Source: Vitis vinifera
Lineage: Eukaryota; Streptophyta; Magnoliopsida; Vitales; Vitaceae
Assembly: GCF_030704535.1 (NCBI RefSeq)
Contig: NC_081817.1
Span: 4,783,501-4,847,500, forward strand
Direction: 5' to 3'
Length of the DNA: 64,000 nt
In this document: positions 1 through 64,000 of the stretch, in pieces
Layout: every line of letters begins with the position of its first letter
How positions within the stretch are numbered: position 1 is the first letter of the stretch
Notes under the pieces: generated by a model
What the model saw: the letters and a program-made list of their open reading frames with translations, nothing else
Database searches by the model: none
Told to the model about the DNA's origin: nothing
Made by a program: the position numbers and the translations under genes

Positions 1-403
1 GAAATGTGACTTTGACAAAACCAGTCAAGTGTTCCAGTACATGTTCTTTATGTCCAATTCATCGGCTTAACTTGCAAACCAAACTGTTCAGCATCATCTT
101 GTTCCATCAAACTAGCTCTTTCTTATCCTAATAATTTACCATGTAGGTAGAATTACTGCTGATCATTTGCTTAACATGAACAAAGTCCAATATTGTTCTT
201 CCTTTACTTTTTCTTCTTTATATATACATATAACAGAACACTTCTTTGTTCTATATGTAGCATCTAGCTTTTTTATCACTTCCCCTCCATTTTAGCAGCA
301 AGTAATATCATGTTATCATTTTTTTTCAAAGATTCTGGCTCGGGGCATTGCCATTGTTCTCTTCTGTACAGGTGGCTCATAGAAGCTTCATTTCTGTCAG
401 GCT

Positions 404-1490
404 TTAATATCCATATCTGAAATAATATTCCCACCAAGCATGTAATTCTTCATAATCTTTGTTTGCATACTTATAAAGGGAAAGGCCCCTAAGGAGCATA
501 ACCCTCAAGGGGGAAATGGGAATGAAATCCCCCACTAAAGCCTCTAATGTAGAGTCTCCCCACTTAGCTAATTGCTCTATTGCTTGATTAGTAGATTTGA
601 GAGCGCAACTAAAATCCTTTTGGGAGTTAATTTGTTTGGGAAGCCACACATCCAATCTCCAAGAGACCCAATGGAGAATGCCAGTGGAGTCACTTTCAAC
701 TTGAAACTTGTTAAGGCCCAAGGTATTTGCCTAAACCAAACTATTGAACATGGCTAAGATCTCTGACTCTATAGCTAACCCTTTATCAGTTGGCCTGGAG
801 AACACTCCAGTCACTGTGCTGTGTGATCTTTGGAGACACCATCAATCCTCTGCCTAAAATTTGCCAATAAATAGACATCAAGTTGAGCTTAAGGCACCCA
901 CCCATATGAGGGTGGATTCCACACTGCCAAGACCCCTGTCTAACTCCTGAAACCACAGTATGCCTGTCTCTATTCTAGCTTAACCAAAATCAATGGAGTG
1001 CTTTGGAACTCCTCCAGACCGACTGATCTCTCAAAAAGAGGCAAGAAAGTTGACTGCTACCCTTGGGATTGTAAAGATCTATGCTTATCCTCAAAAAAAT
1101 TGGCATTTGGGTCCTACCAGCTCATCCATAGGATTGCTAGTGTTGCCATCATCCACGATACTGGCCCCTAAGCCTTATAGCAAGGCTGTCAAAAGAAGTA
1201 ATCTTCATATCTGCCTCAGTCCTTGGGGGATCTAGCTCATATCAGCTAAGCCTGAACAATCTGTACCATAATCCTAAATCAACTGGGTAATGAAGGGATG
1301 TGTGATCCACTGTTTGGCACTGCCTATGAAGAGAACATAGTTCTTTGAGCTAAGAGCTTTAAAACATCTCCTTATCTGAATCAAGTTGTTGGTATTGATC
1401 TTTTTGTTAGCCATCAGTCAAACAAAGGCTCTTACTTTGGGTGGAATTGGGTTGCCAAATAAAACTAGCCCGAAGGAACATGACTAGACA
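404..1490 (-). mobile_element. LINE (non-LTR retrotransposon) 3' fragment, decayed
   Basis: On the minus strand, about 1490 to 1270 reads as a broken zinc-binding reverse-transcriptase tail: 'GNPIPPKVRAFVWLMANKK' is followed by residues resembling the 'NTNN..QIRR...KALS' signature of plant LINEs. Further along, 721 to 404 is an open stretch of about 105 codons that looks like a plant LINE RNase H domain ('VESDSTGILHWVSWR' and, later, 'AIEQLAKWGDS'). The two parts lie in the order expected for a LINE 3' end. Frames between them are broken, so the copy is dead. It sits antisense to UPF2 in the long intron left of the first visible exon. The family assignment is from motif resemblance only. Confidence 0.6.
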
Positions 1491-1679
1491 TAAAGACTTG
1501 GAGAGGTTTAGCTAGGACTTCAAAAAAGGTGTCTAAGGGGGCCAACATGCTTACATGCATGTATGTGTGTATGTGTGTATGTATGTATTCTTTATATTGA
1601 AACTTGGGGAGTACCGTGAAGGATGATAAATTCAAGGTTTACTAAAAACTGGTCAAAAAGGAAAAGTATGCATATAATT

Positions 1680-2290
1680 ACATGTGTAAGCAAAACAAAC
1701 TGTACATCTTATGAAGGAATCAAAACAAACCATTCTATTGGGAATAATGAGTGTTTCTCTGTACTAAAAGTTCTGCGAGTTTTCAAGTGACTGCTCAAGT
1801 TTAGCAAAAGCTGCTTTGTGGGGTTGTATCAGTTGGTTGGAAGGCCTAATAGAAAACGTCATTCTGGTGGGGATGATACCTATTGGTACTGGATTCAAAG
1901 GATTAGTGCACTGTTCAAGACAATGCAACATCCCCTTGGAAACCAAAAAGAATAATTTGATTCAGGAGGGAAAGGAGAGATATCTTGTTCCACCACAGAG
2001 AATGATTTGATTCTTGGATTTCTAAGAATTTCCATGATACATAAACTGAACTGCATATCTCAGGGGGTATAAAGTCCCCAACAAAAGGCACCAATTTTTA
2101 AGCACCTCCTTTGGCTAAATGATTTGCATGTTTTAGCAAAACAAATTGCACATCTTATGGAGGAATCAAAACAAAGTACAACCCCTTACATATCTCAAGG
2201 GGGTATAAAGTCCCTAACAAAGGATACAAAGTTTTTAGCCCCTCATTTGCCTTAATGATTTGCATTTTTGGTTAGCGACCTTGAGTTGCT
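1680..2290. repeat. Diverged short duplications
   Basis: The phrase 'acatcttatg.aggaatcaa' occurs near 1707 and again near 2150, each preceded by 'agcaaaacaaa'. A second phrase, 'catatctca.ggggtataaa', occurs near 2055 and 2190 and is followed both times by a similar stretch ending 'atgatttgcat'. These are old duplications of about 135 bp within a UPF2 intron. No coding sense was found, and the parent element is unknown. Confidence 0.5.
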
Positions 2291-2719
2291 TGCAAAATCA
2301 ATAATTTGATGGACCCACCATCATACTTCCATAGACTTTTTTCCCTCTTGGACACATAGGAAATGACAATAGCAAAGTCTCTGTCACAACCCATAACTTT
2401 GAAAAACCCCAAGCTTTAACTTGTTATAAGCCCTCTAAAAGAACATGAATCTTTGTCTCAATAGTGATACTTTCTCCAGCTAGTATAAAAAAATGCTCTA
2501 TGTAATGTACCATAATAATCCCTAAACACTCCTCCCTAAATCCTAAGTTGACCAAGGTTTACCCTAGGAACGACCATCAAAATTGAACTTTATAGAGTTT
2601 GCTAAAGGGGGAAACCACTTAGTTCAAGTCTTCTTAGTTAACTTCTTGAATCTACAAATGTGATTTTCCTCCTAACCTTTAGAGGCTTGAGGCAATAGGA
2701 CCTTTATTCACCCTATCTT

Positions 2720-3970
2720 TTTGTATTAGTCATGGAAGCCTTTAGTTGCCTAATTGAGAAGGGCAAGCAAGGAGGTTTCATTAGTGGCTTTAAGATCAAG
2801 GGTAAAGGGGAAGAAGGGATTCAAGTCTCACACCTATTGTTTGTAGATGATACTCTTCTATTTTGTGAGGATAATATAGATTAGTTGAAATATCGAAGTG
2901 GATAGCCACTTGCTTTGAGACTAAAAAGTGAAATTATTCCAATGAGGGAGGTAGAGGATGTGGATAGAGTGGCTTCTCTTTTTGGTTGCAAAGTAGGGAG
3001 ACTTCCTACTTCTTGTCTTGGAGCTCCTCATAAGTCTTGTGATGTGTGGGATTCAATCAAGGAGAGGTTTAAAAGGAAATTGGCTGCTTGGAAAAAGCAG
3101 TTCCTATGGAGGAAGCTTAGTCCTTATTAAGAGCATTGTATCAAGCCTCTCAATCTATTTTATGTCCCTTTTTGCAATTTCCTTGGAAAGTGAGGATCAT
3201 ATTAGAGAATTCCAAGGGACTTTTCATGGGAAGATACAGGGGAAAGAAGAAAGATCCATTCGGTAAATTGGTTAGATATTTGCAAAGACAAGAAGTACAG
3301 AGGGTTGGGTCTAAGAAGATTGGATGGTCTTAATCAAGCCTTGCTAGGCAAATGATTATGGAGGTTTTCTTTTGAGCGAGAGAACTTGTGAAGGAAGATT
3401 TTAATGCCTTTTAACTCCTCGTAGAATGTGTTTTTTTGCACAGGAATCTGTTTGGGAGAAGATTTGAACTGTAGATATGTTAATGAAGAGGGGATCCATG
3501 GTTTATAGATGTAGCCTTTGTAAAGACAATGAAAAATCAGTTGAGCACATCTTGCTTCATCTTGATAAGACGAGTGCTATGGACTTTTCTGTTAGTAGGT
3601 ATTTGACTTGAAATGGGAATTTCCGATTTTAATGAGAAATCTCCTCCTTGAATGGAAATTTAAGGGGCTAGATAAGAAGAGAAGAATTGTTTGGCTCATG
3701 GCTTTGATTTGCTTATTTTGGTGTGTTTGGAAATAGCATAACCGAAGTACTTTCAATGATGAAAAGCTCTCAAATCAATGATTGAAGGAGTACATTAAAT
3801 AACTATTAGAGTGGTCCCATGCTTCATTGAAATGGAGAACCTCTCTATTTTGGATTTCTTAAATGCTCTTCCTTGTGGATAGCTTGGGTTGTTTTGTTGG
3901 CTAACCTTGTATATATTTGGTGCTTGTATCGTGAGGTTTTGTGTATACTATCTATATACATAGAGTGCTT
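2720..3970 (+). mobile_element. LINE reverse-transcriptase fragment, decayed
   Basis: The plus strand encodes, across several frameshifts and stops, the C-terminal half of a plant LINE polyprotein. Near 2825-2880 the reverse-transcriptase catalytic box reads 'SHLLFVDDTLLFCED' (usual form FADDTLLF). It is followed at 2915-3130 by the thumb region ('SEIIPMREVEDVDRVASLFG', then 'AAWKKQFL'), near 3300 by 'GLRRLDGLNQALLG' in broken frames, and near 3500 by the 'RCSLCKDNEKSVEHILLH' zinc-binding motif. The end near 3960 has the usual low-complexity tail. It lies in the same intron as the oppositely oriented LINE at 404-1490. It cannot be active. Confidence 0.8.
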
Positions 3971-4469
3971 GCTTCTTATTGTCTATCAAAACAAAGCAAA
4001 TGTGATTTTGGTCTAGCATTAACAAACTCAAAAGGGTACCAAAAAATGCATCTATAGTGTCTAATTTAAAAAATAATAATAAAATGAAGTCATAGAAATA
4101 AACCAAGTCACAAAGAGGCTTCATTGATGTCTATCCATCCTCAAAATTACTTTCTTTCCAAGTAGTCCACATCACAATGAGACTAGACCTCATCTCTTGA
4201 AAGACCCATACACTTCTAGGGGGTGCCCAAACAATCCCAGCAAATAAAAGAAGCTTATGCTAGAGTCCCAAACTAGCAAGAAATGTAAAAAAAGGAAAAA
4301 AGAAAAGGATGATGGTGATTTCACTACCAGGCAAACACATAAGAGAGCATGAGAGAGCAAAGGACATAAATTTTTTGATCAATTAAATTAAGATGCAAAT
4401 CAAAGTTATAGGAATGGGAGGAAAGAGACTATCCAAGAGCCAAAGAGATAGAAGAATTTGTAACCCTTG

Positions 4470-4870
4470 AAGGCTGGAGCTAGGGGCTGGCAGGGTGCAT
4501 GCCCGGTTCGCCGTTGTTCCAAATTCTATTTTGTTATATTCCATTGCTTTGAAATTCTTTTTAACTGTATTTGATAAATAAATAAATAAATAATGAATGA
4601 ATTGAGAATGTTCTTCAAATTGCTATATTTTTTTTCTACAAAAATTTTAATGAACTTATTTAATTTCTTGATAAAATTAAAATTTTCTTAACATCAATTA
4701 TATGGTTAATCAAAAGATCTATGGATAAATGATAAGATCTTGTTGAGGATAAAGATAAACCATTAAATATGAGGATTAATTCATCAATATTTGAAGTTTT
4801 GTATTTGGTTGCCTCCTCTAAACTGAATTTCTGGCTCTGCCTTTGGGCTGGACTATTTGAAAATGCTGGG
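4470..4870. repeat. AT-rich interspersed-repeat-like segment
   Basis: A GC-richer left edge ('ggctggagctaggggctggc') and a right edge whose reverse complement reads 'ggcagagccagaaattcag' enclose an AT-rich interior with (AAAT)n. The outer sequences resemble the 'gagccaggaattt' type ends common in dispersed plant repeats. No terminal duplication was resolved, so element boundaries and class are uncertain. Confidence 0.3.
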
Positions 4871-5562
4871 GTTTCTTTCCCCACCATAGATTTAAAGCAT
4901 CTGGCATAGGATGTGAGGCACATGTAGTTTCAGCAAGCCTTATAACTGAAATGTGCACATCAGATGTCTGCTATGAACAATTCATTTTTCTGTTCCTCTA
5001 TTTTGAAGTTAGTTTACTAAGACATCATATAAAATCCATTTTGTGTTGGAAAAACAATCTTCAAGGCTTTATTTGCATTAAGGATTACCTTAATGGATAT
5101 TACCAGTTTTAGAGTTAATTGCCCACATCTAGTAATAGTCCAAATCTCTGATGTTAATAGACAACTGAATCTTGTTTTTTTGAGCCATGAGTCTCAAAAT
5201 TATTAAAATTCACTGTGCTTTGAAGTTTTTCATTGTAGGGTCATAAAAATTGAAACCGAGGCAAGTTTAAATATTAAAATTGCCCTATGGCATTAAGAGC
5301 ATTGGTTTATTTCTTTTATTTTTCTTCAAATGTTTTTTCTCTTACCTTTTAAGCATTTTGCCATTGTCTTGACACTGTTTGTCAACCCAAAACTTCTCTC
5401 TATTCATCAGGCTTGGGACTAGCAGTGTGAAAAGACACCCCCAAAACCCTGTTCAATATTAAAACTAAAATACTAAAAATAATAATAATGACAACTTACT
5501 AAATAACTCCCTGCAGACCCTCACCCACAAGGTTTTACTCCCTAACACAAAACAACGCATGG

Positions 5563-5745
5563 ACGCCTGCATGCTTATAGTTATGTGTGTTGAAACTGTT
5601 GTAGTTAATTATTTTACTTTCATGTTTTGGAAAAGAGTAGACTGGGGCTAGAGTTGAACGCCTGCATGCTTTTAGCTATGTGTTGAAACTGTGATATTTG
5701 TTTTACTTTCAGGTTCTGGAAGAGATTAGACTGGGGCTAGAGTTG
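5563..5745 (+). repeat. Tandem duplication spanning the UPF2 splice acceptor
   Basis: Two diverged copies of about 90 bp (5563-5657 and 5658-5745) each contain 'cgcctgcatgctt', a 'gttgaaactgt' motif, a 'ttttactttca' polypyrimidine stretch and then the start of the exon ('gactggggctagagttgaa'). In the downstream copy the acceptor is 'ttcag' and it opens the real exon at 5713. In the upstream copy the same place reads 'ttcat', so the acceptor dinucleotide is lost. Confidence 0.85.
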
Positions 5746-8700
5746 AATGACTATGGGATGCAGCAGCGACGCATTGCCCATATGAGATTCTTGGGAGAGC
5801 TTTATAATTATGAACACGTGGATTCATCTGTTATCTTTGATACTCTCTATTTGATTCTTGCTTTTGGCCATGAGACAGCAGAGGTATGGAGGTATCTTGT
5901 TTTTTAAAGAAACAATTGTTTTTTGTGTAGTCTATTTCCAGTAGTTTAGACAGAATGGCTAGGCAATCCAATTGTGCTAGGCAGTGTATAACATCAATAG
6001 CATACTTCATTTTTTTTTTTAATTCTTTTGGTTTATTATCATTATTATTTTTAACTTTAATATGGTCACACAACTTACTAACATATACGAAAAAATATGA
6101 AGGTGAGAGATTAGTGCATTTTGAAAATTGTTTCTCTAATTTTGTCTTTGCTAATGTTACAATTGGATTGATCTATTTGATTTAAGGGAAAAACTGACAA
6201 CATAGTCCTGAGATTCAGACAAGAGAGGACAAACAGAAAATATAGAAGAGCCAATGTCTTATTTCTTAAATGTTAGAGAAAAGTACAATTTTAATGTCAT
6301 TTGTCTATTTTTTTTTTGGGGGGGGTGGGAGGGTTTCTTTTCTTCCTTTGATGGACTTAATGTCACTTGTCATTTTATTATGATACGGTGATTGGGGAAC
6401 AATAGTGAAAGTGTCTTGCATATCAAGTTGTGAGAAGTTATGATCTGAGATGATTTTTGGATCATTTGCTTTACTCTGCTCGACTAAACTAGTCATAGTG
6501 TTTGGCTATGCTGCAAACATGATAATTTAAAAATTGAAGCCATTTGTTAGTTAAGTCTATTCTTAGCTAGATAGTAAATTGGCCATGTACTCAATTGTTA
6601 GAATTGACCATGGATGTTGGGTGTCTCAGATTCCTCAATTTGTAAATGAGCATTCATGAACACTGTGGCACATTTAAATTGTGTGGTTGATCCTGTAAAG
6701 GGGATGGGCCAAATTCAAATGTGATGGTTGGTCATAACAACATTATTGTGAATTTGGTTCCATCCACAGCTGATGCAGTAAGACCATTCAGGTACCATCT
6801 TGTCCAACACATCTGTCAACTGCGAAGCCACTCAATCTTACATAGGTTCAGGTTGCAGATGATGCAAAACACATTACCATGGAGGCACCTTCCGTTGTCT
6901 GAGAATTCCATGGATATTTTAGGAATATCATTCTGGATTATGATAATACCATAGAACTCATAACTTGAGGTTATTAATGTGTGTGCGTGCTGATCATTTG
7001 GCTGATTAATTGGCAGATATTGACCATGTTCTCGAGTGTACTAAGTACCCCTGCAATGGAGGGTGACTTCCTCACTTATTTGTCTATGATTGTCTCTCTT
7101 ATTGGGAGGGTTGTGCTGCAGATCCTGCCTGATCTTGCTTGTCACCCTTAGAACCAATATCTGCATGTGCATACCTTAGGTTCTGATCCCATATATGCAT
7201 TCAAATGCTTCACATAACCAGAGAAGTGAAAGTGAGAATATTTATAGGAGCGCCTCCATCAGTGGATACTTCTTTCCATATAATTCTGATCTGACCTGAT
7301 GTCTTATATCCTGTGTATGATGTCTATGCACGTGAAAATTGCTTATGGGAACATGAATAATGAAGCGCTTCCATCAGTGGATACCTCTTTCCATATAATT
7401 CTGATCTGACCTGATGTCTTATACCCTGTGTATGATGTCTATGCACGTGAAAATTGCTTATGGGAACATGAATAATGAAGTGACATACAAATCAGTGCAA
7501 GCCATTCTTTTCTTTTCTTTTCTTTCTTTTTTCCCTGCTTGGTCAAATCTATATTTCATGCCATTCTCCTATCAGATAAGGATGCTCTAATGTGATGAAT
7601 TTATTTGAAAATAGCATGCACTTGAAATTGGCTTTTTTAAATAAGGTTTAAAAGACCTTTTTGAGCTCCTTGGATCTGTGCTGTTTATGATTCCCCTAGT
7701 TTAACCTTGTTTCTCTTTTCATATTATTAGCAAGATGTACTGGATCCACCAGAAGATTGTTTCCGCATTAGGATGGTTATTACCCTTCTTGAGACCTGTG
7801 GGCACTACTTTGACCGGGGTTCTTCTAAGAGGAAACTTGATAGATTTTTAATACATTTCCAGAGATATATTCTCAGCAAAGGTGCACTACCGCTAGATAT
7901 TGAATTTGACTTGCAGGTCAGTCTCTGAAACTCCTCTTCTCCTTATGCACACATCTGCCAGATTGGGTTATATGATCTCATATCCATGCAAAACTTTGGT
8001 TTAAAATATTGTGCAGTTTGTTTGAGCAAGGAAATTTTAATAGCTGACCTTCCTTAGTTTGTGCAATTGTAAGGTCTTGTTGGCCACTTGCTTGCCATTT
8101 GAAAATCAAATTAAAAAAAAAATGTATCTTTTCAATAATCCCTTCACTTCTGAAAAGTGGTCCAATAGAAAATTTTCATCTGTTCATCTAATCAATGCTT
8201 TAAAAAAAATTCTGTTAGGCAAAGAAGGTTATGTATAATACAAAAATAAACAAAGTACTTTGAAGTATATAGGATGTATACATGAAGCACCCCCACTTTC
8301 AAGAAAACCTCACCCAATCTGCAAAATCAAAGGCATCGAGCCTTCTCTTATGTACATGCTAATCAAGCTGAAAGATTGCATAGGAATGAATGTTTTAACT
8401 TTTGCTTAGTCTTCATTTTCATTCTCATCAAGTTGTCCAAATATGCAAAGAGGAGCGACTCTTCAAACCTTCTGTCTTTTCCTCCCTACAAAGTGTCATG
8501 TCAACTTAACAGAGTTTCTTTTACCAAGTGCCTTGATCTTGATATAATGAAGTAGAGTATGCTTAATAGACTCCCCCTCAAGTTTGCAAAGAAAACATCT
8601 ATTTGCTAGTGGTCACCCGCTTTTTTGGAGTTGATTTGATGTCAACTTGTCCCCAATTGGCTTGCCAAGCAAAAAAACTCACTTTGGATGGGACCATAGA

Positions 8701-11594
8701 TTCCAAATAATGTCTGTTGGAAAGGGGATTGACTTCTTGGGTTCCAAGACCTAATAGAAAGATTTAACTGAAAACACGCCCTTCTTAGAATCCTTCTAGA
8801 TCACCTTGTTGTTTTCTTCTCTCCTAACTGACAACATTAACAATCTTGAGAAAAAAGTCTCAACAATGTTTAGTCTCCAATCGTTAAAGTGCTTGGAGAA
8901 GCACAGATTCCAATGACCCCTAGCTCTCCCATAAATGCCCATCCAAGCCTCCTTGGACAAGGCAATCGCATGCAAGGAGAGGAAGGAAAAACACACCGGT
9001 TCCTTGTCACTCTATTTGTTCTTCCAAAACTTAGCTCTCCTACAGTTACCTACTTAAAAGGATGCTTTACTAAAGAAAAGATCTAACCCCTTATAGCTTA
9101 TTAAAATGGGAAAACTGGTTGTGATGAGGATATTCTTTCGATTGAGTGTGTTTTATGTTGAAGGTACTGGGGGGTATACATGTATTGTAGTTAAGATAGA
9201 GGGAATGTCTTGTCGGAATAGATCTCACCCCTTAATAGCCTATTAAAATGGGGAAAACTAGTTGTGATAAGGATCTTCTTTTAATTGAGTGTGTTTTACG
9301 TCGGGGGTACTAGGGGGTATACATGTATTGTAGCTAAGATGGAGGGAATGTCTTCTCAGCCTAAAACTTGGTGTTTAACTAAAACAGAGTACGTTGACAT
9401 GGATGTTCTCTGCCTTGGAAAGAAAAATTGTTTCTGAAACAAGGCAGGGTGACAAGAGAATATGGTTCTCAAAATTTCATAAAAGTAGCATCATTTTTCT
9501 AAAGGATCAAAATAGGCTAAAAAACCAGGGCAATAGATTTTGAAAGATGGGTTATATATTACCTTTGAATTTAGACTTCGGTTTACTTGAACCTTTAGTA
9601 CAGCCCACTGGAACCCCAATTACTAAGGACCCAGAAAGATTTTAGGTGCTTCATAATTAGGTTCTTGTTTCAATAATTTGGGAATCGTGTCCTGAACAAC
9701 ACATGCTATGAAACACCAGCCAAATTATCTTCATTGGGCCTGATCTTTCAGCTTCCCATACGGTAGTCAAGTGTGTGGTTGAATTGGGAATGGAAATGCC
9801 CTCCTATGATTGGAAAAGGAAATAAAAATATGTTCAGAAGCATTGTTCTCTAAAGAATTCACCAAGTTTTGTGGGAAACTGAGAGAGAAAAAACGAATCT
9901 CTTTAGATTGTGGACAATTTTTTCTGTAGCTTTATACTGGCTAACACTTTCAAGTTCCTGCAGTTTCCAAACTTAAGGGTTGGATTAGAAGGAAACTTAA
10001 ACTTGAGCTGTTAGAAGAGGCTTCAGTTTGAGCTTTTAGGAATCTGATTGATCATGGAAGTTCCTTGCCTTTTCAAAATTACTTTGGCCACCATTATGGC
10101 TTGTTTTTCATTTGTTTTTCAAAGAATAAGGCCCATTTTTAAGACATTTATGAAATTATCTCATTCTCTACTCTATATATTTGTCTAGACTCATAAATGA
10201 AGCATTGCAGGACTTATTCGCAGATTTACGTCCCAACATGACACGTTACTTATCCATTGAAGAAGTTAGTGCAGCTCTAATAGAGCTTGAGGAGCATGAA
10301 CGTACATACACAACTGACAAGGCCAACAGTGAGAAGTATTCAGACACTGAAAAGCCTTCAAGCAGGACTACTTCCAATACCAGCTCAGCGAATGGACAAA
10401 GCCCTGCAAATGGTGTTGAGGAGAATGGTGGAGCACATGAGGATGTCATAGGTGAGAGTGACAGCGACTCAGGGAGTGGCACCATTGACCCAGAAGGACA
10501 TGACGAAGAAGAGGAGTTGGATGAAGAGAATCATGATGATGGATGCGACAGCGAAGATGATGAAGACGATGGGGGTGGACCTGCATCCGATGAGGATGAT
10601 GAAGTCCATGTCAGACAGAAGGTGGCAGAGGTGGACCCTCAGGAAGAAGCCGATTTTGATCGGGAGCTCAAGGCTTTATTGCAGGCAAGATTTAGTTTGA
10701 TGCTCAGTGTGTGCCTTGGCCTTTAAATTTTTTGTTATTTTTCATATATGATGCTTTACATTCCATTTTATTAGAAAATATTTGTTTGGAAGAAATAATT
10801 TAGGACTCATGATTCGTTTAGTTTTAGATGCATTGGCAAGATTTTGTTGCATCTCGTAATGGAAGAAAATGTTAAAACTTGAATATATTCCAGTGAAGTA
10901 AGCTAAAAATAGAAATTGAGAATAAACAATTCATGATAATTTTACAAAAGTAGTGTCTAAACATATTTTAATGGAGTAGGAGTGTGGGCGCTGTAATGTT
11001 AGTTACTATCAGTGACCATTGGTGACTTTGTTTTAATAAAATGGGAGGGGTTACGGTAGACAACTTTTTAACACTGCATTTAAAACTTGGATGCAGGAGA
11101 GCTTGGATTCACGCAAGCTTGAGCTGCGGGCCCGGCCTACACTAAACATGATGATACCAATGAATGTTTTTGAGGGGTCAACCAAGGATCATCATGGACG
11201 GGGGGTTGAGGGGGAAAGCGGGGATGAGATATTGGATGAAGAGGCTGGGGGAAGCAAGGAGGTCAGGGTGAAAGTTCTTGTAAAGCGTGGGAACAAGCAA
11301 CAGACAAAGCAGATGTTCATTCCTCGGGATTGCTCGCTTGTGCAGAGCACAAAACAGAAAGAAGCAGCTGAGCTTGAAGAGAAACAAGACATTAAGAGGT
11401 TGATCTTGGAGTATAATGATAGGGAAGAAGAGGAGCTTAATGGGGTGGGAACCCAGACGATGAGCTGGACGCCAAGTGGAGGTAGTAGAGTTTCCCGAGG
11501 TAGCTCATGGGAAGGGGGGAGAACATCTGGAGCACGTCATCGGCATCATCAGAACTATTCCGGTGGTGGATTTTATTATGGCAGAAGAAAGTGA
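5713..11594 (+). CDS. UPF2: UPF2, regulator of nonsense transcripts 2 (3' part)
   Basis: UPF2 bridges UPF1 and the UPF3/exon-junction complex in cytoplasmic nonsense-mediated mRNA decay. Four exons are visible: 5713-5883, 7731-7916, 10211-10684 and 11097-11594 (stop). They join in frame to 441 residues. Exons 1-2 carry the end of the third MIF4G domain ('GLELNDYGMQQRRIAHMRFL', 'CGHYFDRGSSKRKLDRFL'). Exon 3 begins 'DLFADLRPNMTRYLS' and holds a long Asp/Glu/Ser-rich acidic linker. Exon 4 carries the C-terminal UPF1-binding region ('LELRARPTLNMMIPMNVFEG') and an RG/GGY tail. The preceding exon, expected to end just before 'VLEEIRLG', is not in the window, so 1-5712 is intron and the gene is 5'-partial. 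The third visible intron starts with GC rather than GT. Identity is near certain from the residue pattern. Confidence 0.95.
7250..7479 (+). repeat. 115-bp tandem duplication in UPF2 intron
   Basis: Two adjacent copies, 7250-7364 and 7365-7479, differ at only a few positions. Each starts 'gcgc.tccatcagtggata' and ends 'gaacatgaataatgaa'. The near identity indicates a fairly recent event. The duplication lies about 250 bp upstream of the exon at 7731 and has no coding sense. Confidence 0.95.
8250..9070 (-). mobile_element. LINE fragment, decayed, antisense to UPF2
   Basis: The minus strand at 8996-8796 reads 'HWNLCFSKHFNDWRLNIVE', matching the 'SWNPCFSRPFNDWEVEEVE' type block of plant LINEs. 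Further down, about 8700-8640 gives 'VPSKVSFFAWQANWGQVDIK' like the zf-RVT region ('P.KV.FFAWEA.WGK'). Stops and shifts interrupt it. It sits in the UPF2 intron 7917-10210. Confidence 0.7.
9079..9360 (+). repeat. 141-bp tandem duplication in UPF2 intron
   Basis: The copies at 9079-9219 and 9220-9360 share 'agatct.accccttaatagc' and 'gggggtatacatgtattgta', with about 10-15 percent divergence by eye. They directly follow the LINE fragment and may derive from its 3' tail. Confidence 0.85.
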
Positions 11595-13020
11595 GCATTT
11601 TGACTTAGGAAAAGGCTAGAACTACAGCATCTTTTATCCAGGGTACATACCTCAGTTGCCAAATTGGTATCTTGTTCCTTGCGATCCATGCTATGCAAAA
11701 ATCGCAAATTTTATGAGATATTTGCATCTGCAGAGAGGAGGTCTCATCAACGTCTTTTAGCACAGAGATCACCTCTTATCTTTTTCCCTGACAAATTGAT
11801 TGGTGAGGTTTATATCAGAGATTCCCGTCCAGGTCTTGTTGGAAACTAGTGTTTCGGGGAAGTGAAATCATATCCAGGGTGTCAATATATGAAAGACAGG
11901 ATGGTGATTTTGAAGTATACTCAATAGGTCTGTACTGTCATTTAACATCTCATCTGGACTATATCTTGGTGTTTGTCTTTGTATATTCATCTGTGGAAGG
12001 TGGTTTGATGCAATACTTCCTCTGCTTCGCTTTTACCTGTATATTGAAGTTAATGAGAAAGCAAATTAAAGCATGAGTATATTTCCCCTTTGTGTTTATC
12101 TAGTGTGACGATAACTAACAGTGATGGAACTGAATCCTAATTCATCTCTGATTGAGAAGTGGGGTAGAGTCCTGAGTCCAGTAATGTTCCTTCCCTCTAC
12201 CTTTCATTTTTATCTGTTTATTTATTTGTTTGTTTGTTTGTTTTTGTTCCCCATTTCCTATTTCCGCATACTATGCCACCACTGATAGAACCGTTAATTC
12301 GATTTATTGGTCTCGGGTTTTTGGGCTGCCTTAAAAAGAAGATTAACAGACATTTTCTTTTAACATTATGATTTTGTAATGCAGCACTGGATCCTATACC
12401 AAATCAGTTTTCTGAGCATTGCAATATTTTGAGCCTTTTGAGTTACTATATTATGGGTCTAGCTACAAGATGGAAGACGTACCCATAGAAAAGTTCAGTC
12501 AGTCAAATTATACAACTCGTGGAGCCACAGGATTGAAGAAGCACCCATCAAAAAAGTGCGGTCATTTAGATTGTACCGCGTATATCATTCATTTGTAGCT
12601 TAGTCATATTCTTCATGCTTTAGTCTTATTATCATATCTTTTTTTTATACATTTTCAACAGGTGAAAATTGTAATATCAATGGTGGCTCTTAGCATCTTT
12701 AGTTTTCTCCTTTAACCTACTCGGAGATTTCTTTTCCCTGCTTTTTAAACATCCCACTAGCAAGAATTTTTTCCCTCTAGTTGTTAGAACCTTGGAAAAC
12801 TTGAATCTAGGTTTTGAAGCCTATGAATAAGATGCAAGAAAACAAGCTGCTTTATCGACCGTTTTTTTCTTCTTTTGCTGCGATAAGTATCATTCCTTCC
12901 ATATGTCTAAATAAGAATTAGTGTTTTCTTCTAATAAAAGTAAAGATGCCTTGAAAAAATTCAAATGTTTAAGATTAATAAATAAATAAATAAATAAAAA
13001 ATTCTAGAATCTCTCGCTTT
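11595..13020 (+). other. UPF2 3' untranslated and flanking DNA
   Basis: No supported coding exon was seen after the UPF2 stop at 11594. The sequence keeps a genic base composition to about 12100 and probably contains the 3' UTR. A clear poly(A) site could not be fixed. Simple TTTG/TTTA repeats lie near 12215-12245 and an (AAAT)n run near 12976-13000. Confidence 0.5.
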
Positions 13021-16000
13021 GATTTTTATTCTTGCCTTGCCTTGAAGGCAATGTTAACCTCACCAGCCATCAGATACCTAATACCCCACCTTCTGTCTTT
13101 CTCTTCTGTTCCTGAGAGTTCTTCTAATCTCTCATAAGAACAGGAAAAAAAAGGAGAAAAAGAGAGAGAGGTGATGTGTTCATATGGAGAAGCAAGACTC
13201 AGTGGAGTCGTCACTGCTCCACGTGCTCTTTTCGGCAGGCTCCATTTGGGCCGAGAATTCAATGGTTAGAAGGGCAGGACAAGACCCCCAAACATGCAAA
13301 TCATGTGATTCACAATTTTATATTAATAACCAAACCAACTCCAGTGTCCTGACTTTCCCTTCTCCTTATTGCATGAACAACTGTACATTTTTCTGCTACC
13401 TACTTGGAGAAAACTACTACCCCAGTCGAACCTAATACTTCCGCCCCAATTCTTCTCTTTCTTTTTGAATTTGTTCCTTTTGTACTTTTTTTTTTATATA
13501 AGTAAATTCCTCATCAGTATTTTTGTTTAGCACGCCAATCTTTTCAAAAAAAAAAGCTTTTTTTCATGCTCAAAGACCTTGTTAAAAAAACAAAGTACTT
13601 TGAAATTATATATATACTTTGAAATGATATAAGCAAAATATCGGTATATAACAATATAAATTATGAATACGATAAATTATTAAATTGGGTTTAGGTTAAT
13701 GCTCATATTGGGTTGAGATGAGTTCAATCTCATCCTCCGGAAAATTTAAATGCAATGATAGAGGTATGAGTTATGAGAATTTTTTATATCCATCCCACAC
13801 ACCTTACCTCATTTTATCTGGTTTAATTTTTTCAAAATTTTTAGTTATATTAAAAATAAATGTATTTTATAAATAAATAAATAGTATAAATTACTTTATG
13901 TGTATTAGTAGGATAAGATAATACATGAACTCATTGCAAACTAGTCCAAATTTAAAAGAAAAAAAGTCAAGTCGACCTATAAACTCTTCCTTTTTTTTTT
14001 TCATCCCATTAGGAATGGAACAAAACATGATTCTTTAAAGAATTCATCTCATTGTCATCCCTACCCACATCTCTCAACAGCTAACCTGAATTGAGTTTTC
14101 TTAACCCAAATTCAACCTTAATATTTATCCAAACTCTTTAATTAAACCATTTTTTAATTTAGTTATATATATATAATCAAAACAAGGTGAGATAACACAA
14201 GACAATAGAAAAAAAAAATTAAGTCAATCTTTTAATCTATTTATTTTCATTCCAAACTCATCTCATTAGATACAAGATGGATCGATACTTGAAAAAAACT
14301 CAACCTCATCATCATTCCTACCCATTCCCCTTACTCCTTGACCTTAAGTCAATCTAAATTAAGTTCGAATTAAATAAACTCTACTCAAATCAACCAAAAT
14401 CTTAAAAGTTGGCCTCCATATAGGATTAAGTCATACTAAGCTTTATTTATAAAAATTATTATTTTCTCTTCAAAATTTATACACAATTGAATCATTAAGC
14501 TTGTGTGATAGCTTACCTCCTTTCAAAAACATCTGGTTGCAGAGTTGCAATCACTACACAAATTCACATTTAAAATATTTAAAATGTAATTAGTATTTAA
14601 CAACCTATAATTACATGCATGATTCATTTTGACTTTACTTTGCCAAAGTAGGTTTGGTGCTCTTAGATCTTGCCTTCGAATATGAAAACATCCAAAATGA
14701 AAAATAAAAAATATTTAATATTTAATTTAAATTAAATTTTAAAAAAAAAGGACAAAATCATGCATTCTACAATGCAACAAAAGAGTTTGTGATGTGAAAT
14801 ATAATGAACATAAAGTCAAAATTTTCATTATTGTAGGAAAAGAAAAATCTGTTAAGATTTGGAAGATAATCTCCTCATCATTTGCTGTCGGGACAATATC
14901 ATTTTCTAGCCCCTTAAAATCAATACCCAACCAACCATGGTTGTCACCATATCATCATTTCATATTTTAACTTCTTTTTTTTTTTTAAATTATCAAAAAT
15001 TAAAATATTTTTAAAAATATCAACAAAATGATAGCTTCAATTATTAGAATTTTTTTTATAATTTTTAATATTAAAAAAAAACTTTCTATAAAAAGTCATT
15101 TTAAAATTAATTGTAAATTAAAAAAAGATGAAGAGAAGGACAAAAGTGTCATATTATTTTCTTAATGATAACCGGCGGAAAAACCGCGGTGGTAAGACAA
15201 CCAACCTAACGCTTTTAAACGTGGAAGGTTATGATTTAAAAAGCACGTGTAAAAAATGCAGACGAGCAATGGCAATCATGTAAATAAAGGCAAGATCGAG
15301 ACTTAAAATGAGCAGTAGAAATGAAAATCAAAATACGAAAGGAGGGGAGGCGACCACGTCACCAGTGGCACACAAACCTCGTACCCTTTGCCGACAAGTA
15401 CTCCCACTTCATTCATTTCTCATCAACCTTTTTAAGCCTTCTTTCTATAATAATTCAATCACTTCTATTATTAATCATATCAATTATTATTCTTCCTCTT
15501 TCACACTCTCACTTCACCCTCTTCCCTCCCCTCTTTTTATTTATTTATTTATTATTATTTTATTTTCTTACCAACATGGCATTATTATTATTATATTATT
15601 ATATGATCTACTTGGGCTGATGTCAGCAATGACGTTAAAAAATAAAATATGATTAAAATAAAAATATAAAATATTCTTTTTTTTATATGTTGAATTTGTC
15701 AAGATTTGACCTTGAAGACATAATTAAAACTGAGGTGGCATTTTGTTCTTGTTCTATTGATTTTTTTAAAATAAGGTTGATTCTCTATTAGCTGCCTCCA
15801 ACGTTAAAATTTTATATTTTACTCCCACGTGATTTATTTTATATTCGTTGCTATCCTATGTTAAAATTTTTAATCGTTACTCTCACGTGCTTTATTTTAA
15901 AAAATCAAATGCTGTCAATTCATTTTGAAAAATCAGGCTGATTATATTAATATTTTATTTTATTTTATTTTATTTTATTTTTTATAAAAAAGAAAAATCA

Positions 16001-18500
16001 ATTCCTTGGACCACGACAAGATTCGCTCCATTTTTCAAAGTGACAACAAAGGTTAGTGATAACTTAGGACGCTTATAAATCCATGGGGAAGGGGAAGAGA
16101 CTTTTTATTATTATAAACTAATTACATTTTTTATAATATTTTTAAAGTGTTTTATTTTTATAATTAATTAAAGTTTTTCTTTTCTTTTCTATGATTCATG
16201 CATCATTGCCTAGTCAGCAGGTCCATCATGGCATCGTGAAAGAGACTTAATGAGATATAGTTCATATTGACAAAGAAGATGAACCTACTTTTTATTATTA
16301 ATTTTTTATTTAAAATATAAAGATAATATTCCAACAATTTTAAAGGAGTCGGCAGTTTCGGTGATTAGCTGTAAAAGAAAAATAATTGTGTTTGTTGAAT
16401 AACAATCACGTTTTCTGCATTCAATAAACATTTATGGTATAGACAGATCATAAAAATTATGTATAAATAAGATCGTCGTTGTAAAAATAATTATTTAATA
16501 AATATTATTTTTCGTTTTTAATTTTAATTCAAACATAGTTATAACCTCGTTATTTAAGGTTATGTTTGATTTGTGAGATAAAATATAATATGGTATAGTT
16601 TTTAATTTTATATGAAATGTATATTTTATGATATGATATTTAGTGAAATATGTTATTGTTGAAAGATAAAATTCAAATTATCTTTTGAAATATTTAAAAT
16701 TCAAATTAATTATTATATCCATGAATCTCTATTCTAAATCGTGAATAGAATTATCAAAATTTAAAAACTATTTATGTTTTACAATAAAAATGGCTTTAAA
16801 AAAAATAATAAAATAGATGAAATTTAAGAGATAAAGTCTTCTTGTAGAAGCATGTTCTTTCGGTCCCTAAAAACTATTCCTCCCATCTGTCTTAGATGGG
16901 CCAAGTTGACCGGCATCCAAACCCAACTCTTGATATTTAATTCCTAACATGAATTTAATGTTTAAAATAAAAAATTATATTATATTATAATATTTTTTAT
17001 TTAAAAAAATATGAATTTTTTTATACTTAACCATAATTATGATTAAAAATATTTAAATTTTATAAATAAATAAAATTTATATTATGTTATTCAAAATAAA
17101 AAAATAATTTTTACATATATTAAATAATAAAAATAAAAATATTATTTTATAAATATTTTTTTATTCTACAAAATAAGTAATATAAAAAAAATGAAAATGA
17201 TAATAAAAGGAGTAAATTTATGATATATAGATATTTGTTTAAACTTAAATCTAAATCATGGTATTTATTGCTTTCTTGGATGACTTTGGATGGCAATCTA
17301 GAATATTAAATTTGACTCCATGTACAATCACATCTGCCTATCCTAGACCTTATCCACACCCAAGAGAATCGCACTTATACGTGGCAGCTACTCATTGGAC
17401 AACGTAGGATCGATGTTGATTTCTTGATTTTGACCCTCATATCCAACCTCATTAGCTCTTCAATTATTAGTGCGACCCGAATAAAATTGGGTTGATTAAT
17501 AATTCTTACAAAACCCATGAAAAAAATAATTAAAATATGTATATAAAAATAAAAACATTGAGAGTTGAAAGCTGAGATGACTTTTTGAGAAGAAGAGGAA
17601 GAAGAAGAAGAAGAATGATTGAATTTTACCAAAAGGAGAATAATGGTGAAAGATTCAAATGTGGTGGGCATGATGGGGACTGATTGGAGATGAGGATACC
17701 CTAACTGGAAAGGGAATATGACAAAGGTCTGGGTATCCTTTGATTTTTTGTGTACACAGATTAGGGATTTGCCCGAAAGAGGAAAGCTTCTATGTGTGAG
17801 GGCGTCATCAATATTCTCGTGTTTCCACCTTCACTTGTTATTATTCTCAGAAATGGACGGCTCAGATTTTTCCTGATGTGCTCATTTTATTCATTCATTC
17901 ATTCATTCATTGCCCAGGCTGCTTGGTTTCCCTGAAAAAGACCTCTCCTCTGTCTTCATTAAGGTTTCTCTCTCATCGTCATCATCATCTTCCTCCTTCT
18001 TCTCCTCTCCATTGATTCGGTGGTTGGGCTGCTTATCTTCTTCCTCCCTTTCATTTTTTCCGATTATTATAATATAATCGATAAGCGACCATGTTAATAA
18101 AATTTTGACCGAAAATGCCCATGAAAGACAGTTTTCTGCGTAGCCTCTGTGAGTGGTAGATGATGGGCCAAAGTGTAACTTCAGCCGCGGTTCGAGGAGC
18201 TTCTCCGTCTCGGTGGGCCCATTTTAAATGATAAAAGAGGCGCTTTGCCTTTTAATCAAACACAAGGGCCACTCCAATACCCCCATATCAAACACGTGAT
18301 TCTCTATTTTTCAACTCCGGAAATGCTTCCCTCTATTCACGCTCACACGGTCACAACCTAATCAATCTTCCCTGACCGTCGACCGTCCCTCGAGTAATGG
18401 TAGGTTCATCCAACGGTGAGAGGTTAGCTATCTCTAATCTCAAGACCCATCCACGTGTCAACTGTGGGATTCTTGATTCAGGAAAGGACAATTCCATATA
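13021..18500. other. AT-rich intergenic region
   Basis: Very AT-rich DNA between UPF2 and the AP2 gene. It holds simple repeats (TTTTA runs at about 15950-15985, a TTCA run at 17890-17911, a GAA run near 17595-17615) and many short poly(A)/poly(T) tracts. Short open stretches here have low-complexity translations and match no family I recognise. I see no gene. Confidence 0.6.
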
Positions 18501-18890
18501 GTAACCGATCATTGTGTTCATTGTGTATAGTCAGTTTTTATATTGTCTATGTATTTTTCTGACAATACAAATGGTAGAAAATAATAATAATAATTGTCTT
18601 TTAGGTAGAGTTTTGATTTTGGGTGGGGCCAGAGACGAGAGAGGGTGTGGACGGTTGGATTTATTGAATTTGTATGGGCCTATGGGGACACCATCACATT
18701 TGATGAACATGGAGGTCCAGCTCACCCAAACAAGAAGAGAAGGAAAAGAAAAAGAAAAAGAAAAAGTCAAAGAACAGTGCGGTCAACGATGTCCGGCATA
18801 ATGTGAGAGATGAGACACTCTGATATCTCCGTCCATCTTCGGACGTTACAAACCTGTAACGGACTGCCACGTGGAAAGGCCCGGGCTATA
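18280..18890. promoter_or_regulatory. Candidate distal promoter of the AP2 gene with G-box motifs
   Basis: CACGTG cores occur near 18293 ('aacacgtgat'), 18453 ('ccacgtgtca') and 18870 ('gccacgtgga'), about 0.8-1.4 kb before the AP2 start codon. CACGTG is the plant G-box, bound by bZIP and bHLH factors. The clustering is seen in the sequence. Function is inferred. Confidence 0.35.
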
Positions 18891-19571
18891 TTAAATTATG
18901 TGGTACACTGTACACAGTATGAACATTTCCCATTGCTGAATGCTGACGCTGACGGATCGTCCAATTTATTTTCTTGATTCCTTTTTATTAATTTTGATAT
19001 TTAAATGGGGTAGAATGTTAATTAATAAGGTAGTTACAAAAATAGAATATCGAAATTTAAGGTGAATTAGAAGTCACATTTTGTATGGCCACCTAAATTC
19101 CTAATTGTAATACAAGGACATTTGAAGTGGGCCCCGCTGCCCCATCAGACGGGCATTACTTACGAGAGTAGTAGTACCGAGTACGCGTGGTACAAGTACT
19201 ATTAATAGTAAGGAAAATGTTACTATTATTGAAAACATGGTCACGGACCCCTTCAGATTGTCTGTCTTTTTTTTTTTTTTTATTATAAATATTATAAGGT
19301 ATAGTTCTATACTCATATTATATATAGATTTACAGAGTGGCATGTGTGGGAGTTAGGGAGAGTGAGAGAGGGTGAAGCAAGCAACTTGGGTGGCAGCTGA
19401 GCAACTGTTATTTCTTTTTTTTTCTTTTTTCTTTTTCTAAGTCATTTTCCCCTCAAACACCAACCACTCTCTCTCTCTCTACCTTTGCAGGCTTCTTTCT
19501 TTCTCCTTCCCCACATCTGTCTCCCTCTCTTCACAAGCTGCCGTTACTTCACCAACCCCACCTCCCATCAA

Positions 19572-19631
19572 ATGCATCTCTTCTCATACCTTCTTCGTCA
19601 ATCTTTTCGCTTTCTTCTTCTTCTTCTCTGA
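19572..19631 (+). other. Upstream ORF in the AP2 leader
   Basis: An ATG at 19572 opens a 19-codon frame (begins MHLFSY, ends in a run of leucines from a CTT-rich tract) and stops at 19629-19631, 78 bp before the AP2 start codon. It lies in the pyrimidine-rich segment typical of a plant 5' UTR. Whether it is inside the transcript depends on the unmapped start site. Confidence 0.4.
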
Positions 19632-19709
19632 TCTTCAGCGGTTACGCCCGGAAACTGTTTGTGGGAGCTTGAATTGGGGTAGCTTGTTCATTGTTTGCTT
19701 TGTTTAGAT

Positions 19710-22700
19710 ATGTGGGATCTTAATGTTGAATCTGGTTGTGATGAGGATGAGAGGATGATAGTGGTGGTGGTGGAAAAGGGGGAGGAGGAGGAGCTGGTTC
19801 CGGGGGGGTGTAGGAGCCTCATGGAGGATTCCGGGACTTCGAATTCCTCGGTCGTCAATGCCGACGAAGCTCCCAGCAATGGCGGCGACGAGGACTCTTC
19901 TAACAACTCCTCTGCATTCAATTTCGGTATCTTGAACAAGTTAGGACGTCATGTGCCCACCTACGGCGCCGTGGAGGAGACCCCGGAGTTTGTGACCAGG
20001 CAGCTTTTTCCGGCCACCGGAGACCGAGGAGGCGGGGAGTCGGAGCTATGCTCCGGATCGTCTTCGACGTCGTTTCCGAAGCCTCAGTGGCTTAACCTCT
20101 CGTGCCCTGAACCAATTGGGCAGCAGAAGCCAAAGCAGCAGCAGCAGCAGCAACAACAACAGGTGAGGAAGAGTCGGCGAGGACCGAGGTCCCGGAGCTC
20201 GCAGTACCGTGGCGTTACGTTTTACCGGCGAACTGGTCGGTGGGAATCGCATATATGGTGCGTTTCTTGATGATTCCGTTAACTCTTTGTTACGAGTTTG
20301 TGTTGTTGAATCATGATCTTGATTAGTTTTTCTTTGCTGTGTAGGGATTGTGGGAAGCAAGTGTATTTGGGTAAGCAAATGATGCCATTTGGGGCGGTTT
20401 AATTTCATTGCAGAAAGATGAATTTGGTGAATTATTCCAACTTCTCGGATTTTGTGATGAATTTGGGTGTTGATCTTTTCTTTCTCTTCCTTCTTTAGGT
20501 GGATTTGACACGGCTCATGCTGCAGCAAGGTAAGAACATCTTCTTTTTGGGGGAATTAACATTGATTTGGACCACATGAACAATAACCTTATTCTTTTTT
20601 CTTGATTAAAATTCTGGGTTGTTTCATATCTTTGTGAATTTCCTCAATTTGGGTTTTGTGAATTCAGAGCATATGACCGGGCCGCAATTAAGTTCCGGGG
20701 AGTGGATGCTGATATCAATTTCAGCATAAGTGATTATGAAGAAGACATGAAACAAGTGGGTTACTCTCAGTTTGATCTTGTAAAGCAACTTCTTCTCTGA
20801 TTCCTGATTGTAACTGAATTGGTATGCAGATGAAGAACCTGAATAAAGAGGAATTCGTGCACATACTTCGTCGTCAAAGCAATGGATTCTCACGAGGGAG
20901 CTCAAAATATAGAGGTGTGACCCTTCATAAATGTGGAAGATGGGAAGCTCGAATGGGGCAATTCCTTGGGAAGAAGTAAGAACCCCTCAAACTGAAGCTA
21001 TATTTTGGATGATTATCTAGTTACATGTAGTACATAAAACTTGGTACATGAGGGTGCAGACCCTATTTGTGATTTTTAGGTCCTTAACAATGTGCTCTTT
21101 CCTTTTGTGGAAAATAAACCTAAGATGGATATTTCAAGTAAGAAATGATTAGGGACCCATTTTTATCCATGAGAGTATGATGCTTGCTTGCAGGTATATT
21201 TATCTTGGGTTATTCGACAGCGAAATAGAAGCCGCAAGGTCCTTGTGATCATGAATTCATTTCTCTTGATTCTGAATTTCTTGCACTTAAATGTCAATTT
21301 TGATAGGTTCCATCCAAACATGGATCTCCAATTTCATTTTTTGAATTCAGGGCATATGACAAAGCTGCTATCCGATACAATGGAAGGGAAGCGGTCACCA
21401 ACTTTGTGCCAAGTACCTATGGAGAAGGGGCAATCTTAGAGGCCAATGACAGAAGTACAATTTTATTTTGTTCTTTTTTTCCACTGAATTTTCTCATTTC
21501 ATGTGCTCATCTCTAAGAATTCATTTGTATTGTTCTGTACAATAAATTTTGTTATGCTTTGATGCAGGCAGTGGGCACAATCTTGATTTGAACCTTGGGC
21601 TTTCTTTCCCTCCCGATGGTCCTAGGGGAAATGACACAGTTGGGAGGAGATCCATGGTAACATTCCAATTAAAATGCTTGAGTTTGATTGCATTTCCTCG
21701 ACTTCCTTTTCATCCTTCAAATTTCCATGGCGTTTTCATTATTCAACTATTTTTGTCCCTTTTATCTTTTGGAAAGCATTGCAATTCATGAAGATTTTGA
21801 TACGGTTTTGTGGGTTATTCTCACCTTAAGATGTCTGTCCCTGCATGCTCTTTCTCCAGTTCATTGATACTTACAGCCCCCTTGGTGGCGGTTTACTGCA
21901 GGTTGAGGGCTCCACTTACACACTAGTTGGTGGACAACCCCGCCATAGTCTAACCACAGTATCCAAGCACCTTCCCATGATATCCGGCATATGCACTAGT
22001 TTCTTACCAATTCACGAGGTGATCTCTCAAACTCAAATCACTAGTACTTTGTAAAAGGTTTAGACATTGAATATTGCAAATATCTGAAAGCCCTTATACT
22101 AGTTTTTGTTGCATTAACTGTGGATCCCAAAGCATATATCAGGTTCTTTCCTTGTTTTCATTGCTCTAGGATTCTTGCTTTTGCATTATGGATTCATATT
22201 CACAGTAATCAGGATCTTATAACTTGCCCAATTAGCCTCCTACTAGTAGAATGAAGTAATCATACTTAAAACTTAAATCACTCTCCCATCTCTTACTAGA
22301 TTGAATCTCTTTATTGGACTTGGTGGAATATAATTCAGGCATGAGGTAGGGACTAAATTATCAGGGGCTTATGGCCTTATTTCAGTGTTTTCTACATGGG
22401 AATTTCATCATTTAGCAGAGCAATGTTTACTGATTGATCGTCTTTTACGAGCTCTACCTTTTTAGTAAACACTGACTTCATCTCCCAACATATTCCTGTG
22501 TATTTTTGTTTGTCTTTTGGATGACATTCCACATCTAATGCGGAGAAGGCTGCTTCTTGAATATTTTTCACTCCTGTTCTGTATTTTTCATTTGTTCATT
22601 TACTCATTTGCCTGTGAGTAGACTGGGCAAAGTCCAATTTGTCTATTGTGGCCACTTGAGGCTTCATTGAAATAGATAAATGGAAAAAAAAAAAAAATTA

Positions 22701-23097
22701 GAACCCAAATGTATTACAAAAGGAAAGGGAAACAAAGAGGGAAAGCAGAAAGAGCTAAAATACAAAAAATGATGCTTACTTTTTCTTCTTTTACCAGGAA
22801 ACAGCCCTGGAGAAAAGGTTGGACGGGGTTTCTTCACCAAGATTCTCAAACTGGGCAAGGCAAGTGTATGGCCATGGTGTCAATATCCCAATCCCACTGT
22901 TGTCTACTGCAGCATCATCAGGATTCCCTTCTTGCTCCACCATTGGTCCCTCTGCAACTCTTCCACTATTAAATCCCAGGAACATTAATCCTGCCCTGCA
23001 GCCTCCTCCACAAATCTCCCCACCAACTACATCCACCACCAACAGTACAAGTTGCTTCTACAATTTTGGGAGCTCAAATCAACAGATGCAGTTTTGA
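19710..23097 (+). CDS. euAP2 transcription factor (TOE/SMZ/SNZ type), miR172 target
   Basis: Nuclear DNA-binding regulator of flowering time and floral identity. Ten exons join in frame to 511 residues: 19710-20257, 20345-20370, 20499-20529, 20668-20755, 20830-20975, 21194-21238, 21351-21454, 21568-21656, 21860-22018 and 22798-23097. The N-terminus 'MWDLNVESG' is the conserved euAP2 motif. Nine glutamines follow near residue 143, then the basic '[16 protein letters not shown]'-type block (here VRKSRRG) and two AP2 domains (about 160-225 and 255-310), each with YRGV and WE.. signatures. '[11 protein letters not shown]' is an EAR-like repression motif. The last exon encodes 'AASSGF', the peptide mark of the miR172 site. 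The start codon is the first ATG in this frame. Synteny with UPF2 favours an SNZ/SMZ orthologue, while the complete second AP2 domain also resembles AP2/TOE3. The exact subgroup is open. Confidence 0.93.
20136..20162 (+). repeat. CAG/CAA repeat encoding polyglutamine in AP2
   Basis: Nine consecutive glutamine codons (CAG followed by CAA units) lie just before the basic region of the AP2 protein. Such runs vary in length between alleles. Confidence 0.9.
22907..22927 (+). promoter_or_regulatory. miR172 target site
   Basis: The 21-nt stretch starts 'ctgcagcatcatcagg' and ends 'attcc', complementary to miR172 with mismatches only at the two ends and one G:U pair. It lies in the last AP2 exon and encodes the conserved AASSGF peptide. 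In Arabidopsis this site mediates translational repression and cleavage of AP2, TOE, SMZ and SNZ mRNAs. Confidence 0.97.
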
Positions 23098-24900
23098 TAA
23101 TTTTTTCCCCTCTTTCTGCTTAGGAAGTGACCCTGCTGGAAAGCAAAACCAATTAGAGAGTCGTTTCTGTGCTTGTTTTCTGTTTAATATGAAGCCATGT
23201 AAACTGATCATAACAGTGTACCTGGTACTTCTACTTGAAGCACTCCATTTCGTTTCATTTCATCACTGCTGTATTACCACTCTCCTAATGGCCTTATCAT
23301 CAACATGTAGAACAAGAGGCCATTGACAATTGTAATGCATTGAAGCAACAATGGTGAAGCCGAGAGAGAGTGGGAGGGAGAGAGAGAGATGGGGTTGTGT
23401 TGTATTGTGAAGCTGAGTTGGGGACAGCAGGGAGTCAGTATCATTGAAGTGATGGGGTGTGAATTAACAACATGGGCTGAATTGGGAATAATAACAAGCT
23501 CATAAAGTGCTCAGACCATTCAATTCATGTGCCATGCAAGGTAGATAGAAAGGAACAGCCCCATTCACAATGTCACTTCATATCCCATTTTGCCTCTCTT
23601 ATGTTTTGTTTGCTTCCCATAATTCTATAGGAAGCTACTAAGGGGACAAAAAAAGTTGTTAAAAAAAATGATTTTCTATTATTTAGTTTTGTAATAAAGC
23701 ATAAGAAAAAAATAAAACATAATTAAAAATATATTTTTAAATTATATAATTTTTATATCAAAGTTAAAATACGGGAAATTATTTGAAGCAACATATAAAA
23801 ATCGTTTATTTCGTTAAATCTATTTTTTTGTTTTTTGTTTTTTTTTCTTTCTATATTTTTCTTCAAGTTTTTTAGGACCAACAAGAAAATAGAGAGGAAA
23901 AAAAAGAGAGGAAAATTTATTTATTTATTTTTGGGTTGCATTTGGTCTAAAAAAAGGTATTAAGAAAAAAAAAGGTTATAATGAAAATTATTTTATCTAT
24001 GAAAAATATAAAAGAAAATTAAATATAATTAAAATAAGTTAAAATTTTATGCATTTTTAAATAATTTAATCTTTATATAAAAGAGAAAAAAAAACAAGTC
24101 AAATGAATTTAAAGCAACATACAAAAATAATTTATTAAATTTAAATTTATTTTTTATTTTCCTTTTTTCTTTCTATTATTTTTTTCTTATATTTTCAAAA
24201 TTAAACATAATCTACATTTATTTATTTATTTTTTTCCTTTCAATGAAATCCAAATTCCGGAACCACTATCGGTTTTTTGTTTCTAAAAATAGAAAACATT
24301 AACAACTTTTGTATTAAAAATAGAAATTCTTATACAAAAAAATATATGTTTACCTTATATTCTTAAACAATACATTTTAAAAATCATCACTTTTTTAATA
24401 TATTGTCATATGCTATGCCCAAATGTTAAATATGTCATTTTTTTAATAAAAATATGGATGAAGAAACTTATGTGATCAACATGTAGATAAATTAGACATA
24501 TTCAAGCATATTATATAAAAACCCATACAATAGAATGATTTATTGACATTTAGGCATAGTACAAAGGTGAGATTACTTAAAAGAACTTTAGAAATTAAAT
24601 TGGTCACATTATTTTGTACCCTCTTATAGTCTTATTTGTCATCATTGTTTTATATCCCTATCTCACTTTTTATTTTATTTTATGCATCTTTCTTTATTTA
24701 TTTATATCTTGATGCATATATTTGTACATTCATTCAACTATACAGATTTTATCATATACTTTAAATTGATGATATCTAAACTTCAATTGGTACAAATACT
24801 TAGATTCTTCCCATCTAATAACAAGTATTCTTCATTCATAATCGGAAAATTTTAAGATGTATCATAGAACAACCCAGAGATTAAATGAATTAGTAGTCAT
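23098..24900. other. AP2 3' flank and AT-rich intergenic DNA
   Basis: Positions 23098 to about 23640 have genic composition and probably include the AP2 3' UTR, with a GA-rich tract near 23355-23390. From 23650 the DNA becomes very AT-rich with long A and T tracts. No coding exon was seen. Confidence 0.5.
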
Positions 24901-24909
24901 TTTAAATTT

Positions 24910-25905
24910 AACAAAAAAAAATCAAATTTTTAGTTTTTATTGATAAACAAAACTTCATGCAAAATAATTAATTATTTTGAAAATCATAATAGATTCAAAA
25001 ACTAAGAAACTATGAAATAATAATCTATGATGTTAATAACACTTTCGATAAAAGTTTTTGTTAACAATAATCACTTTGGGAATTCTTTGTTAAGATTTTG
25101 AATTCACCGGTCTTGAAAAATAGGTGAGTAATATGAGTTTGTGTACGTTGTTTCAAATAGTGATGAAAATATCATGAAATATTGTTGATTTTTCATGAAA
25201 TATTGATTATTTTGTGGATAATTTGTTTGCCCTATTAGTGTTTCTATTCCTTTACAAATTGAAGGGTTTTTAAATTTAATAAAAATACATAAATTTTTAG
25301 TTTTTTTTTTTATCGATAAACAAACTTTATGCCAAATAATTAATTACTTTGAAAGCCAATATAATAAATTCAAGAACTAATAAATGAGAAAACGATAATC
25401 TATGACATCAATATCACTTTTAATGTGAGTTTTTGTTAAATCTTTTTGTTAACAATAATGACATTGTTGATTTTTTATTATGATTTCGAATTGAGTACTA
25501 TCGTATAATAGATAAGTCACATGGACTGAGGTATATTGTTTTAAAAATGAGTTGATGATGTGGTTTCAAATTTATTAAAAATATCATGAAATATCGGTTT
25601 TTTTGTAGATATTTCACTCGTCATGTTAGCATTTCTTCTGTCTTTTCATTTAAAAAATTTATGGATTTTTAAAACCAAAAAAATAAATTATTTGTTTTTA
25701 TTAATAAACAAAACTTTATGCAAAATGATTAATTATTTTGTAAATCAACATAATATATTTAAGAATTAAGAAATGACAATACAATAATGCATGATGCTAA
25801 TAATACTTTTGATGTGAGCTTTTGTTAAAATTTCCTTGTGAATTTTTCTCTTTACGATTTTGAACACGTTTTTTTTCTCCTTTCCTTCAAAAATTTGAAG
25901 GCTTA
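24910..25905. repeat. Three diverged tandem copies, about 380 bp each
   Basis: A phrase close to 'ataaacaaaactt.atgc' followed by 'aaataattaattattttg' recurs at about 24942, 25315 and 25703, so spacing is 373 and 388 bp. Each copy continues with a similar 'taataacactttcgat...agtttttgtta' stretch and, in the first two, 'atatcatgaaatat'. The copies are old and AT-rich, with no coding sense. Confidence 0.8.
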
Positions 25906-26229
25906 GTGTAATGGGCCTGAGAGAGAAAGTAACAAAGTAGTCCAAACTAAGCCCATTTCAATACAGTACTTATGTGTGATGAAAGAAACCAAGCCCAAGC
26001 ATACTTCCCGATGATGAAGGAATGCAGTGTTCCTATTAAAATTTTGTTTGACAGTAATTTTAGGAAATACTTTTAGCTTAAAAAGCATTTTTGAAAAGAC
26101 ATTAGGAATTTGAGAAAATTTAGAAAACATTTTTAAAATTTTAAAAAATCATTTTTTTAGATTAACACATAATAGTTGATTCTCTTAAAAATAATTGGGT
26201 AAAGACACTACTAAACACATTTAAAAGCA

Positions 26230-26395
26230 TGTTTGACACTATTTCTTGTGGAAGTGTTTTTATTGAAAACGTTTTCTTTTACAACACTTTTGTGAAACTT
26301 TGATGAGAATTTGGAAAAGTAATTATAGTGTTTTTGATGATATATTTCATACATAAAAAAACACTTTTAATAATAATAAATTACTAAAAAATATA

Positions 26396-26444
<49 letters not shown>

Positions 26445-26693
26445 TATAGTGTTAAAAAAACTAAAAAACATAATATTTTTATGAAAAGGAAATGAAAGAT
26501 GAAGAGGAGAGTGAGAAAGAAGTTAAGAGTGTAAAGGAAATGGAAGATAACAAAAAAAGGGTATTTTAGGAATACATAAAAAAAAAAAAATTGAAGTGGT
26601 TCTTTTCACAAAAAAACACCTCCAAGTGTTTCTCTAAACAACACTAGTGTTTTTCTAAAATTTGAAAAGTATTTTTTAAAATACTATCAAACA
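26230..26693. mobile_element. MITE-like element with imperfect terminal inverted repeats
   Basis: The left end 'tgtttgacactatttc' and the reverse complement of the right end 'tgtttgatagtatttt' agree at most positions. The interior is non-coding, AT-rich and contains an (AT) microsatellite at 26402-26440. No clear target-site duplication was seen, so class and exact ends are uncertain. Confidence 0.4.
26402..26440. repeat. (AT)n microsatellite
   Basis: About 19 uninterrupted AT units. Shorter (AT)n runs occur near 26925-26950, 41625-41651, 47322-47336, 48127-48140 and 51414-51427. Confidence 0.95.
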
Positions 26694-27526
26694 CCTATTT
26701 TTTTACCTTCAAAACATTTTTAAGTATTTTTAAGGCTAAAAAAGCTTTTAAAAAATGTTGTGGCTCGAAATCTATTAGTTTTTCCTTTTTTGGTAAGGAA
26801 GGAGTGAGGTGATCCTTATTAAATCCATTAGTTTTTTCTTTTCCAACTCAGTATTGCTCTTTAAATTTGGTGATTCTGATTTCTAACCATGCAGTTGTAT
26901 ATATTAATCACCTTTTATATATATATACATACATATATATATATATATATTATAATAATTAAATATGAGACAAACAAAAATTTATAATTAAAAATTATGA
27001 ATATTTTTAAATAAATTTTTTTATATATATATAATCAATTATTTTATATTCTTTAAAATATTTAAATTAACTATATCATAATTTTAACATTGATGTGCTT
27101 TCAAATTTTATATATTATTACATATTGTCGTAGAATATATCATATAACTTGAAATTCTTATGTTATCATTTAAAATTATTTTTATGAATTTTTATCAATT
27201 TTCGTCTTATTGATATTTTGTAATATATCCATAATATTCAAAAGTTATACTTACTATTTACCAACTTAAATGAATTCACATAATAATATGGATTATATTT
27301 TTCCATATTTCTCTATTATACAAAATAAATTTCATCACGGATTATAAAAATTGTAACACCACTTCAATAAATAAATAAAATATTTAATTCCTAGATTATA
27401 ATTTTATTTTTTCATATATAAGACTATTAAATGTCTTATCAATTAGTTCACCTACCAGCCAATCAATTGATATACTTTTTCACAAAATATAATTCAATAT
27501 TCATTATTAGGAAGAAATTGGTAATT

Positions 27527-28821
27527 GTTGTTGTCAAACCAATGTTTGGTTAATCTTGATTTTGATGATAATAAAACAAGATTTAGAACTAATGATCATA
27601 TTTCAAGTGTGATTAGGCAAGACGATTTCCAAAGTGGCAATCACAAAGATAAATCATGTCAATGAGAAATCATGAAGAAGAAGACCACCTCAAAAGAGAA
27701 GAGTTTTTCAAGACCCAAGCTTCATAAGATTTCTTTGTAAGGTTGTTGATGCAATAGAACTTTCATGCATTTCATTCTTTATTTGTGCACCAAAATCATC
27801 AAAGAGTAATATTGTTTTAAATATCTTTAAAATTGGATGATTTTATGTTTTCAACTAAAACCTTATGTTAAATGATTTTTAAACTTGTGTTAAAAGGTTT
27901 TAAGTTGAAAAAGGTTGGGTGTTGAGCCAAAAAATGGCTCAGCCGGTTCAACCGGTTAAGGAACTAGTTGTACTCGTCTAGTCAAGTACCGGTCGAGGGA
28001 GGTAAAAAAGTTTCTCTCTTTTCTAGTGACCTTCTCTTCCCGGTGGAGGTGATTCTCTTACCGGTCGAGGACCGATCGAGGTCCGATTGAGGCTAACGGT
28101 CACCTGCCAAACATTTAATGCCAACGGCTAGTCAACCGGTTGAACCCCCAAACGGCTAGTTTGACTTTTCTCTTCTATAAAAAGGCTCCAAATTTCATTG
28201 TTTAGTAAGCTTAACCTTTCAAAATATTTCTTGATTATATTTGAGCCTTGGAAGAGTATTTTTGAGTGCACCATTATTTCAAAACTTGTATATCTTTAGT
28301 GCACCATTCAATCTTAGTTTTTCTTGTATTATTTGAGCTTAAAGTTCTTGTACTATGATTTTTGAGAGATCATTTTATTTGTAAACCTTTGAAATGAAGT
28401 TTCTCAAGTGTGAGGTATCATTTGAGGGGTTGTTCAAGAGTGAGATATCTCTTGAGAAGTGTAAAGGGTGCTTGGAGCCAAAAGTCTAAGAGGGTGAATT
28501 AGAATCATAATCCAATTGTTTTGCTTGAAGGCATGGTTTGGAAGCCTTGAATTAGTGGAACCTCAAGCTCGGGATTGAAGCTAAAGGAGAGTGGATGTAG
28601 GGCGGGTTGCGCCGAACTACTATAAACTCTTGTGTTTGCATTCTCTCTTCCCTACTCTTTAATTTATATGTAATTGTCTTTATATTATTTATTATATACT
28701 TGCATATAATTGTCTCCTCATTCACATAGTTTAAATTTACGAAAAAAGACTATCACCCTATTCACCCCCCCTCTAAGGTGATTACCATAGTTTAGATTAG
28801 CTTAAAATTCCTAACAGTTGT
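27527..28821. mobile_element. Solo LTR with 5-bp target-site duplication
   Basis: The element at 27532-28816 (1285 bp) starts TGTCA and ends TAACA, the TG...CA ends of an LTR. It is flanked on both sides by GTTGT (27527-27531 and 28817-28821), a 5-bp target-site duplication as made by LTR-retrotransposon integrase. A TATA-like 'tctataaaaaggctcc' lies near 28175, fitting an LTR promoter in the plus direction. No gag or pol sequence adjoins it, so the internal region was probably lost by LTR-LTR recombination. The lineage (Copia or Gypsy) was not determined. The AC-rich 'attcacccccc' near the 3' end recalls Copia LTRs. Confidence 0.85.
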
Positions 28822-29160
28822 CTTATGTTATAAAAAAAAATATAGGGGATTTGATCTTAATTTAAAAATCATATCTTATCAAAGAAAAATAAAAGAAACA
28901 TAAATAATTTTGAAAAAAAAAAAACCCTTTTAAATTCTCGATTTAAATTGTTTCTAACTTTCTTTTATTTGTTATTTCTATATAAATTCATTCTATACCT
29001 TTTACACCATTTTTTAAAAAGTAATAAGTATTTGGCAAAATTTTAAAATATATATTTTTAAAAATTAAAAAATCACTATAAGGCATTTTTTTAATTTATA
29101 TACAACCACAAGCGACCTGAGGGTGTGGGGAGGAAGTGAATACAGAGGCGCAGGGGCAAT

Positions 29161-29172
29161 ATGCAGAGATGA
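29161..29172 (+). other. Three-codon uORF overlapping the RRG start codon
   Basis: ATG-CAG-AGA-TGA ends in the four bases ATGA, whose first three are the main start codon at 29169. The overlap is seen directly. Its effect on translation is inferred. Confidence 0.5.
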
Positions 29173-32100
29173 AGATGATGTGGCGGAGTCAGTTGAGGGC
29201 CATGCTTCTCAGCCCATCTCCACGCCCGCTTACAACACTCCTCACTCGCTCCTCCAATTCCTCGCGCCCTCGCCTTTTCGCTCTCCACAAAACCCTATCT
29301 TTCCATTCACATCCCTCATTTCGCTCTCCAACAGCCCTCAATTTCCCTGCCAGTTCCGCCTTCGTAGTTCCCGTTCGATGCCTTTCTTCGATTTTTCCGG
29401 CGAACACACTGGAGTGGAACGAGCCGGTGTCGTGCTCGGAGGTGGGTGATGCGGATGGCGAGGGTAGAAGCCTTGGGGAGGAAGATTCCAGGACTTCGAT
29501 TCCTGTTAGGGCGTACTTTTTTTCGACTAGGTTTGTTTTGGGTTGATTTAGTTTTCTTTGTTTTTGTTCTGCTTCTGGAATGGGCTGTTTGGTTGCTGAG
29601 AAAATGTGGGAAAGGAAAGGAAAGGAATTAGGGGCATGGTCTGCTTCCATGGTTTGGTTTGCAATAAAATGAATAAAGTGGTAGTAGATGCAGAAAATTG
29701 TTTTCCGTTTTTAGTCTTCTGTTTGTGTTGAAAGAAAAACAGAGCAATATAACAGAAGAAACACGGCGAGAAAAAAAATGTATATATATTTGCCTGCTTT
29801 ATTTTGGGAGTCATTAGGGCAAGTTTGGAAAACATTTCTCTGAAACTGGAGCCGAACACTTAGGGCAAGTTTGAAAGACACTTCTGTGAAATTGGAGTAT
29901 CGCACTAATACAATTTCGATTGTGATATATATATTTTTTTCATTATTTCATTATTTGGGTCTCTGTAGAACGAAGGCATGGAATGAACATAGCTTACTAG
30001 AAAAATTAAATCATAACCATAGTGTACCGTATTCGTTAGATATTACAGAAGTTCCTGAACTAATCAGGCTTTTTTAGACTGAATAAACAAAATCCGAAAA
30101 GGCACCCAACAAATATCAGTTGTTCCCTAATTACTCCTGTGTATTCTGAGTTTTTATCAATATAGGCAACTCCCAAACTATTTGGGCTGATTTAATTCCA
30201 GCCCAAATCCTGGATTTGTGGCTATGGCTATGGCTATGACCCTGTTTTTGGTTGCTGAGAAAAATAGAGGAAAGAAAAAGGGAACTTGAATATCAAGTTT
30301 TTTGGTGGGGTTAGTGCCAGTTTTGTCTTTGTTGCCTCCATGCTCACATTACACAATCAGAGGAAGCAAAAAAAGAATATCCGGTTATAATATTTCCATT
30401 TTATAATCTTGATGTTGTTGATTCTTTGAAAGGTTTATCTTGAGCCAAATAGTTTCATTGGGACCAGTCGAGTAGATTTATTTGTTTCCTTATTGTTTTT
30501 ATATTATGTGGTCTGAAATGATGATTGAGGGAGTGTTGTTGTCTTCAGAAATTGAATGGCTCCATTGTATTTTACATTGCATTTGAAGTTACAATTTCAT
30601 TACCTAGAATGGGGCCGTTAAACTCTTGGGTTTCATAAAATATGCTGTTTCAACTTTTTATTGAAGTCATATTGATGACTGTTACTTTCCATTAGTATCT
30701 GATTTATCATAAAGCATATATGAAAAATAATGAAACAATTCAATTTCCATGGGACAGCCAAACATGTCATGAGTATTGCTTTACTTTGTTTGCCTACATT
30801 TTTTTCAGCAATGCAACAGTGGATAATCCAAAAGTATATGATTTTTTGTGCTTCTGAATCTTGTGATTGTTTTTGTTGTAGTGTGGATTTGAGAAGTTTA
30901 GTGGAGCAGAACAGACCCCATTTCATCCCTCCAACATCCCGAATGACTAACTATGTTGTTTTTCGGTTTGGAAACCTTGAGTCAGACTACAATGTAAGTA
31001 TGTCACCTTGTTCCTTTTATTTGGAATAGTTTTAGCTTTTAAGGTAGTATGTCTTTGCTGATTTTGAAGGGGTGGATTTGGATGTGGGTTATCAAAATTC
31101 AAATCCATTTGATATCAGTGGATTTAAGCTGCATCTGGTTGACCATGATTGAGTTTGTTTTGCAATTCCATTTCACTGCAATTCAAATATCTTGTTTTTA
31201 TTATGGAATTGCTTTTGTGGGTTTGGGTTCTTTATACTTTAAATTCAACACCAAAGCCATTGGATGCAACAAATAAAACACTCAAATTGTTGATTATGGG
31301 TGGGGGCTCAAATTCAAATTCAGTCCCCAGTTTCATGCAAGCAGGAACAGAATATTTGTTGTCACCATTTTGTTTTTGTAATTGTTTTGACCTAGGAAAA
31401 TTTTGGCATTAGGAAACTTATTTTAAGCCTGGGTGCCAGGCTATTTTTCAAGCACTTGACAACTTTGGATGTCAAATTGGTCTATCTGATTTCATCACCG
31501 AATCATTTCTTGAATCAATGATATTCACGTTGGAGGAATGCAATAGATATTACAACATGCCTTTAAAGACCAAATTCTTCTGTAATTGCCAACGTGTACA
31601 TCAAAATGAAAGCAGTAACAAGACCTTTGTTTCAGGTTTCAAATGCTAGCTTGAGTGGGAGTGACTGCTGTTACATGGTAGTTTTTCAGTATGGCTCCAT
31701 TGTGTTGTTTAATGTACCAGATCATGAGGTTGATAGGTGTCTGAAAATTGTAGAGAAGCATGCTTCAGGATTGCTTCCAGAAATGAGGAAAGATGGTGAG
31801 CTCCCAAAGTTCATTTCAATTATGAAGTTATTTCTTTCTTTTTCTTTTAATCTTTAAGCCCATTTACCTTCAAGAACACACACATACACACAATTTGAAA
31901 TGTAAGGTGTAAGGTTAAGAGGTGGGAATTGGAAACCCTTCAGTATGCAAGAATAGGACACGGTAAATGTCAGCCTTCATTATTGATCTAAGAGAAATTA
32001 AACTTTCAGAACCTAACAATGGTTGGAACTGGCTATAGAAGCAAAGGCGCACACATTTTATAAAACTCATTCAAATTTCAATATTAGCCATGCAGTGTTA

Positions 32101-35100
32101 TTTGAAATGTAAGGTGTAAGGTTAAGAGGTGGGAATTGGAATACCTTCAGCATGCAAGAATAGGACACAGTAGTGTCAGCCTTCATTATAGATCTAAGAG
32201 AAATTAAAGTTTCATAACCTAACTTTAGTTGGAACTGGCTATAGAGGCAAAGGTGCTAGCACCGGTGGAAGGCTTAAACAAGGCAAGTTCTTCGGGCTTT
32301 CAGTAACTTGCTGATGGAGGATGACTCAACCATAGTTATATCCTGGCCCCTTGGAAACTTGTTTTTTTTCTTTTTTCTTTTTTTTGGGCTGCAAAATCTC
32401 TTACTTGTCTACAGAGTTGGCATGCCTTTTTTTATGGATCCCATGTTTAGCTAAGTGAAGTGCTTCTAGGCTAGAGGTTTATGTAGGGGAGTTCATGGCT
32501 GCTTTGGAGGTTTCTTGATCTATATATTTGGATATTTTTGTTTGCTTAAGGCATTTCTTTTCTCTATCTTGACTTGTTCACTTTTGAAGGTGCTATCCCT
32601 TGTGTAGTTTTGGTTCTTGATGCAATGCATTTCTGACCAAAAAAAGAAACGTGAACTTATTCTATTAGTATTTTTTTTTTTCCGTTTTTATCTTTATTGG
32701 AGCCCTTTGGTTGAAGATCTCATCGATGCATTAGAAATCAAGGTCTCAATTCCCCTTATACCTCATACTCATGCTTTTGTACAAGTGTATTATTGAAATT
32801 TCCAGTTTAAGTGTGAGACTTGACTGGTTCACAATTGGATGAGTCTCTGGTTTGGCAGTGACACTGATTTATCTCTCTCTTTCAGTGTAGTTGTTGTCTA
32901 TTCTTTTGTTTGAGGTTTGTTAGACCTTTGCTTCCTCAATAGATTAGAATTGCATAAGATGCTAAACATATTGTAGGAATTTTTGACTTAAATGACTTTG
33001 ATTTCCGTGGGTCTGAAACTGTAGAGTATGAGGTCAGAGAGATGCCAACTTTAAACACTTGGATGCAAGGTGGGTTAGATTACATAATGTTGCAGTACTT
33101 GAATATTGATGGAATCCGAACTATTGGTAGTGTTCTCGGTCAAAGTATTGCTCTTGATTACTATGTGCGCCAGGTATGTTGCCAATCACCATAAGAAGTT
33201 GTAAATTTTGAAGTTTTTGCTTGATCAAGGATGCTTAGCAATTTCTTTCTTTTCTTAGGTTGATGGTATGGTTGCGGAATTTACAGACATTAACCGTGGG
33301 ATGGAAAAAACTGGAACTTTCACCATGGAAAGGAAAAAACTTTTTCAGTTAGTGGGAAAGGCAAATTCTAATCTCGCAGATGTGATTCTTAAGCTTGGAC
33401 TTTTTGAGAGGTGATAATTTTGTGACTGGTGTTGAAAAGAAAATTGTTCATACTGCTTTGCAATTCTGAATTTGATAGGCTCACTATTGTTTTTTTTTAC
33501 TTAAACGGCTTTTGATAGAGGATTTTATTGATCATTAATGAATTTCAGTTTTGCTTACATTGACATTGCTTGCATTGTCTTGGTTGATTTGTTTCTCTGA
33601 AAATGCATTAGGGGGTGCATCTGTTGGGCGTAAAATATTTAGTAAATTGCTTTTAACCAAACATAAATAGGTCTTAAATTCCAAGTTTTTGGCAAAAAGA
33701 TTAGTGCCGAAGTTAAGTAATAGATAGCTTTAGAAATTTGACAATTGAGGAATGAATAGAAGATGAATTCTAAAAACAAACACTAATGAAATGGTAATAG
33801 AAGTTCATATGCAATAAGTTGAAAAGCATAATGTTAGCAATCTATTCAGAGATTCTAGACTATCAATAACATCCCTGTGCTTTTGGAATTTGTTCATCAT
33901 CGTTGGCAGCATTGTTTACCTTCCTATTTTAGTGCCAGCAATGGAGTGGGATGGTGACAGGTTGAGACCTACTCAACTTGGAAGAAAATTATTTGAAAAC
34001 TCCTAGTGTGTGACACTATGACCATGTGTTTGAAAAATGCATTTCTGGCACTGTGACTACGTGTTTAAAAATTCATTTCTGGAAATGAACTTTCAAATTA
34101 CTTTACTACTTTTTTGTTTTTAATGAAGAACAACAGTTTTTGGAAACAAAACCAAACACACCGAAATCCCTTGTTTTTGTTGGGTTTCTCCTCCAGTTTT
34201 ACAAGGGATTTCAATTGAAATTGGTTAATGAAGAGTTTTATCTTTTATTTTGGTTTTGATCTCGTCATGTCTTCCTTCTTGGTTTCAGAAGCTTCTTGCC
34301 TCCAGCTCCACACCTAGAGCTTTATTCTCTAATATTTTTTATCACTTCTCTTTTCAACGACTGAAAAGTAAATTTTTTTTTTTCTTTTTTTTTTTTGGGG
34401 GGGGGGGGGGGGAGGGGATTTGAGAGTTTTGCAGGATACTCTTTGAGGAATGTTGAGATGTTAGATGGGTTTCAAGAGGATGATTGATTGTTGGAATCCA
34501 GTTTTTGGAAAGCAGAGTGGGTTTGAAGGGTGTGCTTGAGGTGTAAATTTTTTCCAGTGGGTTTGGGAAGTGCCATCCACACATCATGTCTATGGGAACT
34601 GAGAAAAAGTGTGCTTGAGAAGTTGTAAAACTTGTCCACTGGGTTTTGGAGAAACTGTCCCTGCTTGTCTATGGAACTGGGAAAACCTGTAGTTACCTTT
34701 TATCTACAATTGTTTCTACTACTACAACTACTTCTACTACTAATAGCAACAACAACATTAGAAAATTGTTTACGGTTTCCAAAATTCATTTCAATGTATA
34801 TGTAAATCTTTCCCTGATTAATATCTAAGTTAGATAAGAAGAATTGTATATTCCAATCTCCAATCCTTATAGTTCCTCAATTAACATGATCATCTTTTTA
34901 TTTTTTCTTTTTATTTGTTACCTTTTGTTTTTAAATATGATTTTACTTTGCTTGATATGCATTATATATAACCTCTAGAAACTTTTTGGGATTTTCCAGA
35001 TCAGATATTGCCTGGAAGAATGCCAAATATGCTCAGATATGGGAGTATCTCAGAGATGAATTTGAATTAACTCAGAGATTTGCAAGTCTTGATTTTAAAT

Positions 35101-35380
35101 TGAAGTTTGTGGAGGTACAGTATTTCCAATCTTTCTTCTCTTAGAAAGCATTTTTGGTTCAACACTTGAAAATCGGTCTTCAGGCTTTCCTTTTCAACTG
35201 ACCCAGATATTTTTGTGACGTCTTGGTTTTTCCTTGCAGCATAATATTCGCTTTCTTCAGGAAATTCTTCAAAATAGAAAATCAGATTTCCTGGAATGGC
35301 TTATCATCATATTGATAGGTGCTGAAATTCTCATATCTGTTTATGATATTGCCCATAAATCATCAATTACTTCTCTGTAG
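29169..35380 (+). CDS. RRG: RETARDED ROOT GROWTH-like, DUF155/RMND1-family mitochondrial protein
   Basis: In Arabidopsis RRG is a mitochondrial protein needed for root meristem cell division. The yeast and animal relatives (Sif2/RMND1) support mitochondrial translation. Seven exons join to 396 residues: 29169-29530, 30882-30993, 31636-31795, 33025-33173, 33259-33410, 35000-35114 and 35240-35380. The N-terminal 80 residues are rich in Ser, Arg and Leu with few acids, as in a mitochondrial presequence. The DUF155 core includes 'IPVRAYFFSTS', 'VFQYGSIVLFNVPDHEVDR', 'RTIGSVLGQSIALDYYVRQV', 'KTGTFTMERKKLFQLVGKAN' and 'LKFVEHNIRFLQEILQNRKS'. One transmembrane helix follows ('LEWLIIILIGAEILISVY', about 368-386), then a short tail. 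The start is the first in-frame ATG. Two further Met codons lie within four codons. Splice sites are all GT-AG. Identity is strong, and exon 1 is the least conserved part. Confidence 0.93.
31893..32270 (+). repeat. 207-bp tandem duplication in RRG intron 3
   Basis: The copies start at 31893 and 32100 with 'atttgaaatgtaaggtgtaa' and share 'gtcagccttcatta' and 'gttggaactggctataga'. The second copy is shorter at its 3' end. Divergence by eye is 5-10 percent. Confidence 0.9.
34372..34418 (+). repeat. T-tract joined to a G-tract in RRG intron 5
   Basis: A run of T interrupted once by C is followed by 16 G, then 'agggg'. A similar T9G8 junction occurs at about 6310-6325 in a UPF2 intron. Such tracts slip easily and are prone to sequencing error, and the G run could form a quadruplex. 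Confidence 0.9.
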
Positions 35381-36213
35381 CACCAGTTTCTGGTGATCCA
35401 TGAAGTCAAGTTTTGATTGAAGGTCAGAGTTGCTGCATATTTATTCTCCAAATAGCTTCTTTTCTAGTCTACTACCCATCATATTGGCCCTTAATGTATC
35501 TTGTAAATTCTAATTTAGAATTTACTTCTTTTTTTGGCCTTTTGGGATCATTTTTATATCATATCTAGGATGTATTCTGAATTTGTAATTATTTTTGTAA
35601 TAGTAAGAAATATGAGTCACAATTCACAGCAATATCTTATGCTCACTTTTTTTCAATCATCTTGAAATCAAGTTGAATAAAATTTTAGTGCACATGGATT
35701 GTGCCAGATACAATTTTGTTTGAGCAGCTATGTTTGACCAAAAATAGGTTGGAGAAAATCAATGGTAGAGGAAAGGGCCAAGGGTATGGGGATGCTTGCT
35801 CTTTATAGTCCCAGTGATATGAACGATTTGGTAAGTTCCTTAGGGACAAGTGACAAAATATATTCTCTCTGTATCGTGTTATTCGATATGAATCACTTCC
35901 ACAAGCCTATGGCAAAGTTTGTTTAATATGTGCATAGTTGTCAAATTATATATTTCATTTATTATTAACTTCTGTAAAATTTGGAAAAGATTTATTGCTT
36001 CATTTCTTGAAAGGTCAGCTTCAGCAGACACTTGAACGACCATGAAACTGAAGGGTTTAACTTGTGGCTTATCATTCTGGATGAGGTTGGATTAATTTGG
36101 AAAGCAAAGTTCTTGCTTTATTTGTTGCCAGTCAATTCTAGGCATCTTTCAAGTCAGGTCTTAGAAAGCCTCAAGGCTAGACTGATGTTTGATATGTAGG
36201 CTAGTGGGGAGAT
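35381..36213. other. RRG 3' flank
   Basis: Probable 3' UTR followed by non-coding DNA. There is no open frame beyond chance length and no recognised element. Confidence 0.5.
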
Positions 36214-36524
36214 AGCTTAGGCTAAAGGATCAAGGATCATTCATAAAAGTTCTTATGTTCCTTTCCATCCAAGCCACTCAAATGATAGCAAGCAAAGGCA
36301 TGTCATAGAACTCTCTCTGCTCCATAGCATATATCGTTTTCTTTGGCAAGGATCTAGTATGTCATTTGGGAGGATTTAGAGTTATGTGAGTCATCTCTTT
36401 TTGTGGGATTTCAGGAGAGAGAGAGAGTTCTATGACATGCCTTTGCTTGCTATCATTTGAGTGGCTTGGATGGAAAGGAACACAAGAACTTTTATGAATG
36501 ATCCTTGATCCTTTAGCCTAAGCT
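36214..36524. repeat. Long inverted repeat, 105-bp arms, 101-bp loop
   Basis: Arm 1 (36214-36318) and arm 2 (36420-36524) are reverse complements at 104 of 105 positions. The single difference is at 'cttatgtt' in arm 1 against 'aacacaag' in arm 2. Read from the minus strand the mismatch becomes a G:U pair. A transcript through this locus would fold into an almost perfect hairpin. It lies between RRG and the NT-C2 gene, in non-coding DNA. Confidence 0.97.
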
Positions 36525-36735
36525 GTATGGCATATATTGTTTTCTTTGCCAGGAGTTCAGTGGGCATTTGGGAGGATTTAGAGCTAACCTATGTGGGTCA
36601 TCACCTTTTTAAGGGTTTCAGGCAGAGAGTGAGTTTAGGGTGCTATTACATTCTGATTATTTGCTATCATTTGAGTGACTTTGATGTAAAGTAACAGGAG
36701 ATTTTTTTATGGAAGATGCTAGTTCTTCAGGGGAT
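36328..36735 (+). repeat. Diverged tandem copies overlapping the inverted repeat
   Basis: The hairpin loop plus arm 2 (36328-36530) is repeated directly downstream (36531 to about 36735), about 203 bp apart. Shared phrases are 'catttgggaggatttagag', 'gggatttcagg' or 'gggtttcagg', and 'tgctatcatttgagtg'. The direct copies differ far more than the two hairpin arms do. Confidence 0.85.
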
Positions 36736-38363
36736 GTGTGCATAATTTGCAGTCTTGCCTTGCTATGCGTCCAGATGCAATTTTCCCCTACAAGAAATCA
36801 AAGAGTGGCCATTTTGTGCTGAGAGAATCCTCCTTTGGAATGGATTCTATAGTGTTTTAATGTGTGATATTTTGGCAATCTAGTCTAGATGGTCATTTTA
36901 GGTGTTTCTACCTCTCTTGCATTCTTGTTTTACTAGATTTCTAAGTGATTTCAAACTGCTAGTTTTGTTAAGTTTTTCATTCATTAGTATTACGGGCCTT
37001 GATGTCTTGTAGAGATCCAGACTCTTTAAGATTTCAGCTAGTTGTCTGGGGAAGTTTAGAGGAAGGAAAGGGAGAATTTGAGTTAGTAACTTCTCCATAC
37101 AGTTAGTGGATTTTTTCTCCTTCCCCTGGAGTGAAGGAAATCTTGACGAACCATGTAATATGTGGTCTATTCTTTAGTGTGAACGAAACTGATCAACCAT
37201 GGTTCCGCAATTTGATCCTAGCATTATCTTTTATTTTTTTAATAGTGTTGTTTTCTCTAGCTTTCATCTGCCACATGAAATTGAAATTTGAACCTCCCTT
37301 ATCCCCATCCAAATGCTTGCCACTTAAGCCAGGTCTCTAGGACTGCAAAGAGTCACTTAGAGAGGCTAATTCATTCGTAGCTGTATCATCATCATGGGAG
37401 ATTTAGCTCAGGCCTTCTTGGGGGTAAGGATTCTTGTATAATCACCTATAATGGAGATATTTGAGAAAGTTCAGCTCCCAGGGATGGATCCTTTGGATAT
37501 GGTCCTACCTAGGTAACCAAATTGGGAAGTTGATAGATTAGTCAGAAGGGGCTGTAAAATAATCTAGTAATCTATCAGCTTCCACTACAAAGATGAGAGA
37601 TTCTTAATGCGATTCCCAACACCATTAGTGATATCCAAGAAATAAAGGTCAATATTTGTACCTCTAATGGCCAATCTTTGGAACCTCTCAGAACCCTCGG
37701 GTTCCCATATGGCAGCTCCACATAATCAGAGGGAACTTAATTGAGCAGGAGCTCAACCTGCCAAAAATCATGCTGAAACTTCACTCTTTGCCCATTTCAC
37801 AGGGAAAAGGAAACATGAGAAAGGCATATATATATATATATGCTTATGGAATTCATCCAAATCCCACCTAATGCCTTCCATAACCTTTATCCATGAGAAT
37901 CCCTTACCACTGCAGTGTCCAAGCTTCACTTTCAACCCTAAATTTGTATTCTGACAGTGTCTCCGAAGACTATCTCAATGTAGAACCCTGAAATCTGTTT
38001 TCCAAGGAGGGCTTTGTTTAGAACATCAAGCTTTTTCACCCTCAAGGCTTCCTCCTTGGGAGGACGCACACCCCCTTTTCAGTAAAAAGGTGAAATCAGT
38101 GATACATCGAGTTTTTTATACTAGCATTGCAAAATTTATTCTTTGCAACTGGCATGAGTTGAGATCTGGTCTAGCATTGCTTTTACCATTTCAAAGCGCA
38201 AATGGGCATGTGCCGGAAAATGCTAATCAGGTTGTTTTTAGTTATTTATGAGTTCTGGATTTACTGGTGTATAAATTCTTCGTTTAAAGTTGTCAATTAC
38301 AGTGCCATTACATTTTTCCACCCCAATTTTTCAAGCTTAGTCCTTCCGCCTGATTGATTAAGA
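36736..38363. other. Unassigned non-coding DNA
   Basis: Mixed-composition DNA with no supported exon. Some frames between 37130 and 37800 give protein-like stretches of 40-70 residues that match no family I know, possibly eroded transposon sequence. The right end is the 3' flank of the minus-strand NT-C2 gene. Confidence 0.4.
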
Positions 38364-40483
38364 TCAACTCCATCTTTTGATGTGTGAGTTTCTGTTGCAT
38401 GGAGCCGTGTGGTGAAACTCAATTTGCAGAAGGTGATGAAGAGGAGCTTCTCCAATAATTTTCTTTTCAATATCAGCTTGAAGTTCTCTGAGAGGAAGAG
38501 CTGCTAGAAACCCCTTAATAAATTCTTTGCAGGTAGACTTTCCTTGACAGACTAATTCCCTGTGACTGGTCTCATCTTCTTCTCCTGCATTGGTTGAATG
38601 ATTTTCTGTGATTGCTTCTGAGTTCACTTCCCTTTTCCTTCTCTCTCTCGGTGCTTTGAAAATCTTACTTTCTATGTTGAACTTTAAAATGAAGGCTTTA
38701 TTGCAGCCTTCAAACAGCCTCTCACCTAGTGTGTCAATTATATAAATCACATTCACTTCTACCTTGAGAACAAAAAAGTGATCATTCCAGCTCACGATGT
38801 AGATTTCCTCCTCTATTGTTCGTTCACGCCTTCCCAGCTCCTCCCATATACTGTCAAAGGACATGGCACCCTTCAGGAATTCCAACCGATTTGGCATGTT
38901 TTCCAGCTCAAAGAAGCCCACATACGACTTCTCTGGGATCACTGTTAATGGTCGAACTTGTTCTTGTAAGACTGTGTCAAGGTCGAAGTGTTGGTCCAGA
39001 AATTCTTTCATGTGGACCACACTTTCACATAAGTTTCTCCATTCTGAAGATCCTTCTCTTACCAATTTATCAAGTTGGCATCTCAGAGGTAGGATTTCTG
39101 GGTTCTGATGGAGCCAATCAGCAATAGTCACAGCTAGCACTGTGCAGGCACCTTCACCTGATGCTCTCTCACTCCGCTGATCAATGGAAGCCAGAAATAT
39201 CTCTGTCTCTAGCTCCAGTTTCCCATCTCTGCTTACCAGTTTTCGTTTTTCCCAGGTGCCTATCTCAAACCGATCACTGCCTGTAAATGCACAAGACCCA
39301 GAATCACTTTCGCCCTGACTGCATCTTGCTTGTGAGGAAGCTAATTGGCAGCGTCGATCATTGTCAATATCATCTCCCCCATCTTCACCATTTGCTTTGT
39401 TCAGGAGAGGTGTACCTCTAGGAAAATTAGGCACTCTGAAACTATGGTTGCATTTGTTCCATGAGAGAAGTCTGATCAGTGAAGGTTTCTGCTTGACCTG
39501 GTAATTTAGCGGATCGCCTGCATCCCAGTTCTCATCCTTCTTGTTATTGAAATTTTCACACGCAGTATCACTGCTTAGTAGATTTGTCATTGCCAGGTTC
39601 CTGTAGGTTAGTTCAGATTCCTCATCTGATTCTGAATTGGATGAACCATTTGATTTCACTGGAGAACAGTTCCAGTCTCTGGAGAATTCTATTCCAGCTT
39701 GCTCTTCGATATTTATGAATCCCTTGTCATCAGTTTGATTCTGAAATCTTATGCATGATGACAGAGAGGGTAACAACAGTTTTGGAGAAATTGGATGTAC
39801 AGTGCTGTTGGTGTGTTCACTTTGGATCTCAAAGAAGCTGAGTTTCATCTGCAATGTAAAATTTGCAAAATTAGCTAAAATTATCATAGTAGGATTTTGT
39901 ATAGCTAGCAAAAAGGATCATGTTCAACTTACTGTTAGCGTGGCCACATGGGTGGAAGTGGAACCATTGATGCAATACTTGACTGGAAATTTGACAATTT
40001 GTTCTGAATTTGCAGTTGGACAAGCAAATGCAGCAATATCTACTTTGGATTTAGATACAATAATTGATGCTGGCCTGTTTGATGCTGAACCAAATTCCTG
40101 GTAAATTTGGTATCTGAAAGTTAGCTACTAAGTTTCAAATCACACTGTTTATCAAGATGTGTAGTACTTACAAGAATTTGGAGGTTGATCATCCATCTTC
40201 TGAAACCCTTGGAGTCCCTGGGTTTCAACTTGCAGTGGTGATCAAAACATTCATTCCAAGTGACACTCCCATCTGGGTGTGCGCTTTGTTTGGAGGTGCA
40301 ATTCCTTTGAATTGCTCCTCGTAATAGGTAAGCTTTTCTGGGACCTACCCATTCTATCTGTACAATCATATTGGCAGATTCCTTATTCAGCAACTCTGAT
40401 GATGATAAACCTTGGAGATCACAGATGGTAAGATGTAGCTTGAAACTTCTGCTCTCTGGTGTATGAACGCCTGCACAAAACAT
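38364..40483 (-). CDS. Plant NT-C2 (EEIG1/EHBP1 N-terminal C2) domain protein
   Basis: Three exons on the minus strand: 40483-40172, 40097-39933 and 39848-38364, joining to 653 residues from the first in-frame ATG. Residues 1-185 form the NT-C2 fold ('FKLHLTICDLQGL', 'IVQIEWVGPRKA', then 'VDIAAFACPTANSEQIVKFP'). The middle is a Ser/Asp/Glu-rich linker containing 'NGEDGGDDIDNDRRCQL'. The C-terminal third carries the highly conserved plant block 'ETEIFLASIDQRSERASGEG', 'SSEWRNLCE', 'HFDLDTVLQEQVRPLTVIP', 'IVSWNDHFFVLKVE' and 'IIDTLGERLFEGCN'. Arabidopsis relatives are AT2G25460-like proteins of unknown role. NT-C2 domains are thought to link membranes and cytoskeleton. The usual N-terminus (MVVKMM.WRPWPP) was not found, so an upstream exon may be missing here, lost or too diverged to see. 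Body identity is strong and the 5' end uncertain. Confidence 0.8.
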
Positions 40484-41619
40484 CTTGCAGATGAGAATTT
40501 CTTCTGGGTTATGCCATGTGACCAGGAATATCAATCATATATCACTGCAGAAACTTGAATTGTTGCTGGTGTTGACATTAAGTACAGGAAGAAGGACGGG
40601 TGTAAGTCAACTTGTAGCCAATGCGCAACAAATTCCAATTCGAAATGAGTATACAATAGAGAAGGGTAATATCATATGTGAGATAATTTTTGACTGGTTC
40701 AGCACCTGACCCAGTTTCCTTCGGATATTTCCTACTTTGATGGATTACTCCATCCCTTTCCAGAAACCAGAAATGGAGGGGCACTTCATGCTTGGATCAC
40801 TAATATTCTTTTTCTGTTTAATCAATCATTTCTCTATAGAAAAATGAAGGACGAAAGAGATTGTTTCTTCTCTTGTAGGATTTTGATAAGGTTTCATATG
40901 GGTGAGTCACTTTCTAGACTTCTGATTTAATATGTGGGTTGTTGAAGTGAGACATTTTATTTTATTTCTGTCCGAGTGTCACGGCAGCACCTCTTAATTT
41001 CTTTATCCAATTGGCGGTGCAGTTGGGCAAAAGGATATTGATTTGGACCGAGGATTTGAATTCAGCTATAGAATTGGGTTGATAAATTATTCGATTGCGG
41101 AGTCACCATCTCCATCTCTCTTCTTCAAGCTCGCCCTCGCCCTCTATTCATTCAATTGGTTAATGTAAAATGAAATATTGTGGCATTGGTTCCACTCCTA
41201 GGTTGTTTAGTTGTTTGACAGGATTAGACGATTACTACCATTTGTGGGGGGCTCCCGACTCTGAGAGGCACAAAGAAGGGAGAAAGGTTGTCTGACTTTC
41301 ATACAACTAGACGGATCTGACTTCAATTAGCTCAGAATCAACACTATTAGGGTTTTTGAGTCCTATTTCAATATCAAATCAATACTTACAAAAAATATTA
41401 GAACCAATCTCGATCATTGATGTGTATAATTTGGTTTTACATTTTTTAATATTTTGATTTTATTTGTTTGAGTTATAATTTCATAGATTTATATTTGCAT
41501 CTAATAATTTACATTTCATTGTATATAACCTAAAATTTCCAAGCTAGCTATGTGCTTTTCATCTCTCTCTATCCATCCGTCCTCATTTTTTTTCTTTCAA
41601 GCAAGTTGCTTAAAGGAGG

Positions 41620-41655
<36 letters not shown>

Positions 41656-41875
41656 AATTTCATATTTTATGTTATTCTAATTGACATGAACATATAAATT
41701 TCTTATTTAATTGTCAAACCAAAATCAAGGAAAATAATTTTATTTATTCAATTATATGGAATTTATTAAATTTGTTAGATTCTTATTTTGTATTAGTTTT
41801 AGCAATTTTTATTTAATTCCAAAAAAGCAAAGGAAAGGAATTTAATTTCTTTGTTCAACGAATTGATGCTGGCCT
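40484..41875. other. Upstream region of the NT-C2 gene
   Basis: No convincing first exon was found. A minus-strand ATG near 40780 opens a very short frame with no fitting donor. An (AT) run lies at 41625-41651. Confidence 0.4.
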
Positions 41876-42310
41876 TTAACACCCCTTCAACGAATTGGAA
41901 TCGGCAAAGTCATCATTGTCCTTGCTCTGGTGGGGTACGCACTCGTTGAGGCCCGTAGGCTCCACAGGGTCCGAGCTCACCATGGGTCCATGTCGGCCCT
42001 ATGGTTCGTTGGGCCTTTAGCCACTCTGGGTATCGGCGAAGCGTTTCATTTTCCAGGATAGGTGGAGTTCTACTATCGAGAATTTCCTGAATCGCTACGT
42101 GGCACGTCGACTGTGATGATCTCGCTGTTGATTGGCATCGGGTTTTATCTAAGTACGGCGGTGACCAACTTGGTGAGGCGAATAACCAAGTGGCTGCCGG
42201 ATAATATCAATGATGGGATGCTGGATAACGTGTTCTGGATGTTGGCTGTTGTAAGAGTGATGAATTTTGGCTGTTATCGGAATGTGGAGAAGCTAAGCAT
42301 AAGACTATAA
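41876..42310 (+). pseudogene. NPF (NRT1/PTR) transporter, C-terminal pseudogene fragment
   Basis: The frame from 41876 reads 'LTPLQRIGIGKVIIVLALVG', then 'EARRLHRVRAHHGSMSALW', 'GIGEAFHFPG', a stop, then 'VEFYYREFPESLRGTSTVMI' and 'RRITKWLPDNINDG', ending at 42310. This is the last quarter (final transmembrane helices) of an NPF2-type proton-coupled transporter, a family of about 580 residues. The stop TAG at 42059-42061 stands where the family has CAG (glutamine). The N-terminal three quarters are absent. The two halves are otherwise in one frame, so decay is recent. No promoter or start was seen. Confidence 0.88.
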
Positions 42311-42428
42311 AATCATTGTTTTCCTTTATTAATGTTTAACTGAACAACCAAAACTAAGCTTCATTTAAATACATAACTCATAGATGAGAATGTCTATGTG
42401 GATGATAATTCCCGGGTCAAAACTATAA

Positions 42429-43562
42429 CTAATCTTGGGTGGCCGGCGGCGAAGTTGGTTGGGATGATGGTGGTGACGAAGATTTTCGGGGAGATCCGGA
42501 GCTCTTTCGAAAAAATTTTCTGGCCCAGACATGCTTTCCGTTGATGGAAAATTTGGCCTTTCTCTTGCCTTCCAGGACGACTTCAATACTGGAGGGAGAT
42601 CGAGTAACAAGGCGTGCATACAGGGGTTGCTCAGTTACTTCATTCACTTCTTGCATGTGAATTGCTTCAATGAAGTCTCCATATTTTCTGTAACAATTAA
42701 AAAAATGGGAAATTTTGATACCAGTTAAGTTGTAGGGTTCTAGTAAAACTATCTTAGTACATAGGGCTTTACAGGTTACCTACATCGTGAAGAAATCTTT
42801 GACTTCATTTTCGGAGATTGGGTAGCCCTTGGAGAAGGTCAAGAAAATGGTTCTTTCATCCGGTGGAACAGGTCTCTCCTCAGCAGCAGAGAGATCTATG
42901 GGGCTGGGGCTATGCCTCTGGCTCACTCCAGTACTATTCAGGGTGTGTGGAGCAACACGAGCTGTTCCAGTTCGCAAGTCAGTGACACCTCCAACTCCAG
43001 AATAATACAAGGGCGAAGGTGGAGGCCGCACGGGATCCATCATCATCAGAGAAAACAAATTCCCCACATGGGCGGGAGTACCATATATTCCTTCCCTAGC
43101 AACCCCATTGCCCGCATTGTTTTGGAATGTTTGTTGCAGTATGTCCTGAAATGCCCGTGAACAAACTTCATCCACCAGTTTTGCAACTCCTTTAATTACA
43201 GCAATCCTGTTCTCCTGAAAGAACTGAAGAGAAATGGCGCCTTTTGTCAAGCACTGAAGCAAAGGAATGAGGTTAGCATCAGAGGAGGGAAGAGGCACGG
43301 GCTTAGGATCGTCAATGCAGTTCAAGCAGGTCACTGTCTCATCTACGATAGCATTGAGCATGAAACCCGGCAATGCCAACACGTTGGTCACCAAGTTATC
43401 ACTGTAGCCCGTCTGCTCCAGCCATAGCCACAGTGCAATCACCTGCATGGACTGGCCGGGGTTTCTGCCGAGATTTTGGACTAGCCTTGCGTAAAGTTCA
43501 CGGTCTACGGAGTGAAACATGTTGAACTCTTCTCTGGTGACTAACGCAGAAGAAGACCCCAT
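42429..43562 (-). CDS. Plant-specific protein with RRM-like C-terminal domain
   Basis: Two exons on the minus strand, 43562-42784 and 42687-42429, join to 345 residues. The N-terminal 160 residues form a helical domain seen in a plant-only family ('EEFNMFHSVDRELYARLVQN', 'ALWLWLEQTGYSDNLV', 'FFQENRIAVIKGVAKLVDEV'). A Pro/Ser-rich linker follows. Residues about 243-325 look like a divergent RRM: 'RTIFLTFSKGYPISENEVKD' as strand 1 and helix 1, 'KYGDFIEAIHMQEV' across the intron, and 'KAKFSINGKHVWARKF' at the end. RNA binding is inferred, as the aromatic RNP residues are weak. The start at MGSSSALVTREEF was chosen over an upstream ATG at 43673 because it fits the family N-terminus. The donor GTAGGT lies just before an in-frame TAG, so failed splicing would end the protein there. 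Confidence 0.8.
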
Positions 43563-45457
43563 TGCAGCGGAGTTGGGCAAGTGGGTTAAAAGAGGTTGGT
43601 GATTTATAGAGATGATGAGATGCCATTTGTGGGCTTTGGAAGACGACCATTGGGAACGAAGCACCACCTCCAAAAGGCGCTCTTCTTTTCCGTATTAAGA
43701 TCTTTTTCTCCGGCTGATTCAACACAACGGTTGATAGAGGAGTGAAGTGAGGGAGGACAGAGGAGCCCTCATTCATTTGCCTAACCTTTTTCTCTTTTTC
43801 CTTCGTGCCTTCTACCTTCTTCCTTTTCAGCTTCCTGTTTCCTTGTATGACATTCCGGATTTTGATTCGGGTCGGAATCGCTCCGGTTCAAATAGCATCC
43901 GAAACCATGCAAGAACAAAAATCACTCGAAATATCGGCGAATAATCGCATATTCACGACCGGCCACATGAAAAAACACGGAAGAAATCTCGGTAGGCATA
44001 ATTTTTTTTGAAAAAACAGCGAAAAAATCCACCGATTTATTGGCTAATATCGAAAATTTCGGGAAGTCGATTGGAGCAGGCTTTCCTACATAAATTTGCC
44101 GATATATCGGCGATCCATCCGCGGTTTTCTGATATTTCTGAGAAAAATCGTTGTAATTACCTTTTATTTTAATTTTTTCATTTATATTATCCTATTATTT
44201 TATTTTTAAAAATTATCGAAAAATTTGTGTGTCACTTGACTTTTAAATTTTAATATATTTATCATATTAAAAATTTAATCTTTAATATTTTATTTTAAAA
44301 TATTAAAAATATAAAATTATTGAACAATAATAACTAAAATAAGAACAATTGATAAAGTTCTAATATTTTATAAAATCGGATATTGAACAAAAATTAATTG
44401 GATAAGATAAATCATAAATATAAATTTTTCTTGATTATTTTATATACAAAATAAAATAAAATGAATGTGTAACCTATTTATAAGATTTGTAATTAAAGTG
44501 TAATTATAAAAAAAAATTATAAAGAGTGTAATTACATTATAATTAATTATTTATTTACTGAACATTTACTATAACAATAAATTATCTAGTGATTGTCCAA
44601 CAATTTATGTGCTTGATAGGAAAAATTAATACCAACCAACTATATTCAAAGTTCAAACTAACTTTTCAATAATTAGTAATTTATATAAAAAAAAATTAGA
44701 AAAACTACAAATAGTAGACAATAAAGAATAACACAAATAAATTACCCATTACGAAAATATCAAATTATAATTTTCTTTTGTCAATTTATTTTATATGATT
44801 AAAAGCATAATTGAAAATCTAATTTCGAAAATTTAACCCTCAATCATTTTTTCTCGTGGATAAAAATATCCAAAATATTTTATTATAAATATAATCATTT
44901 CTCTTTAAAACTTATGTGTAAATAGTTAAAATAGTAAAAAATAAAAATATCTAAAAAATTCAATTAACAAATTTAAAAATTATTTCATCCATTTTAATCG
45001 ATTAATTCAATTTTCTACCCATAATCTCATGATATAATTACACCAACCACGAATCACCTGCTTTAATTTTCATTTTAATGTGTAAAGTCTTCTATTTGAA
45101 AATATTTTAGGGGCACTCATATATATATTTAATTAAAAAAAATTCAATTCTTTCTCTTATTTTTAGAATAGTCTATGGGATTACCTTTTACATCATTTTC
45201 CAAAAAGGAAAAAATAATCTCCTCAAAAAAACTAAATATGGTTTTTTTTTTAATAAAAATATCCCACATCGAAATTTTTTGGTACCAAAATGAATTAAAA
45301 AATGATTAAAATAGAGGAAAAAAAAACCAAAAAGATTTATTTCCAATTAAGATTTTAGGTTTAAATTAAAATTTTGTATTTGTAGCCAAACATTCCGAAA
45401 ATAATTATTTTCAACTCTTCCCAAAACAAAAAAGAAAAGGGCGGTTGGAATTTGGAA
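43563..45457. other. Intergenic region between divergent genes, with a CGATATAT-rich segment
   Basis: The start codons of the minus-strand RRM-like gene and the plus-strand aminotransferase-like gene are 1.9 kb apart. Positions 43860-44165 contain repeated 'atatcgg', 'ccgatatatcgg' and 'tcgaaaatttcggg' phrases, unlike the flanks, and may be a transposon remnant. From 44170 to 45350 the DNA is very AT-rich with no gene seen. Confidence 0.5.
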
Positions 45458-48400
45458 ATGGCTACCAGTTCCAGATTCCTCTTCACAAACGGCGTCATTT
45501 CGCGAACTTCCGACACGCCGCCGGTATCAACCTTGCTCGAAGCCCATTCAGGTACCTCCCCAAACGACAATATTCTACCCCTAATTGCTTTCAAAAACAT
45601 GTTTTTCAAAACAATATTTTGTTTTTCACAACAACAACCGAAACAAATGACATAGCGATTGCTTCGTCTACCTCTTTCATTCACTACAAACCCTCGGGCT
45701 CAAGAAAAAGCAGAAGTCTACAGATGCTGATTTTGAAAAAATGCTTTTGTAAAACGAATTCAGTTCATTCGTGATTAACATTTCACAGGACCAGGTGATT
45801 TGCATTCATCGCACTCCATTGCGGGTGTTGCTTTGAGAACAATCGAAATGGAATTTTCAGTTGCTTAAAAAAATCACGATCTCAAAAAAACTACAGTTTT
45901 TTGCTTTTGGAATATGGTTTTTGGAAACAGTTTCAGTTTCTCATTTTCGGAATCCAATGTGCCAGGAGCTTACACAACCTCTCGCACTCACAACAACACT
46001 TCATGCCTCCTCTTTTGGGAAAGACATCTACAGAGACTGGCCGAGTCCACGAGAATTCTATACAACTCGAAACCGGGATTTTTGTTCAAGTCCAACAAGC
46101 CTATGCCTTCTTTGTTGCCTTTGTCAGTGTGGGACTCGGTGATTCAGTCTCTAGTTCATGATTCCATGAATAAAGCCATTCCAATTGTCTTGAATGAGAG
46201 GAGGAGTGGCGGTGAATTGGCTATTACTACTCTTGTTAGTGGGAATTTCGAAAAATTGAGCGAAAATGAGAATGTGGATGAAGAAAGAATTTCTCAGATT
46301 CTTGATGTGTATTTACATGTGGGAAGTTATGTTCCTCCTGTGTTTGGTGTCCGAGAAAATTGTGCAAAGCTGGCTGTGGTAGGTCCGGGGAGGGATGTTG
46401 CTATGGCAAAGTATTCAGATTGGCTGAGGTTGGTGTGGATTTGGAATTTTGGAGAATTAGGGCATATTGGGTGCTGAGAGATATGAGAAAGAGAAAAAAT
46501 ATAACCTTTTTTCTGTGTTTTAGTTTTTCAGAAGCCCATAGAACATACAGCAAAAGATTACCAATTTTATCCTGTTTTCTTTTCTAATTTTCCTTGGCAA
46601 CCAAATAGAAGCCCATTGTTTCTTAATCCTCCCTTTTTTATTGTTGTGATATGTGATATGCAAATATTGTCTTTCTAGACAGGCTTAGGAAGCCGTTGGA
46701 GAAGTTAAGGCCTGATTTAGTTACAGAGCTCTTGTTATCAAATGATGGTGATCAGATCCTTGAAGGCTGTATAACAAATTTTTTTGTCGTTTGCCGCGAG
46801 GTGAGTAGTTAAGATTTGTCAATATCAATACCCCTTTTCATAAATAACCCCCTTTGAAAAAGCCATGTTGACATTAAACTTATCATTTTTGGACAAAATT
46901 GTAGTATGGTTCCTTTATTGGCTTGTTAATAACTAGAACTTGACTGAATTTTTTTGCAAGGTGTTGTTCAGCCTAGATATATTTATTTGAGAACCCAATT
47001 GTATTCACCTTCATTGAGCTCTACTTAAACTTTAACTGTCATCTACCTTGTATGAGAAAAGTATCCTGGTTCTAGAATTTAGTTCTAGTTTGTTGCATGA
47101 TTGGAAATTTGTTGATATTTACATATCACTGATGATCATACCAACTCGAGACACATTTCTTACAGACTTAAAATTAATAGAAGGATGCAATGAAGGCTAA
47201 AGGAAGTGCCCTAATTTGGCAGAGGTTACAGGGAGTTTTTATTTAGTGTCATTGAACCTACAGGATGGTCAAATAGTTCAGATGGAAGTATCAAGTGCTG
47301 TCCATTATTATTTTAATATATATATATATATATATAAATATATATGAAAAAGAATGAGAAGGAACTACTAGGGATTTTTTTTTTTTTTCTGTCTAATTTC
47401 GGTCATCAAGTCACCTTGTTGACCTGCTTAAATGTTTATAATGGAAAGAAGTGATGCCAATTCACAACTTATTCTATCACATGCATGGTGGTCACTGATC
47501 TGAAATGCCCCTATTGTTGCCAAGGAGGAAACTGTCTTGATTGAGGCTGTGAAATGTCAAAACTGTCCTTTGTTGTTTGGAAGAAAATAACGATTAGAAA
47601 ATACTAAATCTCCTGGGGAAAATGCCTTTCAAAACCAGATTATGCTTTCTAATTTTAAGTGCTTTTGAAGGTTTTTAATGTGCTTCAATACTTCCTTTCA
47701 CGGATAAAACTTGTATGCATTTAACAAACTATGTTAGTTTCAAGTTTCTATTGCCAGCTCTTGAAAGCTTGTCTAAGCAATTTTCAATTAGCAAAAGTGG
47801 CTCCATCTGTCTTTGTAAATGCAGTTGCCCTCCCCTGTGAGTTCTAAATTGATGCATGACTTCAAACTTATAAGATCCATATGATGATTGGGAAGAGAGA
47901 AAGAGTTCGAATGTTAATTTTATGATTATGTTGTAGTTTATGAAATTCATTTTCAGGATAGCAGTGAAGTAAAGGCAAAAAACCTACATGATTATGGAAG
48001 TACATCTTCTTTCGAAGTACAAACTGCACCTTTAAGTGATGGTGTTCTTCCAGGAATCATTCGGCAAATAGTCATTGAGTAAGTCCTTTCCTCTTATGGA
48101 ACTCTAGATTTTGTTGTTTTCAGTATATATATATATATATTTACATTTTTGAATTGAATGATATCAGTTATGTTAATCTAATGTGGAATGTGCACAAGTT
48201 TTCTCTTTTAATGGATATCATGCACTGTTATAGAAATTTCAAGATTTGAAATGAAAATGACAAAGATAGGTCTGTCTAAGAAGAAGATGACCTCATTTTT
48301 ACAAGCTGCAAATAATGATAAGGGTTTAGATGAGTAATCAAGAGAGAAAAAAAAAAACAGACATTTTGGTGCGGAAGAATGATTGCATTGCCACTGCTGA

Positions 48401-51400
48401 GGTTAAAAACTTCCCAGGTCATATGGAAGCCTTAGGTTTACATGATCCTTAGTTCCTTCAGAAAAAGCCATTATAATATGGGAAATCTTTAGCACCTAGA
48501 AAAAAATGCAGTTTGGGTGATGGCATAAACTAATTGGGGATTTGAGAGGTTGAAAGACCTGATAGATGAACAAAAATAAGGTTCATCAGCTATTCCCATG
48601 CATATAACCTTTGACCTTTACTAAAGGTATAGCATTGGTGCTTCAATTTCATGAAAATCCATATGGACATGTTCCTTGTGCTTTGTAGTCCAAAGAATCA
48701 AAGAATGATTGGCATAATCTTCCACTCTCTTTACATTCATATACTAATTATTTCCAGATCTGAGGCAGTTGGACTCTTGGAACTTGCTTGAATCTTGGAT
48801 TTGCAGGGGCTTAAAAACAATCCATTTGTCTCTCTTGCACACACAGGGCACAAACACATCAAATTGATTTATGAACAAATTTAAAGCAAGAATAACTTAT
48901 ATTGTCCACTAGACTGATCTCAAATCGGGGTTATTATCTTTGGCAATTACTGTTCTATCAATTCTTGTAATGACCAATCACAGAATGCCACTTCACTTTG
49001 GGCTGTTTTGATGAAAATACTGTTTAGATTGGTGATTGCTAGAGTCGGAATCAATGTCTTTGCAGATTGCACTGTATAGTGTATACCAGTTCCATCTTTG
49101 CTGATAACATTGCATTACAGATTCTGGTCACCCCTAGTAATTATTCTTCCATGAATATTTTATAAATGCATCATTGTCAGATTAACAGTGGGCTACAATC
49201 ATTTTCTCGAGCAACCAAGTCCTGCAAAAAGTCAAAATTATGTGATGACCTAGAAATTCAGTATCTGGAATCTGCATATCTAGTGAATGTTTAAAGTTAG
49301 CTTTGGGAACTGTCATGAGCGAGCACTTTCATCCTTCAACCAGTTTTTCAGAGCCATAGTTCAGTTGTGGCATTCCTTCAACTCCCACTATTTGCAATCA
49401 ACCATGAAGTCTAGAACACCTTTGTCTGTATCACCTTCACCAAGTCTGAAAACCTTATTTTCTGATGCTACTGCTCCTGCATCACCCTCACCAGCTATGA
49501 ATCGAACTTAAAACCAAATAGGAGTTGACTCTGACCTTATACAGCCAGTTCGATTAACCAATATGGTTTGAGAAAATCTAGCTCAAACTTTGTATGTGTA
49601 ACAACTTTCCTTACTGCAGAGTATGCTTGAGCATGGGAATTCCACTTCGAGAAGTTGCGCCTTCATGGTCAAAGTGTGAACTCTGGGAAGAGGCATTCAT
49701 TACAAGTAAATCTTCTAGTTCTTTCTATCTTTTTCTAGAGGTAGGAAATAATTTTTCTTTTCTAGATATGTAAAATTTGGGCCTTCTGTGGGCAGTTATC
49801 TTGTGGCAGGCACAGATTCTAGTCTTCTATGACCTTTCTAACTGCAATCTGCAGTAAATGCTTAATTTGGGCGTATCAGGAATTATGAACTGACCACCTT
49901 TGAAAATTTTAAACTTCATCTCTAGGGTTTAGCCTGAAACTTGTTTTGGTTCTTGGCTAAGCTTCTGTTACTAAATGTTAGTATTTAACTGTGAAACCTT
50001 TTCAAATATCTTTGTGTTTAATTTCTTAAAATCGCATGGTTTAAAAAATCTAGCAACTTCTGTTGTGTTAGTAATGAAAGGGCCAGGATCATCATTTGTA
50101 TGGCATTTCTAACTTGGACATTGCCATCAGTCTATGACTTTGGAATAGGCGACTTATGTTATAGAATAAGCATACAAGTTGGAAATGCCATTTCTAAGTC
50201 TATCCAATGAAAAATAATACCATTTCCACTGGCTAGACAAGAAATGCCATTGAAACTAGGTAGAAGTTCAGGTACTACTTTAATATAATACTACTGAGTT
50301 CGAGTCCACTAGATCAGGGGCAATGACATTTGCCATTTTGATATTCCCCTTACCAATGCTATGCAATTGTGGCTAGTCTTTCATGCAATTTGATGTTTCG
50401 TCTCACACTCTATCCTGCCATTGTAGATTCTAAAAAGCTGTTGCAACATGGACTTCAGTACTTGTAACATTTAAGTAGAGCTTTGTTTCAGATAGCTTGA
50501 GAGTGATGCAGCATGTGGAGACAATTCAAGCTCCAAGTTCATGGGAACAGCTGGAGTCAAATAATTGGAAGGAGGTATCATGGGAGGAAAAGAGATTTAA
50601 GGTGTGTGAAATTCTGGAAATTTAAAAGATTTAGTGCTTGCACTGCTGCTATACATTGTATTCATATTGTCGTTCCTTTTGAATGTAAACAGGAGGGTCC
50701 TGGGATGATCACAGCAGTAATCCAGGTAATTCTTGACTGGCATTAGAATCCCATCATTGATGTTGACTAATTCATTCTTAATCGTGGAGGTCCTATTTCC
50801 TAGTTTTAAATTTGAAGAACATCAGAATGTTACAAATTGAAATTTAAAAAAGAAATTAAAAAAAAAAGAAAGAAAAAAAAAAGAGGGAAAAGAGAAAGGA
50901 AATGAAAGGAGGAAGCTCTACACCAACTGGATTGAATAATTGTAATATCACAACTACAAGTTTAATTCGTAGTACTCCGTAACCCTCTTTTCTTTTTTTA
51001 TTTTACACCAAAGGATGGGATGTTTTATTTCTTTATTTAAACTCCATTTTGCACCCAAACAACGGAAACTGAATATTGTTTATATCAAGCATTCAACAAC
51101 ATGCCTTAATTACCGGATAGGGAACCAACCTGAATCCATTATACACTTGATGAAGAGGTATGGATCTTCTTAAGCTGTAGAGGGGTATCCACCTTTCTTA
51201 GTCTCTCTAACGATGGGAGCGGGTTCTGTTCTTATTCAAAAGATGTGATCTCAAGAACAGACACTTAGCCTTATATTTATACCCTCTATGCCTTAGGGAC
51301 CATACACTTTGGACTATCGCGCCTTGCGAGTCTTAGGCCCATCATCTAAGACCCGTTATGGCTCTGGACTCTACACATGAGGTGACTCATACTCTAGATT

Positions 51401-51587
51401 AAATAGAAATTATATATATATATATATGGATAGCTAAATCCTGAACAATGATTAATATGATGTGGGTCTACATTTATTCTAAGATGGGAGACATCATGAA
51501 AATAACAGCTCTCTTCATGTTCTTGAACAGAAAGAGATCATGGAGAAAGCAAGCCTTGAAGGGTTCCCAATGAGCAACTTTATTTAA
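45458..51587 (+). CDS. Class IV (fold-type IV) PLP-dependent aminotransferase-like protein
   Basis: Eight exons join to 360 residues: 45458-45551, 45966-46428, 46683-46800, 47957-48078, 49620-49705, 50492-50601, 50693-50725 and 51531-51587. The family includes branched-chain and D-amino-acid aminotransferases and aminodeoxychorismate lyase. The substrate of this plant branch (AT3G54970-like) is unknown to me. Seen: 'RFLFTNGVISRTSDTPPVST' at the N-terminus, 'TTSRTHNNTSCLLFWERHLQ', the likely PLP lysine in 'DVAMAKYSDWLRLRKPLEKL', and the cofactor motif 'LLLSNDGDQILEGCITNFFV' (family E-G-x-x-[ST]-N-x-F). Then come 'QTAPLSDGVLPGIIRQIVIE', 'ELWEEAFITNSLRVMQHVET' and 'FKEGPGMITAVIQ'. The start is the first in-frame ATG. 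All introns are GT-AG, and exon 7 has only 33 nt. There is no obvious transit peptide, so it is probably cytosolic. Confidence 0.92.
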
Positions 51588-52319
51588 GAGATGAAATGCT
51601 TACATCGTCTATTATTTTCCTGGGGAAGCTGAAGAGAAAATGCGGATTTGCCGACAATCTGGGGGGCCTAGCGTCTTGCCTGCAAGCACAACTTCAAAAT
51701 TTTCCAAGCATACCGTGTTTCTTTCATGTATTGGAAGCTTTTTTGACATGTAGCCTGTGTTTGCCGGAAATAAATTGTGATGAAGACCTTGTATAAAAAG
51801 ATCTTTCATTCTTCCCCGTGTTCATTGCATCTCAGAATTCCATTTTCCTTTTGACTTTGCTTGACCCAGCTCCATTTTATTGCCATGTAGACAGGAAAAA
51901 GAAGCGAGAAATTCGGGTCTCATCACAACTATTTTGAAATATTTTTAATTAAAATTCTTTTTTAGATATGTTTTTAAGTAGAATCATCTCAATTATTTTT
52001 CTAATAAAATATTTTATTACATCGCATGCGTTTTTTACTTTTTATATCATTTTGTATTATTTTTAAAAGTATTTTCTAAAAACAAAATTAAAGGATAATA
52101 ATAATGTGTTTTATTATTTCAATAATTTAAAAATAATTATTATTATAATTTAGGAAGCAAAATTAAATTATAATTTTATTGCCAAAGAATTCAGTACAAC
52201 CGTATCCTAAAGACCTGATTCTATGTACAGAGACGGCATTCAGCGAGGCAAAGAATAAAAAAGGGACGGTGGTGATGAACTAAAAGCCAACCAGTCATCA
52301 TACTTCTCTCCCTCTCTTC

Positions 52320-52320
<1 letters not shown>
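51588..52320. other. Intergenic region upstream of NF-YB
   Basis: Probable 3' UTR of the aminotransferase-like gene to about 51850, then AT-rich DNA with no gene seen. Confidence 0.5.

Positions 52321-52322
<2 letters not shown>

Positions 52323-52350
<28 letters not shown>
52323..52350 (+). repeat. (CT)n tract in the NF-YB leader
   Basis: Fourteen CT units, with more CT-rich DNA to about 52505. Pyrimidine-rich leaders like this are typical of plant 5' UTRs and core promoters. Confidence 0.9.
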
Positions 52351-52353
<3 letters not shown>

Positions 52354-52568
52354 CCAGCGTCTGATCTCTGTCCAAAAAAACAAAATCAAAAACAATTCCA
52401 TCAAAACTCTCTCTCTCTTCTACGCGCGCCAAATACAAACATTCTTCAAACACTCTCTCTCTCCACAGGTACGCTCTCTTTCTCAAGCTCTCTTTCTCTC
52501 TCTATCTGTACGGACGTGATGGATATAGGGTTTCAGTGTTCGTTTCTCAACCTAGGGTTCCGGCGACC

Positions 52569-55500
52569 ATGGCAGATGGTCCGGCGAGTCCCCCCGGAGG
52601 CAGCCACGAAAGCGGCGGGGACCAGAGCCCCCGCCACAACGTTCGTGAGCAGGACCGGTACCTTCCGATCGCCAACATCAGCCGCATCATGAAGAAGGCG
52701 TTGCCGGCTAATGGTAAGATCGCCAAGGATGCGAAGGACACTGTCCAAGAGTGCGTCTCCGAGTTCATCAGTTTCATCACCAGCGAGTACGCGGATCTCT
52801 CTCTCTTTTCTTTTCCTTCTATTTCTCCGATGATTGTGTTTTGGGTTATTTGATTAAAAGGATGAAATCTTTTCCTTCTATTTCTCCGATGATTGTGTTT
52901 TGGGTTATTTGATTAAAAGGATGAAATAATCCCAATTGGTAAAGCTAACCATAACCGTTCACTCATTTTCAACCTAAACAATATCCATTGTTGACCAAAA
53001 TATCCTTCACCTAACATGGCAGAGTTTGATTTACAAGGAAATTAGGGTTTTGGTTTTGCAATTGCAAAATATTTTTTGAAAATGTTTCTTGTTTAGGGCT
53101 AGTGATAAGTGTCAGAAAGAGAAGCGAAAGACGATTAATGGTGATGATCTGCTTTGGGCGATGGCGACCCTAGGATTTGAAGATTATATTGAACCACTAA
53201 AGGTGTACCTGCAGAGATATAGAGAGGTAATAATTCTTCTGGTTTTAGTTATCATTGATTGGTTATGAAAATGAAAGAAATCGAAGTTTTGAATCTTCAC
53301 GGTTTTTCTTCTAGTACTAAATATTATTTTTTTGTTTTTGTTTCAATTTAATTTATTGATATGAGAAGATGGAGATTTCTTTTAATTTGCCAAGTAATAG
53401 AGGAAAAGAAAAGACAATGAAGCTTGGCTTCCAAAATCAACAAATTTAACTCAGCTAATCCAATTAGTTGTGTTAAATTCATTGAGTGGAGCCTTTTTTT
53501 TCTTGAGTTCCCAAGTCATGAAAAATCCGAGCTTCAAAATCCTTTTTATAGGTCTATTGCTCTCCAAATGATCCAGCTTCTTCACGTTAGCATATATCAA
53601 TATTTTATCTCCAAAAATATGCTTATTTGTTTAAAGGTTGACCTGACAAATTTTTAATATGTTTTTTTTTTTTTTTTTTTGTGTGTCTTATCTTCACCAA
53701 ATGGTCTTGGCATCACAGCTGGAGGTACAACCCTTTTCCTCTACCTAGTATAATTGTTGTTTTTTTTTTTTTTATCTATTTATTTCCTTGATTATTTGCT
53801 TGTTTGTGTTGTGTATTCTTGTAAGCTTATGTTTTAATGATGTTAGCCAATTGTAAACTTGGACAGGGTGATACCAGGGGATCTGCTAGAGGTGGAGATG
53901 GATCTGCTAGAAGGGATGCAATAGGAAGTCAACCTGGTCCAAATGCACAGGTGCTATATTGTCATCTTCATTAGAACATAGATTTGGGCTTCACATGTTT
54001 TAAATAATAGCATTCATTTGTTATTGTGGAATGGGCTCTCATCCACATTCTTTTCCTTAATTCTGATTTATTTGGGAATGAATATGGCAGTTTGCTCATC
54101 AGGGGTCCTTTACGCAAGCAATGAACTATATGAATTCCCAGGTACATCTGCGCGTGTGTGCATATGTGCTGTCTATAACAAAGAAAAGATATGATCGCTA
54201 ACTGACAGTTAGGATATAATTTTGCTTGTGATATCGAATTAAGTATTACCTCTTCACCTTTGCTTCTTTTGAAAGAACAATCACAACTGGAAATTTTTAA
54301 TATTCAAGGAGTTCCATTTGCACTTCTCTTCTCTCATGCCATGTACTTTTAAAGTTGTTAAATGGTGTTGACAGTAATAGAGCTAATCCAAAACTTGGTG
54401 TTAGATTGTGTAGTTAGCTTGACCATAGCACCAAGGAAATAGTGGATGACCTCTTCTTATTGTGTCTTTTTGAAGATTTTTTTAGTCAAAAAACAACTGT
54501 TGCGTCTTTCCATTTTTTAATGTAAGTCCAGATTGAAGTTTTAGCCAAGGACACACACCCAGTTGGACCTGCCTACACCCTATGGCTTAAAACCAAGGTT
54601 GGGAGGGTTTAGATTCTTGAAAAGTTAGGTCAGTCTACTTTTTTTGGGCGGATTCATTTTGGTGCATTTGGGGCTCATAATAGTGGATTAGACTTGTTGC
54701 ATGATAGGCCTGCTCAGATAGGCCACCCACTTTTGTCGTGTGTGAAATCTTGAACCAATAAGCAATGGTTTAAATTCTACTCTCTAGGTTAAACTTAAGC
54801 TCAGAGCAAACATTTGCTACCCCTAAGTTGAGTCCTGGTCTAATTACCATAATTGGTTAACCATTAGATTTTGATCCAGCCTTTTCCTTTAGTTTTTTTA
54901 TGCTTAAACACACACAACAACAACAACAACTTTGTTTCTTTCCGATAGATGCTGAGCTTTTCTGTTTTGATAGCCTCTTTGTGTCTTGTACTTATGTCCA
55001 GTTCCTACCTATGAAATGCTTGCATAATTATATTTGAATGCCATTGAAAAGGATTTTCTTCAGTTAATACTAACTGTAGGTTTATTGTGGACTGTTAGTT
55101 CATGTAATATTACATGAATAGGAGTATTTTTTTTTTTTCATATGCAGTATTTGTGGTCACACTTAAAACAGAAGCTAAACAGTATGTAGGTGGAAAAGTA
55201 TTCGATGATTAAAGAAAAATTATGACCTTAATAGGATGAATAAAATCATCTAAACAATTAGAATTTGGAATAGGCAATTTGTTTACATGGTTATTTTTTT
55301 TTAAAAAAATGACAAGCATTACCCATAATAGAGGTTTGAGTTGGAAAAAGAATAAATCAAGAAAGAAGTTGAATCCTAATCCAAAATGTGGAAAAAAAAC
55401 ATAGCTCTAAAAGGCATAAAGTTCTCGTGGGTCTTGCCACAACCCATTACCCAAGGAAACGCTTGAGGAAGGTGAATCGCAATTTAGGTTGTGCATGTCA

Positions 55501-56940
55501 ATTTTATAACATACTGAAAATCTGAAGAGGCAAGCATTTAGCATAGGCTTGTATATCACCAAATATTATTCAAAGTAACAAACCTTGAGATTTCAAGCAT
55601 TATTTACTAGAAGCACTCAACAGAAAACTAATGCAATTATATAAATTTTCAATATGCACTCAAAAACTTCAAGAATAAAAATCTAGAAGGAAAAATGAAA
55701 ATAGATGAGGTGCACTTCTTCAACAAGGTGTGTCCCTTAGCAGGCAAAGCACTGCATTTTGGGCCTAGGCACTACAGCTAGGGAGTAAGTGCACTTTGTG
55801 TCTAGGTGTGCCTAATGACCATGGAAAAGAAAAATGATAGAGAAAGCTAAATTAAATACTTAAGGAATTATTTAAGAATGTGGAGAAAAACCTGTTATTT
55901 TGTGATATTCACAATCGAATATGAAAAAATGTGATTGAAAGTAATGAATACAATTTTCTTCTGAAAGATACTGAGGAAGGCAGAGAAAGAGAAATAGAGT
56001 GGCAAACACGATATATTTTACATGATCTTCTCAAACTTGAGGCACTTAATGGATCACACTAATTCCACCATATCTCAGGAAGAAAGAAAAAAAATATGAA
56101 ACAGTCGATCCCAAACCTGGGTATCCCATCTACTGATTGGTACCCACCTATGCATAACAAATCTAAGATGGGATGTGGATGCTTGATCTGTGGAGCTGTG
56201 ACAATGCTAGACTTGGTCACAACACAGCTACAGCTGGACATGTGTTGAGCGTACCCCGCAGTTGTCCAAGTGTCTATAAATTAATTTGTTAATATTGGAA
56301 GTAAGTCTGACACTCGGATGATACACTACAAACATGTAGTGAACACAAAATGGAAATGGTTGACAGGCTCCAACATGTGATGGACATACCTGTCTAAGAT
56401 CCAAAATATGTGGTAATTGGTGAATTTAACCCAAAAAAAGCACCAGTACCACAAATCTAGTGGTTTTTTTCTTTCTTTTTTTCCTTTTTTATTCTGATAA
56501 AGAATCTTGTGGCTATTAAGGCTCGATTATTTTTTAGCTTCCAACATGGATTTGCTACACTGCTAATTTCTTTGTTTCGTCTTGCTAATTTGTTTCGCCC
56601 TTGTTTACATTATTTACATTACATGAGATGAATGTGATAATACGATGAAAATGGTTATATCATTGCATTTGTGTATTTATTTAATTGTCATCCCAATGTC
56701 TATTTTTTTATTCTAAGTGGAATATTGGTAATTGTTTCAATTTTTTATCATTATTCTCTCCATTCAAGAGGTTTGGAGATGTGCTTTCAAATGATATACA
56801 AAATAAAAATGTCCCTTTTCTCTGTGCATTGTGGGGTGGAGTAGGATTACTGGCTTGGATTCTAATGCAATGGAATTCTTTGCATTCTGCAGGCACAGGG
56901 GCAGCATCTAATTGTATCTCCCGTGCAAAGTAGCGAGTAG
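52569..56940 (+). CDS. NF-YB: NF-YB subunit of the CCAAT-binding NF-Y complex (non-LEC1 type)
   Basis: NF-YB pairs with NF-YC through histone folds and, with NF-YA, binds CCAAT boxes in the nucleus. The six predicted exons (52569-52786, 53097-53226, 53719-53724, 53867-53950, 54091-54141, 56893-56940) join to 178 residues. The histone-fold domain is about residues 26-115: '[20 protein letters not shown]', '[20 protein letters not shown]' and '[20 protein letters not shown]'. Position 'KIAKDAKD' has Lys where LEC1-type proteins have Asp, so it is the non-LEC1 class, closest in my memory to Arabidopsis NF-YB8/NF-YB10. Exon 3 is a 6-nt microexon giving Leu-Glu in 'YRELEGDTRGS'. The last exon, 2.75 kb away, gives '[15 protein letters not shown]'. 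The start sits in ACCATGG, a strong context. Confidence 0.94.
52810..52927 (+). repeat. Perfect 59-bp tandem duplication in NF-YB intron 1
   Basis: The copies at 52810-52868 and 52869-52927 are identical by eye, starting 'cttttccttctatttctccg' and ending 'gattaaaaggatgaaat'. They lie just after the first donor site. Identity points to a very recent event or a polymorphism. Confidence 0.97.
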
Positions 56941-58730
56941 GAGACTCTAGCTTCTCTTTTACCAATTCAATGATTCAGAATTTTGACTGGTAGATACTAT
57001 TTAACACCCCTACCGTCCTTTATACATATTTTCAAATACCGCATATTTTTGTTTGGTTTTTCTTTTCTTTCTTTCTTCTCTTTTTTGGTTTGGGGGTGGG
57101 GTTTCTGATCGTGTTGGTGCTCTCATCAGCAGAACAGCTGGGATAGCCCGATATTGTAGAACTGGATCTTTGCCGTTTAATTATCTAGGCATATTTGAGG
57201 GCAGACTGCAATATCTGGAGAAGGGTTTGCATATGATACCTTAGACTTTCATCTTCTGCCGTGTAAGGTGGGTGACGCCTGGAATTATATTTTGCTCGTT
57301 TTGGATGATTAAGCAACAGCTAATATTATACCTCAGATTGTCATCTGGTGCCATGTATGTCAGAAGAGGACTTGTTATTATGTTTTTTTTTGGAGGATTA
57401 ATATTTTGTTGATGGGTTGAGACATGGTCGAGTTTTGGGTTGGTGTATCTTGCATTTTTGAGGACCCTTTATTTCATAATCTCTCTTTTTTTTTTGGATT
57501 GGGTTAGAGTGTACTTAGGTGACTATTCCATGACCATGATAGACTTTATAAATTGGCTGTGCTCAAAGTAGGTTGAGGGAGAGGTTGTTTTTATTCCCCT
57601 GCCCCTCTTTTTGCTTGTCTGATGGTGTTTTTTGTATACATCATATATACTCTGATGCGCCCTTTTTCAGGCCCTGCTAATGTATCCTCAATTTTGCCTA
57701 TAAAAAAATGCATGCTCCCTGTGTACATTGATTATAGCCCCTTTTGGGCTATACCTTCTTGAGTTTTTATTTGTAAAGGAAAGGGGAAAAAAACAGCAGT
57801 TCTTATCTGGCAAAGGATGATTGCATGCTTGTCGATTGAAAACCATGTTCCTGTCCATGTCCATGCATTTTGGCAATTAATCGTGTGCCTGGTGCTTGGA
57901 CTCTTTCTAGTCAATTGCAAGAACCTCATGTCAACTTTTCCTTACAAGAAATACCGCATTTTGCTTGCCCTCCAACGTGATCTGGCCCCAGGGACTCAAG
58001 TTGCATGCCCTGTCTAGTTTGATTTGCAGGACCCAAGCTACATGCATTAGTATTTTGGGTAGTCATAAAACTCTATTCAATTGGCATCCAGCAAAGCAGA
58101 TATATGCCTTTATTATTTTTTGACTATTCAAAGTTTCCTAGGGTTCAATTATTTGTCTTGGTCGTGGGGATTGTTAATTTTAGGTTAGTCCAGGGACATG
58201 AAACTGTCTCCACCTGCCAGTTTTGACTTGGATGGTAAACACACCAGGTCCCCAGACCTGCAGAAGAAGCATGTTTTGCGTTTTTAATTCTACTGATAAC
58301 AATTCTTATCATTTGGGTTGCTATTAATCACCAATAACAATAAGGAGCGTGGTCTTCAAAAAATTTGTTATCGTTTCTGGTCTTGAGGGTAACAATTTTT
58401 TTGAGAATAAAACGATAAGATGTTGGAAATTAGATGCTAAAAAACTGGTACATGTAGTGATTGGGAATTGGTTGACTTAGTTATGTAGCTAAAACAGTTA
58501 GGCCCATGCCGATCAAAGAGGGAATTGGTGGGACTCCAAATTGCAAATCGTAATAATGATAGGAGTCATTCAATGGAGGGTGCATTAGAAAGCCAAGTTG
58601 GGGATGTGTGTGTAGGCAAATGGCTTAATGTGAAAGGGTGTGGGTGTGAGTGGGAGTTAAATTCACTTACTATGGGGAGTCCAAACTGAACTGTACTGTG
58701 AGCCACAAGCATAAGACAGGGGTGAGTTTG
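56941..58730. other. NF-YB 3' UTR and flank
   Basis: Genic composition continues to roughly 57700 and likely holds the 3' UTR. No open frame matches a known family. Confidence 0.5.
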
Positions 58731-59420
58731 GAGCACGTGACGCTCACTTGTGAGTTAGGTGGACGCGTAACGTACACGTGAGCTGGGGATAGGAGGGAGG
58801 AGGGTCACAGTGTCGCATCATTTTGTATGCTCACCCCAATCTATCAAACATGGGGGCCAAAATAAAGAATGAAATCCCCCATTGGAAGAGAAAAGGGCAC
58901 CAAATATGTAGTAATATATCTTAATGGTCTCCCACGACGTGTCCATCATTTCATGCCCTGCACAAGCAGGCCAGCTCACACCCCCCACCCCCACCCCCTC
59001 AAAGAGCACCACCACCATTTCCAGAGTGGTAAAAACTCTACATATATGAGTGTGTCTCACAATCACGTTCGTCAGGGAGAGAAAAGGGGAAGTGTACGTG
59101 GTTAGGCCAACTCACACCCTCAAAGGCTCCAGCTCACACAACCTCCCACCCCCCACCCCCTTCTTAGTAGTCCTCTTACCACCTCCCCCAGATTATTATT
59201 TATTATTATAATCTCGCAAGAACGTGAAGACTGAAGACTGAAGAGGGAGGGAGGAGCAGGGTCTTGTTTCTTTCTCGGTCAAAACGAAGCTTAAGCTTTA
59301 CAAGTTTTATCCACTATACAAAAAAAAAAACCAAAAAAATGGGGTACAGCTGGCCACGTTAAGCGTCCAGAGAGGGGAGCTGGCCACTCTCACGTGGTCG
59401 TCTAGGGGGTCGTTGAAACC
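58730..59420. promoter_or_regulatory. Motif-rich intergenic segment with ACGT-core boxes
   Basis: ACGT cores are frequent: 'gcacgtgacg' near 58735, 'tacacgtgag' near 58775, 'gtacgtgg' near 59093 and 'tcacgtggtc' near 59391, along with CACCC/CCCAC tracts near 58980 and 59150. This could be a distal regulatory block for NF-YB or a promoter of an unseen non-coding transcript. No ORF was recognised. Confidence 0.3.
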
Positions 59421-62030
59421 AAGATGGACAGATACAGACTGAGTGAAAGAGCATCCCTACCATGCTCTCTCTTTTATTCCATTGTCTCCCTCACGTGCCT
59501 TCTCTCTCTCTCTCTCCTCAAATTGAAGGTTAATTAAAATTTCCCTAATATACATTGGTTGGGGTTGGTAAAAACCCTATTCACTTCTCCTACCCTCTGC
59601 CTTCATTTTTACCTATTTCCCCCCTTGATGAAGACTGGTGTCTGCAGATTTCAATAAATGGTTTACTGCTGGAAAGGGTGGTAAATTCTTACCATTTCTA
59701 TTCCATATAGAAAAGCTTCTTCTCCTCTCCGGATACAATTCTTTATCATTATTCATGCACGTCTCCCTCTCATTGGTTGAGACCACGACACATGGTAAGT
59801 ACCCTATGACTCATCATGCAACCATGTGCCATACCAAAATACCGAAAATTATTTTTTTTTAAAATTAAAAATTATAAAACCCTAAATAAAATTAATAATA
59901 ATATTTACTTCTCACAAAAGCCTCTTTTTTACAGCTTCTAAATCACATTTTCAGCATGTGACACAATTTTTTTTTTAAAAAAAAAAATCAATAATTTTGA
60001 AAAATTCAATCAAAATTAGTTATTTGGATGCTTTAATGTTTTAACTCCCAAACTCATGATTACAACCACCAGGTTTGGTTGTTTATTTTTGGCCTTCCGT
60101 ACAATCTCCATTAACCTTAATCACCATCAATCACGGCTACTTTGCCTTTTCGTCATAGTCTACAAAATATCATTAAAATAATTTTGTACATTTACATTAC
60201 ATTTTGCTAATCAATTGTATGTAAAATTACTATAAAAAAACGTTTATTTTAAAAAAAAAATTATATAGGTTTTTTTGGGATATATTTTTATTTTTATTTT
60301 ATATTTTATATAAAAAATATTATTTTTATTTTATTTTTAAAAATAAAAAACATGTCACGTTTATTTTTCGATTATATTCGGGTTTTGGAGAACAAATGAC
60401 TTGCGGCCAACGAGGCAAGCATCTGTGACGAAAATCCAATGGGCGGTTGATAGGTTGCACTGCCCAAATCCAGTACTGCACTAGGTCATAGGGGTGTAGG
60501 GGACGCGCTGTCCATGGAGTGGGACCCAGAAACAGAGTGATTGGGTCCACGTGATCAAGTGGTGGTAGGTATCATTGATAGTGATGCTGACGCAGATCAG
60601 ATGTCTTGACTTTGACTGCTTCGTTGCATACAAAATAACCAAAACAACAGCATCCGACATCACTATCTCAATTAAATTATTTCTAATTTCTACTTCTTTT
60701 TTGTAATATTTTTATGAGCTAGGATTCAGCTCAAATTATTCAAATGAAATTTGAATACTTTTCTATTTTATATTTCAAAAATAAATATTTTAAATAAAAA
60801 ACAGAAAACAATTGTGTTATTTTATTTTTATTTTTTTGAAAAGCAAAAAATCGTTTTGAAAAATATTACCAAACAGATATTTAATTCATGTTCCTAAATT
60901 TTTTTTTCAAAATTTGAAATTTTTGTAGAAGTAAAAAACTTTACTTTAATTTTAAAATTTTTTTAACTTTTATATTAATTTTTTTATTTTTAAAACAAAA
61001 AAAATCAAAATATATCCAAATATACACTTGGATTACCTTTAAACCAATGTAATTTTGTACTAAAAGCGAATGGTTATCAAATTCTAAAAATTTTAAAAAT
61101 AGTATTTAAAAAAGCAAGAAAATTTAAGGGGGAAAATGTAAAAATTTTATAAATATAAAGGGCATATGTTTATTCGCCGACTAACCTTCTAGGACAGCAC
61201 GTCACGTACGTTAAATTCGTTAACCGTGGGAGACCCATATTTTTCAATTAACGTACGACGTGCCGTTTCGGTGTTCCTCCTTTTAGACGTTGCACTCGGG
61301 GAGAGTGTCAACACGCGCCACTCTTACAATGACAACGTTGGATCCAAGTGTAGTGGCTTACGCATTGTTGGCACAAACTTTTACTGGTTAAAATTCTTTT
61401 AATTAATATTTCTTTTTTAATAAATATAGGAATTTTAAAAATAATTTAAAATTTTGAGTGTTAATTTTAATTTTGTTTTAATTAAGAAAATAACAGATCA
61501 TGGATGACACGTTTACAGATGGGTTATGACAGATATAACCCGGAGTGGACATGTCTAATTAATTGATAGGAAAAAGATTGAATTATCTCCTAAATAAATG
61601 CTCTTACTTGTGTCCTACTAAATTATTTTCTTAAATATGTTCTCCATTAAAACCATTGATTTCCCTATTGGCCAGAGAAGCATTGTAAAGAGACGATTCT
61701 GTTCCTCTAAAACAACTGTTGCCGCCCTTGAGAAAGGGTAATTTCGACTTTCCATGTTGAAATCAACTGGAGAGGCGCCCACGTAAGACACCGCAATTAT
61801 AGGAGCATTTCTGTAGAAAGCTTAATGAACCCCGTTAAGCTGTCGTCCCGGAGCGTGGGAAACACATCACCAGATAAAACTGGGAAAGGAAGTAGTGGTG
61901 GCGCGTGGGAAGAGAGGAGAGAAGGTTGAAAAGGAGGTAGACATCACGTTGATGTCCTAAGCAGAGTCTATCTGGCTGCCCCTCTGTCTATCTGGTTTTT
62001 TCTTCCCCACATTATTTTATTCGTAACCCC
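59421..62030. other. AT-rich intergenic region before the RRM gene
   Basis: No gene seen. A GC-richer island at about 60360-60660 stands out from AT-rich flanks and contains adjacent W-box cores ('cttgactttgac' near 60605) and 'tccacgtgatc' near 60546. A second such stretch lies at 61185-61375. Confidence 0.45.
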
Positions 62031-62040
62031 CCGACCTCAA

Positions 62041-62052
62041 CCTTATATACTC
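62041..62052 (+). promoter_or_regulatory. Likely TATA box of the ARP1-like gene
   Basis: 'cttatatactcc' stands 118 bp before the start codon at 62168, in front of a CT-rich leader ('cctcttcctctccctcc'), a usual plant core-promoter layout. Confidence 0.5.
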
Positions 62053-62167
62053 CAAAACACCCTCTTCCTCTCCCTCCACAAACCCTTTTCTCCCTCTCCA
62101 ACTCATGCCATAGTGTCATCCTCCCATCATACGCCGTCGTTTCAGGAGAAAAAGAGATACATTGGAC

Positions 62168-63649
62168 ATGACGATGAGCAACGCCATCGGACAGTTCGGC
62201 GACACCACGCTTACCAAAGTGTTTGTTGGCGGCTTGGCATGGGAGACTCCCAAAGAGGCCATGAGAGACCATTTCGAGAAGTATGGTGAGATCTTGGAGG
62301 CCGTCATCATCTCCGATAAGCTCACCGGCAGATCCAAGGGCTACGGTTTCGTAAGTGCTCGCTCTTTGCAGGGGATTGATAGGTTTGCTTTGTTCGGTTC
62401 GGTTGCTAATGCGCTTCCGGTTTTTGGGTATAGGTGACGTTTAAGGAGCCGGAGGCGGCGAAGAAGGCCTGCGAGGACGCCACGCCGATGATCAACGGCC
62501 GCCGAGCCAACTGCAATCTGGCTTCTCTTGGAGCGCGACGCCCGAGGTCGGCTGCCTCCAGTACACCACCTCACCAAGGTATCTTTAATCCCTACAATCA
62601 AAAGTACAAAACGCGAGAAATGTTATTTTCGTAAATTTCAACTTCATGGAGGTCTTAAATTATGATGTTTTCTGTCGTTTAGGATCTAACGGTGGATCGA
62701 GGCCCACGTCAGCTGCACCTGCTAGTCACGTGCAGTGGTACTATCCGGCCGGAACGCCGGCTCCCCCCTTCCATCACCAGCATCATCAGGCTGTTCCTTT
62801 TTATGGGTATGCTTCTTTTTCTTGATTTTCCGTTACGTTTTCATATTATAGAGATTCGCCGCGTCTCATTGTATCAGTTCCGGTTTCAGGTACTCCCCCG
62901 CCTACATTGCGGCCGACATCAGTTACAATCATGTAAGTGCAACTGTGAAATTAGGTACAAGTGATTTATGAACCGTCCGATTCTTTCAGTCATGATCCAA
63001 CGGCTGACATAGGGATTGTGTGTTGTGGCGGTGCACAGAAGCTAAGCTACACAGGTGGTTCGTACATGAACGGGCATTTCTCGCAGGTGTATCCAGGGCA
63101 GGCTATGGTGGGTGCGAACGCATTGATGCCAATGTACCCTTTCTATCATTTTCATCAATCACAGACGATGGGGCATCCAGCTCACATGTTTCCACCAACG
63201 ACGGTGGGCCCAATGCCCACCGTCCCAGCGATCATCTCAAAGCCCACATCAATGGCTCCCAACACAGGTACCCACATTCGCTTTGGTGTATACTTGATAC
63301 ACATTAATTTATGCTCCCAAACAAGGAACAGGAATCATACATTCACGTGTGATGGAGTTGGTCCAACTGTCAATTGGGCTTTTGCAGACACAGTTGTACA
63401 ACTGTAAAATTACTATATTGGCCTCCGTTCTTTTGAAAACTGAAACACTTTTCCAACCAGGGCCAGGCTTTATAATCTTTTTCAAGCAAACGGGTACCCT
63501 CAAATCTGATAATGGAAGCTGCAAATAAGTCTTTGAAAAATCCAAAATTTTGAACAAGTAAGATGTGAACTGATATTACAGAGAACAGTTTGTTTGGCTG
63601 TGGAATAGGTGCGATGGGAGGAGGAGAAAGCTTTAAAAAGGTTGGATAA
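62168..63649 (+). CDS. Single-RRM RNA-binding protein, ARP1-like
   Basis: Six exons join to 254 residues: 62168-62350, 62434-62578, 62683-62806, 62890-62932, 63039-63267 and 63609-63649. One RRM occupies about residues 17-93: RNP2 'KVFVGGLAW' and RNP1 'KGYGFVTF', the latter cut by intron 1 after the Phe. The rest is low in charge and rich in Pro, His, Gly, Ser and Met ('AGTPAPPFHHQHHQAVPFYG', 'MYPFYHFHQSQTMGHPAHMF'). The pattern matches Arabidopsis ARP1 (AT3G54770), an ABA-responsive nuclear RNA-binding protein, and related RBP24/38 proteins. The final exon ('AMGGGESFKKVG') was chosen because it splices in frame to a fitting C-terminus. If that intron were kept, the frame would run on to a stop near 63407. 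ATG choice: the first of two Met codons in MTM. Confidence 0.88.
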
Positions 63650-63653
63650 AGGA

Positions 63654-63680
63654 AGAAAGAAAGAAAGAAAGAAAGAAAGA
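63654..63680 (+). repeat. (GAAA)n microsatellite in the ARP1-like 3' UTR
   Basis: About six GAAA units follow the stop codon at 63647-63649 directly. A second purine-rich (GAAAAA)n stretch lies near 63897-63935. Confidence 0.9.
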
Positions 63681-64000
63681 CTCAAGGCTTAAAAGAGCAA
63701 TAACGAAAGTGCCTGCCGGTGCTCTGGAGTTGGCAGCTGCTCAGAACAACATTATTATCTGATCTGGGATGGCTCTTTTCCAATTTTTTTTGTTCTTTTA
63801 ATTTCTTAATTTCTTATTCTTAGGTGTTTGATAATATTCATTCATTCTCGTTCTCTCTAACATGCATCTCATCATGAGCTGTAAACCATTTAAGGAAAAA
63901 AAAAAGAACAAGAAAAAGAAAAAGAAAAAGAGAGGAGACATATGTAACAGAGGTCATGTATGTTCACCCATGCCCTATGGAATCTTTTCAATGGCTTCAT

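Follow-up and report, generated by a model that had tools for sequence, protein, structure and literature searches.

How a long and nearly perfect hairpin comes to stand between two genes, and whether it may enter the small-RNA pathways of the plant, are the questions raised by a locus in the grape genome. The locus lies in a window of 64 kb, which is the whole stretch of DNA analysed here (contig 13, positions 4,783,501-4,847,500), and consists of two inverted arms around a loop, followed by a decayed direct repeat. The features are listed below on the forward strand, with position 1 being the first letter of the window:

36214..36318, left arm: reverse-complement copy (rc-Y) of 36420-36524, complementary at 104 of 105 positions; adjoins tandem unit 1 at its left edge
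36319..36419, loop (X): first half of tandem unit 1, related to X' (36522-36626)
36420..36524, right arm (Y): second half of tandem unit 1, in register with Y'; probable source of the left arm
36522..36738, tandem unit 2 (X'Y'): diverged copy of 36319-36521 in direct orientation; the position of its right end is approximate
36320..36323, CTCC: complementary to GGAG at 36414-36417 and possibly the microhomology that primed the inner switch
36521..36524, AGCT palindrome: outer end of the right arm, also at 36214-36217 in the left arm; putative role in rejoining

The hairpin is real and exactly placed. Its arms of 105 nt each are separated by a spacer of 101 nt and differ at one site, where A at 36255 faces C at 36483 (A versus G after reverse complementation). 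The initial annotation had described a near-perfect 105-bp hairpin with 104 matches and a 101-bp loop, and the same coordinates were recovered. It had also stated that the locus could form a long RNA duplex and that a minus-strand transcript would pair fully by way of a G:U pair, and the computed folds agree with both statements. In minus-strand RNA, the odd pair 36255/36483 is G:U and the stem of 105 pairs is unbroken; in plus-strand RNA, the two bases are A and C and stay unpaired, and the rest of the stem is paired. The minimum free energies were -219.8 kcal/mol for the plus strand and -204.8 kcal/mol for the minus strand, as compared to means of -91.8 and -71.4 kcal/mol, respectively, for dinucleotide-shuffled controls (100 per strand). 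This corresponds to z-scores of -22.9 and -25.1, and none of the 100 shuffles of either strand was as stable. Both strands fold into one long near-perfect stem, as is characteristic of an inverted-repeat siRNA (hpRNA) locus.

Within the window, the hairpin is the longest of 53 inverted pairs whose members lie within 3 kb of each other. Of the others among the 25 longest pairs, one joins the left arm to tandem unit 2, another is a 71% purine-rich pair and all remaining ones fall into an AT-rich stretch at 26.4-27.0 kb. A filtered search covered the window and 200 kb from elsewhere in the assembly, the latter made up of 20 samples of 10 kb whose places were fixed beforehand and not drawn at random (at 3.00 Mb on each of 19 contigs and at 4.70 Mb on contig 13). 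Besides the hairpin, no inverted repeat of at least 90% identity in these samples or in the window passed a filter for arms of at least 35 bp, a spacer of at most 2 kb and a dinucleotide entropy above 2.5. The entropy filter drops simple AT repeats, some of which reach 94-95% in the window; the runners-up after filtering were two AT-rich pairs at 86%.

The key to the history of the hairpin lies in its right flank. Loop and right arm (36319-36521, 203 bp) jointly make up unit 1 of a direct tandem duplication that is old and decayed: positions 36324-36505 align with 36527-36720 at 73.3% identity over 195 columns (E 3e-24), and the score of unit 1 against unit 2 is 174, with a maximum of 35 among 200 shuffles. 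Identity is 80.8% over 99 sites for X and X' (19 differ) and 75% over 100 sites for Y and Y' (25 differ). The initial annotation had described the DNA around the hairpin as eroded, which has to be corrected insofar as a diverged second copy of loop plus right arm makes up the downstream flank. Homology between the units passes from the loop directly into the right arm in one and the same orientation, and hence the right arm occupies its original position, whereas the left arm was added. The decayed tandem copy thereby allows the older arm to be told from the newer one within one genome, a distinction that otherwise requires relatives. Two marks by which a template switch is recognised were found here, namely a near-perfect reverse-complement copy close to its source and a source arm that is identifiable as ancestral by its register with unit 2. 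The left flank resembled neither unit in either orientation beyond the level of shuffled sequences, of which 16 to 191 of 200 scored as well in six comparisons; the nearest was that of the left 200 nt with rc-Y (16 of 200).

The arms differ at 1 of 105 sites, far less than Y and Y' do (Fisher p 7e-8 for 1/102 versus 25/100), which bears out the initial view that the hairpin is young. If substitutions accumulate at an assumed 2.5e-9 to 1.3e-8 per site per year, the arms are about 0.4 to 1.9 million years old (the 95% ranges jointly extend from about 0.01 to 10.6 million years), and the tandem duplication would be about 9 to 61 million years old. The figure for the arms would be too young if they had been homogenised.

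The hairpin was probably created by a recent local inverted duplication, in which fold-back template switching inserted a reversed copy of 105 nt from unit 1 at the edge of that unit. Leftward synthesis, or a resected 3' end, would have passed through Y and then X and paused at the left edge of unit 1. The strand may then have folded back with X as the loop, primed itself through short GGAG/CTCC pairing, copied 105 nt of Y and stopped at AGCT, the unit boundary. Rejoining to the left flank, with AGCT possibly guiding the return, would yield a pure or near-pure insertion of rc-Y ahead of X. We infer the direction, the priming and the single event of this fold-back from the sequence of one genome, and an empty ancestral site is presumed. 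The only microhomologies at the switch points, the 4-bp GGAG/CTCC and AGCT, are weak. The inner one is present in the centroid and absent from the minimum-energy DNA fold; it lies beside a GA run, where chance pairing is easy, and a small internal loop separates it from the arms. The copied tract ends no more than 3 bp from the boundary between units 1 and 2, for which the chance is about 3% if the ends were random. This coincidence hints at the unit edge as a stall site or at an AGCT-guided return, of which AGCT accounts for it only after the fact. The inner end of the left arm (36318/36319) and the outer end of the right arm (36521-36524) both fall on tandem-unit edges, for which this account offers only part of an explanation.

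Events of this kind are already known, and the locus is noteworthy for its length, its youth and its built-in outgroup. Single-step creation of hairpins by template switching has been published for mammalian microRNAs and rRNA, and a template-switch origin is inferred for primate miRNA hairpins such as MIR633 (PMC8794818). As in MIR633, a single event would have placed a reverse-complement copy next to its source and thereby formed a perfect stem. However, the largest pattern mentioned in that report is at most 59 bp and failed the authors' quality control, whereas the arms described here measure 105 bp. In great apes, short-range template switching has been described to leave nearby perfect inverted repeats (PMC7954356). 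Moreover, fold-back insertions at double-strand breaks in yeast are reported to range from 10 to over 150 bp, most of them being about 5-34 bp, with inverted microhomology and a 41-nt loop (PMC11724301). The grape locus shares with these insertions the hairpin loop, a possible inverted microhomology, the inserted inverse copy and another end that is joined with little homology. It differs from them in its loop of 101 nt instead of 41 nt, in a putative microhomology of 4 bp instead of an imperfect one of 10 bp and in being a natural plant locus instead of an induced break. The arm length of 105 bp exceeds that of most yeast insertions, which counts against the fold-back reading. Small inverted triplications are of a similar size class (mean 148/160/148 bp) and have been ascribed to replication errors (PMC13334657), but they are described with a direct copy on both sides, and none was seen on the left here. 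A small inverted triplication was rejected, as 52 of 200 shuffles matched Y in direct orientation as well as the left 200 nt did. For the frequency of hairpins like this one, no rate can be taken from PMC13155455, which is described as counting only spacers of up to 8 bp.

Several other origins have to be weighed against fold-back template switching. The coincidence of the arm ends with the unit edges (36318/36319 and 36521-36524), as if one stall site had served for all breakpoints, also feeds the view that the inverted repeat is as old as the tandem duplication, that both were born in one complex replication event and that the arms were later re-homogenised by quasipalindrome-type template switching or gene conversion. 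Repair of stems by template switching has indeed been proposed, with evidence that the authors themselves term circumstantial (PMC8794818). We regard this history as unlikely: it needs two events, and decayed inverted homology beyond the arms was not seen when the left flank was compared with the reverse complement of X' (162 of 200 shuffles as good). An inversion in place, by which a third tandem copy of Y that once stood left of X was flipped, would explain why the left arm sits where a preceding Y would stand in an array. A flipped copy should resemble Y at only about 75% unless the array expanded recently, and no remnant of an array was seen further to the left, either against Y (the 52 of 200 shuffles given above) or when the left 853 nt were compared with unit 1 in direct orientation (132 of 200), which makes such an inversion quite improbable.

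Fold-back chimeras are a known fault of sequencing libraries, and the locus was read from the assembly. An artefact of assembly or library is nevertheless very improbable, given that the arms differ at one site and that their ends fall on a tandem-unit boundary; moreover, the 19 contigs with a listed length measure 19.9-36.7 Mb, which is the size of chromosomes and suggests that the assembly was built from long reads. Finally, long near-perfect inverted arms about a short centre are also what a foldback transposon or a MITE with 105-bp terminal inverted repeats would present. The loop of the hairpin is homologous to the flank outside the right arm, whereas the inside of a transposon should be unrelated to its flanks. 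Apart from the AGCT of the arms themselves, no exact target-site duplication of at least 4 bp was found within 6 bp of the outer ends; the output began at 4 bp, so that repeats of 2-3 bp were judged only from the bases directly outside the arms (left, GAT; right, GTA). The assembly from which the window derives (495.6 Mb, 21 contigs) was also searched for dispersed copies. The search skips very common words and shows that there is no visible family rather than proving uniqueness. Positions 36150-36600 gave five matches and positions 36522-37400 gave two, all at the hairpin locus; the right arm gave two matches up to E 10, which are the two arms, and a 30-base core with up to three mismatches was found in three places, namely the two arms and unit 2. 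A MITE or foldback transposon was rejected on these grounds, in line with the initial annotation, which had not seen an ordinary transposon here, and such an origin is hardly credible.

With fold-back template switching as the preferred origin, the setting of the hairpin bears on what it may do. On the left, open frames of the plus strand show similarity to an RMND1/DUF155 protein, with two matches to Pfam PF02582 (E 0.0039 and 2.4e-5) that fall short of the curated cut-off. The stop codon of this gene, which the initial annotation named RRG, is at 35378-35380; on this gene reading, the hairpin begins 833 nt beyond the stop, and one AATAAA (35676) lies in between. On the right, the frame at 40124-40534 of the minus strand has a sub-threshold similarity to NT-C2 (PF10358, E 5e-4). 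A minus-strand frame of 517 codons ending near 38364 has no Pfam match of its own and presumably belongs to the NT-C2 gene. On that reading, the two flanking genes converge on the interval that holds the hairpin. The open reading frames beside and over the hairpin (36011-36196 and 36509-36691) matched no Pfam family at E 0.1.

The initial annotation had suggested a DCL2/3/4 substrate or a proto-MIRNA, both of which are candidate roles. In plants, long near-perfect duplex RNA is processed mainly by DCL2, DCL3 and DCL4 rather than by DCL1. If it is transcribed, the hairpin RNA is predicted to be diced like that of an inverted-repeat siRNA locus. No match to Rfam at gathering score was found in the whole window. 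A permissive search in E-value mode of 36100-36800 gave four sub-threshold matches (E 0.0009 to 0.48), led by MIR1023 (27.9 bits against a cut-off of 90, E 0.0009) and FasX (32.5 bits against a cut-off of 100, E 0.0015); these are presumably scores that any long stem would reach. A known RNA family was rejected, with MIR1023 being far under its cut-off, and a match to a curated precursor family is not required of a new MIRNA gene. Known routes to plant miRNA genes include inverted duplication from transposable elements and pseudogenes as well as the transposition of MITEs (PMC3237417). Like the inverted-duplication MIRNA and inverted-repeat siRNA loci described there, the hairpin is an inverted duplicate able to fold into a long duplex RNA; unlike them, it has no parent gene, pseudogene or transposable element that could be found. 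The initial annotation had proposed to align the arms to the genome in search of a parent gene. None was found, and the only parent seen is the adjoining intergenic unit. A plant MIRNA usually derives from a gene, and this route is disfavoured here, as no copy of the arms was found elsewhere in the genome. Likewise, no copy that could be a silenced target of the arms was found elsewhere in the genome in the search, which skips very common words.

Today, the hairpin is most likely neutral, and a working small-RNA locus is a candidate with a small chance of being right. In its strongest form, and with equally slight expectation, the locus could be a plant small-RNA gene at birth, in which one intergenic fold-back slip between converging genes made a near-perfect 105-bp stem without a parent gene that is already transcribed by read-through and diced. 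If so, hairpin genes of plants could arise without a transposon and without a duplicated target gene. An example of what may become of such a locus is given by the small-RNA precursors of the Arabidopsis S-locus, which are described as having kept proto-miRNA features and as the source of hundreds of small RNAs (PMC13128112). The main text of a publication on grape small-RNA loci contains neither 'chr13' nor 'inverted' (PMC5050227). Among the matches listed for the plant microRNA gene literature, the term 'template switch' was not found, which is no proof of its absence in print. The locus may serve as a datable example of a long hairpin that arose at a stroke in a plant, and as a ready test of whether the dicing machinery picks up new hairpins at once.

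Local copying errors seem to be common in the window. Tandem duplications, some of them young, are present at 7249-7478 (115 bp at 97%), 52809-52926 (59 bp at 100%), 9103-9368 (123 bp at 84%) and 5606-5752 (58 bp at 86%). The AT-rich DNA at 24907-25828 contains three direct copies that have diverged and are spaced about 370-390 bp apart, perhaps a decayed repeat array. Moreover, a tandem duplication of about 207 bp with 90-95% identity (31893-32256) apparently lies between exons of the RRG-like gene.
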